Positions 1-64,000 of a DNA stretch of 64,000 nucleotides are shown here, in pieces. Source of the DNA: Symmetrospora coprosmae. Taxonomy: Eukaryota; Basidiomycota; Cystobasidiomycetes; Symmetrosporaceae. Under the pieces are notes generated by a model, which saw only the letters and a list, made by a program, of their open reading frames with translations, had not been told where the DNA came from and did not search any database. The stretch spans positions 124,001 through 188,000 of the forward strand of contig VUYT01000025.1 of assembly GCA_008802785.1 (NCBI GenBank), written 5' to 3'. The translations under genes were made by a program, and so were the position numbers. Position 1 is the stretch's first letter. Each line of letters opens with the position of its first letter.

Positions 1-1
1 G

Positions 2-1108
2 GCTCGGGGCCGAGCTCCGCCTGCTATCGCTATGCGCTCTGGCCGGAGCCCTCTCCCTTGCTCGGCTGCGCCTCTGGCCGTGACTCCTACCACCATCAGG
101 CGCTACATCGCTCCCCCTGCGCCTGCTTCACCCATACCCCGTCGAATGGCGCTGCCACGCAGTCCGCCTGCCTATCCCACATACACCGAGAGAGACGAGC
201 TATCAGCGCAAACACCGCACAGGGAGAGCTTTCTTCGTAGAGGTCTGGAGGACCGGGAAGACGAGGCTATGCCTTTCGGCTCCGGAGACTCTGCTTCGCC
301 CGGTCAGCCACGAAGATTGGCATACCAGCCATGCGGTAATGTAGAGACACGGGCCCGAGCACCACCAGTAGCTCCCTCACTCGGCAGTCCGATATCCATC
401 TCAACTCCGCCCCGTCGTGTGCTCATCCCGCCTCCGCCTCGTACACCCATCTCGCAATCGCACTGTCATTCTCGCGTAAGCTCCGCCTCATCACTCTCGC
501 AGCCCTCATTACACTCCGGCAGTGATTATGCGAAGGGGCCTGTCCTACCACCGCTCCTCCCGCATCTGTCCACGCCCGGCATGGGCGCCCGCTCGTACTC
601 GACGCCTCTAGATCGGCAGATCGCGCCAGAGCAAGCCGACATCGGACCGCGCGTCCCGACACTGAAGCGATCATACACGGATGCTGTTGGATTGAACGAC
701 GGGTCCATGCGGTACATCGATTCAGTCAACGTCCCCGCGTCCATGTCGCTCGCCCGGACGGTGGTGGCTAATCAGCACAAGCGATACAGAGCCGAGTCGT
801 CACAGAGCGATGACTCGTCAGTTGGATCCGTGCGTTCGACGACGCCGCCGCCTTCCGCACCCAGTGCCAGGCACTTCATTCCACCTCCTGCGACAATCCC
901 CGCAGCTCTCGCACGGACCGGCACGAAAGTGCCGCTTCAGCCTGCTACTCCCGGAGCTGCGGGCGACATGGGCGGCAGTATCCTTAGTCAGCTCATGAGC
1001 GAGGTGAATGCTGCTGGCGCGGAAGGAGCGAACGAGACCGCGCGGGCGCTGGAAGAGGTGGCCTCCACACTTAGTCAGGTTGCGCATAGGCTGCGCCAGA
1101 CTAGATGA
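2..1108 (+). CDS. Ser/Pro-rich hypothetical protein, possibly 5'-partial
   Basis: One open frame runs from the window edge to a TGA at 1106-1108. The first in-frame ATG is at 32, but the frame is open upstream of it, so the gene may start outside the window. The product (358 aa from that ATG) is dominated by serine, proline and alanine, with no recognisable domain. The last 50 residues are less disordered and could form a short alpha-helical C-terminus (NETARALEEVASTLSQV). Low complexity of this kind is common in basidiomycete regulatory proteins, but I assign no function. Frame openness over more than 1 kb in GC-rich DNA is the main support. Confidence 0.5.
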   Translation, partial: ARGRAPPAIAMRSGRSPLPCSAAPLAVTPTTIRRYIAPPAPASPIPRRMALPRSPPAYPTYTERDELSAQTPHRESFLRRGLEDREDEAMPFGSGDSASPGQPRRLAYQPCGNVETRARAPPVAPSLGSPISISTPPRRVLIPPPPRTPISQSHCHSRVSSASSLSQPSLHSGSDYAKGPVLPPLLPHLSTPGMGARSYSTPLDRQIAPEQADIGPRVPTLKRSYTDAVGLNDGSMRYIDSVNVPASMSLARTVVANQHKRYRAESSQSDDSSVGSVRSTTPPPSAPSARHFIPPPATIPAALARTGTKVPLQPATPGAAGDMGGSILSQLMSEVNAAGAEGANETARALEEVASTLSQVAHRLRQTR

Positions 1109-1494
1109 GACTGTAAAGGTTGTGACATCTGAAGAAAAGAGGTTGCTGTAGACTCAGAGCACGTCTTCACCAGACCAGGAGATATGCGATCCTGTGACTC
1201 TGAGATATATTAGGCCTGCGAGTGGCGTTTTCGATTAACGCGCCTCGATTCTTGAATTCAGCCCACTGGATGCAGACGATTCAGATCTGGTACCAGACAG
1301 CAGAAGTCAACGGTGACAGGGTCACCCTTTCCGCGCCGAGTTCTTCTGACATCACACTCTGGCCACGTGGCGGCTGTACCTCTACTTCGCCCCGACATCC
1401 CGAACGGAAAGAGCAGCTTCGGGGCGCAAAGTGCGAGTCCGTACGCAGTACACACGGAAAGAGCGCGGAGGAAGCACCCTGGCTATCCTGTGCG
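1109..1494. other. intergenic, no gene seen
   Basis: Between the first ORF and the tail-anchored protein gene. A longer frame is open upstream of the ATG at 1495 but has no earlier ATG, so it is taken as leader. No distinctive repeat or RNA was seen. Confidence 0.4.
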
Positions 1495-2282
1495 ATGCCG
1501 TCCCGGCTATCCGCGTTGGCGGAGCCGGCGAACACCCCCCGAGAGAGGACGCCTCTGTTGGACTCCCCTGGTGCCGTGTCGCGCGCGCATGGACTGGTGC
1601 CGCCAGCAATACGCTTTCCGGGGCACAGCAATGACACTCGGCTGGAGCGGCAGGACAGCTATGGCTTTCCGGCGTCGCCAGAAGCTGGCGCTGGCGCAGC
1701 AGGGGCGACGGGCGCGGGAAGATCAAGCGATGACACCCTCGTCGATCCGCATGACAGCTTGCACGGAAGCAACAGCAACAGCAGCAGCACGAGGCGGTCG
1801 CAGCTGAGCAGAGGAGACTCAAAGGTGTACACGAGCTTTCCGAGACCCGCCAGCAGTGAGTAGTGATGCGCTTCTCCTCCCGTGAGCCGGAGCTGCGCCA
1901 CGAGGCAAGAGTGTCGGGCTGAGAGGCCGCCGCACCCTTCTGTGCAGGCCCATGGGAGGATCCTTCGACGCCTGTCTGCGAACGGCAGGGCCTTTTCGCT
2001 CGCTTCTTCGGCAGCACTAGCGAGTCCGCAGGCGACAAGGCTGGCTCTTCATCGCGGCATAGCCAGAGCGGGGCATCTTCATCTCGGCGCACACAAGACC
2101 ACAGTGGACACCAGACGGACCTGGAGCAGCAGCAGCAGCAGCAACTGCCTGGCTTGCCAAAAATCACACGCGAGTGTCTGCGGAGCGAGATCCAGTGCTA
2201 CGGCAAGTGGATGCTCCTGGGCGCCGCTCCCCTTCTTCTCCTAGCCGTCGCCCTCATCGTCTACTTTGCAAGAGGGGCGTAG
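1495..2282 (+). CDS. predicted tail-anchored membrane protein
   Basis: Two exons, 1495-1855 and 1948-2282, joined across a GTGAGT..CAG intron of 92 nt, encode 231 aa. The N-terminal half is hydrophilic and carries an acidic/dileucine-like TPLL segment near residue 19. A polyglutamine run precedes the C-terminus. The last about 25 residues are one hydrophobic segment (WMLLGAAPLLLLAVALIVYF) followed only by ARGA, the layout of a tail-anchored protein inserted post-translationally in ER, vacuolar or mitochondrial membrane. The start is the first ATG in the frame. I recognise no family. The joined frame and its sensible membrane anchor support the intron. Confidence 0.65.
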
Positions 2283-2656
2283 CGTTGGCGCGCATGTGCC
2301 AGCGCAGCATCACCGACTTGGACGACTTATCGATACGACCAGCACATCACTATACGACTCTCGCGCACTTTGTCAGTACGTCGGCTTGGCGGCCCTTGTC
2401 TCCATAGCATTCGCCACATCTTCGTGCAGTGCGCTCACATATAAACGGCAGTGCACGTCCATCAGACCTGTATCGTTTGGCAGATGGTGGTGTACCTGTA
2501 GAACATGGAATGACATACCTCGCTTTGTGGCTCCTGTAACTATTGTAGACGCAGCAGACCTAGAAGCGATCCAGGGATGTCAAGCCGCACTGCGCTTCTC
2601 TGCCTCTTGCGCGCACACGCAATGGCCTCAGCTCGAACATAAGGAGAGGCAGCAGC
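2283..2656. other. intergenic, no gene seen
   Basis: 374 bp holding the 3' flank of the tail-anchored gene and the presumed PEP7 promoter. Nothing distinctive was seen. Confidence 0.4.
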
Positions 2657-5600
2657 ATGCAGAGGCCACCGGAAAGAGGAAGAGTGCCTACAACGTCGAG
2701 TGCGGCCTCGACCTCACTATCCGGCTCGACGGCCTCATCGTTGCCCGCACCAGGTGGCGCCCGCGTCACATACAGGGCGTTCGACCCGACCGTGCGCAAC
2801 AAGCGCATCTCGCAGCTCTCCACTGGCAGCAGCAGCGACGGCGGTCATGGATCCGGATCTGGATCTGCATCCGCATCGTCTTCATCCGCAGCGCCTCCTA
2901 CCAGAGTCCTCGGTGGTACCGCTGCTCGTGCGCCCGCTGCTTCAGCGGTGGTCGGATCTCCCAGCTCGGCGCATTCGCATTCGCACTCGCATAGCAACGA
3001 CGGCAGTGCTGGGAGCAGCGAAGCCGACTACTTTGCGAGCAGGCATAGCGAGTCGACCGCACCGCAGTTGACGCTGCGTCAGCGAGAGCGCGAAGCGACC
3101 ATCCGGCCCGGATCGCATCATGGCATTGCCGGCAGTCCGTCGAGCAGCGTCGCATCGTCTGCCGCGCAGACGCCAGGGAGCGTGCATCACCATCAGCATG
3201 CGCATGCTGATGGGCATGCCGGCGCGGCGGCGGCGAGAGCGAACGGCGACGTAGCTCTGCGTCCCGGCACCTCCACCGTCAGCGACGCCTCGAGCCGGAG
3301 CAGCAGCCACACGAGCTACACAGGCACAGACAGCTCCTTCAGCTCGCCCGGCCTCGCAGCAGAGCGTGGTACCGTTTCATCAGGGGCTTCGACTATCCAA
3401 GCCGCCTCTACTCGCCGCCTTTCGTCCATCTCGCCGAGTCTCCCTTTCCAGTTGACCGGCTCACGCTCGCGGTCTCAGTCGCAATCGGCTGCGACAGGCC
3501 TACCTATGGCCGGCTCGCCTACTCAGCCACACCCTCACGGTCCGTCGCACTCCTTCAGTCAGATCCAGCGGCCTGTATTCGCGGTAACGGGAGCTTCGAG
3601 CTCTTCCTCCGCCTCCTCCCCGGGACCATCCCACCTTCCCGCCAACCCGATGCCTCACCTTACGAATCACATCACATCCGCATTCGCTCGCGGGCTACAC
3701 GGGGTCAACGGCGTTCTGGACGGGTCGACGCCCGTCAGAATCCCTTCCTCCGCGAGTAGCGTCGCCAATGCCGTCTGGAACAGGCTGCCTGTTGGCGTGC
3801 AGATGCTCAATCGGGCAGACTCTGGACTGACCAATGGCGGTACGCCAGAGGGATACGTGCCTGGCATGAGCGGCTTCGGCAACATGAGCCATTACTTCTC
3901 GTCGACACCGCCCGCCAGCGAGAGCGGCTCCAGTTTGCATCAAGGGCTATTGGCGCCAGCCGGCAACTCCGCAGGTCTGCCAACAAGCTCGCGGAGCCTG
4001 TCGATGAACGCGGTTGCTCCTGTCACTGGAGAGGGCAGCAAGGGCTCTCGTCCTGGAACAGGCAATGGAAGCCAATCCTACCAAACATCCGGCAGAGCAA
4101 CGCCTTCCACACCAGCTGGCGCAGGTCAAAGCTTGACACCACAGGCTGCTGATATTGCTCATCCGACAGGTGTGCCGCTAGCGGCCCAGCTTCGGCTAGA
4201 TTATGCGAACCAGCAGCTAGCCAGGGACAAGCAGGGCTCTTCCAGCAAGAGTCCGTTGCTCAGTAGAGAAGCAAGCGTGTCGAGCAGTGGTCAGCAAAAA
4301 GGAGCGATGAGCAGCAAGGCCAAGGGAAAAGCGCCATACAAGCCCGGCTACCAGCCCAAGGGCGTCATCAACGACCGGACGGACGACTTCATCGCCTTTA
4401 GGAACAGTAGGGGCGGCGGGCGAAGAGGCAGCAAGGAGATTGACATCATCGGCGGAGGTAGCGCGATCAGCATTGGTGGCGGATCGCTAGAGGAAGATCG
4501 CCTCCTCCGTCGACTAGACAAGATTGTCGAACTGCACTTCCCTGCTGGCGGGACGGAAAGTCAGACTTCGTCGGGCCCAGGGGGTTTCAGCAGGTCAAGC
4601 TCGATGAACTCGCTTGCGTCCGATGCTACTGGAGGACCGCCTGCTGCAAACGCCTCGCCCCAGCGACTGACGAGTGGCATCCGCAGGACAAGCGACATGT
4701 TTGGGCGTGTTATGAAGGGCGTCTCACGCGTCACAGGAGCCACAGACACAAGATGTATGTCCTCTGAGAGGCGATCTATCACAAGGAACCGACGTGCTGA
4801 TACGTAGAGGTTGCCCATTCTCAGCCGCCGATCAGCTAATTGTCAAATGGCAGAACGACGCCGAAACCACACGCTGTCCCATCTGCGCCGCTCCCTTCAA
4901 TGTCATCACGCGCAAGCACCATTGTCGTCTCTGCGGTCGTGTCGTCTGCTTCCTCCCTCCGAACTCTTCAGCGTCCAATACCCGTCAGAATGGCACTGGA
5001 GCCTATCGCGGCCCAGAAAGCGAGAATATGGCGGAAGCACCTTTAGCCCCGCCATTACCTACGCGGATGGTCCGCTGTTCAACCTTTATCATCTACGATC
5101 ACCTACCGGACTCCCGGCCGTCTTCGCCTGCGCCTGGATTCGGACTCGCCGAGAAATCGCTCGCATCCGCGGCACCACGCCCATTCAACCTGCTCACCTC
5201 CGGCGTACTACGAGAGGTCGATCTCGGGGATGCCGCGGTCCCGTTCAATCCGAGCCTTTCCCAGCGCGAGCGGGACCTACTCGAATCGGCCCTTGAGAGC
5301 AAGCGCGCGGACGAGACAAAGCGCGGAGTGCGCGTGTGTCGCGACTGCTTGGACATTGTCATGAAGCGGCAGAAGAAGGTGCAGCCCAAGCGGACGGAGG
5401 GGTGGATGCGCCTGTACAGCCTGCTCAAGAGCATGCAGACCGAGATTGAGCAGGCTCTCGCCGAGCTCTCGGAGCTGCGGGGCACGACGCCGGCCACTGT
5501 GCAGATCGTCAAGCGCTTCAATGCGGCGCGCAAGATGCTTTTTCAGAACTTGGCATCGTACGATGCGCTGGCGAGACGCATACGCGACCTTCCGCCGCAT

Positions 5601-6206
5601 CCGACAACACCGACTAGCCCCGCATCAAAGCTCATCGGGCCAAACAATCTGCCCATTTCGTCGTCGCAGGATCGTCTGCAGAAGGCCATCTTCAACCGCG
5701 CCATGCTGTTTCTCGGGGAGAAGATGGCTATCGTCAAAGGCATGGGGGCGCTGGCGGTCGAGCTCCCGGATGAGCCGCCACCGCCGACTAACAAGGTCAA
5801 CGGTGAAGGGGTCATTGATCTGTCTGCTTCCCGGAACGGGCCTCCTCGTGGGAATGGAAACAAGCCGCTGAATCGGAAGCAGAGCGTACGGAGCCAGCGG
5901 GAAGAAGAGGAGAGAATGGCCAGACTGGCCGTGCTGTACGAGTAGGTCCGAATGGCACCTTTGATCCGACATCTGCCGGAGACGCGCAGCGCTGATGGCC
6001 ACGCCCATTCCGCTCGTCAGACAAGAAGCACTTGTCGCGGGCTATCTGGACGATGCGAACGCCAGGCGGCAGTTTGAGGACGCGAGTGCGCTCAAGGCTA
6101 GCTTGGACGATCTGTAGGTCCGCCCGCTTAGACACATTCCACATGCCCCGACTGACAATCTGAACGGGTCCGCAGACGGAGCGAGATGCAGGGGCTTATG
6201 TCGTAA
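2657..6206 (+). CDS. PEP7: Pep7/Vac1-like FYVE protein (rabenosyn-5 homologue)
   Basis: Exons 2657-4754, 4825-5935, 6021-6113 and 6176-6206 give 1,110 aa. The first about 700 residues are Ser-rich and disordered. Exon 2 opens with a FYVE zinc finger: WQNDAETTRCPICAAPF, then the signature KHHCRLCGRVVC, with the last pair VCRDC about 125 residues further on. A helical rabenosyn-type region follows (RTEGWMRLYSLLKSM..., FNRAMLFLGEKMAIVKGMGAL). The two short last exons encode ALVAGYLDDANARRQFEDASALKASLDDLRSEM, typical of the family's C-terminus; without those introns the protein stops early at 5945. Family knowledge: Pep7/Vac1 binds PI3P and Rab5/Vps21 on endosomes and tethers Golgi-to-endosome vesicles. 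Recognition is firm; the exact N-terminus is less so. Confidence 0.85.
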
Positions 6207-6547
6207 GGAAAGGGCTAGCCCTATCTCAGCGTCGGGAGTAGGCAGCTGGTCGGCAAGGAGTGCATGGTCATCTTGTGTAGCTCCGAGTCATTGCAGTCAC
6301 TGTTGTTGTGGTTAGATGCAGGAGTGGGCAAGAGTATTTCGCTTTAGAACGAACGCAAGGCGTCACAGCCTGTGAGAGTCTCGCGGGAGGTTTTGGTTGA
6401 CTGAATAGGCATACGCTTGCTGTGCACATTTCGACTGATTAGGTAGACGTAGCCCAATACTCCCAGCATCAGCACGAATGAACAACACGATGCTTTCCCC
6501 TCATTTCGCCCCTTTATACCTGACAATGACGATCGGAAGGAGTCCTC
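6207..6547. other. convergent intergenic region
   Basis: 341 bp between the stop codons of PEP7 (+) and BEM1 (-). It should hold both 3' ends; no coding potential or repeat was seen. Confidence 0.5.
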
Positions 6548-9454
6548 TTAATCGACGTAGGCGACCAGCCTCTGCGCGCCCTTGATCCAGTCATCCAGCT
6601 CGCGGTCGTTCCGGAGTTCCACGAGCCTCGCTCCTCCGGGCAGGCTGAGCAAGCTCTGCATCTGCCCCTGGCTGAGGCGGGCATTCCCTTCGTCGCGGTA
6701 CCGGACGTGGCTGACTTCGCCTCCGAGGCGCTCGCGCACCTTGTCGAGCAGGGCGGCGAGATTGATGCTCGGCGGCACGCGAATGGCAATCAGATCGTCC
6801 GTGTTGCGGTGGAAGATCTTGATCTTGACAAACGGGGATGCGGGAACCTGTGCAGAGGGCGCGCTGGTGGCAGTTGCGCTGCTGCTGCTGGTGGTGCTCG
6901 GGACCGATGCGCCGAACGGGGACGTAAAGTTGATTCCAGAACCGGCGGACAGCGGGCCGCCATTCGAATTGTACGAGCCCGCCCCGCCGCCCTGACTGTC
7001 CCCGCTGGACGAAGGCGGGCGGTACTGCTGAGTGGACGGCTGACGTGCATGCTGGTGCCCACTGGGGCCGGCGCTGCTGGACATTGAATACCCGGCAAAC
7101 TGCCCGGCTGGAGACATGCTCGACGAGGGGGCGCTCCGATTGAGATCGCTGGCTGTATGCGTGCTGAGCGGCGGGAGGTTGCCTGGCCCCGGCTTGCTGT
7201 AGCCCAGGTCGTGGCCGTGTTCGTGGTGGTCGTTGATGCGGGCGCCAGACATGCGATCCGCGACGTTGCCCATCTGATCGAGGTACTCCTCGACCTCCTC
7301 GTCGAGCTTCTTGCCCAAACTCCTGCTCCCACTGGCCGAGCTCGCGAGCTCGCGGTCGCGCTCCCTGTCGCGCGTCTTCTCTGCCTCCCAGCGCGCGCGC
7401 ATGGCCGCGTCCGGGGCGGCCGCCTCGACGTCGCCGGGGCGGGGAACGAGGAACTCGTAGAAGAGCGGGTCGGCGCGCAGGTAGTCCGGCAGCGCGCACA
7501 GCCCGCCCAAGTACACGGTCAGGTCGTCGACGCGCTGCGCGCACACAACCTCGTCGACGGCGTCCACGGGCCCGGGCATCTTGGGTATGATGCGCCGGGG
7601 CACGTCCCCCGCCCGCGCGTCCGTGCCAGCCGGCAGCTCGCGCCCCGCCTCGACCGGGTGCTCGTCCATGAGCGCGCACTGGAACTCGTAGAAGTCGTCG
7701 TACAGCCGGTACAGAATCAGGCTGTACCCAGACTGGCTGAAGTTGACGCGCAGGTGGAACCAGAAGTTCTCCTCTTCGCTGTGGAACGACTCGACTGTTG
7801 CGCTAGAGACGAGGCCGTACTTGTCGTAGTAGTCTTCCACCTCGCCATCTTGCTCGTAGCCGGTAGGCTCGTACTCCTGCTCCTGCCCTTGCCCTTCGCT
7901 CTGCTGCCCCTGGCGATGGAAATAGCTATCCTGCGGCGTCGCGTCATCCGGCACGGGGTAAGCAGACGATGTAGACGCAAACTGCCCATTCGCAGGCGGC
8001 TGGGGCGTCTTTTCATCGTAGGATTGCTGTTGGTGACGAGTGTACTGCTGGATCTGGCTCTCCGTCTGATACTGTTGCTGGCTGTGGTGCTGATGCTGGT
8101 GGGTGTTGTGGAAGCTGCTCGTCGAGCTATTGGGCGAAAAGGTCTTCAGCCCGCTGCTGCCTGGCCCGCTGGCCCCGGACGGCGGGCGGCCGGAGCTGCC
8201 CAAGCTCGTGGCAGACGGGTTGTTGCTGCTGCTGTATGGCACGTTGCTGCCGGCAGACGTCCGCTGCGGTCCACCCGACGGATTGACCAGCGTTGGGGTG
8301 GACTGGTTGCTAAAGTCGAAGCGGCCCAGGGGGATGGAAGCCTGCTTGTATTCCGCAGTCTGCTTCTTCCACTCCTCAACAGGCGGGACCATGCCAGACT
8401 CTATCATGTCGCGGACTTTTTCTTGCGGCAGCGGCTGGCCTGCGGGAGTGATAGGGTCGCGAGCGGGTCAGCCCAGTCGATGTTCCGATAAAGGCGAGGC
8501 CTCGCCTGCGGAGCAGAGCAAAGGACGAGAATGAGATAGCCACCCACCCGTAGTGGTATCGCTGATGGCGACAAAGCTGACGGGAATGAGGCCCGGCCCG
8601 CCTAATCTCCCTATGGGTTTTGCGACGAACCACTCGTGGTTGCTCTGGGCAATGACAATGATGCTCTCGCCCTTTTTGGCGTCGAGCTCGTCCGCGCGCT
8701 CGGCGACAAAGTCATACTGGACGACGCCGTACAGGGGCTGCGTCTTTGCCCTGCTCCCACTGCCTGTTGTGGCTGACGAAGGTTTGGAGAGACGGCTGCT
8801 TCCTCCCGCGCCGTTTGGGAAAGTGCCGGAAGACGGCGACGGGACAGTCCCATTGCTCCCTGCCGATTGGCGCGACAGGCTTGTGCTGCTGTTGTTGCCT
8901 CTTTGTCCATACTGCTGCTGCTGCTGCTGCTGACTGTGAAACTGCGAGGACGAGTGCCCCTGGGAGCCAGAGCCAGAGCCGCCCAGAGGTGGACTGAGGG
9001 TGGCCGCGTTCGAGTGCATGCTCCCGCTCCGTGTATGCTGGGCGACTGCGACTGCTGCATTCTCCTTCTCGTTCCTGCCGAGGATCTGGAAGCACCTTGC
9101 CGGTACGAGTCCCCTTGCCCCTGTGAGCGGGTTGGCCGCGTCAAACCATTCAATCTCTGCAGCAGCAGCATCGACGCGCTCGCCGACGACGTGGAAGAAG
9201 TCGCCCGACTCGAACGAAAGCTCCTGTGGGGACTGGGAGCGGTAGGATGCAATGGCGCGTATGACCTTTTTCGGAGGGGTCTTGCCGTGCATCCCTCCCC
9301 GTGGGGCCGCTACGGGCAGCAGGACGGCGCCTGCACTGCCTGCACTGCCATTTCCGAGGATGTGGTGCTGGCTATGGCTATGGCTGTGGCTCCCTGCCGT
9401 GCTCGGGGGTGACTGCCTGTCCCTGTCCTTGAGTGATCTCCTGATGGACTTCAT
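6548..9454 (-). CDS. BEM1: Bem1/Scd2 polarity scaffold (SH3-SH3-PX-PB1)
   Basis: Two exons, 9454-8548 and 8439-6548, with a 108-nt GTGGGT..CAG intron, encode 932 aa. The start MKSIRRSLKDRDR is the characteristic Bem1 N-terminus; the frame is open further upstream but this is the best ATG. Domains in order: SH3-1 at about 63-125 (KVIRAIASYRSQSPQELSFE), SH3-2 at about 237-296 (YGVVQYDFVAERADELDAKK), PX at about 500-640 (SLILYRLYDDFYEFQ) and PB1 at the C-terminus (about 845-932). Long Ser/Gln-rich linkers separate them. Family knowledge: the scaffold links Cdc42-GTP, its exchange factor Cdc24 (through PB1) and PAK kinase at polarity sites. It is divergent with the GPATCH11-like gene, which starts 338 bp away. 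Confidence 0.95.
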
Positions 9455-9792
9455 CCGGGGCTGTTGTTGCGATATGGCGAAACGGGGACGACGACGGCGA
9501 CGCTGCTGCTGCTGCTCCTGCTGCACAGTATCCGAGTCCGTGTCCGTGTCTGTGTCCGCAGTGGGCCTCACTGTGCACTGTGCAATGTGCAATGTGCTGC
9601 GATGCGATGCTGTGATGGCTAGAGGGAGAGAAGGGCATACAGGCAGGCATACTGTATGTACCCCGTGGCCGTCGTCCACGGCCGTTCTCTATCGGTCAAC
9701 AAAGCACAGATGGGCACACACCAACAACGACGACATTGCATCGCAGTGTCATAGGCAGCATCGCAGCAGGGTAGCCAGGCAGCCAGGCAGCC
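9455..9792. promoter_or_regulatory. divergent promoter of BEM1 and the G-patch gene
   Basis: 338 bp between two divergent start codons. It includes short GTGCAATGTGCAATGTG-type direct repeats near 9580-9600 and a CCAGGCAG repeat just before the ATG at 9793. Promoter role is inferred from position only. Confidence 0.5.
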
Positions 9793-11757
<1,965 letters not shown>

Positions 11758-12109
11758 GGAGAGGAGCCAAGCTCGTCATGTAGCTATAGGGGGTCGACCG
11801 TGGAATCGCATGAAAGACCCAGCGAAGACGGGTTCTTGGTGACGTGTGGGCTGCAAGGCGCCAGCTGGGTCTTGCACATCTGCGAAGCGGAATCCCTGTA
11901 GCGGCTTGTCGCGGAGGCTGCGAGCAGAGTGGATAGTCGTGTGCTTGTGATGAGCGTCATGCCGATCGGCGTAGAGTATATGGGCAGGCGTGCTCTGCCT
12001 TCTCCCTCCGCCTTTTGCCACCCGGGCGCGTATCGACTTCGAAGCGGAGACGCCCCGAAGCCTCCTTCCTTCCTCCCACCACCCTCCAACGCACAGATAT
12101 CTCGGCGAG
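11758..12109. other. intergenic, no gene seen
   Basis: 352 bp between the G-patch gene and the F-box-like gene. The downstream frame is open upstream of 12110 but starts at a less likely position. Confidence 0.4.
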
Positions 12110-13600
12110 ATGACCCAGCCCGGGATGGAGAAGAAAGAGAAGAAGGAGAAGAAGCAGATGCCATACATCCAGCTCGGTCTAGCTCAAACCCTCGCCACGG
12201 AGCTCCTGACCCTCATCTTCGAAGCCGTCGTCGCCGACGAACACGCAGACCGAAAATGCGATCTCCGCGCGACACAAGACCTCGGTGGCCTGCCGGACGA
12301 TCCGGCCTTCGATACCTGCGAACAGAGCTTCGCTGGGACTTCGGCTGTTCTCTATTCGTCGTCGCCCGTGTGCAAGGACTGGCATATGTGCGTTTGTCCG
12401 AGCCAGACGATGGACAGTTATCCCGCTTTGTTTGTGAGTCCTGACAGCCACAAGAAATGGCTTGCAACGTGCAGCGTCGCAGAGCCCCTTCTCTACAGCA
12501 AACTCGCCTTCAACCTACCTCGTGACCATCGTGCGGCCACGCAATTCCTCGCAATCATCTTTGAGAAGCCAGTGCTTGCAGCCAAGGTGGAATCGTTGAC
12601 CCTCGGCGACGGGGTCCCTGCTCAAGCGCTTGCGCCCAACTCGACGTCGCCGATGGCTGTCTCTTTCACCTGCCTCGCCATTCTCACTCGCTGCACCGAT
12701 GTTGAGCACCTCAACCTCCTCAACTTCAGTGGCGTGCCGAACGAGACCTTCCTCGAAGTTCTCAGGCGCTGCAAACGTCTTCGCATGATCCGACAGCTGT
12801 GTTCTGCAGAGATCGCTCAACAGTTCAAGCCGTCACTCGCAGACCTGCTGAATCTACGCGCACTAAGCGAATCTGTGGAGCATGTCAGTCTCTTTGGAGG
12901 ATCCAGATATTCTATGAACATGCGCCAAGAAATCCTCCTCAATCCACAAGTCTCGGCGTTCTCTGCATCCACGGCTATCATCGATAATCCCGACCTTCAC
13001 GCTCTCGGATGCAGCATCCGAGCCCTCGAGTTCGGTGACACTGCTCTGAGCGATCAGCAATTCCTTACTATTATGGGCCATCTGGCCCGGACGCTCAGCA
13101 AGCTCAGCATCAGCCAGGACCACAGACCAGGTCCCTACGATACCCGCATCTCCACGGCCGCCTTGCGCGACGGGTTAGCCCAGCTGTCGAAGCTAGAGCA
13201 TCTCTACATCAGTGTCACTCGGGATTGGAGGTCAGCAGAGCCTCTACTGCTAGCGCCTCTGCGGCAGCTCCAGACCGCCTGTATCCCTTGCAACATTTTC
13301 GAGTTCGAAGGGCTCGGCCATCTCGCCTCCACAAAGCTGCGACACCTGCACATCTCGACCAAGACCCGCAATGCTCTCACCAACATTGATGAAGACCAGC
13401 TCGTCACCTCTGTCAAGAGCATGCTGCAGAAGCCGAGCTCTTGCCCACGGAGGCTCAGCATCTCTCACATTTTCGACAGAGTTGCAGCAACGGACGATCT
13501 CGATGCTTTCCGTATCCTCAGCGCCGAGGTAGCCGCCGAGCTCGTAGAGCTGTGCGGTGCATCCGGCGTCGCTTTCACCTATAGCTGGCACATCGGGTGA
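12110..13600 (+). CDS. F-box-like / leucine-rich protein
   Basis: A single frame from ATG 12110 encodes 496 aa. Residues about 20-110 fit a degenerate F-box (TLATELLTLIFEAV ... SPVCKDWH ... AEPLLYSKLAF), and the rest is a series of leucine-rich segments (VESLTLGDG, VEHLNLLNF, LRALSESVEHVSLFGG, LRHLHIS), as in F-box/LRR substrate receptors of SCF ubiquitin ligases. A stretch at 12388-12447 (60 nt, GTGCGT..CAG, in frame) may be an unspliced intron inside the F-box; excising it joins DWH to the next helix. The frame can be opened further upstream to 11990, but ATG 12110 is followed by the more typical sequence. Substrate unknown. A similar-looking protein lies at 48281-49896. Confidence 0.7.
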   Translation: MTQPGMEKKEKKEKKQMPYIQLGLAQTLATELLTLIFEAVVADEHADRKCDLRATQDLGGLPDDPAFDTCEQSFAGTSAVLYSSSPVCKDWHMCVCPSQTMDSYPALFVSPDSHKKWLATCSVAEPLLYSKLAFNLPRDHRAATQFLAIIFEKPVLAAKVESLTLGDGVPAQALAPNSTSPMAVSFTCLAILTRCTDVEHLNLLNFSGVPNETFLEVLRRCKRLRMIRQLCSAEIAQQFKPSLADLLNLRALSESVEHVSLFGGSRYSMNMRQEILLNPQVSAFSASTAIIDNPDLHALGCSIRALEFGDTALSDQQFLTIMGHLARTLSKLSISQDHRPGPYDTRISTAALRDGLAQLSKLEHLYISVTRDWRSAEPLLLAPLRQLQTACIPCNIFEFEGLGHLASTKLRHLHISTKTRNALTNIDEDQLVTSVKSMLQKPSSCPRRLSISHIFDRVAATDDLDAFRILSAEVAAELVELCGASGVAFTYSWHIG

Positions 13601-13976
13601 AGTCGAGTGGTTAGTTGAGCAGCTCCGCAGGATGCATCAACTCGCTCGGGCGATGCCAGGGAGAGAGATGCGGGTGCAGGATCGCAGAGAACAACGGATA
13701 AGAACAGGATCCGAGTAGCCGAACATACGACCGAGGACGAAACGGGATGGAACGCCAATGACGATAGACGACGCACAGCACCAATCAGGCACATTCCAGC
13801 CAGTGTCAGCTCTCACGGTACTTCTGCCCATCACCAATGATCAGTACAGTCTTTCGCCCAAATCTCGCAATGCCGGGTCTCAGAATGGCTGCCCGCAATC
13901 ATGTACTTCTCTCATTTACGCATCGCGTTGTACACAACAAGGAGGGACAAGCGAGGGAGTGCCATGCATTGACAGT
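13601..13976. other. convergent intergenic region
   Basis: 376 bp between the stops of the F-box-like gene (+) and the GEA gene (-). No supported gene; short ORFs here lack conserved features. Confidence 0.45.
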
Positions 13977-16900
13977 CTACAGATACACGTTCATCGCCTC
14001 TTTCCGCTCATCGGCCTCACCCTGCGGCAGGGATGGCGAAGGTGACGGGCTCCGAGCGGGAGCAGGCTGCAGGGCCAGTTGGCTCGAGCGAGTCGCGACT
14101 GGCGTTGGGAACAGGTCCTGCCTGAGCTGAGGCAGGAAGATGTCTAACCGATCGAACGTTGCGTCCCAGAGGGCAGCTTGTTCCTCGCTTCTGCTCTGAT
14201 GCGGCGGGACAAGGAATCCGGACGCGTGCATAACGAGCAGGACGTTCTTTAGCGACTCAGGCACCGCCTCGTACTGTCGTGGTCAAATGTCAGCTCATGC
14301 TAGTGAAGCGCTGTATGTGTGGACACCTCACCATCTGATCCCTCCTACCGCTGTGCATGAAGCGGTCGAGGTATCCGAGAATCTTCATCCACAGCTCCGA
14401 CATGCCAGCGAAGCCCTGCCTTTCTGATAGCTGAACGAGGTAATGCAGGAAGATCTTGCAGAGTAGTGCAGAAGCGCGCAGACGCGTCTCGCCCATGCCT
14501 TCCGGGTCGCGCCGGAAGACCTGCGGCTTGAGGAGGTCGTCCAGCATCGGGAAGACCAGGCGGTCGAAGACGACGGTAAGGTCGACCTCGGCATTGGACA
14601 ACACCTCGTACGCGATGAGTGTCCGCTGCAGATTTGCCAGTGCCGTTTGCCGGATCTCTCGGCATCCGTTCACGCTCTGCTGAGAATATGCCAGCAGGAC
14701 AGGCAGCCAGTACGTCTCCCACGCCTGTGGCGGGCTGAGCGACGAATTGCTGATAAGCGTATTGGCGAGAGACTGAGCATCTCGGATCATGTCGAGCGCT
14801 TGCTTGCCTCGCAACACGACGGGATCACTCGCGCTGGGTGAATTGGTCAAGTCAGCAAGGAACACTTCACTCATACGAGCTGGCCCACGAGACACCCACC
14901 CAGCTGGGCTGTTTCTATATCGCACGTCTCCCATGCCAGCAGCCGTCGCAAAGTCCGTCAAGACACGGATGAAGCCGACAAAGTTGTCTGCACTGAGCCC
15001 GCCTGCTAGCTGCCCTGCCGCGAGCTGGCCGATGAGCGCGAATGACGTCACTGCCGCTTCTTCCTTGACGGCAGTGGCCGACCAAAGTGCAAACACAAGG
15101 TTCCACTCGGTTGCCGACTTGATGGCTGCCGGATTCTCCAGCAGGACTCTCGAAAGGCCGGCGGCAATCTGCTCCGAGAGGATGTTCATGATTGGCTGCG
15201 GCAGAGTTTGTAGCGCATCAAGTGCGAGGAAGACCTGGTCCCGCATCTCGTCCTGGAGTTCAGTCGCGTCAGGGCGGGTTCAGTCTGGGCCTTTCGATTC
15301 CACAGCAGCGGAGAATGCGCTTACCCGTTTCGCCACCAGGGAGGCGAGTCGGAGCAGTCCAGTCACGGCCCGCTCGAGCAAGATGTGGTGGAAGGAGGGA
15401 GCGGCGGCCAGCAGCTTGTTGACGAATTCGAACACGGCAGGCCATGTCTCGTGAACCGCATCTTCTGCCTCGCCAGCGATGCTCATGAGCAATTCGAGCA
15501 TGAAGACGGTTGCCGGATCGTACGCGACCTGTATCCGCCCGGTAGCGGGTGAAGGCGGACCGCTCGCGAGTCCTGGCTGAGGCCGAAGACGGATCTTATC
15601 GAGTGTCAACCGTTCAGTAAGATCGACTAGACTTCGCACTGCGATGCCTAGAGCTTCGGCAGGAAGGGTGCTGCAATGCGAGAAAAGGATCAACGTCAGC
15701 ACAGCTAGCTTTACGAGTTCTGCCGCAGGCCTGTTACAGACTCACATAATCGCACTATATAGCGAGTCAACCCGGCAGGAAGCAATGCAATCCAAGGTCG
15801 AGAGTGTGTGCTCAACATCGTCATCGGTGACATCGCGCCCGATGCCCTCCGCGCCGTTCGCATATGGCGAAAGGAGGTAGGATGAGAGTGTTGAGAGAAG
15901 GCCGCCATCATTTCTGCGCTTCTCTTCGGGCACAGCCGGCTTGACGCGGACTTTGAGCGGGATTGCGGGTGCTCCAGCCAGAAATTCGCCCATGTTCAGC
16001 AGGGATTGAGGGAGGAGGGAATGGATAAACAGAGATTGGTAGATCTCGAAGATCTACGTTCCAATCGGATGTCAGCTTCCCGCTCGACAGCAATTAGCGG
16101 CCATGTCACCCACATCGAGCCAGCTCATCGAAATGGCTGCGGTATTGTCATTCGCGATCGAGAAGAGGACGACCGCTGCCAGTTGAGCCTTGAAGCTCGT
16201 GCCGAAGCGGAGGGCCAGGGGGCTGACAGAGATAGTCTGCCCGTCGATGTCGATAGTCGGGAACGTCATCGACGTATCAGGCGGCAGCTGACTAGCGCAC
16301 AAGCCCGTGATCTTGGACAAGGAGCGAATGGTGTAGTCAAAGACTTCTGGCAGGCCAAACTTGTTGGCAAGCGAGGCACACTGCTGGAACCCGGAGATGG
16401 CGCGCTGGAGCATGTAGTCGTCCGTGAAGTGCGTGAAGGCGTATGATAGGGCCGATATGACTGGTTTCCACGACAGCGTGAAGATGGCCTTGTCGAACTC
16501 GGCGCCCTCGCAGATCAGGAACGGTCCCGCCCGCTCTGCCCGCCGTAGAAGCTCGCCCCAAGCATAATCGAAGCCGAGCTGCCCGACGTGCTCCTCTGGC
16601 ATAACGATCTCACGCTTACGGATGCCATCGTAGATCGCTCGCTGGCACCGAGTCGGCATGAGTTAGCGAGAACCAGAAACGGCACCAACAAGCCACAAAT
16701 ACATACCATGTATTCGATCGAGAAATCAGCCTTGTCGTTAACACCCTTCAGGTTGCGAGCGTAGTCTTCCAAAGTCATCCTCTTCCGGATGGAAGGACTG
16801 TGCAGATCGGTATTGAGCATGATGATCGAGAATGCGAGAACATATGCAGCATCGGCGTTCTTGATCTCGCCGTCTGTTAATACGCGAAGGGACGTAAGCG

Positions 16901-19900
16901 GGACTCGATCATGACGGAGAGGGCCATAACGTACCTGGATTGGCAGCAACATAGATCTGCGCAAACGTTTCCGTGATCCGGTCAATCTGCTGCGCTTCTC
17001 CAGGCAGACGGAATGCTTCCAGCATGTCCCGCATGGCGTCCGAGATGACCTTCTGCTCAAAGGGCATGCAGGCAGTCAGTCATCTGCTCCATGTGCGCGT
17101 CATCTCTACATGCGGCGACTCACGTTCTCAAAATTACATAAGCCGAGGAATGCCTTTAGCGTGTCGAGATTATCTGGTCTCGACAGATAGTCGCCAAGCA
17201 GTTTCTTGTCGAGACGGGGACAGTTCTTCAGGAAGATAGCGAGAGCTTCGGACTTGGGCATATGCGCATTCTCTTCAGTGTATATCAAGCCTTTTGCCTC
17301 GAGGAAGGAGATGCCGTTCTTTGGCTTTTCGTTGAAGCGGACCACACCCTCGAGCAGGTTGCGCTTGCTGGCTTTGGCGGCCGTGAGTGCTTGCGGGTCA
17401 ATCTCGGACATCTGTGAAGGGAACGGCCGTGAGCAGGCCGCTCGCTGAGCAAGCGATTGTGATAATGCCTACCGAGAGTGTTTCTTTCGCGGGCTATTGC
17501 GCGAGAGGAAAGGTTTAGTCAGTCGTTGAAGTATGGATAGTAATGGTAGGAGCTGTCACGCGCACGGCATCTAGACGCGAAGAGAGGTAGTTGACGAAAG
17601 TGAGAAGAGTATCGAGACATTGCAGCTGCGAATTGTCCTGGTGATAGGCGTTATTTGGTACAGACGGGTAGACGCCCTGATAGAGATAGAGAGAAGCATG
17701 TCACTCATTAGCAACAGAACGGGTATGTGACAGCTTCGCTTCAGACTACATACCCGACTGAGGAACTTGATAAGCCGTTCGAAGAGATCCTCGCAGTCGA
17801 CGTTGCAATCGTAGTTGATCCATAGGTTCGTCATGAAGTCGGGCGCTCTCGCATACTGCGCGAGGTACTCGAGCATGAGCTCTCTCGCCTCGTTTGCGTG
17901 CGTGAAGACAGCTTGCTGCTGCCTGCTCCCGCCAGAGGATGGCCCGCCAGACTGCGTCAACGACCCGGAGCTGCGGCGCTCCGTGCCACCGAGCGAGTGC
18001 ACCGACTTCATTGGCGTGCCGGCTAGCGCTACGATACTGTGCCCGCTCACCGGGCTCTCGGCCACGTTCCAGGTGTGCGCGTCGAGCTCAGACTCCATCT
18101 CGCCCTTCCGGGCTCCTGCGGACGCGAGCGAGCCTGCGGGGCGGATGAGCCGGTCGACGAGGAAGGAGAAGAAGAGCTCCTGCTGCAGTTTGAGGTGTTC
18201 GCGCATTGTGTCGAATACGTTCGAGATGACACGTAGCGAGGATGTCAGCAGGAGGGTGTTTTCGGAGCGAGCGAGCTGTCGGATCGCAAATGCGGGTGAG
18301 CTCGACCTTTTCCCGAACAGTCCCTATTGGGGCATGAGATGCGTACCTGGAAAAGGTATTTGCAAAGCTCGTCCGCCACCATCGCACGCAGAACCGGGAA
18401 TCTCCCTATGCTCTTCCCTCCGATCTCGAAGGCTACGTTCAGCAGACCGAGCGCCATAAGCCGCATCGAATCCGTGTGCTGCTGATCGTGCGGGTTGAGC
18501 AGGGATATGAGCACGCGAAGAACTTCTCGGATGGACGGCAGCCCGTATGGCCGTAGCCCTTGTTGCGGCGGCTCGGGATCTGCGGGGACAATGGGGCCAT
18601 CAGTCTGTCCTTCTCGAGGACTTTTGCGTTGAGAGAGTATCAGCCAGAAGGCACACGCACCTTCAGTTGTCTCCGGACTGGGAGATGCCGGTACGGACGG
18701 ATTTGAGACGAAAGATGTGTTCCGCGAGATGATAGGGCGATCGGCTAGACCTGGTGTCGAAGCAGCTGGGATCTGTCCAGATGTGGGATCGGGCGCCGTC
18801 ATCCGCAGCGACACGTCTTCTTCGTTTCTGGGTGTAATTGTCCCGTCTGCGGCCAGTGCAATCGAGTTCTTGCCACTGCTTCTCGCGCCAGTAGGAGTGG
18901 CTGGCGGATCGCCCTCGTCGTTAGGCGATGGCACGGCGTGCAACCGGCGAAACACAGAGATTATCATGGCCTGCATGGTGCGCTCTGCGGACCGGCGCAG
19001 CATCTCTGTCGGAATGTGACGGGACAGGCGCTTCTCAGCATGAGCGCTCGAGCGTCTGTCACACGGCGGAAGCGGCCGCACGTACCACTCAGGCGCATCT
19101 GGCAGCACATACTCAAGCCCGTCTCCATCATCTCGCACACGGCCTCGTCGCTGAGGACGGTTCCCAGCTCGCTGGTGAGAGTGTGCCTGAGCACGTCCAG
19201 GATCTTGAGAAGGACAACCTCGTCCGAGACCGAGTCTGACGCCTCAAACTTGCAGTGCGTGCCTGCTCCTGCGACACCCGTCATGGCCTGTGCGAGGCTC
19301 GGCGAGCCCCGGTGGACGAGCTGATACGAGATGAACTTGTCGACAGATGCGAGCGCTGTTGCCGTTATCGGGCCTGACGTGTCGCCGGAGCGCACGACAT
19401 CCAGGAAAGGTGATAGCAGGATGACAGCATCGAGCTGAGACACGTCTGCGAAGCGTGTAACGCGCGTAAGCGCAAGATGCAGGAACGGCAGGTCAGTCTG
19501 GGCGCGTTGCTAGACAAGGCGGCAAGACAGGTAGCCGCTTCACCGTGAATCTCGCGCAGTTCAGCTTTAAGCACCGTGAAGCCCGATAGGAGCGAATTTG
19601 GCTGGTTGGCGAGGCTCGCAGTCGCCGACGCCGACCTGCTATTGCTGTCCCTGTCTCTTGAAAGCGTCTGGCTGGCCGGCGCTGCAGCCGCCTTGCCGCC
19701 GCCGCGGGCTGCGAGTCCGGTTCCACTCCCAGTGCCGCTAACTGCACCCGAGCCTGCCTTTGCTGCAGCTGCCGCGACTGTCCCTCGCAGTCCAGCAGCT
19801 GCAGCGGATCCTCCGCCGAGCTCCTTGTCCTTGCCGCCCAGGCCCGGTGTCGTCTCCTCACTCGCGCCAACGCCCAGCGCGGATGTCGAAGCTGAAGCAG

Positions 19901-20111
19901 AGGGTGCGGACGATGCAGACGGCGGCGTGTCTCTCCCATAGCTGTAGTGGTTGTGCTGCTGCAGCGCTCCCGCCCAGCGTGCGTTCTTGCGCATCATGGC
20001 AGTCACCTGGCTGATCTCGCCCAAGACGAGGGTGGCCAGCGATACCTCGCAGATGCTCCGGTGCTGACTTTCTGCGATGCGATGCAATGCGATGCAATGG
20101 ATGGCGGACAT
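13977..20111 (-). CDS. GEA2: Gea1/Gea2/GBF1-type Sec7 ARF guanine-nucleotide exchange factor
   Basis: Sixteen exons: 20111-19544, 19445-19086, 19005-18661, 18579-18347, 18275-17754, 17676-17566, 17493-17473, 17411-17124, 17052-16935, 16873-16707, 16641-16114, 16053-15746, 15670-15325, 15252-14900, 14833-14332, 14273-13977. They give 1,688 aa. The N-terminus has [20 protein letters not shown] (DCB), then [20 protein letters not shown], and the HUS box region [15 protein letters not shown]. The Sec7 domain is about residues 735-925, with catalytic glutamate E835 in [12 protein letters not shown] and MLNTDLHSP. The C-terminus has [20 protein letters not shown] and [16 protein letters not shown]. 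Family knowledge: it activates Arf1 at early Golgi for COPI coat formation. Two introns (18580-18660 and 14834-14899) are multiples of three and leave the frame open, so they are less certain. Exon 17473-17493 is only 21 nt. The symbol could equally be GEA1. Confidence 0.9.
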
Positions 20112-20487
20112 GCTGGCTGATTGTGCTTGTTTCCACTGCTATGTGTCGGTGGATGGATGTGCTTGTTGGTTGGAGGAGAGGAGCCTCTGTGGGTTGCTGC
20201 CCCTCCTGCTGCTGCGCCTTTTGCGGGTGACCTGCGGGTGACCTGCGGATGACGCTGACCCATGCAAGCTTCACCTTCATCCTCCCACGCAGTCGCAAAT
20301 ACTATCTAAGCAGATACAGAGCTCCCAGAGCTCGTTGACGCTAGTGCCATACACTCTCGCGCCCGTTCGATATAACCCAGCACCGGGCAAGCGCGCCGAG
20401 GTCGACGCGTAGCTCCACGCGTAGCGCACGCGCACGAAAACAGCAGCGGGAGGAAGATTAGTACCGGCACCATCTATAGCAGTCGTC
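20112..20487. promoter_or_regulatory. divergent promoter region of GEA and the first cluster gene
   Basis: 376 bp. It begins beside a pentameric (TGCRA)n tract at 20078-20104 inside the GEA 5' end and contains two tandem GGTGACCTGCGG-type repeats near 20225-20245. Copy 1 of the cluster hairpin element lies at 20319-20344. Confidence 0.5.
20319..20344 (+). promoter_or_regulatory. cluster hairpin element, copy 1
   Basis: Perfect 6-bp inverted arms GAGCTC / GAGCTC around a 3-nt loop (CCA), then a 7-nt spacer GTTGACG and CTAG. It lies 143 nt upstream of the ATG at 20488. The same geometry occurs before 24803, 28463 and 32522. This copy is the most diverged. Confidence 0.6.
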
Positions 20488-22014
20488 ATGGCCTGCACCA
20501 AGTGCATCAGCTACTCGCTCGCCCAGGGAGATAACGGGGCCTGGCTGTCGCGCAGTCCGTGCAGACTTCAAGATCGGGAAACAAAAAAGCCATCCTCGAC
20601 CACAAAGCAATGCAGCAACGGCAGAGGCAAGCGCAATGGGAACGGCAATATCGCTTGCAGGACCGAGGATGGCAGCTACATTGCGGGCGTGAGCACGGTC
20701 TCCAAAGCTGGCCGCAAAAGCAGAGCAAGCCGGGCAGACGACGGAACCGAGGATGACGTCGCGGAAGAAGACGACGAGCAGGATATCGGCGAGCAGATGG
20801 AGCTCTCGTCGCTCCCAGTGCACCCGACCATCCCCGACAGCATGCACATCAGCTTCAGCGCCATGGTGAGGGAGGTCGACCGTCTCATGGGTATCATCGA
20901 CACGGGAATGGACGCTCGGGCGGCTCTGCCTGGTTCAAGGCAATGCACTTCAGAGTCGCAAACGCTCTGTCGTGGAGCGCCCTCACCCTGCAAGTCCTCA
21001 CCCGTCAGGATTGGGGAGAGTCCCTCACCGCCACACAGAGCCAGGAGGTGGACAGGTTTCTCGCTACAGGGCAGAGAGGGGAGGGATGGGACATGTCTCC
21101 CCCTCGTGCCGTACCCATGGGGCACATCCCCAGCCTAGTCCCGCTTCCGGGGACTCTCGCCCGAGATTCACTGTCGTCCTCCTCCTCCTCGAGGAGCAAG
21201 GATCCGCTCAAGGACTGCAATCTTCTCGTCGCAAGAACACGTACGGACAAAGGCACTGTGCTGGATGCAAGGGGAGAACGACAGCGCTTAGCTGTGAGTT
21301 GGTTTTGCGTTCATTGCTGTTATACTTTGCTCACTATTGCCGTTTACAACGCAGGACCTAAATCTTCAAGTGGCGGGAAAGACGCGGGCACAGCAGGAGA
21401 CGAGCGGGAGTCACCGCAATCAGCAGAAGGGAAGCAAGGGAGTTACGGGAGATCAAGAGGGCGGCAAGATCCCTGCTGGCTCGGATGCACAAGGGGACGG
21501 AGACGAGGACGAAGACGAAGACGATGACGGAGAGGAGCGGGCCGTCAGCAACGACGACGACAACGACAGCAGGGCGGACAAAGAACCGAGTGCAGACGAT
21601 GCAGCAGCCAGAACCAGGGTTGTGTCATCGCAGACCCAGTGAGCGAGTGCATCTGCTGCGCGATGGCTCGTTCGCGCTGACATCAATCAATCGTTGTAGG
21701 CAGCAGCGAGGAGGGCGGAAGAGGGGCAGAGAAGAGGACGGATTCGCTTCAGGCGAGGAGGGCACTGGCAGGTCGGGCAGCTCAGTCAACGAGTGAGTTC
21801 AGTCTACCGAAGGCGATTCCTGATTCCTCTCCTTGCGGACTGACCCTCACGGAGCAGCGATCTCACGCTGCCTCCCCCTCTCAGAACCGGCAGGAACACT
21901 GGAAGTGCGCCAGGCGATATCAATATGGATGGTCTGCTAGGCAAGGAGAATGCTATCCCAGGGCAGAATGCGTCTGGCACCGGCAGAGGAGCTGGAGACG
22001 AGGACGGCGAATGA
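20488..22014 (+). CDS. hypothetical acidic low-complexity protein
   Basis: Proposed exons 20488-20865, 20940-21293, 21355-21638, 21700-21792 and 21858-22014 give 421 aa. The last three introns have clear GTGAGT/GTGAGC donors, CTGAC-like branch points and CAG/TAG acceptors. The first (ending in AAG) is weak and rests on the need to change frame into the better-looking WFKAMHFRVANALSW... reading. The N-terminus starts MACTKCISYS. The C-terminal half is acidic, rich in D, E, N and G. I recognise no domain. It is the first + strand gene of the cluster and is preceded by hairpin copy 1. An alternative is that exon 1 reads on in its own frame to 21138. Confidence 0.4.
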
Positions 22015-22063
22015 CAGGGCACGGAATGCTCTGCGGCTATGATCTGAACGACTCGACCGCATC

Positions 22064-23378
22064 ATGGTGAGTCTCTCGCCCTCACTGCACTCTTAACCCG
22101 CTCCCTCATTGACATCTACCCTTCCAGTACCTGTACTATCCCAGTAGCTTTTGCAATGCAGACATCCCCACTCTCGACATGGCAACGGCTCTCATCCCTT
22201 TTGGCTACGCGGACTCACGAGTCCCTGACCTTCTTGCCCGCAGTAAAGTGCAGGTCTGGCGCTGGCTGCAACTACAAGCACCCAAGTGAGTCCGCGCAAT
22301 ACAGATCAGCACAAAAGACTCGCGCTGGATGTTCGGCGGCTGACGCGTCCCTTCCTCTGGTCTGCAGACCGTTTCGGACTGTTCCTGTGCACACCTAGTA
22401 AGCACTTCGCGCGCCCGCATCCTGCTGGCGCGCATACAGATATGGGCTGCGCTCGCGACGGAGTTCTGCCTTAGCAGCGGCAGCACTCTGGGCGAAGCGG
22501 AGATACAACCGGTATCATATCTCGGCTGATCTTGGTTCTATCACCAGGCAGGATACGCTCGCATGATTGCTTGGGTATCAGGTCATACAGTGGTGCAGGC
22601 AAGCTTCAGCATGGTAAGCGCGCCCATCTGGCTCCAGAGCATCAGCGAATCCTGGCTGACCTATAGCTAGTCATGGTACCTCACAGCTACCGCTACAATA
22701 CGCTCGCGCCAGTCCCGTGCTCATGCTCCTGCCCGTCCAGTCTCGACAGCCTCAAGAAGCGCGCCTCCCGCGAGAGGACCCGATCGACATGCCTCGGCCG
22801 GCCTGAGCTCGCCTGTTGGGCAAGGAGACAGAGAGCGTTGTGCTTGTAGCGACTTCTCATCTCCGTCAGAGAGCTGTCATCAGGGTATATTGATGTATGT
22901 TCTGGCTGACCGTCAGTTCTGTTCCTTCTTCTCCCGTCCGCTTGGTGAGTCCTGCGAAGCTCGAAGGAAACGCAGAGAGCCGCTCGCTGATGATTGGTAC
23001 GACCGTCATGCGTGCAATACAGACATACATCATGACAATGGAGCAGGCGCATGTCTCTGTCCACGACTGACACATGACGCTTGCTTCTTGTTCAGTACGC
23101 AGCTGACTCTCGCAGATGGCCGAGCCCGCAACCTAGCAAGAAAGGTCGCGGCCTGCTACATACAGTGAGTAAGTCTCCTGCACATGTCGTGGCAGGCATG
23201 TACGGCTGCTCATATGTCGGATCAGTACTTGCGCAGCGTAAGCTGCGCAATCTCTTTCTGTTCCGTGAGTCGAGCTACTGGAGTCTGCATTGCGAATGGC
23301 GGACTACAACAGGACTAGACTGACATCCGCTTTCAGTACTATCCAGCTATCCGAGTGCCAACTGCAGCAGGTCTTTGA
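22064..23378 (+). CDS. unresolved intron-rich gene
   Basis: Several unmistakable intron signatures on the + strand mark a gene that I could not fully join. The likely start is an ATG at 22064-22066 that immediately abuts a GTGAGT intron (22067-22127). Exon 22128-22285 then encodes YLYYPSSFCNADIPTLDMAT..., ending KVQVWRWLQLQAP. Later plausible coding pieces are AGYARMIAWVSGHTVVQ near 22550-22610 and short exons near 23094-23165 and 23231-23270. A last exon at 23337-23378 reads YYPAIRVPTAAGL then stop. Several exons begin with TAC. The 3' end would overlap the minus-strand gene by 32 bp. Function unknown; boundaries between 22286 and 23336 are not settled, and it could be a decayed gene. Confidence 0.35.
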
Positions 23379-24050
23379 CCACCGCCCCAACTTCCGTCGA
23401 AGTGGTACCTGTTGTCTCGTCTATCGTTATTGTCAGTTCACGCTCATCTGAAGCGCTGTTTGCGAGGCGGGCTCGCTCACTCACTCTTCTCCCACTCAGC
23501 CGCATCCTCCTCGAATGCCTTCTTTCGAGCTTCCTTGTCAATGGGCCTGAAGTCCTCGTCGAGGATGGGTCCGTGGCTCGCTGTGAGGAGGCGCGCCGTC
23601 TCCGAGTCGCGTTTGGCGAGGTCGAGCACAGTGAGCTGGAAGTGCGCACGAGCCAGGTATATCAGCTATCGTACGTCAATGTCGCGAGCAATGCACGCTC
23701 ACTTTCTTCATCACGGGCTTCGCGACAGAGTCGTTGCCCGGACCGGCGCCAGATGCGCCTGTCTGGTTAGCGGGTACGGGCTCTGGCTCGGGACTCCCTT
23801 GCGGCGTGACGGTCTTCACGGCGAAGGGATCCATGGTAGACGAGGCTGTCTGTCCAGGACTGTCCTGCGTTGAAGCCTGTTGCTGCTGCTGCTGCTGCGG
23901 CGCTTCCGCCCCAGCAAGGCGTTCCGCTGTGCGTTCTTCGCGTGAGTTCTTGTTCCTGTTCTTCTTCTTGGCCGGCGCTACTTGCGCTGACTGTCCTACT
24001 TCTGCCTCGTCTGCTGGGCGTTTGACTGTTCCCTTTCCCTTCCTTCCCAT
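23347..24050 (-). CDS. small Lys-rich hypothetical protein
   Basis: Exons 24050-23703, 23635-23485 and 23420-23347 give 190 aa. The N-terminus is basic (MGRKGKGTVKRP, KKKNRNKNSREERTAERLAG), with a polyglutamine run. The second exon encodes LTVLDLAKRDSETARLL followed by GPILDEDFRPIDKEARKKAFEEDAAEWEK, which looks like a conserved globular or helical segment. Introns have GTGAGC/GTGAGT donors. Basic N-terminal sequence suggests a nuclear or nucleolar protein, but no family is recognised. It is the only minus-strand gene inside the cluster and may be a host gene caught within it or the cluster's edge. Confidence 0.6.
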
Positions 24051-24709
24051 GGTACGACGTGGTTGGTGTCTGTCCGAGCAGCTCGAGCGCGGCGAGCCTG
24101 CCTCTGGGCGGCGTCCGCAGGACTGGCCCTCGTCTACGCCCCAACGACAACACAAACAACATCCAAAACAATACAACGACCGCAACAGCAACAGCACAAG
24201 CAACGTGTCACTGCTCGAAAAGGTGCGTTGCAATCGCTCCTCTCCTGCCCTGTCTGGCGCACACGTGCCGCTGCGTGTCTGCCATGACTGACGCTCGCTC
24301 GTACCACCTCTGACAGACCCGGACAGCAACCGCAGCAGCAGCAACAGCAAAGGCAAGTCGTGCGGCTGCAGTGGCCAAAGCACGTCAGAGGTGCGTCCTG
24401 CTGCCTGCTCGCTCTCGCGCGGTATCGCGGCTCTGCCACGCCCGAGCTCGTCCCCTCTCAGACTCGGCTGCAGTGCGCTGACCTCCTCTTCATCCTGCTT
24501 CCTCGCCCACAGCAACACGGCATAGCAGCAGCAAGGACAGCAGCGGAGCAGTGGAAGGACACGGGGTGTCAAGCTACCTGCCAGTCGGAAGGTACGTCCT
24601 TGCACCCTGCTCGCTCTCGAAGACACTCGCGTCCCTGGCTCTCTGCCAGCGCCGTCTGCCGCAGCTGACGTATTGTCCATCCTCTTCAACAGAGACCGTT
24701 CATCAAACA

Positions 24710-24753
24710 CACACACACACACACACACACATACATACACACACACACACACA
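24710..24753. repeat. (CA)n microsatellite
   Basis: About 44 bp of CA dinucleotides interrupted by two ATAC units, ending 17 bp before hairpin copy 2. A similar CA tract precedes copy 3. Confidence 0.95.
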
Positions 24754-24768
24754 TTCAAGTGGATCCAG

Positions 24769-24794
24769 TAGCTCTTAGAGCTCGGTGAAACTAG
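24769..24794 (+). promoter_or_regulatory. cluster hairpin element, copy 2
   Basis: Arms AGCTC / GAGCT around loop TTA (outermost sixth pair mismatched), then spacer GGTGAAA and CTAG. It ends 8 nt before the ATG at 24803, so it probably lies in the mRNA leader. Confidence 0.7.
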
Positions 24795-24802
24795 TTGTCT
24801 CC

Positions 24803-27781
24803 ATGGAACGCTCCACCGAACTCAAGCTCCAGGACGAGGGGAAGCTCCTTTGCACCGAGACTCTCGCTAGCAGGCAGAAAAACATCGACGATGCTGTTGT
24901 CCAGCTCTCACGCCCATGCGCAACCCTGCGCAGCCACCTCCTCACCGCTCCCCTCGACCGGCTCGCCAATCCTGCCGACCGCTCGTCCAGGGTCCCCTTC
25001 CCCCTCGCACCGCTGGCCGAGCCAGGCAGCTACGAGCACTACACCCATCTCAAAGCCCGTCTCAGCGCCAACCAGATCAACGAGTACGTGCAGAACATCG
25101 ATTCTCGGTGCCGCACCGCTCTCGCCTGGTACCGCGCGTTCGTCAACGACGGCGACCCAGGGCAGTACCTCGAATACAGCCTCGCAGACGTCAAGCTGGT
25201 CATCCCTGAGACAACGGACCACGAGGAGCTGCCCGAGGATCTCCATCTCTCGGAGGGGGACGCTCTCTTTGGCCCGTTTACGAAGGCCAGGGTCGCCTTC
25301 GGAAACTTTGCCATCCAGAACATGTGGAGCGACAGCATGACGCCGCACACGCCCGTCCTCCTCTTCTTCGAGGATCCGCAGTACCAGCAGCACTTCGTCC
25401 TTACCGCATATACGCTGCCTGGTTCGATGGCTGCAACGGCCAAGCGCAGGAGGGACGAGGGCGAGCTAGGCTATCTCGACAAGGGCAAGGGCAAGGAGAA
25501 GGAGGAGCCTGCGCGCGATATCGTGCTTGATCTGAAGGACGAGAAGGAAGAAGAGGCTGCAGAGAAGGCTAGGGACAAGGGGTACGCCAAAGACATCTAC
25601 GTCCGCGTCTCGGCAGACGTCTACCGAAGCAACAGCAGCTTCAGAGAGGTCTGGCGCTCCACCTCAATGACACCCGGCAAGCTCCTCAGAGCAAAGGGTC
25701 TGGTCATCCGGATCGCGCGCCTCGACACGCTCTTCTTCTCGGAGTACAACCTATCGCTGCTGCCGAAACTCTCGCCTGCCAAGCAGGATGCGCTCCTCCG
25801 TCCCGCCGACTTTGCTGCCAAAGTAGAGAAGGAGCATCTGAGCAATGCAGAGTTCGGCACCTTCAAGGAAGCAGTGCAGCATTGCACGCGAGAGCAACTC
25901 GCGCCTCAACAGCTGCGCTACGCTTTCAACTATGTCGCATTTGTCGTCATGCGCAGTCTCGGCAGCAGCGACTACAGCTTTCTCGCGCTCGGCGGCCCGC
26001 CTGGTACGGGCAAGACGAGGACAATGTGTCAAGCCATCATCTACAGCCGGCAGCCCGTCATCCTCGAGTACGTCGTCCAGTATCTGCAGTCGGCTCAACA
26101 GATCTCGACAGCCACCCCCGTCGCGAGCATCGTAGCCCTCGCGCTCAAGCAGCGCGTTGTCTATATGGCGCCCACCAACGAGGCAGTCGATGAAGGGCTG
26201 GCGACGCTCAGGGAGATGCTCGCAGCGCTTCCGCTCGCCATCTCGCGACATCTCAAAGGCGTGCGCGTCTCCAAGTTCGACCGGGCGCAGAGGAAGCCCG
26301 AGCATATCCGGCACCATGCTACCTATGCTGCAGCCGAGTTGCTCCTTCCGGAATGGAAGACAGAGATAGAGAGGATTGCGAGCCAGCAAGGCGTGCGGCG
26401 CAGGCTGCTGCAGGAGTGTTGGGACCAGTACCAGAACAAGAAGATCACTCAAGAGCAGCTCACCCAAGAGAGGGTGTACATCGATGAACAACATCCGAAG
26501 GACGAGGAGAAGGCCAAGGCTATGAACCAGCGCAAGATGAAGCTGGAGAACAACCTGCCCTGGCTTCAGTCTGTCGTCGACGATCCTGCCAGCTTCGGCA
26601 GCGCCGATCTCACTGGCAGCAGGAAGCGCTTCACCAAGAGCGTTTCGGCGTTGCTCGACCAGGCCGTTGTCGACCTCGTCATCTCCGATCCCAAGGTCGT
26701 CTGCTTCATGACCACGGGGTATCCAACGCCCTACAACCAAGCTGCTGTGGACGCCCTCCTTCGAGCCATTGTCGTTCTGGACGAGGCGTCGCAGGTCCAG
26801 GCGAGTGACCTGGTGCGTGTGCTGCTCGACAGCATTGGGCTGGTAGCGTGCGGAGATGCCAAGCAGCTGGGTGCAGTCATCAAGGGAGCGGACGAGGGCA
26901 CGCTGGATCTCCGCTTCAACCTCATGGACAAGCTCGCCGACCACACGCTTTGGCTCACGCTATGCTTCCGCCTTCCCGGCGTCATCACAACCTTCCTCGA
27001 CGCGCATCGCTACAACCAGACGCGCCTACACTCGCCGACGGGGCAGAACATCCTGCGCTGGTCGCCTTTCCACGCGCTGGAGCTCTTTCAGCCGGTGATT
27101 GTGCTCGACGTCGCGGGAACGATGAGGTCCGCAGAGGGGACGAGCAAGTACAATGCAGAAGAGGCAGGCACCATTCGCAACTATCTCTTTCACTACCATC
27201 GAGCGGCTGCGGGTGCGCGGCAAGAGCCCATCGACGTTCGCGTCATTACGCCATATTCCGCCCAGGTGGAAGAGCTCAAGGCGACCTGCAAGCTGTTCTC
27301 CGGTTGCTCGAGCTTCAAGTCATTCCAGATTGGGACGATAGAGACGGCACAGGGCTCCACCACCGACCTCTGCATTGTCTCGTTGGTCGCCGCACGGAAC
27401 AGCGAGGGCGGCCTGCCCAATACCACTTTTATCGACGAGAAGAAGCTCACCGTCGCCATCTCTCGCTGCCGCTTCAACCTCGTCCTCGTCTGCGACGTGC
27501 GGTCGCTTCAGGAGGCCAACACTGGCGCCAATCTGCTCCTCGCCTCCATCCTGACGGAGCCCCGCTTTCCCCATCTCGAATCCCGCCCGTCGGACATGCG
27601 GTCAGCAGCCATCAAGCGTGTCAACGCCAATCTGGTGCAGGTCGACAAGCCGAGCCAGTGCACTGCTCCAGCAGCTGGACTCGAGTGGCTTGCCAAGGGC
27701 GAGTCGTCGGACGGGACAAAGACGAAGGAGCGCATTGACGCGCGGATTGCAGAGCTCACTGCATGCCTGGCTGTACTCTAG
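24803..27781 (+). CDS. UPF1-like SF1 RNA/DNA helicase, intronless
   Basis: One uninterrupted frame of 992 aa. The frame also opens at a GTG 18 nt upstream, but ATG 24803 is the first methionine. Residues 1-390 are not recognised and include a Lys/Glu-rich insert. The helicase core is complete: Walker A GGPPGTGKT (about 398), motif Ia VYMAPTNEAVDEG, motif II LDEASQ (about 660), motif III ACGDAKQLGAV, motif IV LCFRLPGVITTFLDAHRYN, then DVRVITPYSAQVEEL, motif V IGTIETAQGSTTDLCIVSLV and motif VI VAISRCRFNLVL. This is the AAA_11/AAA_12 pattern of UPF1/SEN1-type helicases. Absence of introns over 3 kb contrasts with neighbours. It is the second hairpin-headed gene of the cluster. Substrate unknown. 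Confidence 0.85.
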   Translation: MERSTELKLQDEGKLLCTETLASRQKNIDDAVVQLSRPCATLRSHLLTAPLDRLANPADRSSRVPFPLAPLAEPGSYEHYTHLKARLSANQINEYVQNIDSRCRTALAWYRAFVNDGDPGQYLEYSLADVKLVIPETTDHEELPEDLHLSEGDALFGPFTKARVAFGNFAIQNMWSDSMTPHTPVLLFFEDPQYQQHFVLTAYTLPGSMAATAKRRRDEGELGYLDKGKGKEKEEPARDIVLDLKDEKEEEAAEKARDKGYAKDIYVRVSADVYRSNSSFREVWRSTSMTPGKLLRAKGLVIRIARLDTLFFSEYNLSLLPKLSPAKQDALLRPADFAAKVEKEHLSNAEFGTFKEAVQHCTREQLAPQQLRYAFNYVAFVVMRSLGSSDYSFLALGGPPGTGKTRTMCQAIIYSRQPVILEYVVQYLQSAQQISTATPVASIVALALKQRVVYMAPTNEAVDEGLATLREMLAALPLAISRHLKGVRVSKFDRAQRKPEHIRHHATYAAAELLLPEWKTEIERIASQQGVRRRLLQECWDQYQNKKITQEQLTQERVYIDEQHPKDEEKAKAMNQRKMKLENNLPWLQSVVDDPASFGSADLTGSRKRFTKSVSALLDQAVVDLVISDPKVVCFMTTGYPTPYNQAAVDALLRAIVVLDEASQVQASDLVRVLLDSIGLVACGDAKQLGAVIKGADEGTLDLRFNLMDKLADHTLWLTLCFRLPGVITTFLDAHRYNQTRLHSPTGQNILRWSPFHALELFQPVIVLDVAGTMRSAEGTSKYNAEEAGTIRNYLFHYHRAAAGARQEPIDVRVITPYSAQVEELKATCKLFSGCSSFKSFQIGTIETAQGSTTDLCIVSLVAARNSEGGLPNTTFIDEKKLTVAISRCRFNLVLVCDVRSLQEANTGANLLLASILTEPRFPHLESRPSDMRSAAIKRVNANLVQVDKPSQCTAPAAGLEWLAKGESSDGTKTKERIDARIAELTACLAVL

Positions 27782-28149
27782 CTGAAAACATGCAGACGTG
27801 CAATACAGGATACATGGTTGTCGGTCTGCTGATGTTCGTGTGCTAACGTCTCGCGTTGTCGCTTTCTCCGTGTCCGCTTGGGCACGGTGGCGGCGCGTGC
27901 GAGGCGCCCGAGACCGCTTCTCCCCTTTCCCCCCCCCCCCAGCACACCACCACCACTACAGCAGCAGCAGCTGCAGCGCAGCAACAGATAGCTCGAATAG
28001 AGCAACAGGCAGATGTGAGTAGCACTGCTGCTCCTTGCTGCGCGCTGCCGGCTCTACAGCGCTCTCTGTGCTTGTGGCTGACCCCGTCGCGCGCGTCATC
28101 CACCCACCCTCGCTGCCCTCCACATACGGCTCACAACAAACGACGGCAC

Positions 28150-28172
28150 CACACACACACACACACACACAC
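28150..28172. repeat. (CA)n microsatellite
   Basis: About 23 bp of CA repeats, 15 bp upstream of hairpin copy 3. Confidence 0.9.
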
Positions 28173-28187
28173 TACAAAGTGAGACCA

Positions 28188-28212
28188 GATCTGATACAGA
28201 TCGGTCGAGCTA
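28188..28212 (+). promoter_or_regulatory. cluster hairpin element, copy 3
   Basis: Arms GATCTG / CAGATC around loop ATA, then spacer GGTCGAG and CTA. A 25-bp block including the hairpin is identical to copy 4. It lies 250 nt upstream of ATG 28463. Confidence 0.75.
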
Positions 28213-28462
28213 CATCCTCCTCTACGAGCTCGCCTCGTCTTCAGACGCGCTCTGGAAGCTGCCGCCTCCGACCCGCCGCCGCCCTCTCGAGGGGAAAAAG
28301 TACGGGCGCGACACCTTGGTCGCCCGAGCAGATACGGCTTCAGCACCTAGCTAGATAGGTTCGCACGGGTGTTAGCTTCCCATCGGTGCTGGCCACGGTC
28401 GTCTTCTTCATACTTCACTCTCCACTTTCTTCTCTCGGTCCCGCTCTCCCGCGCCACCCAAA

Positions 28463-31400
28463 ATGATTGCCAGTCGGTCAACACGCACGACGCGACAGCG
28501 GGCACCAGCAGCAGCGACCACTGCTGCACCCTTCAGCCTCGACGGCGACGCTACCGCCATTGCTGCTGCTGCTGTTGTTGCTCCTGTGCCTCATGCGCCC
28601 TCGGCCCCGACGACGGCTCCAAGTACGGACGCAAGCTCGTCCTCGTCCGACGGGATGCAGTGCGACCCGGAGGAAGGCCCTCGCCTATCGGCCAAGGAGA
28701 AGGGGAAAGGACGCGACCCCGCTGCGAATGACGAGCCTGTCGCAGCAGCAGCTCCAGTGACAGCCGGCGGCTCGAGCAACCCGCGTCCCACCCCTCGCCC
28801 TCCGCGCCGCGCGACAAAGTGTAACGCATGCTATAAGCCGATAACAGAGGGACAGAAGCAGTACGAGGCAAAGCATCGTATGAGTGGCACTTTGTTCCGC
28901 TTCGCCGATGAGAGCAGCGCACTGACGAGCTTTGTTCCATCCCAGTTGCCTGCTACCACGCCCGGAAAATCGTCAGCGACTGCAAGTTCGACGTCGCCGT
29001 GTCTCGGCAGATAGGCGACAACCCGGAAGACGTGCTGCTGTTCTGCAAAGAGCTCGTCGCCTCCATCTGCCGCGAGTCGAGCTTCAAGGTTCCCGAGGAG
29101 GCTCCGCCCGTCCCCGCCGCTGCTCCCAACCCCCAGCCTGTACATGCGTCACAGGGCAGTCTCCGCTTCGCCGACTCTCGCATTCTCGAGAATGTCGACT
29201 TCTTCCAGAACGTCTTTTCGACGGCGCAGGTCTGGCAGCACTTTGTCGGAGACCTGCGGCACGATGCCGAGCTGCAGCGCAAGCTGGTCGTCAGGCTCCT
29301 GCAAGAGATCGGACAAGTCTTTGCAGAGTACACCAAGTACATGCCCGACGTCCAACTCTACTCGACTTCTGCCCACCTGGTCGGCCTCCTCCGCTGGCTG
29401 GCGAAGGGCACGTCCGACCTGTGCAATCAGCTACACGGGGAGGAGCTTCTAGATGCAGCGGAGCTCTTCTGGAAAGAAGCGAGCATCAAGAAAATCATGC
29501 TAGACATGACGAGGCACAGCCTATGGCAGGTGGAGGAGGGCGACCTCGGCCTGTGGGAGGAGCCCGTCGTCAAGCGCACGTCCCTCACACCGGAAGCCTT
29601 CATGGAGGCCGCGGACCGCCTGGAAGCGTTGATCTTTGGCAGCGCTACACCCTATTCGGACAATGCCGTCAAAATCTACGGCATCCTCGCCACCGTCAAC
29701 GCCCGCACGCGCGCGTACGACGAGCGTCCGCTCTCCCACAGCACCCTCAAAGTCCGCCGGACGGTCAAGAGAGAGAAGGCGGGGGCAGAGAACGCTGCGG
29801 GTGCAGGAGACAATGCCGAAGGAGGAGCTGCAGGCCAGACGCTTGCCGAAGGCGAGATGGACAGCAAGAAGAAGGGGAAGGAGGGGAAGGACACGAAGAA
29901 GCCCGAGAAGCCGGTCTCCAAGCTCTGCGACTTTCCCAAGCCCGGGCCGAGTGCGCCGTTCAACCCCGAAGTAGCAGCTCGAGCTGCAGAAGCAGCAAAG
30001 GCAGAGGCAGCGGCAGCGGCAGAGTCCAAGGCGCCGAAGAAGGCGGCAGCACCTTCGCGAAAGCGCAAAGCTGCTTCTAGTGCAGGCTCGGCCAACGCCA
30101 AGAAGAAGCGCGGAGAAGGGCAGGGCAATGCCAAAGCCACCGCTTCCACCTCAAGCAAGAAGAGAGCTCGCCCAGCTTCCAGCACAGACCGCGACGAGGA
30201 GGACCCGGAATGGGAGGATCAAGTTGAGCAGGAGGACGACGCCCAACCTGTAAAGAAAAAAGGGACGGCCAAGCTGTCACAGCCGGGCCCGGCGCCTCCC
30301 AGAGCCGCGAGAGCAACCAGAGCGGCCGCCTCGAAGAAGGTGTGTATCTTGTGCTGCTCCTGCTGCTGCCTCGCCAGAAGCGCGATCACGCTGACACCTC
30401 ACTGCAGTCATACGCAGAGCCGGTGGACGAGGACGCCCCCAACGGATCGACGCCCAAGAAGCAGCGTCTCGAGCCCGCAGTGCATCCGCTGCAGAACCTC
30501 TCTCCGAATAAAGCGTCATCGCCCCGACGAGGCGCTCTATCGCCCTTCCTCTCCGGAAGCTCGGTCCGAGCGAATCTGGCGCCCAAGGCAGCAGGCACGG
30601 CGGCTCCAGGGACCAGTTCTGCACCCACAGCAAGCACGCCTCGCGTGGCGCCAGGTGTGCCAACTGTCCCGGCAGAGACGTCCGCCGGTCCTCACCCTGC
30701 GCCTCCAACTCCTGCGCAACTGCCGCTGGCCGCGATGACCAGCTCGATGAACCTGACGGCCTCGGCATGCCGCGCGGATGCGCCCTCTCTAGCAGCACCA
30801 GCACCAGCATCAACACCAGCACCGGCAGCATCAGCAGCACCAGCAGCACCGGCAGCAGCATCGGCAGCAGCAGCAGCAGCCCCAACACCAGCACCGGCAG
30901 CATCAGCAGCACCAGCATCTGCAGCAGCTGCGGCTACGAGGGTTCAGTCAGCACCAGCCACAGTCACTCCATCGACAGCGGCATCTGTTGCAGCAACTGA
31001 CGGTGCCAAGGGCGGACGTCCATTGCGCGCGCGAGTCGCCGCCGGAGGGACAGGGTCAGCAGGCACAACGGGGCGCACGCCTCGACAGTCAGACAGCACC
31101 GCAGCAACCAGCGCCGGCGTACCTGCACCAGCCAAGACTGTGCCCGTCGAGGGAAGCGGAGAAGACGCGCAGGCGCCGGACGAGATGCAGGTCGTCCACA
31201 AAGTGAGTCGGCTTCGATACGGCTCCGACAGTCACCAGCTTACTTTGCTGAGGGCGCAAACCCTAGATTTACCTTTCCAAAAAGTCGAAGAAACTTCGTG
31301 ACGCCGTTACAGGCACGCCGAACATGGTCCTGACAGAGGACGTCCGCGCGGCCGACTTCCACGCACTCGATACTACGACGGCGCCTGCCAACTGTATCCA

Positions 31401-31927
31401 ATCCATCATCAGCGGCATCAATGTGATTAGCGAGGAGTGCCTCGCCGACTGGATCGCCCATAAGCGAGGTGGGCTGTGCATCGTTCCTGACTCTCTTGCG
31501 CAGCTTACTGATACCGCTCGCACATGCAGACAAGCCGAGGGACGAGCGCATTAGCACTCCTGCGTACAAGACGAAGTGCGGCTGCGGGCTGCGCGACGCT
31601 GCACTCAATCACGCGGAGAACCCGAGCTTTTTGGCGGGAAGGAGCTTCGCTCTGGACGACGCCGTCATCGGCACAGGCGAGGAGAAGAAAAGGCTTGCCG
31701 ACAGCATCAGAAGCTACATTGTAGCCGCTGGCGGTACTCTGGCCAAGTCAAGCAGTTCAAAGGTGAGCGAGCGAGCTGTCTTGGTCATGCCTGACGCTCG
31801 CGGCGGCTAAGGTCAAGATGGCGTCCACGGCCAGGTCGAAACCGTGTACAGGGACATACCTCCCACCAAGGGTGCGAGCATCCATCTAGATGCACTGATG
31901 AAAATGCTCTGGGCACAGAAAGCATGA
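28463..31927 (+). CDS. PARP-type zinc finger and tandem BRCT protein
   Basis: Exons 28463-28877, 28946-30339, 30408-31202, 31267-31468, 31530-31762 and 31835-31927 give 1,043 aa. Near residue 120 a CCHC finger of PARP type is formed across the first intron: C120-x2-C123 ... H138-x2-C141 (KCNACYKPI ... KHLACY). Residues about 155-360 form an unrecognised helical domain. A long Lys/Ala/Ser-rich linker follows, including Ala-Pro repeats coded by near-duplicate (GCA)-rich DNA at 30790-30925. The C-terminus has two BRCT-like folds: about 869-935 (GINVISEECLADWIAHKR) and about 955-1043 (SFLAGRSFALDD ... RSYIVAAGGTLAKS). The last intron is placed at 31763-31834 because that yields a complete second BRCT end. 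Inference: a nuclear protein recognising DNA breaks or flaps. Confidence 0.75.
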
Positions 31928-32013
31928 GGGCATACACAGACGATCTCCTTCTATCACACCGCAGAAGCATTAGCATGTATCAGTGACTTCCCACTCTCTT
32001 CGCAGCTTCCTTT

Positions 32014-32070
32014 TTCTTCTTCTTCTTCTTCTTCTTCTTCTTCTTCTTCTTCTTCTTCTTCTTCTTCTTT
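32014..32070. repeat. (TTC)n microsatellite
   Basis: About 57 bp of TTC trinucleotides between the BRCT gene and the XPG-Fanzor gene. Confidence 0.95.
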
Positions 32071-32419
32071 CTAGCCCGACGGCTTCGTCATCGCCTAGAT
32101 TGTGATGCTACCCCTTTGTTTGTTCCGCGAAGCTTTGGACGCGGAGTTAGCTAGCGTCGCCCCTGCAAATTTCGATGCGCTCTGCACACCGGAGGTTGGT
32201 CTCTCTTGCCCCAATTGACTCTCCCTCTTTCGCAGACGAGTATCTGCACGCCCATCAAGGAGTTGTAAGTGCTGTGCTCTGCCTGGCTGCTCTCCCTGCC
32301 CGTCAGCCCGCGCCCCGGCCCTGAGGCTGACCCTCTGCCCTTCCAATCCCCCTTTCTCCATGCAAACGACAACGACCTCGACGAATGTGCCTACGCACAC
32401 ACAATCTCAGTGACGACCA

Positions 32420-32445
32420 GATCTGATACAGATCGGTCGCGCTAG
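32420..32445 (+). promoter_or_regulatory. cluster hairpin element, copy 4
   Basis: Arms GATCTG / CAGATC around loop ATA, then spacer GGTCGCG and CTAG. It lies 76 nt upstream of ATG 32522. Nearly identical to copy 3 over 36 bp (two differences). Confidence 0.75.
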
Positions 32446-32521
32446 ATCCACAGCCCTCTTCAACCTCGCACGCCTGCGCCCGTTCTCTGCCGAGGACGGG
32501 CCGCAGAGACAGCACTCCGCC

Positions 32522-35500
32522 ATGGGCATCACCAAGGGCCATCCCTTCAAGCAGGATGCGCAGAGACGGTTAGGCAGCCACCGTCGTAATCCTGCCTATG
32601 CGAAGGACAGCTTCCCCGACATTGAGACCACCCACGAGCACGTCCGGAGTGCCCTCGCCCGCGCTAAGGAAGGCGCGTCCAGCGCGAACCAGCATCTCGG
32701 TAAGCCGGGCAGCCCCTGCAGCAGCAGCACTGACGTACAGCACTAGCTCTAATGCAGAGTTTGCTTCTGACCTGCACGCAGCTGTTGTTGTCGATGTCAA
32801 CGGCCACTTCGGTCATCTCCGGCACTCGCTCGCCGGGGAGATCTTCGAACGCCATGTGCGAGAAGCCTTCTACAGCAGCAGCGCCGACTTCGACGCGCCT
32901 ACCATCATCGCCGAAGCTTGTCAAGAGTACTCGGAACAGTTCGGTGCGCGTGTGCAGTGGCTCGACGACTCGCTCCGAAGAGGCGAGCGGCCTTTCCTGG
33001 GAGAGCAGGACAAGGTCGTACGTGTGCACGACTGCGGCAAATATGGACACCCACAGAGCGCTCATATCTGTCTACTGCTCCCACACAGACCTACTTCATC
33101 GACAATGCCCGCATCACCACTGGAGCCAAGCTCGCCGAGGCGCTGCTGCGCAAGAAGAAGACCGGGAAGGATGGTGCCGTATTCGACGCCGTTATGGAAG
33201 AGCTTGTCGCTCTACGATACGATCCACCGACGGAGCCGACAGCGCGAGTCAAGCGATGGAAACGCGTCAAGTATCTTCTCTCGCTGGTGCGACAGCACGC
33301 CTCGGCCCGGGCTGTCCTCTCCTTGTCGGCGCCGGAAGAGGCCGAGTCCATTTCAGAGGTTGCCCTCGGTCTGCCAAACCACCCTTCGACTCTTCTAAAG
33401 CGCGAAGACGTTGCCGATGCGTACGCTCGCACCAACCCTCAGCTCTGCCACGTCGCCGCCATGCACCAGTCCGTTCTCGTAGCATGCGCCGACGAAGCCG
33501 ACCTGTCGATCTACCGCTGGGCAGCCGTGGCTCGCACAACTCACACTGTCGTGGTGCTGAGCCCGGATAGCGACTTTAACTTCCTCCCGCGTCCCGAGGA
33601 GGTGCGGTACACGGTGGGCTATCGCAAGTGGTCAGGCGGCGCGCGGGGACGACCGTACGTCCTCACGGACAACCGGTCGCTGCATGACTTCCTGCCAGGC
33701 AAGCCATGGAGCACACCTGGGGAAGCGCGCAAAGCGGCTCTCATTGTCGGCCACGACTATCACCCCGGAGGTCTGAAGGGCCTCGGATTCTGGCGGCTGC
33801 AGAGGGATCCCGCCCTCCTTGCAGGTGTAAGTCGAGATGCCCACTGCACACTCGAACGATGCTGATTATATGCCTGTCTCGTTGTATCACAGCCGAGCTG
33901 GGAACCCACCATTGCTCGCCTGCGCGTGCTGGCTGCCCCTCCAGGTGCTCCGCGCATCTGGGGCCTAGCTCTCAAGGAGCTCCTGGATCATTTGACCGAC
34001 ATGCAGCATGCGCTCGACGTGCTCAATACATACTATCACCCTCCGGAGAAGTACGCGACAGCGGCGCAGCTCGACAGGCCAGCTCCAACGGTCACCATCC
34101 CGGCAGAAGGCACGCTGCCCACTCAGCATCCACGCCTCACGTTCCGCTTCAGGGCTAAGCGGCAGGGGCCGCGCCAGCAGACGGTCACGAGCGACAAAAT
34201 TGCAGTCGATGCGGCCAGTCAAGCGGCCAGTCGCCGTCCTGCCCGATGCCGGAATGAGCACATCCATGGCGCGCGCAACTCGCATCGCGCGTTTGCACCC
34301 GCTCACATGGTGCACACAGAGGCGCCGCTGCTCAACCTCCGCCGCCCGCATCACCGTCCACCCTTCGACCCGGCGATTGATGGCTTCACACTGGAGGATG
34401 ATCATGAGTCTCGCCGCGAGAGACAGTCCCTCTACGAGGGCATGGCGGGCCAGGCAACGCCGGCAGCGGCAGCAGCAGCAGCGGCGGCAGCAGGAACGAC
34501 AGCAGCGGACGCAGCAGCAGCAGAGATGGCAGCAGCAGCAGCAGCAGCAGCAGCAGGCGTAGCAGAGCACGTCCAAGAAGGAGCTGCTCTAGAGGAAGAG
34601 GAAGACGAAGAGGATGAAGAGCTGGAGCCGGCCAGCAGCTCGGACATTTCCGGCGGCATGTACCAGAACCACGTCAGCAAGCGAGACATCCGCAAGGCCG
34701 TCCGCGCTTTCAACGAGTATCACGTCGGACGCAACAATCCTCTCATCCCTCTGATCCAGCTCGTCGTCTTCAGCAAGCGCGAAATGATAGCGACCTTGAA
34801 CGAAGCCATGCGGTGCTACGCAAGGGAGCTCTGCCTGCCCGAAACCGGCGACATCGGAAAAGTGCGCTTCTGCTCATCTCCCAAAGATGCGAGGGCCCCA
34901 GTGCGCCAGCTGGTCCAGTTGTTCTTTGCGCGCCCGCCGGTCAGCGCAGAGACAGTCGAGAGGATAACGATGGAGCAGCTCATCGACGGATGGGTCGCAC
35001 GCTTCACTCCGAAGGACGGGGACAAGGACGCATGCAGGGCTCGGATCACTAGCTACATGGCAGATCATCCACCAGCACCTCTTGTGCTCGAGCGCTACCT
35101 GACGCGCTCCTACAGCGACGAGTCCATCAACGCCGACCACGGCGATCCCTGTCTTCTTCACATCGCGTCAGTCTTCCTCGACGGCAAGGGGTCGCTTTAC
35201 CCCGACCTCCCCGGAGAGAAGGACAAATGGGTCGGAGAGGTAATGCAGATTGGCGTGCACCAGAAGCGGATGAGGTCGCAGGCAGCGCTCAAGCAGTGGC
35301 TCAAAAGCGAGCTGTCGTGGATGTGCGGCAAGGATCTGGCCGCACAGGCATTGCCAATACTCTGGGACGCCCAGCACCCCGCGGTCGCCGACGAGGACTG
35401 GATTAGCACAGTCCACGGTCGTCTCGGTACCACGCCAGACACCGCTGGCACACTGCATGCCTTTTTGGAGCTGTTCAGGGATCATCACTCCTTCCTGCCG

Positions 35501-37936
35501 CTTCGAGAAGCCTATCTGTCCATCGGAAGCATCCTGGCTCGACCCAAACAGGCATACGGCGAGCTTGTACCCTTCTTCGGGATGCTGGGACGGGACTTCG
35601 CGGTCGTGAGTGCTAGTTTCTTGACGAGATCGAACGAAAGATGGAGCTGACCGCTTCATCCTGCAGAACATGCGGCCGTTTTTCGTCCATTTCGACTACG
35701 AGCAAACGCATAACATGCTCAAGAAGTGCGCCATCATCGTACCCCGGCTTCTCGCATGGTTGTCGAAATCGCCTGCTTTCTCCAGTCGGTACCGCTCTGT
35801 GCCGACTGCGCCAACGCGCAGGGAGGGCTTCCTCCGACAGAACCCAGCAGCATTCGCGCGGTCTGGAGAGACTTGGGAAGCCAACGAGGGTTGGCTGGCG
35901 AAAGTTGCCGAGATTGGAGCCGACATCCTGCAGCGCCTCGGACACGCTACCAGCGGAACAGAAGATCAGCGGATCCCGCTGATGGACGTCCTCTTCGACG
36001 ATTGCTGCCTGCGACCAGGGCACATCTGGCAGGGCACCTGGCTCACAGACGGCGTCACAGTCTGCCTGCGCATGCTAGATCTCCGCACCATCACCCTGCC
36101 AGCGGAAGGAAGCGCGACCGCTAAACTCAATCAGCGCGACCGCGTCGAACGTGCCAACCCAACAGCCGCCAACATTGCCAACCCCGTCCCTCTCGTCGAC
36201 CGCACCGTCTCGCAGATGTTCCTCTCTGTCCTCGCCGCGGACCCTAAAAGCTCCTACTGCAAGGTCGCCACCATCTCCCGGAGAGAGCTCGGCTACGCTT
36301 ATCGCCATGTCCCGGGCAGTGGGGTACGCAGGGTGTTCATACACAACACCTACGATCGCGTCGTGCGCCCCCCTCGGCAAGGTCTTGAGTCACCAGCTGT
36401 CGACAGGCCGAAAGAGATGTGCCGCAAAAAGAAGAAAATCAGCCAGCGACGGGCGGAGCATCCTCACTTTGGGACTCGGCGCATCAAGCTCGCAACAAAG
36501 GCATCCTCGAAGCAGAAGAATGGCCTCCCTGCATCCGTCCTACACGTTAGCCGCGATCGCAACGTCATCCTCGAGCAGATGGCCGCCATGGCCAACTCGC
36601 ACCACCAAGCGGTCCTCGTTCATCAAGCAGAGCAAGCACACCCTGCAGATAGCCCGGCAGTTGCCGCACAAGGCGAAGGGCCCATCGCGTCAGCTGCGCC
36701 TACTGCCACGAGCTCCGTACCGTCCATAGCCGCTCAGACCTCCGCCCTGCCAGCATCATCTACACCAGGCACCGCTCAGCAGGACACAGTCGCTGCGCCT
36801 CCGTCCCTCGCTGCACCTTTTAGCGCAGACCGTCCGCAAGAACTGATTGAGCAGTTCATCCGACTCGGACTCGACGAGGGCATCGCATTCACAATTGCCA
36901 TGGGCCTGCAGAACAGTCAGATCGATAGGAGTGCCGGTCTCGCCCTATCGTCGAAAGGTCTCGAGGCTATACGCCGCGAGGGCAACGTCCGGCAGTCGAC
37001 GCTGGAGAACAGCTTCCCCTGCGATTTCCAGGGCTTGTGGGCGGCCATCAAGCAGGCGCAGGAGTCGATCGACGCTTTGGATGAGGGTCCAGATGCCAGC
37101 TCTACACGCGTCATTCTGACGAACCAGATCAAGGAAGTGAGGCAGATAGATCAGGGTAAACGACGGCTCCTGCAGTCCGATCGTCAGTACGGCCTCACCA
37201 AGCTCCGAGCCTACCAAGCCAGGGACACGCTGTACAAGCGGTTTGCAGAGCAGCTAGCCCGCTTCATCTGGATCGATCTCACTACCCCTCTGCAACCTGC
37301 CTTTTGCGCTCTCGGCGACGGATGTGGCTTTGGACACGACGGCCGCAAGAACAAGAACCCGCCCTACGCGAAGCCGCTTATCAAGTTCGTCATGAACTGG
37401 ATGGAAGCCCGCGGCTATCCTTTCCTCGCTGTCTGGACCGACGAGGCGTTCAGCTCGCAGTGCTGCCCTGACCCTCTTTGCCGACGTCCGCCGGGAGCCT
37501 CGGACGACGATGCGAGCTGGCGACAAGAACTCGCTCAAGCGGGACCCTGCACGATGGAGAACCTCGTGTTCCGCTTACACTGGGTCCGCAGTCGGTGAGT
37601 ACAGGTACAACGATGCTCTTATTACCATTCTGGAACTGATGCATGCTCTCGTCTGACAGCATGTTCAAGCCATGGCGGAACGGCACCAATTCTCCCGTCT
37701 ACCGCATTCTGCAGTGCGAGACGTGCTTCCGTTCGTGGAACCGCGACATCAGCGCTTCTTTCTGTATATCGCAGATTGCCGAACACCAGCTCGTACACAA
37801 CGGCTTGCATCCTTGGAGACGGGAGGAAGAGGCCTTGGCCGCAGCAGGAGGTGCGACGGGCGGGGTAGGACACGGTGCGGGCAGTGCGATTGCACCAGGA
37901 GGCGCCGGCGAGGCGGTGCAACAGGAATTAGAATGA
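32522..37936 (+). CDS. XPG/FEN1-like nuclease fused to Fanzor/TnpB-like RuvC nuclease
   Basis: Exons 32522-32699, 32758-33017, 33089-33826, 33893-35605, 35667-37594 and 37660-37936 give 1,697 aa. The N-terminal part keeps the XPG/FEN1 acidic residues: D72 (VVVDVNGHF), D151 (YFIDNA), E282 and D284 (ADEADLS), D306 and D308 (LSPDSDFNFL) and D369 (IVGHDYHPGGLKGLG). A linker with Ala and Glu runs follows (residues about 560-640). The C-terminal part matches Fanzor/TnpB: GTWLTDGVTVCLRM, RuvC-I D1155 (AADPKSS, then ISRREL), the basic helix LRAYQARDTLYKRFAEQLARF, GDGCGFGHDGR, RuvC-II-position E1556 (WTDEAFSSQCC), zinc-ribbon C1563/C1568/C1625/C1628 and RuvC-III D1635 (WNRDISAS). Exon 4 is one unbroken 571-codon frame joining both halves, so the fusion is not an artefact of exon choice. 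Fanzors are RNA-guided nucleases in eukaryotes; activity here is inferred. Confidence 0.85.
34460..34560 (+). repeat. (GCA)n-rich tract coding polyalanine
   Basis: Interrupted GCAGCA units inside exon 4 of the fusion gene encode two Ala runs, followed by a Glu/Asp run. They mark the flexible linker between the nuclease halves. Confidence 0.85.
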
Positions 37937-37960
37937 ATGAGCGTCAGAATGACCTCTAGG

Positions 37961-37982
37961 GGAGAACTTTGTAAAGGTCTCC
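37961..37982 (+). terminator. hairpin just downstream of the fusion gene
   Basis: Nine-base arms with one mismatch around a 4-nt loop. It could be a 3'-end processing structure or part of a guide RNA scaffold; position is the only evidence. Confidence 0.3.
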
Positions 37983-38032
37983 TTGTCACTTAACAGCTGC
38001 CTAGTCGACAGTAATGCAGCAGATGCTCGGGC

Positions 38033-38113
38033 TCTTCACCTCCAACCTGACCTTCAGGCCCGCTGCTGCCAGCGAGACCCGTTCCAGGCGGAGACACCTC
38101 CTCACTCGTCGAG
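38033..38113 (-). repeat. 81-bp direct repeat, downstream copy
   Basis: Identical over 81 bp to 38592-38672, which is coding sequence in the last exon of the membrane-protein gene. On the minus strand this copy still reads STSEEVSPPGTGLAGSSGPE, but outside any gene. Confidence 0.95.
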
Positions 38114-38461
38114 CCGGTGCCATGCTGGATCGTAGAAGCGTCCATGTCTGCGATGCAATGCAATGCAGTGCAGTGCTCGCTAGGAGCAGCTGAGGATCGT
38201 GCGGATGGAGAAGGGCATCGGAGGCAGGCGTCTCTCGACACGCGAGCACGCGCAGGGCAAGCTTACTGTAAAGGAGACGCACTCGAGCACACGATACCAA
38301 CGCTGTAGTTGCGACACCCAGTAATATGCTACAAGACGACGACATGATTAACAGTAGCGCATAAACTACAGTGTGCGGAGCGACGCGAATTAGGTAGCGA
38401 CAGAGGCCGGCCAAGAGTCCATGGCTTTTGTCGAAAACTTGCATCTACGGGAAAGTCCTGA

Positions 38462-40235
38462 TCACTTGCTGATCCAGCCACGGCTGCTGTGCGGCTCGGA
38501 CGCGTAGTGCGCGAGCGTTGAGCCTTCGCTGACGAGCGTGCCATTGTCCGAGATGGCGCGCTGCCGGGCCAGGTCCATGCTCGTTGCCTGGTCTTCACCT
38601 CCAACCTGACCTTCAGGCCCGCTGCTGCCAGCGAGACCCGTTCCAGGCGGAGACACCTCCTCACTCGTCGAGTCCGGGTATCGCGATACGCTGCTGGCGT
38701 TTGTCACGGCGCGTGAGAGCTGGCCACCGAATGAAAGTCAACGTCAGTCGCGTTGCAGACCGGACAAATCGGGGAGCAAGACCCACCGCTGGTGTAGAGA
38801 TGTTCGCGGGATCGTTGGTCACGCGCAGCCCGCCAGTCGTCCCGAAGAGCTGCATGCTCGTCGCCGACGAGAGCGTTCCGGACTCCGAGGGCGCCCGTGC
38901 AGAGACAGGCCGGCTCTGCTGCCGGCCAGCTGGGTAGGACGGGAACGCCGCCATTTGCGGCATGGATCGCGGACCAGGGGCAGCAGAGTCGTATGTGCGG
39001 ACAGAAGCGAGACTCCGGGCGTCCTCGCTCGGGCGGCGCGTGTGCCCTAACGTGGCAGCGGTGGGCAACGGCGGGTCGAGGAAAGGGTTGTTCCTGTCGA
39101 GCCGGGCGGAGAGATGAGCAAGCGTCAGCGGCTGCAGCCACCCGACTGATGGCACCGGACAGATCCGTAAACTCACTCTCCGTGCGTCGAAGTGGGCGAG
39201 GGCGCCTCCTTCTCGTACTGCCGATTCTTGTCGGCAAAGGCTGCGGTCGGCACAAAGTCGCTAGTGTCCGAGAGACTTGAGACGCGTCTGTGGCGCTTGA
39301 CACCCGCTGCAGCAGCCATCCCGGCCGCTCCGGCCGCCGCGACGGTTGCGCCTCCGCCTAGCCCTTCGCTTCCCGCAAAGCTGCTCGCATCGTCATCGAC
39401 CAGGTTGAACCTTCGCGGGCCTCGAAGGCGCGCGCGACGGGCATTGTTGAGCAGCGAGTAGAGGTAAAGTGCGCCCGCGAGCGCGGCAAAGAAGAGCACG
39501 CCAAACAGGACTGCCACAATCAGGAGGGAGCGGCTGTCGAGGGCGCTCCCGCGGTTTGTGGCCACGCCATTCGGGTTCATGTACACGGTCTGTGTAACAA
39601 ATTCGGCGGTCCGCGCGCTGTCGAGGCACGAGGCGTCGTCGCTGGTTTCGACGAGTGCGGGCTCGGTAACCTGGCGGTAGGTCCCTGTGTGGTCAACGAG
39701 GGTGATCCTGTGCGATTGACGGAGAAGCAGCGAGTCAGATCACTGTCGCTGTCGTGTACGCAGGATGTGGTGCTGAAACCGGTGAAACGCACCAGGCGTA
39801 GCTACCCGCGGGCACGTCAGCTTTCCACGAGATGACATTGGAGTTGGCCGCTTCGGATGGCATGCCGGCTGAGTAGAATTGGACCTCAGCGGAGCTCGTG
39901 CAGAACGGGCAGATGTGGTCGAAGCTTACGAGTCGACTTCCAGTCGGAGCTGCGGTCTTCCTGGTAGACTGAAGCAGACCCGCAGGGCGTCAGACTAGGC
40001 CACAGTTTCCAATGCAGATAGTCCTCTGAACGTACATGACTCGACTCTGACGGGGAACTGGCCGCCCTGTGGTCGCATCAGATGCATCAGCCTTGCGTTG
40101 CACTTTGGCCGGACAGACTCGGTGGCGGCCCAGTACAAGGTAGAGAAAGAATCGCGAGCTCACCTGCCACGAGATGATGACATCCTGGCATTGCGCAACA
40201 GTCCCGTTGAAGACGGGCGGTGCTAGATCCGACAT
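38462..40235 (-). CDS. single-pass membrane protein with KNH-like ectodomain
   Basis: Proposed exons 40235-40164, 40066-40036, 39968-39930, 39868-39793, 39707-39178, 39093-38787 and 38720-38462 give 437 aa. The N-terminal part (GTVAQCQDVIISWQGGQFPVR... VISWKADVPAGSYAWITLVD) resembles the beta-sandwich of fungal Ser-Thr-rich GPI/Kre9-like surface proteins. A transmembrane segment follows (LLIVAVLFGVLFFAALAGAL), then RRARLRGPRR and a long Ser/Pro-rich cytoplasmic tail. The 5' exon junctions are uncertain: an alternative with an 11-nt exon (40036-40046) also keeps the frame. The ATG at 40235 lacks a signal peptide, so an upstream exon is likely. A surface sensor or receptor role is inference. 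Confidence 0.6.
38592..38672 (-). repeat. 81-bp direct repeat, genic copy
   Basis: Lies in the last exon of the membrane-protein gene. The flanks of the two copies differ immediately at both ends. Confidence 0.95.
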
Positions 40236-41229
40236 GGCTCGCTGTGCGTGCTGCAAGTGGTGGACAATTGGCGGAAGGAGCCTCCTCGATAGGAACGGCG
40301 AGGCGAGTACTCGACTGCGAGCTGCAGAATCGTCCGAGAGCCGCTGCGACGATCTTCGGGACGCGACGACGCGCAGGTGCAGTCTCGCAGTGGCAAGCAG
40401 CGATGCTGTTCCTGGCCGTCGAATGCAGCAAAGCGAGGAGCAAAAGCCTTGGGAGTTTCTTCTGATGCCGTTCTTGAAGAAGCTTGGTCGACTTGGCGGC
40501 TAGGTGTGGCGAACAATGGCAAATGGGGACTGTACTCGTACATGCAGGGGCAGGAGAGAGGCATACATATGGCAGGAGCCTTGTCAGCCATGAGCGATAC
40601 ATGCAACATGTCGTGTTCGCTTTGCCTGGCTGGCCGCTGCGTCACCGTTGTGCTCACCTGGATCCAGCCTTGCAGAGACGGGCCGCTGGATATGTCCGAG
40701 CGATGGAAGAGAGCGCGATCGCTATCGCTATGCGCTGGAGAAAGGCGTCTTCGTATATCGCACTGCTCTCTACCTTCCTGCTGCTCGAGGGACGCAGAGG
40801 CTCGAGAGAGGTGCAGAGCAGAAGCCTCGTCGTGCTTTATCCGCGGGATTGGGGGTGCGCAGGTGGGGAAGCCCGACTCGGACGACATCGGCAACTTCAA
40901 TTTGCTCGGGCGGATGAGGTCTTCCAGCAAGCACGTCTTCCCCTCAGCACGCAAGGCACACCGTGTGTGTGTACAGCACATACAAGCCGATTGCGCAAGC
41001 GTCCGGGTTGGCCACCCCTTCCTCAGTGGGCTCCGATACGATACGTATTGCAGAGGAAGTATCGACGACAACAACGAATGAAAGCGCCGCGCAGTCCCTG
41101 ACAAGGTCTCCCATGTCCTTCTATGTCCTGCGAATGCGCAGCGGAAGGGGGTGGAACGGAACAAGGTCTCAGCCCGCCTGATGGCATCCAAGGAAACGGA
41201 CGCGCAGAGCGCAAGGGCCCTCCCGAAAC
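40236..41229. other. about 1 kb without a supported gene
   Basis: Long ORFs exist on both strands (336 aa minus, 234 and 205 aa plus), but none shows a domain or an intron-supported model. A short minus-strand frame (MYRSWLTRLLPYVCLSPAPA) near 40540-40600 could encode the missing signal peptide of the membrane protein. Confidence 0.4.
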
Positions 41230-42648
41230 TCACGTCTTCTTCGCAATGTTGCTGTACCCGATCCCCACACAGCTCAGCACGTAAATGTCCTTGCCGCCTG
41301 TCCGCACTTCGTTGCTCGCTTCTTCAATGTGTGCCGTACTGGGCAGGTCGGCGAGCAGGCGGACCTTCATCGTCACGCCGGTAAAGTCCTTCAGGTCACG
41401 CAGGAATTGGATGCTATTCGCCATGGCGCCGTAGAAGCAAGGCCGCGTTAGTAGAAGCCTCAGGGACAGTGGCAGAGGGAAGGGCAGACCCACAGCAGCG
41501 GCGACAACGGCCCGCAGATCCTGACGCGCCCCACGTCCTCGCTGCCCAAGGCCATGCACAGACACGCCAGCCACTCCATGCCCCTGTCGACACAGCTTCC
41601 CGCTGCGATATTGTCGAGCAGCTCAAACGCCGCTTGTGCGCCGAGCTCCTCTGGCGTCTTCTGCTCGAGATGCTCCGCGCGCTCCTGCTCGCCACTCCCC
41701 GTGGGCTGCGAGATGGCCTCTGCCGAGTGTATCGCGCTCGTCGTGCTCGTCGACACGAGGGTGAGGCCGTACCCGGGCGATTTACCCGCTTCCTGTCCGC
41801 GGTAGACGTCTGTGTAGATGCGCGTGTCGGCGCACAGCGGGCTCAGCACCTCCTTGGCGCCGTTCACGAGGCGCTGCGCAAAGGTGGGCGAGACGCGCAC
41901 GCTGTGTGCAATCCCGCGGATCTTGACGACTGACCCGGGAGAGATGAAGTTGTACCCTGGCTTGAGGGTGCGTATCGCCGGGCAGATGTACGTCACCTCG
42001 CCCCCGCCGGACGGGAGCAGGCCGCGCTTGACGATCCGCAGCTCGAGCGGCTGTGTGACGCTGGCGGGGAGGAAGGAGGAGAGGTGAGGGAGGTACGATG
42101 TGCGCATCGTGTCGGCCTGCGGGAGAGAGACGAGGGGGGGGGGGCAATGTGCGGTTTGAGCTCGGGTGTCACTGTTCTGCGGCGGAAGTGGCAAAACTGC
42201 AGGACGGGCCAGGACGGCGTCTTGCAGCGACAGATGCAGAGTGACCTACGGATACATCCCTCGGGCTGCTCGTGATGCCCTTGAGCGTCAGACGCAGCTC
42301 CTGCTTTCCAAAGAGGCCGAGCAAGAGCAGCGGCTCGAGGAACCACCCGACGGCTCGCGAGTCTGGGCACTGGTGCGTGATGCTGCCCCCCGTGACGAGG
42401 CCGGGCCGGACGTAGACCTCTGTTCCGGTGTAGTTTATCTCTACGACTGTGCCATTGGTGCAACGCTCGAGCAGCCTGAGGAAGGAGACCTCGTGCTCGC
42501 GTATCCCGGGATTCTCAGAGTTTGAGCGGATCTCTGCAATGTGCACGCTCCGCTGGCTGAGCACCGAGAGCAGGAGGCGGTACCGGAAGTTGCTGTGGCC
42601 AGTGAACCTGATGGCGCGGGAGGGAGCTGTCCCTGGTGGATTGGCCAT
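41230..42648 (-). CDS. RCL1: RNA 3'-terminal phosphate cyclase-like protein Rcl1
   Basis: Exons 42648-42250, 42116-41494 and 41413-41230 give 401 aa, close to the family's usual length. Recognisable segments are IRFTGHSNFRYRLLLSVLSQ, LKGITSSPRDVSADTMRTSYLPHL, KRGLLPSGGGEVTYICP, GMEWLACLCMALGSEDVGRVRICGPLSP and LIQFLRDLKDFTGVTMKV, ending GIGYSNIAKKT. The second intron has a textbook CTACTAAC branch point. Family knowledge: Rcl1 acts with Bms1 in early 18S pre-rRNA processing at the small-subunit processome in the nucleolus. It is divergent with the dynactin gene across a 196-bp promoter carrying a (CAG)n tract. Confidence 0.95.
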
Positions 42649-42844
42649 TTCTCTATATCCGTGTCGGAGGGAGGAGAGGAGGAGAAGCCAGATGGTCGGT
42701 CATCCTTGTCGAGGGAGAGAGAGGAGAGAAGTCGCAGGTCACGTTTTCGTTGCTCCGACAACACCTGTCACAGCAGAAGCAGCAACGACAGCAGCAGCAG
42801 CAGCAGCAGCAGCAGCATCGACGGCACATGCTGCAACGCACAAC

Positions 42845-45800
42845 ATGGCCACTGTCGCCGCCATCCCCATCCCCTTGAATGCCCACGTCCAGGTCGCGGC
42901 AGGGACAGGGCGCGTCCGCTTCGTCGGGCAGACGGCCTTCGCCGCGGGTAAATGGATTGGCATAGAGCTCGATGAGCAAGGAACAGGGAAGAACGATGGA
43001 ACAGTGCAGGTGCGCCCCTCCATCACTATGCTTTCCAAATGGTGCCTGCTTGGTGCTCTGAGCTTCATGGCTGATGCTGCCCGCTGCTTTCGGATGTATC
43101 GCCCCGATGGAACGGAACACGCGTTGATGGATGGATGGATGGACCTCCAACCCGCACGGTCGGACAGGGCAAGCCATACTTCACCCTCGAGAAACATGGG
43201 ACCCTGTCCGGCGTCTTTGTCCGTCCGTCCCAGGTCCAGCTGCTCGATCGTCACGATGCCAGCGTGCACGCGCAGGATGACCGCGAAGAGGAGGTGTTCG
43301 CCGTCCCTGCCCTCCCCAAGGTACGCTGGCGCCGTCCTGCGGGCTGCACGACAGGACAGACTGACTCACTGACGCAGCTCAATACCTCTGTTGAGCAGTC
43401 ACGGCCCGCATCTTCGGCTTCGGGAGTTTCGTCGTCCGCCGCCGCACAGGCACGAGCCAACCTTATGTCGCCCACAACGCCCGGCGCCGCATCCACCACA
43501 GGTACTCGCCGTCTCAGTGCACGGCCCCTAGGCTCCTCTGCTGCAGCGTCTCCCGCGCCCTCGCCGCGCGCATCCCTCTCGCGCACGCCGTCGTCTCTCT
43601 CGTCCGCCAGCAGTCAGAACGCGACATCCGCGTCTGTGCCTCCCCCAGCGCGCACGCGTCTGGCCGGAGGGGCCATCGCTCCTTCGACGCCGAGAGTCCC
43701 GTCGGGCGCGAGCTCCGCCTCTCCTTCGTCGTCCGCCGGTCCCTCGAGACGCGAGTCGCTTGCCGCCTCCACGGCCCCGCGCCCGCTGTCGGCTTCGACA
43801 GCATCCACGGCGACTGCAAGCTCCGCTACGCCTAGAAAGCCGCCTGCAGAGGCACGATCTGGTGCGGCTGCCCGCATTTCGCCGGCGACTCCGAGATCTG
43901 TGTTGCCCGCTTCAGGCCTCCCTTCGTCTGCAACGGGCAAGGCGCGGCCAGTCACGCCTCGAACCGAGTCCGCATCGAGACTTTCTGCCCCGCCTGCCAA
44001 CAGCAGCCGTGGCGATGAGGCACTGTCAGCAGTAGATGCCGTCTCGTCCCAGATGCAGCGAAACGTCAGCTCCAGCAGCAGCGCATCGACCAGCTCAGCG
44101 ATGAGCGCCGCGAGCCTCGCGCGTGCATCTACGTCTGCGCGGATACAGAGCCTCCAAAGGCAGCAGTCGTACCAGCGCACTAGACACGATATGCCTCCAT
44201 CACAGCCGCTACAGCAGGAGGACGGAGAAACCGATCAAGAAGATGGAATGGAAAATGCCGATCTGCCCATGCCTCCCAGCGCCACCGTTCAAGAAGGCGA
44301 GGGCTCGCCGTCACACCAGTCCATGCTGCGGCGGCAGAGCAAAGCCTCGAGCGTCTCCATAGATGCAGACGCCGAGCGGACGCGCTTCTCGCTGCAGCCA
44401 CCGGCGGTGATTGCGTCGTCGTCCGCGTCCGCTGGCACCGCTCCTGAGAAGCAGGTTCCGCTACGCGCACACGAGGAACTGCAGCTGCGGTACCGCCTGC
44501 TCGAGGCCGGGCGCGCCGAAGACCGCGAGCGCCTCAAGGAGATGGAGCGCCTCAAGGAGGACAGCGAGGCGTACGCGCTCGCCCGGCCAAAGCTGCAGGC
44601 CAAGCTCGTTGAGCTCGCCGGCGAGGTCAAGGAGCTAAGGAGAGAACGCAGGGAGCACGAAGCGGAGCGCGAAGAGCTGCAACGAAAAGTGGACGAGGCT
44701 GAGGAGCGGCTCGAGATGGAAATGCTCGACAAGGAGATGGCGGAGGAGAAGCTCGAGCAAGAGAATGCGGCGCTGGAAGCTGCGAGGGAGAAAGTCGCCG
44801 AGCTCGAGGTCGAGCTGGACGTCATGAGGAAAGAAGAGAGTGAGTCGAGTCGCCTGCGCCCGCGCTTGCGCCAGCTAGGCACAGCCTCTTGCTATGCTGA
44901 ATGAGTGCTACAGCCCGCATCGTGTCAGAGGCTGGCGGACCCGACTTGCCGACCGACGGCAGCGCTATAGGACGCGATTCACTCGCCTTCATACAGCTCG
45001 CTAAGCAGAACGAAAGGCTCAAAGAGGCGCTCATGAGGTGAGACGCCAGAGCAATCAAGCGAACCGAGACCGAGCACATACTGACATGAAGGTCGCGACG
45101 GTCACGCGTTTTCGTAGACTACGCGACCTGACCTCGCTCAATGAGCAAGAGTACAAGAGGCGTGTGCTGGATCTGGAGAAAGAGCTCGACCTAACAGCCG
45201 ACCTACAAGGTAAATCAGGGCTGCTCTGCACGAGCCGGATACAACGAAGCTGACTGTGACCGGCATTGGCGCGCCCTGTAGCATCCTTCGACGCTACTGT
45301 CGAGCAGCTCGAGCAGGCAGAGAGCATGGTCGAGAACCTGAAGCTGCAGCTGGACGACGCTATGGGCGCCGAGGATATGCTCGAGCATCTCACAGAGCGC
45401 AACCTCACGCTTAGCGAGGTGGGCAGCGGCACCAGGACACCGCCTCATGCGAAGTGCCGCAGTTACTGACGCGTGCTTTTTTTGGTATCGTGCAGCGCAT
45501 CGAGGAGATGCACGCTGTCATTCAGGATCTCGAGGCCCTCAAGGAGCTCAACGACGAACTCGAAGAGAATCACATAGAGAACGAGAAACAGATGCAGGAG
45601 GAACTCGGTACGTCTAGACCGCCTGAGCGAAAGAGTGATCGGGGGGAACCTGCAGCTGACACGATTGAGATGTGCAGACCTCAAGGAGTACCATCTACGC
45701 GAACAGCGGAAGCAGCTCGACACACTCGAAGACGGGATCCTGGATTACGAAGGTACGGTCTCACAGTTCCGAGAGCTTGTCGTCAGCCTGCAAGGGTAAG

Positions 45801-48133
45801 GGCACACACCGTCGCATACGCATTCGGGCCTAGGCTGATTGATCGATCATGCGCAGCGATATTGAGCATCTCCGTGATCAGCACCAATCTCAGCAGACTG
45901 AGCAGCAGAGCTTATCGAGCCAGTCGCAGGCTATGCTCAACCTCAACCTCAAGCTGCAGTCCACAGTCCTCCGCAACCAGAGCAAGACTGTCGACTTTGA
46001 GCTACGCAAGTTCGAGGCCCAGCAGGCGCGACGTCAGCTGTCTATTCTCACGCCGTACCTGCCGGCGGCCTTCCACGAGGAGGACCGCGCCGCCATCGAC
46101 GCGCTGCTGTTTTTCGAAAGACTGGGCGCAAAGACAGAGATCTTGCTCCGGGCTGTCGATGCGGTGCATGGGCTGAGCGACGGCGCCTTCCCCGAGACGG
46201 TGTCAGATACACTCGTGCCCGTGTGCGAGGCGCGCACCAAGCTCGCACGCTTCACAGTGCTCTGCCGCCGCTTCACGGTCAATCTGCAGCGGTGCGACCC
46301 GCCGACATTTGTCAAGATGGGCCGCGTGTATGTGGAGCTTGCGGGAATGGAGAAGCGCATCGACAGCCTCATCGAGCTCGCAAAGGTGTCGGAGCTGCGC
46401 GAAGCCGAAGCTGGCGCCGAGATCGAGCGCTTCACGGCGCAGGCGGCGCATGTCGCCGAGTCGCACTTGGGTGAAAGTGGGCTTGACTATGGAGAGCAGC
46501 AGCTCGGCTTGCTGCTCGGTCTGGACCTCGACCTGGATACGTTCGTTGCGGGCGTCGGCTACGCCAAGCAGACCCTGGCGCTGCTTCTTCGAGAAGCAGG
46601 TACGTCCCGCTTCTCGTCTCCCAGCCTACGTAGCTGAAAGGGCTGACTCCTATCCTGACAGACGTCTCGGTCGAGACTGGAGGTGCGGACATCGACGAAG
46701 TTGTCTTCGCTCGGCTGCAAGGCCTCGTCGACTCGGCCAGAACGCTCAAGACTGCATCTAGAAAGCTCGTCCGGAAGATCGAAGAAGTCTCTGTCGATTC
46801 TTGCTCTCTGCGGACCGAGACAAGCGAGTCGTTCCAGGCAGCGAGTGTCAACATGCGGTCCATTGCTGTTTTTGCCAGCAAGGTGAGCGCCCCGCGTTTG
46901 CTGACCGCTCCAAGTTACCGCTGACATGACAAGTCGTCTCGATGGCAAAGCTCTCCGACCTCGTGTCTCGCTACACGCTTGAAGTCCGAACTTCACGAGA
47001 ACCTTTCCAGCTGTCCACCTTCGCGAGCATCACGCAGGAAGCGGCTGCTGACGTGCGCAGCCAGAGTAAAGACCTGCTAGGCGTCGAGGTGGTACTGCGC
47101 AACCTGCAGCAAGCCCTGACACTAGCGGTCTCTGCCGCACTCGAGCCCGAGAATGTCGTCAGGGGTTAGTCCACGGGCGAAATATGTTGACATGCCGCCG
47201 TCCAGCTGACGCAGTGAGCTGCACGCCGTACTTCGCAGGCATTTACGAAGCGCCCTGGGTCAGCCGAGTGGCGCAGATGCACTCAAGCGCTGCCCGAGAT
47301 CTTGATGCAGAGCAAAAGGTAATCAAGCTCAGCGAGGACGTGAAAGATCTAGCACGCGAGATCCGAGCGAAGGACCAGACCATCCAAGAGGCATCCGTCA
47401 AGATCGAGCTACTCGAAAAGCGCACAGAGGGCGTCAAGCGTCAAGCGGACGCGCTCGCCGCGATGGAGGGCGAGGTCGTCAAGGCTCGGGAGCAGGAGCG
47501 CGAACTCGAGCGCACCGTCGAACAGCTTCAGCAGGACTACGACGGCATGGCGGCGGAGAATGCAAAGCTCAAGCTCGCCGTTCCAGCTGAAAAGGCCGCT
47601 GGGCCAGGCATCGAGGCTGGCGAGTACACCACTTTTACGGGCTCACTCGAGGTTTCGCATCTCGTCCAGCAGGTATGCACATGGGATGTAGGCCGATGTC
47701 CTTTGGACTCTCGCTCATGCTATTCTATCTTTTGACACAGATTGAGACGCTCGGAAACACGGTCCGCTTCTTGCGCAGGCAGAATGCCTTCTTCCGCTCG
47801 CAGGAGCTCTTCAAGGACTTCAGCGAGCTTCCCGCGTACGAGAGCGTTGTGCCACGCAGGGGTGGGGCGGAAAGCGACGCCGCTCGACAGTTCCGGGAGG
47901 AGACTGCCGCTCTTCACAGGGAGGTTGCCACCTTGTCCTCGCGCGCTAGGGTGGTGGACCTGAACGCTGTCGATCCGAAGAAGGCGTGGCAGCCGGCAGA
48001 AAGACAGCCCTCAGCTCAACTGGCTGCTAAGAGGGTACAGCTTCTCGCACTGAAAGCCAGAGTGGACGAGCTCACCGAGCAGAAGAGGGAGCTGGCTGCC
48101 AGGCGACGGATGCCGAGTGTCGTCAGGCTGTGA
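42845..48133 (+). CDS. NIP100: dynactin p150Glued subunit (CAP-Gly)
   Basis: Thirteen exons: 42845-43009, 43168-43320, 43378-44839, 44914-45037, 45118-45209, 45282-45418, 45496-45607, 45678-45795, 45857-46599, 46662-46882, 46951-47164, 47239-47672, 47741-48133. They give 1,455 aa. A CAP-Gly domain is at the N-terminus (TGRVRFVGQTAFAAGKWIGIELDE, GKNDG then GKPYFTLEKHGTLSGVFVRP). A Ser/Pro-rich basic region follows, then coiled coil (residues about 440-570), LAFIQLAKQNERLKEALMRLRDLT, and the dynactin domain (TPYLPAAFHEEDRAAIDALL). The C-terminus is a second coiled coil. Intron 46883-46950 ends in AAG, needed for ASKLSDLVSRYTLE. The first intron contains a (TGGA)n tract. Family knowledge: it links dynein to microtubules and cargo. 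Confidence 0.92.
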
Positions 48134-48280
48134 GACCCATCAGTCAAGAAGCCGTAGAGTGCCGTGCCCCTGTTGTTGTCCATATATCCTGCTCTTACAC
48201 GCAAGAAAACGCCAAATTTGGTTGCTACATCTCCGCGAACCCAGCAAATCCAGATAAAGCGACTCATGCCCGTAGCCATC

Positions 48281-49896
48281 TTAATACTCGTCTTCGCTTT
48301 CCCAGGTCCGGCCTAGCTCTTCCGCTTCGATCTGTTTCTCCTGTTCCCACTGGCAAACGGATGCGGGCTAGCCGATACCGTCCAGCTGATGCAGCCTACG
48401 CATCCCTGAGGAGGACCCACCTGCTCGGCAGTAACTTGAAAGTCTTCCGCATCGTCCCAGTCGCCGTCCGACTCGTCCCCCTCACTGTCTCCCTCTCCGC
48501 CAGTCTGGGTTGTGACCGGACCGTCCGCGGTGAATGTGAAGCCCCTCGCGTCTGCTAGACTTAGGAACGCGGCGTACTCTGTTGCGCTCCAGGTCCAGTC
48601 CCCTCGTATACCTGGCTGATCAGGAGCTGTAGCCAGCAGCTCCCTGATGTTGCGGCGGCGCTGGTCCTCGCGTCCTTGAAGGGAGACGCTCGCGAGTTTC
48701 GTCTCTGCGGGCGGCAGCCAACGCAGACTCTCGAGCACGTCTTCAGGCGGCAAAGACGGCGCATAGTGCACCTCCAGGGTCGACAGGCTCGGCAGAGCGT
48801 GTCGCGGAAGACTCGTCCAGTGTCGCGATGTGATCGCTTCTCCGCCGAGCCGCAGCGAGCTGAGTCTCCGGAAATGTCCCAGTGAGGATGGAAGCAGCGC
48901 AGCCTCGCCTTCTACTGCTTCATTGTCGGCCGCGTCCTCCAAGTTATCCGCTCGCTCGTCCAGCTGTCCACTATCCCCCTCGAAAGCGAAATGGTCTAAA
49001 TGTGGCGCTGTCTTGGTGATGAGCTTGAGCACATTCGGCTTGAGAATTCTTTCCCCTTTCCCGCCTGCATCGTCCGACAAGAAAGCGAGCCTGAGCGTCC
49101 GCAGACTTTTGTACTCGACTGTCACTGCTGTGAGCCAGTCGAGAACCTGGCCGGACACGGTACACTCCTGCAGGACGAGTGTGACGAGTCGGAAAGACGG
49201 CTTGTCCGTAATGCTGGTCTCGCCGAACTCGCTGAAGTTGCACTTCCAGAGGTCGAGGTAGGTAAGGCGGTCGAAGGCCGTGAAAGCTGGGAGGAAGACA
49301 TTCGTCGGCAGGGTGAGGGTAAATTGCGCGGCTTCGAGGCGGGACTCGCGGTCTCCCGCTTCCGGATAGGGAGCCTGGGGCACGACGAAGAGCGTCTGTA
49401 GTGCTGGCGCGAGCTCGCCCAGTGATGTGTCGTCCGAAGGGAGAAGATTCGTCTCCCATTTGAGCTCTACTAGACTCTTGCCGGCCGCCAGAGTCCGCAC
49501 TAGGCGCGTGAGATGCCCTTCCTCCGCACGCACCGCGTCCAGCGCAGACCGCTTTGTATTCCGTCTGGTACTCGGGCCCGACGCATTGGCGGGGACTGCG
49601 CGCGAGTTGATGAGCGCGCGCTGAACGCCGCCTTCCCGCTCCCGTACGGCTAGAGCGCGCACGAAGCCGGCGCATACTGTGTTGTTTTCGAGCGCGCCGA
49701 ACAGCTTCTGGCCGCGCGGTGAAATCTCGTATGCGACTTTGCTGTACAGTTGTTTGAGACACAACACGCTGAAGTGCTTGCACACGCGAGCGTAGAGGAG
49801 CAGCTGCTGGCGGCGCTTCTGGCGTGTCGGTTGTGCCGATGCGCCAAGGGCGAGACAGGTTGAGAGCAGTTCATTTGGGAGATCGAGTACACGCAT
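48281..49896 (-). CDS. F-box-like / leucine-rich protein
   Basis: Exons 49896-48421 and 48349-48281 encode 514 aa. The start MRVLDLPNELLSTCLAL ... LLLYARVCKHFSVLCLKQLYSKV fits an F-box. Leucine-rich segments follow (LVELKWETNLLP, LTYLDLWKCNFSEF, LRTLRLAFLSDD, LSSLRLGGEAI, LSTLEVHYAPSL), then an acidic tail (EGDESDGDWDDAEDF). The 71-nt GTGGGT..CAG intron is preferred because it gives the acidic end EELGRTWESEDEY rather than reading on to 48313. It is probably an SCF substrate receptor of unknown target. Its layout resembles the gene at 12110, without obvious close paralogy. Confidence 0.7.
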
Positions 49897-50215
49897 CGCA
49901 CAGGCGAGTGCAGGCAAGAGATGTGTTGGTGAATGTGAATGAATGTGCAGTATATGCAGACTATGGACAAGGAAGTCTCCCTAGATGATGCGGGCAGGAG
50001 TGTAACAGCAAGGGCAGCCGGAATGCCCCGAGGTGCGACCAGGTGCAAAGGGCTTATCCGCCTTGAACAGGTATACGCGACGTGCGAAGCTAGCGTAAAT
50101 CATTGCGTGTACTGGTATCTGCATGACATGGCTCGCTCGCCTGAGAACCAGGCAAAGCTTTCGGCATGCCCTTTTCTGTTCTCCGCATTTTATCCTCTTC
50201 GACTCAGTGTGCTCC
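49897..50215. other. intergenic, no gene seen
   Basis: 319 bp between the F-box-like gene start and the 3' end of the DUF3072 gene. Nothing distinctive. Confidence 0.4.
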
Positions 50216-50933
50216 CTACATCCCCGTCTTCTCCTTGAGCTCCTCGATCTTCTTGGAGGCCTCTGCCTTGTCCAGCCCTCCGACGTTCACATCGTCGCCC
50301 GCCCTTTGCGCCATGGCCCCAACTGCTCAGAAGGGGACCAGCATCGACACGTCAGTCTGGCTGTGCCAGTACCCAACACGGAGCGTCGCACGCACTGTAC
50401 GCTCTCTGCTTCTGCGTTGCGTCCTCCTGTCCGGTGGTCCACTCTTTCGGATCCTTGTCGATAGCGTCGCCCTGCTTGTTCTCCGTGGACGTTGTCCCGC
50501 CCTCCTTGTTAGACTCGCGCGGGGCGTTCTTGAGCTCCTCGATCTTTTGCGATGCGGATCCCTTGTCGAGCGAAGCCGTGTCAACATCGACGCCCTTCTC
50601 CTCCGCGAGAGACTGGATGAAGCCCTCTGTTGTTCGCGCGCGCGGAGAGACGCGTTAGCTGGGTGACATCATCGGCAGGTCCCTGTATATGGCCCGCTTG
50701 CCTTGCTTCGAGGTCATGGGGTCGCCTCCGGTGGCCCTGTTCAGCGTATGGGAGTCAGATCTGGGTACGCGACTGCACAGCATCCCTCTACGCACCATGT
50801 CTTGGGATCGGGGACGTTGGTGTCGGACTGCGGCGCGCGACGCGTTCAGCCCGCCCGATGCGGAGTTCGCCGGTCAGTGAGCGCTGGAACCGAGCCACCA
50901 AAGCTCCGTCTCGTCTTGTCTGTCGCTCACCAT
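50216..50933 (-). CDS. small protein with two DUF3072-like repeats
   Basis: Exons 50933-50931 (the ATG alone), 50827-50796, 50736-50702, 50626-50396 and 50322-50216 give 135 aa. Two repeats are visible: WATGGDPMTSKQEGFIQSL ... DKGSASQKIEELK, and WTTGQEDATQKQRAYIGAM ... LDKAEASKKIEELK, each ending in the KxEASxxIxxL helix of DUF3072. The third intron (50627-50701) has a GC donor (GCAAGC) and AG acceptor; only this choice gives the continuous KQEGFIQ reading. Each intron keeps the frame, and the total is divisible by three. Function of the family is unknown to me; the fold resembles small helical stress or DNA-associated domains, but this is a guess. Confidence 0.75.
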
Positions 50934-51258
50934 TATGGCGTAAAGCGGTATGTAGATCTGCGGCGAGAGATGGTCAATTGTGGGTGAGCGAAGCAGAGCA
51001 AGAGCAAGAGCAGAGAGGGATGTGTCCTTATGTAGTGGCAAATCATTGTCCAGATCGACAGCCTCGGACCATGTCCGAATACATCTACTCTCTACTCGAA
51101 ATCGCCATGTTCCCTTGCTAGCAACAACCGCATCCCATCGCATCGCATCGCATCGCATCGCATATTGCTTCATCCTCGTTTTACATCCTCGCTGCTTCGC
51201 CTACTAAAAGGCCCCCATTCTCCTTGCAGAAGTCGCCCCTTCGTCGGCGACTGCAGCG
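50934..51258. promoter_or_regulatory. divergent promoter with pentamer repeat
   Basis: 325 bp between the DUF3072 gene and the lipase gene. It carries (CATCG)n, about six units at 51135-51165, and an inverted repeat GTCGCC / GGCGAC at 51232-51251 just before ATG 51259. Confidence 0.5.
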
Positions 51259-52739
51259 ATGTCGACGCCGTCGTCATCGTCATCTTCGGCGGGAAAGGAC
51301 ATCCACCTTCTGGTCGTCTGTCATGGCTTGTGGGGTAGCGTCTCGCACGTCGAGAACCTGAGCAACAAGGTCTCGGAAGTTCACGCACGACGAGCGTCAA
51401 ATTCAGACGATGCGGAGCTGCGCGTGCTAATCCCGAAAACGAACGAGTCGGACCTCACGTACGACGGCATAGACCTCTGTGCGCATCGCGCCGTCGCAGA
51501 GATAGATGCATTCATCGCGGCGCTCTCGGAGCAGCGGATAGTGCGCTTCAGCATCGTCGGATATAGCCTCGGTGGCCTGATCGCCCGATACGTCGTCGGC
51601 GTCCTCGAGTCGCGAACCCCGTCCTTCTTTGATAACATCGAGCCTGCCAACTTCGCTACCTTCGCCTCGCCCGCTATTGGCATCCCAGTGTACCCAAGCT
51701 TCGTCTCGCGCGCGACAAACTACCTCGGCGCCCGGTTACTCAGCAACACCGGGCAGCAGCTGTACGCGGCCGATGATTATCTGAATGGCAAGAGCTTGCT
51801 TGAAGTGATGGCTCAGCCAGGTGGGTTGCTCATCGACGAAGGAGCGGTATCCATCAGCAGCAGCTGAAGTATCGCCCGCTCGCAGGCACGAGTTTCCACA
51901 CGGGGCTGACGCGCTTCAAGAAGAAGGCCATCTTCGCAAACACCGTCAACGATCGCACTGTCCCATTCGCCACGGGCGGCTTTCCTGAATCACACACGGA
52001 CATCTACGCCCGCGCCGACCGGATAGCCCGGCTGTATGCCAAGGACCCCGGCGCACTCTACGTCGACCTAGCCGATGGCGGTCTCGTCCTCACATTCGAG
52101 GACGACTGCCCGTACATCATTCGTGACGCTCAACAGAAGGGCCAAGCATCTCAGGGCGAGGAGAGTGGCGGCGTGATCAATCCAGATGCAGCACAGCCTC
52201 CAGCACATCCAAAGCAGTCCCGCATCCCCAGCCTGCCGTTCTTTCTCCGCCCATCCACCTTCTCCGCCGTTCCCTATCGCCTGGGGTACGTTGTGCCCTT
52301 CCTCATGCCGGTTCTGCTGCCCTCGTTCGTCGTGTACATCGGCAGCCGGTTCCTGCTTTCCAGCCGGACGAGCCAGAAGCGCATACGTGCAATGTACACG
52401 GGCGAGCTGGGCACCGCGCACGACCGGCTGCGTAGCGTCGGGCTCGCCATTGAGGACACCTACGATGAGCTGGCAGGAGACGCACTCGGCGCAGCGGCCA
52501 GTGAGCCCGGGTCAGCGGTGGCCCAGCGCACAGCCGAGGACACGGACGCCATTCTGACACACGCGCAGCGGCGCATGGCGGATAACCTCAACGCCGTCCC
52601 TGGCCTTGAGAAGCACCTCGTCTATCTGCCACACTCGCGGAACTCGCATGGGGCCATCGTTGCACGGGATCTTCGATGGGATGGGAACGAGAAGGGTCTG
52701 GAGATTATCGGTTGGTGGGCAGAACGAATCGTGCTATAG
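51259..52739 (+). CDS. Rog1-like DUF676 serine lipase
   Basis: Exons 51259-51820 and 51886-52739 give 471 aa. The N-terminus reads DIHLLVVCHGLWGSVSHVENL, with the oxyanion HG pair. The nucleophile S103 lies in GYSLGG (VGYSLGGLIARYVVG). NDRTVPF supplies a likely catalytic Asp, and HSRNSHGAIV near the C-terminus a candidate His. A hydrophobic stretch around residues 325-350 (LGYVVPFLMPVLLPSFVVYI) may insert into membrane. The 65-nt intron is supported by the joined reading PGTSFHTGLTRFKKKAIFANTVNDRT. Family knowledge: yeast relatives (Rog1, Lpl1, YOR059C) hydrolyse acylglycerols or phospholipids, often at lipid droplets. Confidence 0.88.
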
Positions 52740-52828
52740 AGCGGCAGTTCCTCTTGTTTGTTGTGGCAGCTGCACATCCTCATCAGACCACATATCGCCA
52801 TCTTTTGCATTTACAGCTTCTGTCATTC

Positions 52829-53485
52829 TCATTCCATCGTGACGATAACCTTGCCCTTGGCTCTCCCGCTCAGCATGACTTTGTAAGCCTCGAGTGCGTT
52901 TTCGAACTTGTGCTCGCTGTCGATGACGGCCTTTAGCTTGCCATCCTCGAGCCAGCTGGCCAGCTGCCGCAAGGCTCCACCGAGCGTCTCAGGCTTGAGC
53001 ATGACGAAGCTGTAAGGTATTTTGTTGCCTCCGAGGAAAGTGGGGCGGAGCTTGGCGTCGGCGAAGCTCAGTCCAGCCTGTAGGCGACGTCGAAGTCAGC
53101 TGCTGTTGCCTCCCAGATACCCATTCTAGATCGCGCTCACCGAGATTGCGCTTGTGAGCGTGTCACTGGGTAGCGAAATGGTGGCGACGTGCCCAGTGGG
53201 CTTCACAAAGCCTTCGCACCTGTGGTATACTGTAAGAGAGCGGGTGTTTCAGTTGATGCGAACGCAGCACAGACAAGATTCAGTTTCAGCACTTACACTC
53301 GGGCGTACCGATGGACTGCAGCGGATGAAGGGGCCAGTCAGCACTTCTGCGCTGGGCGGTAAGAAGCCGAGCAAGACTGGTACTCACGTCAAAGACGACG
53401 TCGAACTTTCTGTCGTCGTCCCCGTACCGCTGCGCAAGGCCAACAGGGAAGAATGCCCCAGAAGCTCGCTTCTTCTCCTGTAGGC
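52829..53485 (-). pseudogene. C-terminal half of a zinc-type dehydrogenase/quinone reductase
   Basis: Exons 53485-53388, 53315-53297, 53229-53141 and 53077-52829, with clean GT..AG introns, read LQEKKRASGAFFPVGLAQRY, KFDVVFDSIGTPELYHRCEGFVKPTGHVATI and end AYKVMLSGRAKGKVIVTM. This is the C-terminal half of a medium-chain NADPH dehydrogenase (RTN4IP1/zeta-crystallin type). The N-terminal GroES-like part and the nucleotide-binding glycine motif are missing: upstream the frame becomes unrelated sequence, and the PKR1 start codon (+) lies 328 bp away. It is either a truncated gene still expressed from an unrecognised first exon or a remnant. The coding part itself shows no stop codons. Confidence 0.6.
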
Positions 53486-53812
53486 CTGAGAAGGCGTACC
53501 CGTCAGTCACGTGCAATCTTGCCACCTGCCTGCGACCGCTTGCATGCACCGAGCAGCAGCAGCACAGCACAGCACAGCACAGCAGCCAGGAGCCTGCGGA
53601 TGGGCTCACCTGGCTGGGATGGCTCGGGATGCAAATGGGATGTGTCCATCCGACGCTTGATGCTGAGGCCCCTGCCGGCTCTGGGCTCGGTCCGAGGTAG
53701 ATGCGCACCCACGGCCGTCGTTCAGGCACCAGAGTACCCGTAGGCCCGCGGACAGAGCGAATGACGGCCACCCTCTCACCATTCTTTAAGCAGCATCTGC
53801 TATACCGCCAGA

Positions 53813-54435
53813 ATGACAAACATACTCACAGACAGTGCGGATCCGCCTGTCTCTATCCGGTCCCTGTATTTGCGCCGAGCTGACCGGACGCCCGCCGCCC
53901 AGTCATCGACTCCATCTTCAAGCCATCGACAAAGCCTCAACGCGGCCTCGTCCTGGCCATGAATGCCTCGTTCTACGGTCAGCTGGGCCGGTTCCTGCCT
54001 CATGGATGCGGAAGACTGTCCTGCCAATCTGATGCCCGTTCGCACGCGCTCGCGTCCTGCGCACAGGCCTCTTTCTTACGCTCTTCGGCATGGCCATACT
54101 CACCTCATGGAACATCCACGTTCTCGCACTCCTCGCCATCTCCATCCTCCTGTTCGGAAGCATACAGTGGTGCGTTTCGTTGGACGTGAAATTGCAATGC
54201 ATTCCGCGCGGCCGGGCTAACAGTTGGGCGACGCAGGTTCATCAACGAATTGGGCCGATTGGAAGCACAAAAGGCTCAAGAGGGCAAATCGATAGTTGAA
54301 TCGGACGGCGTTGCAGATGCGCTATCGGCTCAAGATACGTCCGCCGCGCGGACAGGCAGCACAACGTCGCGGCAAGATGCGTCCATGAATCCGGCATTGA
54401 CGGAGCGCAAGGCGAAAATGTCGTCCGGCGAATGA
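53813..54435 (+). CDS. PKR1: Pkr1-like V-ATPase assembly factor
   Basis: Exons 53813-53834, 53903-53977, 54067-54169 and 54237-54435 give 132 aa, the usual small size. The sequence starts MTNILTDIIDSIFKPSTKPQ, then RGLVLAMNASFYGLFL, with two hydrophobic helices (the second IHVLALLAISILLFGSIQW), then FINELGRLEAQKAQEGK and a hydrophilic tail. Start MTN and the DxIFxP segment are typical of the PKR1 family. The introns are 68, 89 and 67 nt. Family knowledge: Pkr1 is an ER membrane protein needed for assembly of the V-ATPase Vo sector. Confidence 0.88.
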
Positions 54436-54649
54436 GGCAGAGCCCGCAGAGAGACAATGTACGATGTGCGGGTACATTACTGGCTGACTGGACCTATGCA
54501 AGGTGGAAAACACGTCGAGTGCCATGCCAGCATTGCTACATAAAACAGACGATGCATGCAAGCTAAAGGTGGACGTATGTGCGTCTAGACAAGCCATGCA
54601 CTGATACTACAACAATCACAGACTGCATCGTGCGTGACGCCAAACTGCT

Positions 54650-56729
54650 CTACCTTGGCCATCGGCCATCCCCACCTGGTGGGACCGTTTGTGAAGGCGC
54701 GTTGGGCGTCAAGTTTGCTTCCAGTTTCGCTGCCTCCCTCTCTTGTGCAGCGCTCATTCCCCTACCATCATTCTCGGGGTACAGCGCAGACGTCGACTCA
54801 CGCCCAGCAACGCCATCCGCGTCAGGTTCGTCAGTAGGCACGGGGATGGCCCCACCCTTCCCTGCCTTCTCCTTTTCTTTCGACAGCACGACCCACACGG
54901 TCGACGCCATGATGATGGTCGCGCCCACGGACGAGAGCAGGTCCATCGTCTCGCCGAAGATGAGGTACTGCAGCAGGAGCGCCCAGAAGAGCTGCGTGTA
55001 GTTGCCCAGCATGCACCGCCCCACGCGCTCAATCTGGAGCGCCTTGCCGAGCAGGAACTGCGCGAAGAAGCCGCACACGCCCTGTGTTGTGTTGGGCGGA
55101 CATCAGTTCTGGAGTGACAGTCTGGGAGCGAGCGCAAACAGCCCGCTCGCTCACAATGACGGCCAGGTAGACCCAGAAGACGGGCTTGTGCGGCATGACA
55201 AAGCTTTGCCCTGGCAAGATCAGTGGCGTGAGTACTGCAACGAGTGTGCATGCCTGGCATCGACCGGTTGAGGCGCATCATCAGCCAAGAGGGGACTGCA
55301 CCGCACGACGCACACGACCCCAGGCCTGAACCGGACGCACCATGCAGAAATAAGACACGGTATGCAGCGCGTGCGCCTGTTTCCCGATTTTGCGGATGGT
55401 CGTGTACGCGCCGCTGGCGCCGAGGACGCCGACGAGCGCAATGCCAACGGCCATGATGCGCTCTTCGGGCGTGACGCCATCCTCTCGCTGTGCCATGGAG
55501 CCGAACAGGAACTCTGGCTGCGCGACGAGGACGGTCCCAACGAGCGAGATGAGCCCCGCCGTCGCCTCCTTCAGCGTGTATGGCTCCGAGAGGAAGAAGG
55601 CCGCCAGCAGGCCCGTCACTGTCGGCGCAAGGAAGTTGAGCACGGTCGCGTCGGACAGGGAGAGGTATTGTAGCGAGGTGTAGCTCCCGAAAAGCCCGAA
55701 GAAGCCGATCAGACCTGATGTAGGGAGCGCAGAACCAGTTGAGCGACTCTCTTGACCGTGTACAGGCGGAAAAGAGGCCTACCTCGAAGGACTAGCCAGC
55801 CTCGGACGGGTTTCGGGCCAAGGAACGGGTCGGGAACTGTGGAGAAGCAGCTGGTAAGCATCGGATGTACGCATCGAGGGAAGAACAGAGACCTTCGCGT
55901 ACCCTCCTTGTACCGCAGCGTAATGTAACAGCCGAACCAAGTGATACCCATGCGCGTGAGGATGAGCTCCCACACTGGCACTGCGACTTCAGCGTTGCTC
56001 GTCATCAGTTTGACCTAGAGCGAGCATAGATCCATACCATGCCATGCCGGAGTCGTGTCAGCTGGTCTCGTCTGCGTCTCCTCAGAGGTTGACTGCCTCG
56101 GGGCGCACCATGACATTCATTGCTGCGAAGCAGGCCTGGCTCAGGATGATCATGAGCAGCCCTCTGTTCTCCATGACGACTTTCCTGATGCCCGCTGTAG
56201 CTTTGCTGAAGCTGCGGGAACGGAGTCTGCGCGCTCCTCCTCGTATCAACCCTCCGTCATCGCCAGCATCCCCATCCCCCTCGTACAGTTTGCGCTTGTC
56301 GACGGGCTGTGCTCGACTGCCGTTCCCACTCCGCCGTGAGGATGCACCACCCTGGCTATCGTATGCCTCCACATCGTCATCCTCGTCCTCCTGAATGATG
56401 TGCAGGTCGCCGCCGGCGGCTCCGGCTGCCGAAGATGACGGACCGAGCAATCGCCCAGCCTCATCGCGCGAGCTGTATGTGCTGTCCAAGCTGGCTGTGC
56501 GCTCGTGTCCGCCCAGCAAGCTGCTCGACGAGTCCCTACTGTGCCGCGGCGAGTCCTCCATCTCGTACTGGTCGTAGCGCGATGATGCTGCTGGCCGCGG
56601 TGTCGCGGGAGGTGTCCCCTCGGCAGAGGCTGAGGACGTCGCTGCAGCTGTGGCGCCTATCGTTGTGGGCACGATAAGTGCTGCAGACTCCCCTATGCGT
56701 ACACTCGATGTGGAAGCAGCCGTTGTCAT
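54650..56729 (-). CDS. EamA-type (DMT superfamily) transporter
   Basis: Exons 56729-56109, 56014-55903, 55836-55783, 55714-55319, 55234-55155 and 55081-54650 give 564 aa. After a 170-residue Ser-rich N-terminus come about ten hydrophobic segments, for example GLLMIILSQACFAAMNVMV, LIGFFGLFGSYTSLQYLSL, TVTGLLAAFFLSEPYTL, IALVGVLGASGAYTTIRKIG, VFWVYLAVIGVCGFFAQFLL and LLSSVGATIIMASTVWVVL. Each EamA half ends in the expected E-P-containing loop. The donor of the fourth intron (GTCGTG) is weak. The C-terminal tail is hydrophilic. Substrate unknown; fungal relatives are annotated as solute carriers or drug/metabolite exporters. Confidence 0.82.
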
Positions 56730-56994
56730 TGCATCGTGGATGGGGAGAAAGAGAAGAGAGGAGGACTGCGTGCGCTCTCGAGATGCCGCCCGAGCTCCAA
56801 GCAGGCCCCGGTGGCAAAACAGTTATGGAGCTTGGGGCCGACAAGGCAGACAGACACTGTTACGTCTCGCAGTCCCTCTCACCGTCTCAATAGCATTCCT
56901 ATGCGACAGACAACATCGTGCTTGGACACATAACTGATTCGTTCTCGTTATCTATGCCATAAGGTGCAGATGCACAAGGGCGGAAACCACCGAC

Positions 56995-59900
56995 TCAGGC
57001 CTGCACAGACACGCTCCTGCTTGATCTTCTCGACCGAATCGATGCAGTCGGCGTTCTCTCCCTTTCCCTTTCTCGCTCCCTGTCGGCGTCATCCTCGCCA
57101 GCCACGTTGAGCTTGTCCAGACCCTCGCACACCTCCCAGAGCTTGGGCTTGGCCTGCACAGAAATGTCGCCGTAGGCCTTGGGCTGGTCGAGCTTGATGC
57201 AGTCGCGCGTCCCAAGAATGAGCATCTCAAAGAACATGGATGCCGCCGCCTTGCTCGAGGCCTGGGAATCAGCGCAGGGCAGCCAGCAGATATCCTCGTG
57301 TTAGCTGTGATTGAACGTTCACCGGGCGCCCGACCTTTGACCCAAGGCGCCGCAACGCAAACCCGCCTTGTCCGCCAGCCGCTCAAAGCTGAGCACCTTC
57401 TCCTGACCCCGCTCAGCGTCACCCTCTTCCGGCTCCGGCTGTAGCTCACTCTCCAAGATCCGGAGCGCTTTTACTGTGTTCCTGTTCCACCCGCCCGTGC
57501 TCCCTCGCTCAGCCGCAGCCGCAGCAGCCGACGTGCTAGCCGCGACGCTCGCTTGCGTCTCATCCTCGAGCTGCTGCATTCCGCTCCGGCTGCGCGCGAC
57601 CGAGCTCCCCACGCTCATCTCGGACATGCGCGTGCCCGGCGCCGAGAGCGAGCCCTGGGCCCGATGCCGCCGCGGCGTAGACGTGACGGCGGCGGCACCG
57701 GGCGCAGGCCTGCTGTCGAACACGGCGAGGATCGAGTCGCGCGTCCGGTCAATCGCGCCAAAGTCCACCGCGTCGCCCACCGCAGACGGCGCGACCGAGC
57801 CCCTCCGCGAGCTGGGCGCGATTGAGCCCATGTGCGACGGTGTCTTCTCCCTGTCGAGCACGGCCACAGCGCGCGATGCCTCGGCAATGTCAATGCCCAC
57901 ACTCTGGTCGGGCAGGTCAAGCGCGAAGTCGCTCGCAAACGTGTCGTCAGGCCCTTGCACTCCATTGATGTCGGGCATGTCGTTCGGCTCGAATGCGGGG
58001 ATGGAGCTCTGCCGGTCTCGGCCGAGCTCAACATCGAGATCAATGTCGATGTCGTCCCCATTGGCATGACCCGCCGCATCGCCTGCTTCTCGATGTGGAT
58101 CCTGACCCCGCACGTCTGCACCTGCCGGCGACTCCGTCCGGACCCGCTTGCGTGCGTCTCCGAGTACAGCAATGGCGTCTGTGCTCGCACTCTGTGCAGC
58201 GCGCTTGGCACCGAGAACCGAAGTTGCATCCCTTTTCCCGCCCAGGTTGACGGTAAAGAGTGTCTGCAGCTCCTTTGGCAGTCCCGGCGGGCCCGCATAG
58301 AACGATGAACGGCCGTTCTCCTTATTGGCGCTGCTGTTGCTGCTGTGCTCAGCAAACGCAGCCATGTCCGGGAAGAAGTAGCTCCCCGGGTTCTGGTGCA
58401 CTTGGCGGAAGCGCATCTCGAGGAGCGATGACGGGAGGTACTGCGGCTCGGCAATGAGGCCCGCTGCGAGGCGCTCGGCCTTATTCGCGGGCCCGGCGCC
58501 CACAGACGCTCCGCCCTGGCTCTGCGACTGGCTCTCTCCTCCGCCGGCCACGCGCCCTCGCGCAGCAAGCTCCGTCTCTGCGTCCACAATCTGCCGATGC
58601 ACCTTGGTCGGCTTGCTCTTCGCCTTCGTTCGCTCGATCCGCTTGCGCGCCGCAGAGGACTGCGCAGCCGCTTCCGCGACACGGTTGGCCGTGCGAGGCG
58701 TCATGTCAACATCTGGCGCATCCGCACCGTCGGCTGGCGGCGTAACCTCGCGCAGAGCTGCAGTGGCAAAGTCTTCTGGCGCCGCCTGGCCCTCGTCTGG
58801 TCGCTCTTCCTGCTCAGTCTGCTCACGGCCTGCACTTGCCTCCGCGTTGGCCGCTGACGGGGCAGGTGAGCCGGCTCGTGGAGCTGCAGCAATTTGGTCA
58901 AATCAGCGCGTACAGATTCATATCGCCGATTCTCCTTTACTCACTCCGTTGCCCGTCATTCAGGCCGAGGTCAAGTTCTCCGCCATCGCCTTGGAAATCA
59001 GCGCCCATGCCATGGTCGAAGGTCTCATCGGCCGGAACAAAGGCCTCTCCGGGCCCGTCGAACACGTCGCTGTCGAGCGTACGATCTACTCCCTCCAGGA
59101 CAGACTTATCGAGCCCTTCGAGCGCCTCTGGCAGCAGTTCCGACGCAATCGAGTCTCGGTGCGGGCGTGGCGCTGGGGCATCTCTTCCATACTCGAGGGA
59201 CGGGACCTCTGACGGTGCCTCAGACGACGAGCGTGCGCGGGCCATCTCGGCGATCTTTGCGACGCGCGAGACAGCCCCGCCGCTCCCGGCATTGGCAGCG
59301 CGCTGCGCCGCAGTCGCAGCAGGCGACTCTTGGCGGTCGAGCGCGTGCATGCGCATGTCGTCGCCACCAGCGTCCATGAGGCCCAGGTCGAGCTCGAGGT
59401 CCAGCTCCAGATCGAGATCGAGGTCGAGGTCGAGCCCGAGGTTCAGGTCGCCTCCGCCCGCGCCACCGTCGACGCTCAGCGCGCGGTACTCCTGCGATCC
59501 AATCCCGGCGTCGCTCCCGCCGAAGGTGAGATCCGGCTCGTCGTCGCCGTACATCGAGTGGTCCTCGCGCAGCGTGATGTCGGCTTGCTTGGACACGTTG
59601 CTCGCTTTCGCCTTACGAGCGGCGCTGGCTGGCGTGCCCTGCGGGTTAACGGCAAAGTCGTCCCTGTGACACAGGGGGACAAACAGCATCAGCCTCGGTG
59701 ACCTCCATCTGTTCGTAGCTCAAGGCGCTCGCACGCACCACAGGCCAAATCCGCCGCCAAACTCTGCATTGTAGAGCATGTCAAACGTGGCTGCATTCCT
59801 GTCGAGTCCGCCAATGTTGAGGTTGATGTTGGCTCTCGCGCCCTCCTGCTGATCCTCTGGCATGTCTACGTCTCCTCTCGCTGCGCGTCCTCCCTCTGCG

Positions 59901-60220
59901 CCGGCCAGCCCGCCAGCTCCAGCTCCATGCTGCCCGGCCGTGACTGTGGCGCTCCGAAAGGCAATCTTTATCTTTACGAGGGCGTCCGAGCAGTCGTCCA
60001 TGAGGTATTTGGCCTTGCGCGAGTAGATGCGGGCGACGCCGAGGAGGAGCTGTCCCGATATGCGCAGCGCCATGACGGGGACATCGTCCGGCCCGAGGAT
60101 GGCGGTGACGCTGTTTGGGATGTTGGTCTGGAGCAGGACGGCCTTGCTCAGCTTGCGCTCGAGGTGCGAGGCGAGCCAGACCCTGCCGAGCGGGCCACGC
60201 TTGCTGAGGGTCTGCGACAT
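56995..60220 (-). CDS. RAD21: cohesin kleisin Rad21/Scc1
   Basis: Exons 60220-59739, 59663-58945, 58883-57367 and 57261-56995 give 994 aa. The N-terminal Rad21/Rec8 domain is clear (GPLGRVWLASHLERKLSK, LRISGQLLLGVARIYSRKAKYLMDDCSDALVKIKIAF). The C-terminal winged helix reads LSFERLADKASSKAAASMFFEMLILGTRDCIKL. The last intron (57262-57366) needs a GC donor (GCGGGT) to keep the frame at LADK|ASSK. Asp/Leu repeats lie at about 235-260, and SLEYGR at residues 316-321 fits the separase site pattern SxExGR. Family knowledge: Rad21 closes the Smc1-Smc3 ring and is cut by separase at anaphase. Mitotic rather than meiotic (Rec8) identity is an inference from the whole. Confidence 0.92.
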
Positions 60221-60765
60221 GGACGGATAGAGGGTGGATGGTAGAGGTCGCTTCGTTCAGCCCTGGGCAGTCGCAGTCACGCGTGCAGTGCGGCGATTCG
60301 CGCAGATGGACCGCGACAGGAATGGAAAAGCGCGGAGCACACTGACGGTATCAGAGTAGAAGGACATGGCTGCGACGACGAGGTCGTGGGGCGATTGCTT
60401 GCGGTGTCACAAGACGGGCGGGTCCGCTGCAAGACGGACGGAAGTGTCGACAGAGCTAGCCGTGCGCCGGGATGGCCTCGATGAACGAGTGTGACGGACA
60501 GATGGCTACGCTGCACACCCTCCGATATGCCAAGATGAAGGTTGGCTGCACTGCTGATGTTGCTGCGCTACCGCCCACCCGTATCCTTGCTGCCTGCGAA
60601 GTCGCCAGGAGGCGAAGAGGCGGGCCGCAGAGGGGAGAATAGGGGCAAGAGAGGGACGCGTCGGGAGGGACATCCAGGATAGAAGAACGGAAGAGCCACA
60701 ACAACAGGACTGAAGCGGATGCTCCACTACGCGTCACAACACTGCTGCTCAAACGGGTTAGGATG
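60221..60765. promoter_or_regulatory. upstream region of RAD21
   Basis: 545 bp between the RAD21 start and the stop of the next minus-strand gene. No supported coding sequence or distinct element was seen. Confidence 0.4.
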
Positions 60766-61918
60766 CTACCCAAACGCGACCTCAAATCTTTCTCTCCCGC
60801 TCCAACCATTACCGTCCTCCGCCGCCAGCCTCACAGCGTATCGCACGTCGATCTCTCCCTCTCCCTGTCTCTGTCCCTGCGCTGCAGTCCCGCCGCGCGG
60901 ACTGGCGCCTGTCCTGATCTCAAACCAGCTGACATGGCCGTCCTCCGTTCCCCCGTGCGCACTGACGACGCCGACCGTGTCGCAAAAATATTCGAGGACG
61001 CTCTCGAGAGGCATCCTGCGCGGCTCGATGGTCGATGATACCTGCGTCTTGCTTGCTGTCGGCGCTGCAGCGGATGTGGACGCGTCGCCCTGGCCCTTGC
61101 GAAAGAGCTGTCCCTGCCGCTGGGCGACCCCCTTGTTCAGGTCGGAGGGCAACAGAGGCGGCGCGAGGTGCTCCTCCGTCGGGTGGTCGAGGAAGACCAT
61201 CCTGGTCGGCGAGGGGAACGCCGCAGTGACTGCAGCAAGAAGGGAAGCGTAGCCTTCTACCCCTGCGCTGTGTGCCATATAAAGTGATGAGGTCCGAGTC
61301 CCCGCTGATGTCTATCAGTCAGCCTGCCCCGCATGCCCGCATGTGCCTGTTGTACTAGCACCGGAGTACGCACCCCTTGTTCCCGTCCTCTCCGAGGAGG
61401 CCGCTCAGACCAGAAACAATGACGAGATCCGGCGTGCGCTTCAGGTCCAGTGCTCTCTCTCCCGGCGAGGGAGGAGGAGGATGTTGAGCGCCGGGCGCCC
61501 CGCACTGCACCGCCGCGCACCAGAAGAGCCACGTTGCTGTCGTCTCGAGGCAGCGCACCTCCATGTGCTCCTGCAGCAGCGACGCGAGCGCAGGGTCGCC
61601 GCCGTGCTCAGCGAGGTATCCGTTGTTCTCCTCGAGTAGCCCTGCGAAGAGTGCCGAGCGGGACGTGCATAGGAGCAGCACGTCCGGCCGCGAGCCTAAC
61701 GAATCGGCATCCGCGTCTGCGTGAGCGACCGAGCTATCCTTCGAAGCGGGCGATGAGGAGATGGACCGCTTCTGCTTCTGGATGAAGTTGAGCGCGAGGT
61801 GGAAGACGGTCGAGGGCGGCAAGGGTCCGAGGATGGACATCCGCGCGCACGAGATGGGATGCGGAGGTGCGCCCGAGCTAGGCGAGAAGAGGTGGCTCAG
61901 ATCGATGGGAGGAGTCAT
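60766..61918 (-). CDS. unrecognised protein
   Basis: Exons 61918-61374 and 61267-60766, joined across a 106-nt GTGCGT..CAG intron, encode 348 aa. The reading changes from LGEDGNKG to AGVEGYASLLAAVTAAFPSP, and both sides look globular. Segments such as DVLLLCTSRSALFAGLLEENNGYL, TRMVFLDHPTEEHLAPP and MPLESVLEYFCDTVGVVSA alternate with Ala/Ser-rich loops. The layout (beta strand, helix, disordered acidic loop) could fit a RecA-like or Shu-type accessory fold, but no Walker motif is visible and I do not assign it. An alternative acceptor at the TCAG near 61308 would shift the frame. Confidence 0.55.
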
Positions 61919-62142
61919 GGCCGCCGCGCGAAGGAAAGCAGCACAGTCGGTCCTCGTTGCGTCTCTTCGTGTCCCATGGAGCGCGCACTTTGACAGCTCG
62001 AGTTGGACTGAGTTGGACTGTGCCGACTTGGCGTCCACGCACTGCAGCACACCCTAGCAGCATATACACTGTGAACGGTATTGAAGGACGACGCGGGAAC
62101 AGACGGACGCAGATGCAGGGTGGTATTACAAGTTCGCGCCGC
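61919..62142. other. intergenic, SPC97 3' end and next promoter
   Basis: 224 bp holding the 3' end of SPC97 and the promoter of the unrecognised gene. It has a duplicated GAGTTGGACT near 62001-62020. Confidence 0.5.
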
Positions 62143-64000
62143 TCATGCAATGGGCCCGTCGGTCTGTGGTACAGTGTTGGCAAGTCTGACGAGCAGCGCA
62201 AGGAGCGCATTTGTTTCGCTGAACGCATGGAACTGGACCTTGTCGGCCATCTGCCGTTGGTTCTTGTGGCTGGGCAGATGAACGTTGCGGTATCGGAGGC
62301 AGCGAGTCAGCGGGATCTGGACATGGAGCGAGGGCGTCTTCACTGGTCAACAGGCCACGCACAAGTGGATCTCGATCCTCGAGAGCGAGTCCTCTTCGCT
62401 CGCCATGCTGACCATCTGCCAGTCCTCGCCCCGCTCTCTGGCTTCTGCCGTGGCCCGCGCAATCTTCGCAGCTGCCGCCGTGTACCGTGTCTTCTGCCCC
62501 GCAAACACCGTAATAGCAGTCATGAGCCTGTTCTGCGTCTGGAGTCCCCGTCCGAGGCAGCAAAGTGAGATAACAACCCGCTGTGTCAGCTACCATCGCG
62601 CACGACAGCTTTCTCCGGAAGAACGCACCTTGAGTAGGTCGTCGTTCGTCAGCATGCACTCCTTGAGGCACGAGTCGAGGAAGTCGTGGTGGTATCTGAG
62701 GAGGCCGTCGACAGTAGCCACGTTCTCGAGCTTGGCCATGAGGGCCCTCCAATTGCCTTCAAGGACCTCTGCCACTGCGAACGCGTACATCTGCTGCACG
62801 AACGCGAGCATGCGCGCACGGAGGGCAAACACGCGGTTCTTCCATTTCTCAAGCACGGGGTGTCCGGATCGCGCCCGCCACGCCGGAGCGCGCGCGTGCT
62901 CGGCCCACGTCGCCGTGAGGAGCTGCTCGAGGTGCTTGAGCGAGAGCAGGTGCCGGAAAATGAGCTGGTACCGCAGGATGGCCTTCCGCGACACGACGAG
63001 CGACAGCGGGAACTGAACCGTGTAGTCGAGCGATAGCGCGTCAAACCCTGTCAGGGCACTCGCGCTCTTGTCGTCCTTCTTTCCACCGCTCGCCCGGTCG
63101 AGCTCCCTGATGGACGCGACTGACTCCGCCGGCAGCGAGAGCGCCTTGAGCGAGCCGACAGACTCCATCGGCATGGACAGCGCGTCCCCTTCGTCGCCTG
63201 CCCAATTGCCCAGCGCGCCTTTTGTCTTGACAATGTTCATGAGCCACTCCGAAAGCGTTGAAGTGCTCATGGCAACTTTGACATCCTCCTTGTACGGGTC
63301 TGCCCCGCTCGCCGAGCCAGGGTTGCGGATGGCCACGTCGAGCAATGACTGCAGCTTGGACAGGCTGACATGCCGCGCCTTCTTGGTGAGCTCCGCCTGC
63401 GCCAGATCAAGAAAGTGCGTGAACGAGTCGCCGTGGTCGAGGAAGAAGTGGTGCTTGAGCGAGCGCAATCGGGGAAAGAGCGACTGCTGCGTGACGAGCA
63501 GCTGCAGCAGCGCCGTGTTGGCAGAGAGATACGCCGAGTCGATCTTTGCCGCAAAGTCTGCCGAGTTGATCCTGACGAGCTCCTCCGGATGCGTGCCGCG
63601 CGATCCGGACAGCTGGCTCGCCTGCCTAGCCATGATGGCTCGCAGATCGTCTCCGGTCGCGCTTCCACACTCCCGAATCACATTGAGGTATTTACCGGCC
63701 AGCAGGATCTTGAGCTTCATCCTTTCCAGGAAGCTAGGCACGATAGCTCCCCCGCCTAGGCCGGCGCCCCTCTTTTCCGCACGCGTCCGCGGCGGTGCCT
63801 GATCCAGCCCATCGATGGCCATCGTGCCGAGCAGGCCACGTTGGTCCAGAGGACCTCGCTCGTCGCTTCTCGGCCCTACCGAAGAGGACGACGCCAGGCT
63901 GACGTCCTTAAGCGTATACTTGCGCTCCCAGTACTCGTCCGTGTAGTCCTGCTCCAGGGACGAGCGGTCGACGGATCGGCTCTCTCGGATCATGAACTCG
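62143..64000 (-). CDS. SPC97: gamma-tubulin complex component Spc97/GCP2, 5'-partial
   Basis: Exons (beyond 64000)-62629, 62538-62363 and 62269-62143 are in the window, at least 555 aa. The first visible residues MIRESRSVD ... DYTDEYWERKYTL are internal to the family, so the gene continues off the right end. Recognisable parts are FLERMKLKILLAGKYLNVIRECG, the C-terminal GRIP2-type core (LDYTVQFPLSLVVSRKAILRYQLIFRHLL, WRARMGHP-like WRARSGHPVLEKWKNRVFALR) and RYHHDFLDSCLKECMLTND. The last exons end FHKNQRQMADKVQFHAFSETNALLALLVRLANTV. Family knowledge: with GCP3/Spc98 and gamma-tubulin it forms the small complex nucleating microtubules at the spindle pole body. Confidence 0.92.

Follow-up and report, generated by a model that had tools for sequence, protein, structure and literature searches.

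Fanzors are eukaryotic relatives of TnpB and cousins of the CRISPR enzymes. Nucleases of the XPG family typically start with MG[IV], and in Mucoromycota some large, uncharacterised proteins seem to combine an XPG-like start with a Fanzor-like end. In the literature searched, which excluded most subscription journals, no description of a Fanzor with an XPG/FEN1-like domain was found, in agreement with the earlier note, which knew of no Fanzor carrying a flap-nuclease domain.

The locus described here, on the forward strand of a 64-kb window (the whole stretch of DNA that was analysed) from an apparently fungal genome, has an open gene, an H3TH motif, a TnpB-type C-terminal motif and a glutamate in the Fanzor position. 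We consider it fairly probable that its product is one protein composed of an XPG/FEN1-like module and a divergent Fanzor1-like effector, which may work by guided cutting and flap processing; the sequence support for each half is independent but modest.

With Fanzor1 the protein shares a TDG motif, a glutamate six residues ahead of the zinc finger, and a C4 finger followed by RD. Unlike Fanzor1, it has an extra XPG-like module, no DPG, a Cx4C first cysteine pair and about 400 residues between the candidate RuvC-I aspartates and the glutamate, and no transposon ends were found in the near flanks of its gene. The bacterial and archaeal TnpB proteins have the same TNB zinc/RuvC-III domain, [TS][TS]xxC and RD motif, but the glutamate of the fusion protein is in the Fanzor position and its gene contains introns. 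With the 5'-nucleases FEN1, XPG, EXO1 and GEN1 the protein shares the H3TH loop GHDYHPGGLKGLGF, which is near to that of archaeal FEN-1, whereas the rest of the core is too diverged for the profiles used. The EAD, the DSD and the MGI start (MGITKG, in exon 1) fit the patterns of these nucleases by eye.

Gene structure

The open reading (32522-37936, + strand) starts with an ATG at 32522 and comprises six exons and five GT..AG introns, with a stop codon ending at 37936. The product has 1689 amino acids, or 1697 with an alternative acceptor of intron 1, and the frame is kept with each of the intron-2 donors 33015, 33018 and 33024. Residue numbers refer to the 1689-residue version, in which D1147 corresponds to D1155 of the earlier note. 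The features are:

32400-32521, + strand: two-hairpin leader directly ahead of the ATG
32522-32699, + strand: exon 1, beginning MGITKG
32782-33017 (start possibly 32758), + strand: exon 2, VVVD strand with D64, assigned by eye
33089-33826, + strand: exon 3, containing the H3TH loop and, as assigned by eye, D143, E274/D276 (EAD) and D298/D300 (DSD)
33737-33796, + strand: H3TH motif ALIVGHDYHPGGLKGLGFWR, residues 355-374, from the FEN-1 matrix and PDB matches
33893-35605, + strand: exon 4, 571 codons without a stop, spanning the region between both halves
34418-34660, + strand: Ala-rich, acidic linker inside exon 4, residues ~560-640
35667-37594, + strand: exon 5, with the TDG strand, RuvC-I region, GDG..G, E1548 and first Cys pair
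36045-36053, + strand: T1082-D1083-G1084, a candidate for the TDG motif found in the WED domain of Fanzor1
36198-36200, + strand: D1133, favoured RuvC-I aspartate (PLVDRTV), from the TnpB RuvC-I matrix
36240-36242, + strand: D1147, followed by P-K and not P-G
Residues ~1286-1326, + strand: low-complexity insert inside exon 5
37443-37481, + strand: E1548 (glutamate of RuvC-II, six residues ahead of the finger), S1551-S1552 and C1555..C1560
37660-37936, + strand: exon 6, with C1617xxC1620, RuvC-III D1627 (WNRDISA) and the stop

Nine other ORFs from the window served to train a codon model, which, scored in 300-base windows, was positive in the modelled frame for windows inside exons 2-5, with two exceptions (0.0 at 34300-34599 and -1.7 at 36550-36849). 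The score dropped in windows overlapping introns, and codon-model support was absent for exons 1 and 6, the latter being negative. Exon 4, previously proposed to bridge the two halves, does so: it is open in the same genomic frame as exon 3 and scores positive apart from the 34300-34599 window.

The XPG/FEN1-like half

A search of the N-terminal part against the PDB (177,635 sequences, E<=10) gave three matches, all to archaeal FEN-1 (E 0.43-1.4) and all falling at DYHPGGLKGLGF. Alignment to a FEN-1 profile with hhalign scored 46.5 (P 6.4e-6, probability 85%), compared with a maximum of 28.3 in shuffled sequences (0 of 300 as good) and 18.6 for the highest of 19 other ORFs in the window. With the FEN-1 motif matrix, the H3TH motif was the top window of the whole protein, at 34.0 against -4.8 for the next.

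All seven acidic positions of XPG/FEN1 nucleases had been claimed for this half. The residues sit where they were named, and the H3TH motif, which includes a metal-binding aspartate, is a feature of the XPG/FEN1 family found here beyond chance. Homology of all seven was not confirmed: when the H3TH stretch was masked, the N-terminal score fell to 14.5 (P 0.39), close to the 14.3 that was the median of the shuffles. Because the FEN-1 signal comes from the H3TH loop alone, the six other acidic residues, which would belong to the N and I regions of XPG, are assignments made by eye, without profile support. The archaeal FEN-1 motif matrices did not select D64, D143, E274 or D276, and the DSD window (D298/D300) ranked second in residues 1-440. 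No XPG family was among the Pfam matches listed. An AlphaFold2 model of exon 3 alone, built with no alignment, was unusable for judging the PIN-like alpha/beta fold of these nucleases (pLDDT 38.6).

The Fanzor-like half

Using Pfam, for which the filters applied remove most matches above E 0.1, the TnpB C-terminal domain (TNB) was the only family among the matches listed, both for the whole protein (E 0.15, searched at E<=10) and for residues 1435-1647 (E 0.002), each time scoring below Pfam's cut-off. The match, at residues 1538-1634, crosses the junction of exons 5 and 6. With hhalign, the C-terminal part scored 35.3 against the TnpB profile (P 2.5e-4, probability 30%) versus a maximum of 25.1 in 300 shuffles. 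In the cross-controls, the XPG-like part against TnpB gave P 0.5, and the middle part gave P 0.13 and 0.82 against the two profiles. One of the window's other ORFs, encoding a FYVE zinc finger, reached 30.5 against the TnpB profile, compared with 38.1 for the whole fusion protein, so that part of this signal reflects generic zinc-ribbon spacing.

When exons 3, 4, 5 and 6 were searched against PHROGs and NCBIfam, no match was below E 0.16. A phmmer search of the RuvC part in the PDB returned four rows, the best a designed protein (E 0.027) and none a TnpB or Fanzor. Five PDB rows obtained with the whole protein (E 0.11-5.8) were discarded, four being ribosomal low-complexity matches and one a bromodomain chain. 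The structure model of residues 1341-1597, made with no alignment, was unusable (pLDDT 44.5).

The motifs were compared with published patterns. The TDG motif is described in the Fanzor1 WED domain in the available text of PMC10711439. The glutamate has the Fanzor position (Ealt), as E1548-x6-C1555, and the second cysteine pair with the RuvC-III aspartate (C1617, C1620, D1627) fits CxxC-x(4,8)-D. The best whole-protein windows of the RuvC-II and RuvC-III matrices were each in the right place and order. The first pair is C1555-x4-C1560, 56 residues before C1617, whereas the Fanzor expression in the available text of PMC10711439 has CxxC 12-18 residues ahead of the second pair, and the strict expression found no match in the protein. 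The TnpB/Fanzor signature [TS][TS]xx-C4-x(5,50)-RD (PMC3627910) is present, with 3 of 20,000 shuffles as good. A relaxed E-x6-C..C-x(4,8)-D was found in 5 of 20,000 whole-protein shuffles, and in 0 of 20,000 when TDG and D were added; these counts overstate the surprise, because the expressions were composed after seeing the sequence.

RuvC-I was not recovered by profile. Within residues 1060-1240, the TnpB RuvC-I matrix scored the D1133 window best (-5.8 versus -13.2 for D1147), with ten windows elsewhere in the protein scoring higher than D1133. Of these two candidates for the catalytic aspartate, D1133 is favoured and D1147 doubtful. At both sites the DPG, nearly exclusive at RuvC-I of Fanzors according to the available text of PMC10711439, is replaced (D1133-R-T or D1147-P-K). 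The candidates lie ~417 and ~403 residues before S1551, outside the Fanzor/TnpB spacing of 125-275; a long insert may explain the excess. Of the Fanzor/TnpB layout proposed earlier, TDG, GDG..G, the glutamate, two Cys pairs and NRD are in their places, but its RuvC-I aspartate, D1155 (D1147 here), is doubtful and D1133 scores better. Because DPG is absent and the catalytic aspartate unsettled, the protein is called Fanzor-like and not a Fanzor.

Search for relatives

No relative was confirmed for exons 3, 4 and 5 or the archaeal FEN-1 alignment in viral_contigs, or for exon 5 in genome_contigs, and phages yielded no match to exon 3; none of the collections was eukaryotic, and single-protein scans detect close relatives only. 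Six phage matches of exon 5 (E 0.4-8) were taken as chance: two putative ribonuclease H (E 1, residues 1118-1278), three DnaE polymerases and one hypothetical protein. A DNA pattern for WNRDVNA found eight loci in viral_contigs, none resembling the fusion protein. Two of these loci (L074 and L079) carry a TnpB/Cas12-like end.

Alternative explanations and proposed function

If intron 3 were left unspliced, the frame of exon 3 would stop at 33865, and the locus could be read as an XPG-like gene up to that point followed by a separate Fanzor-like gene with its start within exon 4. This is very improbable: the splice sites of intron 3 score best of the five introns, and the coding signal returns in the same frame. 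As it resumes after a 66-base intron, little room is left for a separate terminator and promoter. It is also quite improbable that only the XPG-like part was correctly placed and that the C-terminal half is an unrelated zinc-ribbon protein with a chance likeness to TnpB. The weak scores, the FYVE control, the unrecovered RuvC-I and the PDB search would fit such a protein, but TNB as the sole Pfam family listed for residues 1435-1647 does not, nor do the glutamate position, RD motif and TDG, which match the Fanzor pattern in the available text of PMC10711439.

We regard as rather unlikely a host-kept, Fanzor-derived gene whose RuvC centre is inactive and whose product gives a working XPG-like nuclease a platform that binds DNA or RNA. 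The missing DPG and unsettled aspartate suggest this, as do ordinary eukaryotic genes among the recognised neighbours and the lack of a second copy in the 64-kb window. No terminal repeats beyond chance were found in ~540 bases of each flank, the best inverted and direct matches being reached by 107 and 104 of 200 shuffles. The inverted match (16/20, 32178/38382) was accordingly rejected as transposon ends, its score being equalled by those 107 dinucleotide shuffles; Fanzor elements without TIRs have been reported (PMC3627910). Against an inactive centre speak the retained E1548, D1627 and Cys pairs, as well as a candidate aspartate still in the right region.

The fusion of an XPG/FEN1-like module with a Fanzor1-like effector remains our preferred explanation, and the earlier proposal of both modules in one protein is supported by the tests on each half and by the unbroken coding frame between them. 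Residues ~1-384 would form the 5'-nuclease module, connected by the linker to the effector (residues ~640-1650). The Fanzor-like part may bind a guide RNA and open a matching DNA site, where the split RuvC centre (D1133 or D1147, E1548, D1627) would cut the target, and the XPG-like part would cut branched or flapped DNA that remains at the R-loop or arises during repair. This scheme predicts the folds and the activity, a guide RNA, a coupling between the two cuts, and a nuclear site of action.

That a single eukaryotic polypeptide makes two cuts, as an RNA-guided nuclease with its own flap nuclease built in, can be put forward only tentatively. It is similarly a tentative suggestion that, in such an enzyme, finding and opening the target falls to the Fanzor-like half, and resolving the branched strand to the XPG-like half. 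If active, the protein would be a Fanzor-like enzyme with its own structure-specific nuclease, and the coupling of RNA-guided cutting to flap processing in eukaryotes would become testable. If the RuvC centre is dead, the gene would be a case of a host retaining a Fanzor to serve a repair-type nuclease as its platform. If the Mucoromycota proteins truly share both ends, the fusion would be part of a wider fungal family.

Leader and RNA

Nothing in the window reached the Rfam gathering threshold, a single snoRNA row near the leader being at chance level, and no tRNA was found. None of three stretches 3' of the gene was more stably folded than its shuffles (z -1.0, -0.5 and +1.5), and no guide RNA was identified. 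The leader folds at -49.6 kcal/mol (z -4.7), and none of 200 shuffles folded as stably. Its first hairpin is repeated upstream of a neighbouring gene.

Gene model and coding evidence

Judging by the motifs and profile matches described below, the gene at 32522-37936 (+ strand) most likely encodes a Fanzor1-like effector to which an XPG-like nuclease is joined. The gene model proposed in an earlier note was borne out, with six exons and introns of 58-82 bases with GT..AG ends:

32522-32699, + strand, exon 1, starting at ATG 32522
32782-33017, + strand, exon 2
33089-33826, + strand, exon 3
33893-35605, + strand, exon 4
35667-37594, + strand, exon 5
37660-37936, + strand, exon 6

Joined, these exons code for 1689 amino acids; acceptor 32757 for intron 1 would instead give 1697, the length reported in the earlier note, whose residue numbers are higher by 8 beyond residue 59 than those of the 1689-residue form used here. 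By a simple splice score, intron 3 was the best of the gene's introns. When a codon model was trained on nine of the window's other ORFs, it favoured the modelled frame in windows inside exons 2-5, except at an Ala-rich stretch (0.0 at 34300-34599) and within exon 5 (-1.7 at 36550-36849), where an unseen intron could lie. Exons 1 and 6 received no support from this model.

XPG/FEN1-like N-terminal half

A search of residues 60-436 against 177,635 PDB sequences gave three matches at E<=10 (1a76, 1b43 and 1mc8; E 0.43, 0.53 and 1.4), none significant alone, but all archaeal FEN-1, the predicted family, and all aligned at the H3TH loop LIVGHDYHPGGLKGLGF (residues 355-374). A profile built from 26 archaeal FEN-1 proteins matched with E 3e-4 in hmmsearch (over four sequences) and with a score of 46.5 in hhalign (P 6.4e-6, probability 85%), where 300 shuffles reached at most 28.3 and 19 other ORFs of the window at most 18.6. 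Since masking of the loop left a score of 14.5 (P 0.39), all of the FEN-1 signal was assigned to it.

Seven acidic XPG/FEN1 positions had been claimed for this half. The loop is upheld by the profile, whereas the motifs of the other six (D64, D143, E274, D276, D298 and D300) look right by eye and were not singled out by archaeal FEN-1 matrices; nor did Pfam list an XPG family for the protein. The EAD and DSD motifs look like those of EXO1-type enzymes.

Fanzor/TnpB-like C-terminal half

Of 24,736 Pfam families, Cas12f1-like_TNB was the only one listed when the whole protein was scanned (E 0.15 at 1538-1634), with filters that drop most matches above 0.1; on residues 1435-1647 it reached E 0.002 and 18.7 bits, below the cut-off of 26.3. 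A profile built from 17 archaeal TnpB proteins gave E 0.006 in hmmsearch (over four sequences) and 35.3 in hhalign (P 2.5e-4; maximum 25.1 in 300 shuffles); for the compact query, the hhalign probability was only 30%. A FYVE zinc-finger ORF of the window scored 30.5 against this profile and the whole fusion protein 38.1; zinc spacing alone therefore accounts for part of the TnpB score. The TnpB matrices for RuvC-II/first Cys pair and RuvC-III had their top windows of the whole protein at 1541 (8.3, next 3.5) and 1617 (10.9, next 3.7), respectively.

Hallmarks that are described as distinguishing Fanzors are DPG at RuvC-I, a glutamate six residues ahead of the finger and, in Fanzor1, TDG (PMC10711439). 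The protein has TDG at 1082-1084, a glutamate spaced as in Fanzors (E1548-x6-C1555) and, further on, C1617xxC1620-x6-D1627. In contrast, DPG is absent at RuvC-I, the first Cys pair is not of CxxC form and the distance of the RuvC-I Asp differs from that published; because of these differences the protein is called Fanzor-like and is not filed as a Fanzor.

The RuvC-I aspartate chosen in the earlier note (its D1155, here D1147) is followed by PK and scored below D1133 (PLVDRTVSQMFLSV), the top RuvC-I window between 1060 and 1240 (-5.8 vs -13.2), on a matrix built from six sequences by which ten windows elsewhere in the protein outscore D1133. Three archaeal TnpB proteins (L046, L048 and L050) have, after the catalytic strand, another strand that ends in AD(A/S)KGRE, which AADPKSS of the fusion protein resembles; by this likeness D1147 would fall in a turn. 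D1133 is favoured, though without certainty.

In the proposed mechanism, the Fanzor1-like part would open and cut a guided site and the XPG-like part would cut branched DNA; what the analysis shows is the sequence features.

The combination of an XPG-like and a Fanzor-like half may also occur in some large proteins of Mucoromycota. Searches of viral, prokaryotic and phage collections confirmed no relative; as all of these are non-eukaryotic, absence from them says little. Open PMC full text yielded no report of Fanzor together with XPG, of TnpB with XPG in fungi, or of Fanzor domains in Basidiomycota. Fanzor and flap endonuclease are both mentioned in two papers, Fanzor and FEN1 in one, and TnpB and XPG in one on Cas12a.

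Leader and 3' side

The leader directly 5' of the ATG (32400-32521) folds into two hairpins (-49.6 kcal/mol, z -4.7; 0/200 shuffles as stable), and Rfam had no match inside it. The reRNAs of known Fanzor elements lie on the 3' side (PMC10711439); three stretches 3' of the gene showed no unusual fold relative to shuffles. The leader is more probably a shared regulatory site than a guide RNA.

A 35-nt repeat (28183-28217 and 32415-32449; 33/35 identical) contains a hairpin-forming palindrome, and its 19-nt core exceeds chance expectation. Both copies precede neighbouring + strand genes (ATG 28463, by our own reading, and ATG 32522), and the repeat is possibly a shared regulatory site.

Genomic surroundings

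The gene sits on a eukaryotic chromosome. Short introns, dense genes and a GC content of 58-64% point to a fungus, perhaps a basidiomycete. The other ORFs of the window matched FYVE, PX, G-patch, GBF1-like repeat, AAA_11/AAA_12, RNA 3'-terminal phosphate cyclase, dynactin, DUF676, Rad21/Rec8 and gamma-tubulin complex families; 9/19 scanned ORFs had no family at E 0.01. No second copy of the gene was present within the 64-kb window, and inverted and direct repeats between 31979-32521 and 37937-38462 were at chance level (107 and 104 of 200 shuffles did equally well).

An open frame of 1000 codons (24779-27778) matches AAA_11 and AAA_12 and is probably a Upf1-like helicase. The large upstream gene (28463-31978, + strand, bounds by our own reading) has a CxxC motif, low-complexity repeats and an end that is possibly BRCT-like by eye; against Pfam, four pieces of it gave one row (E 9.3) and a fifth none at E 0.01. 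In an exact 81-nt duplication (38033-38113 = 38592-38672), part of the 3' coding end of an apparent minus-strand neighbour (frame ending 38462) recurs just behind the gene.
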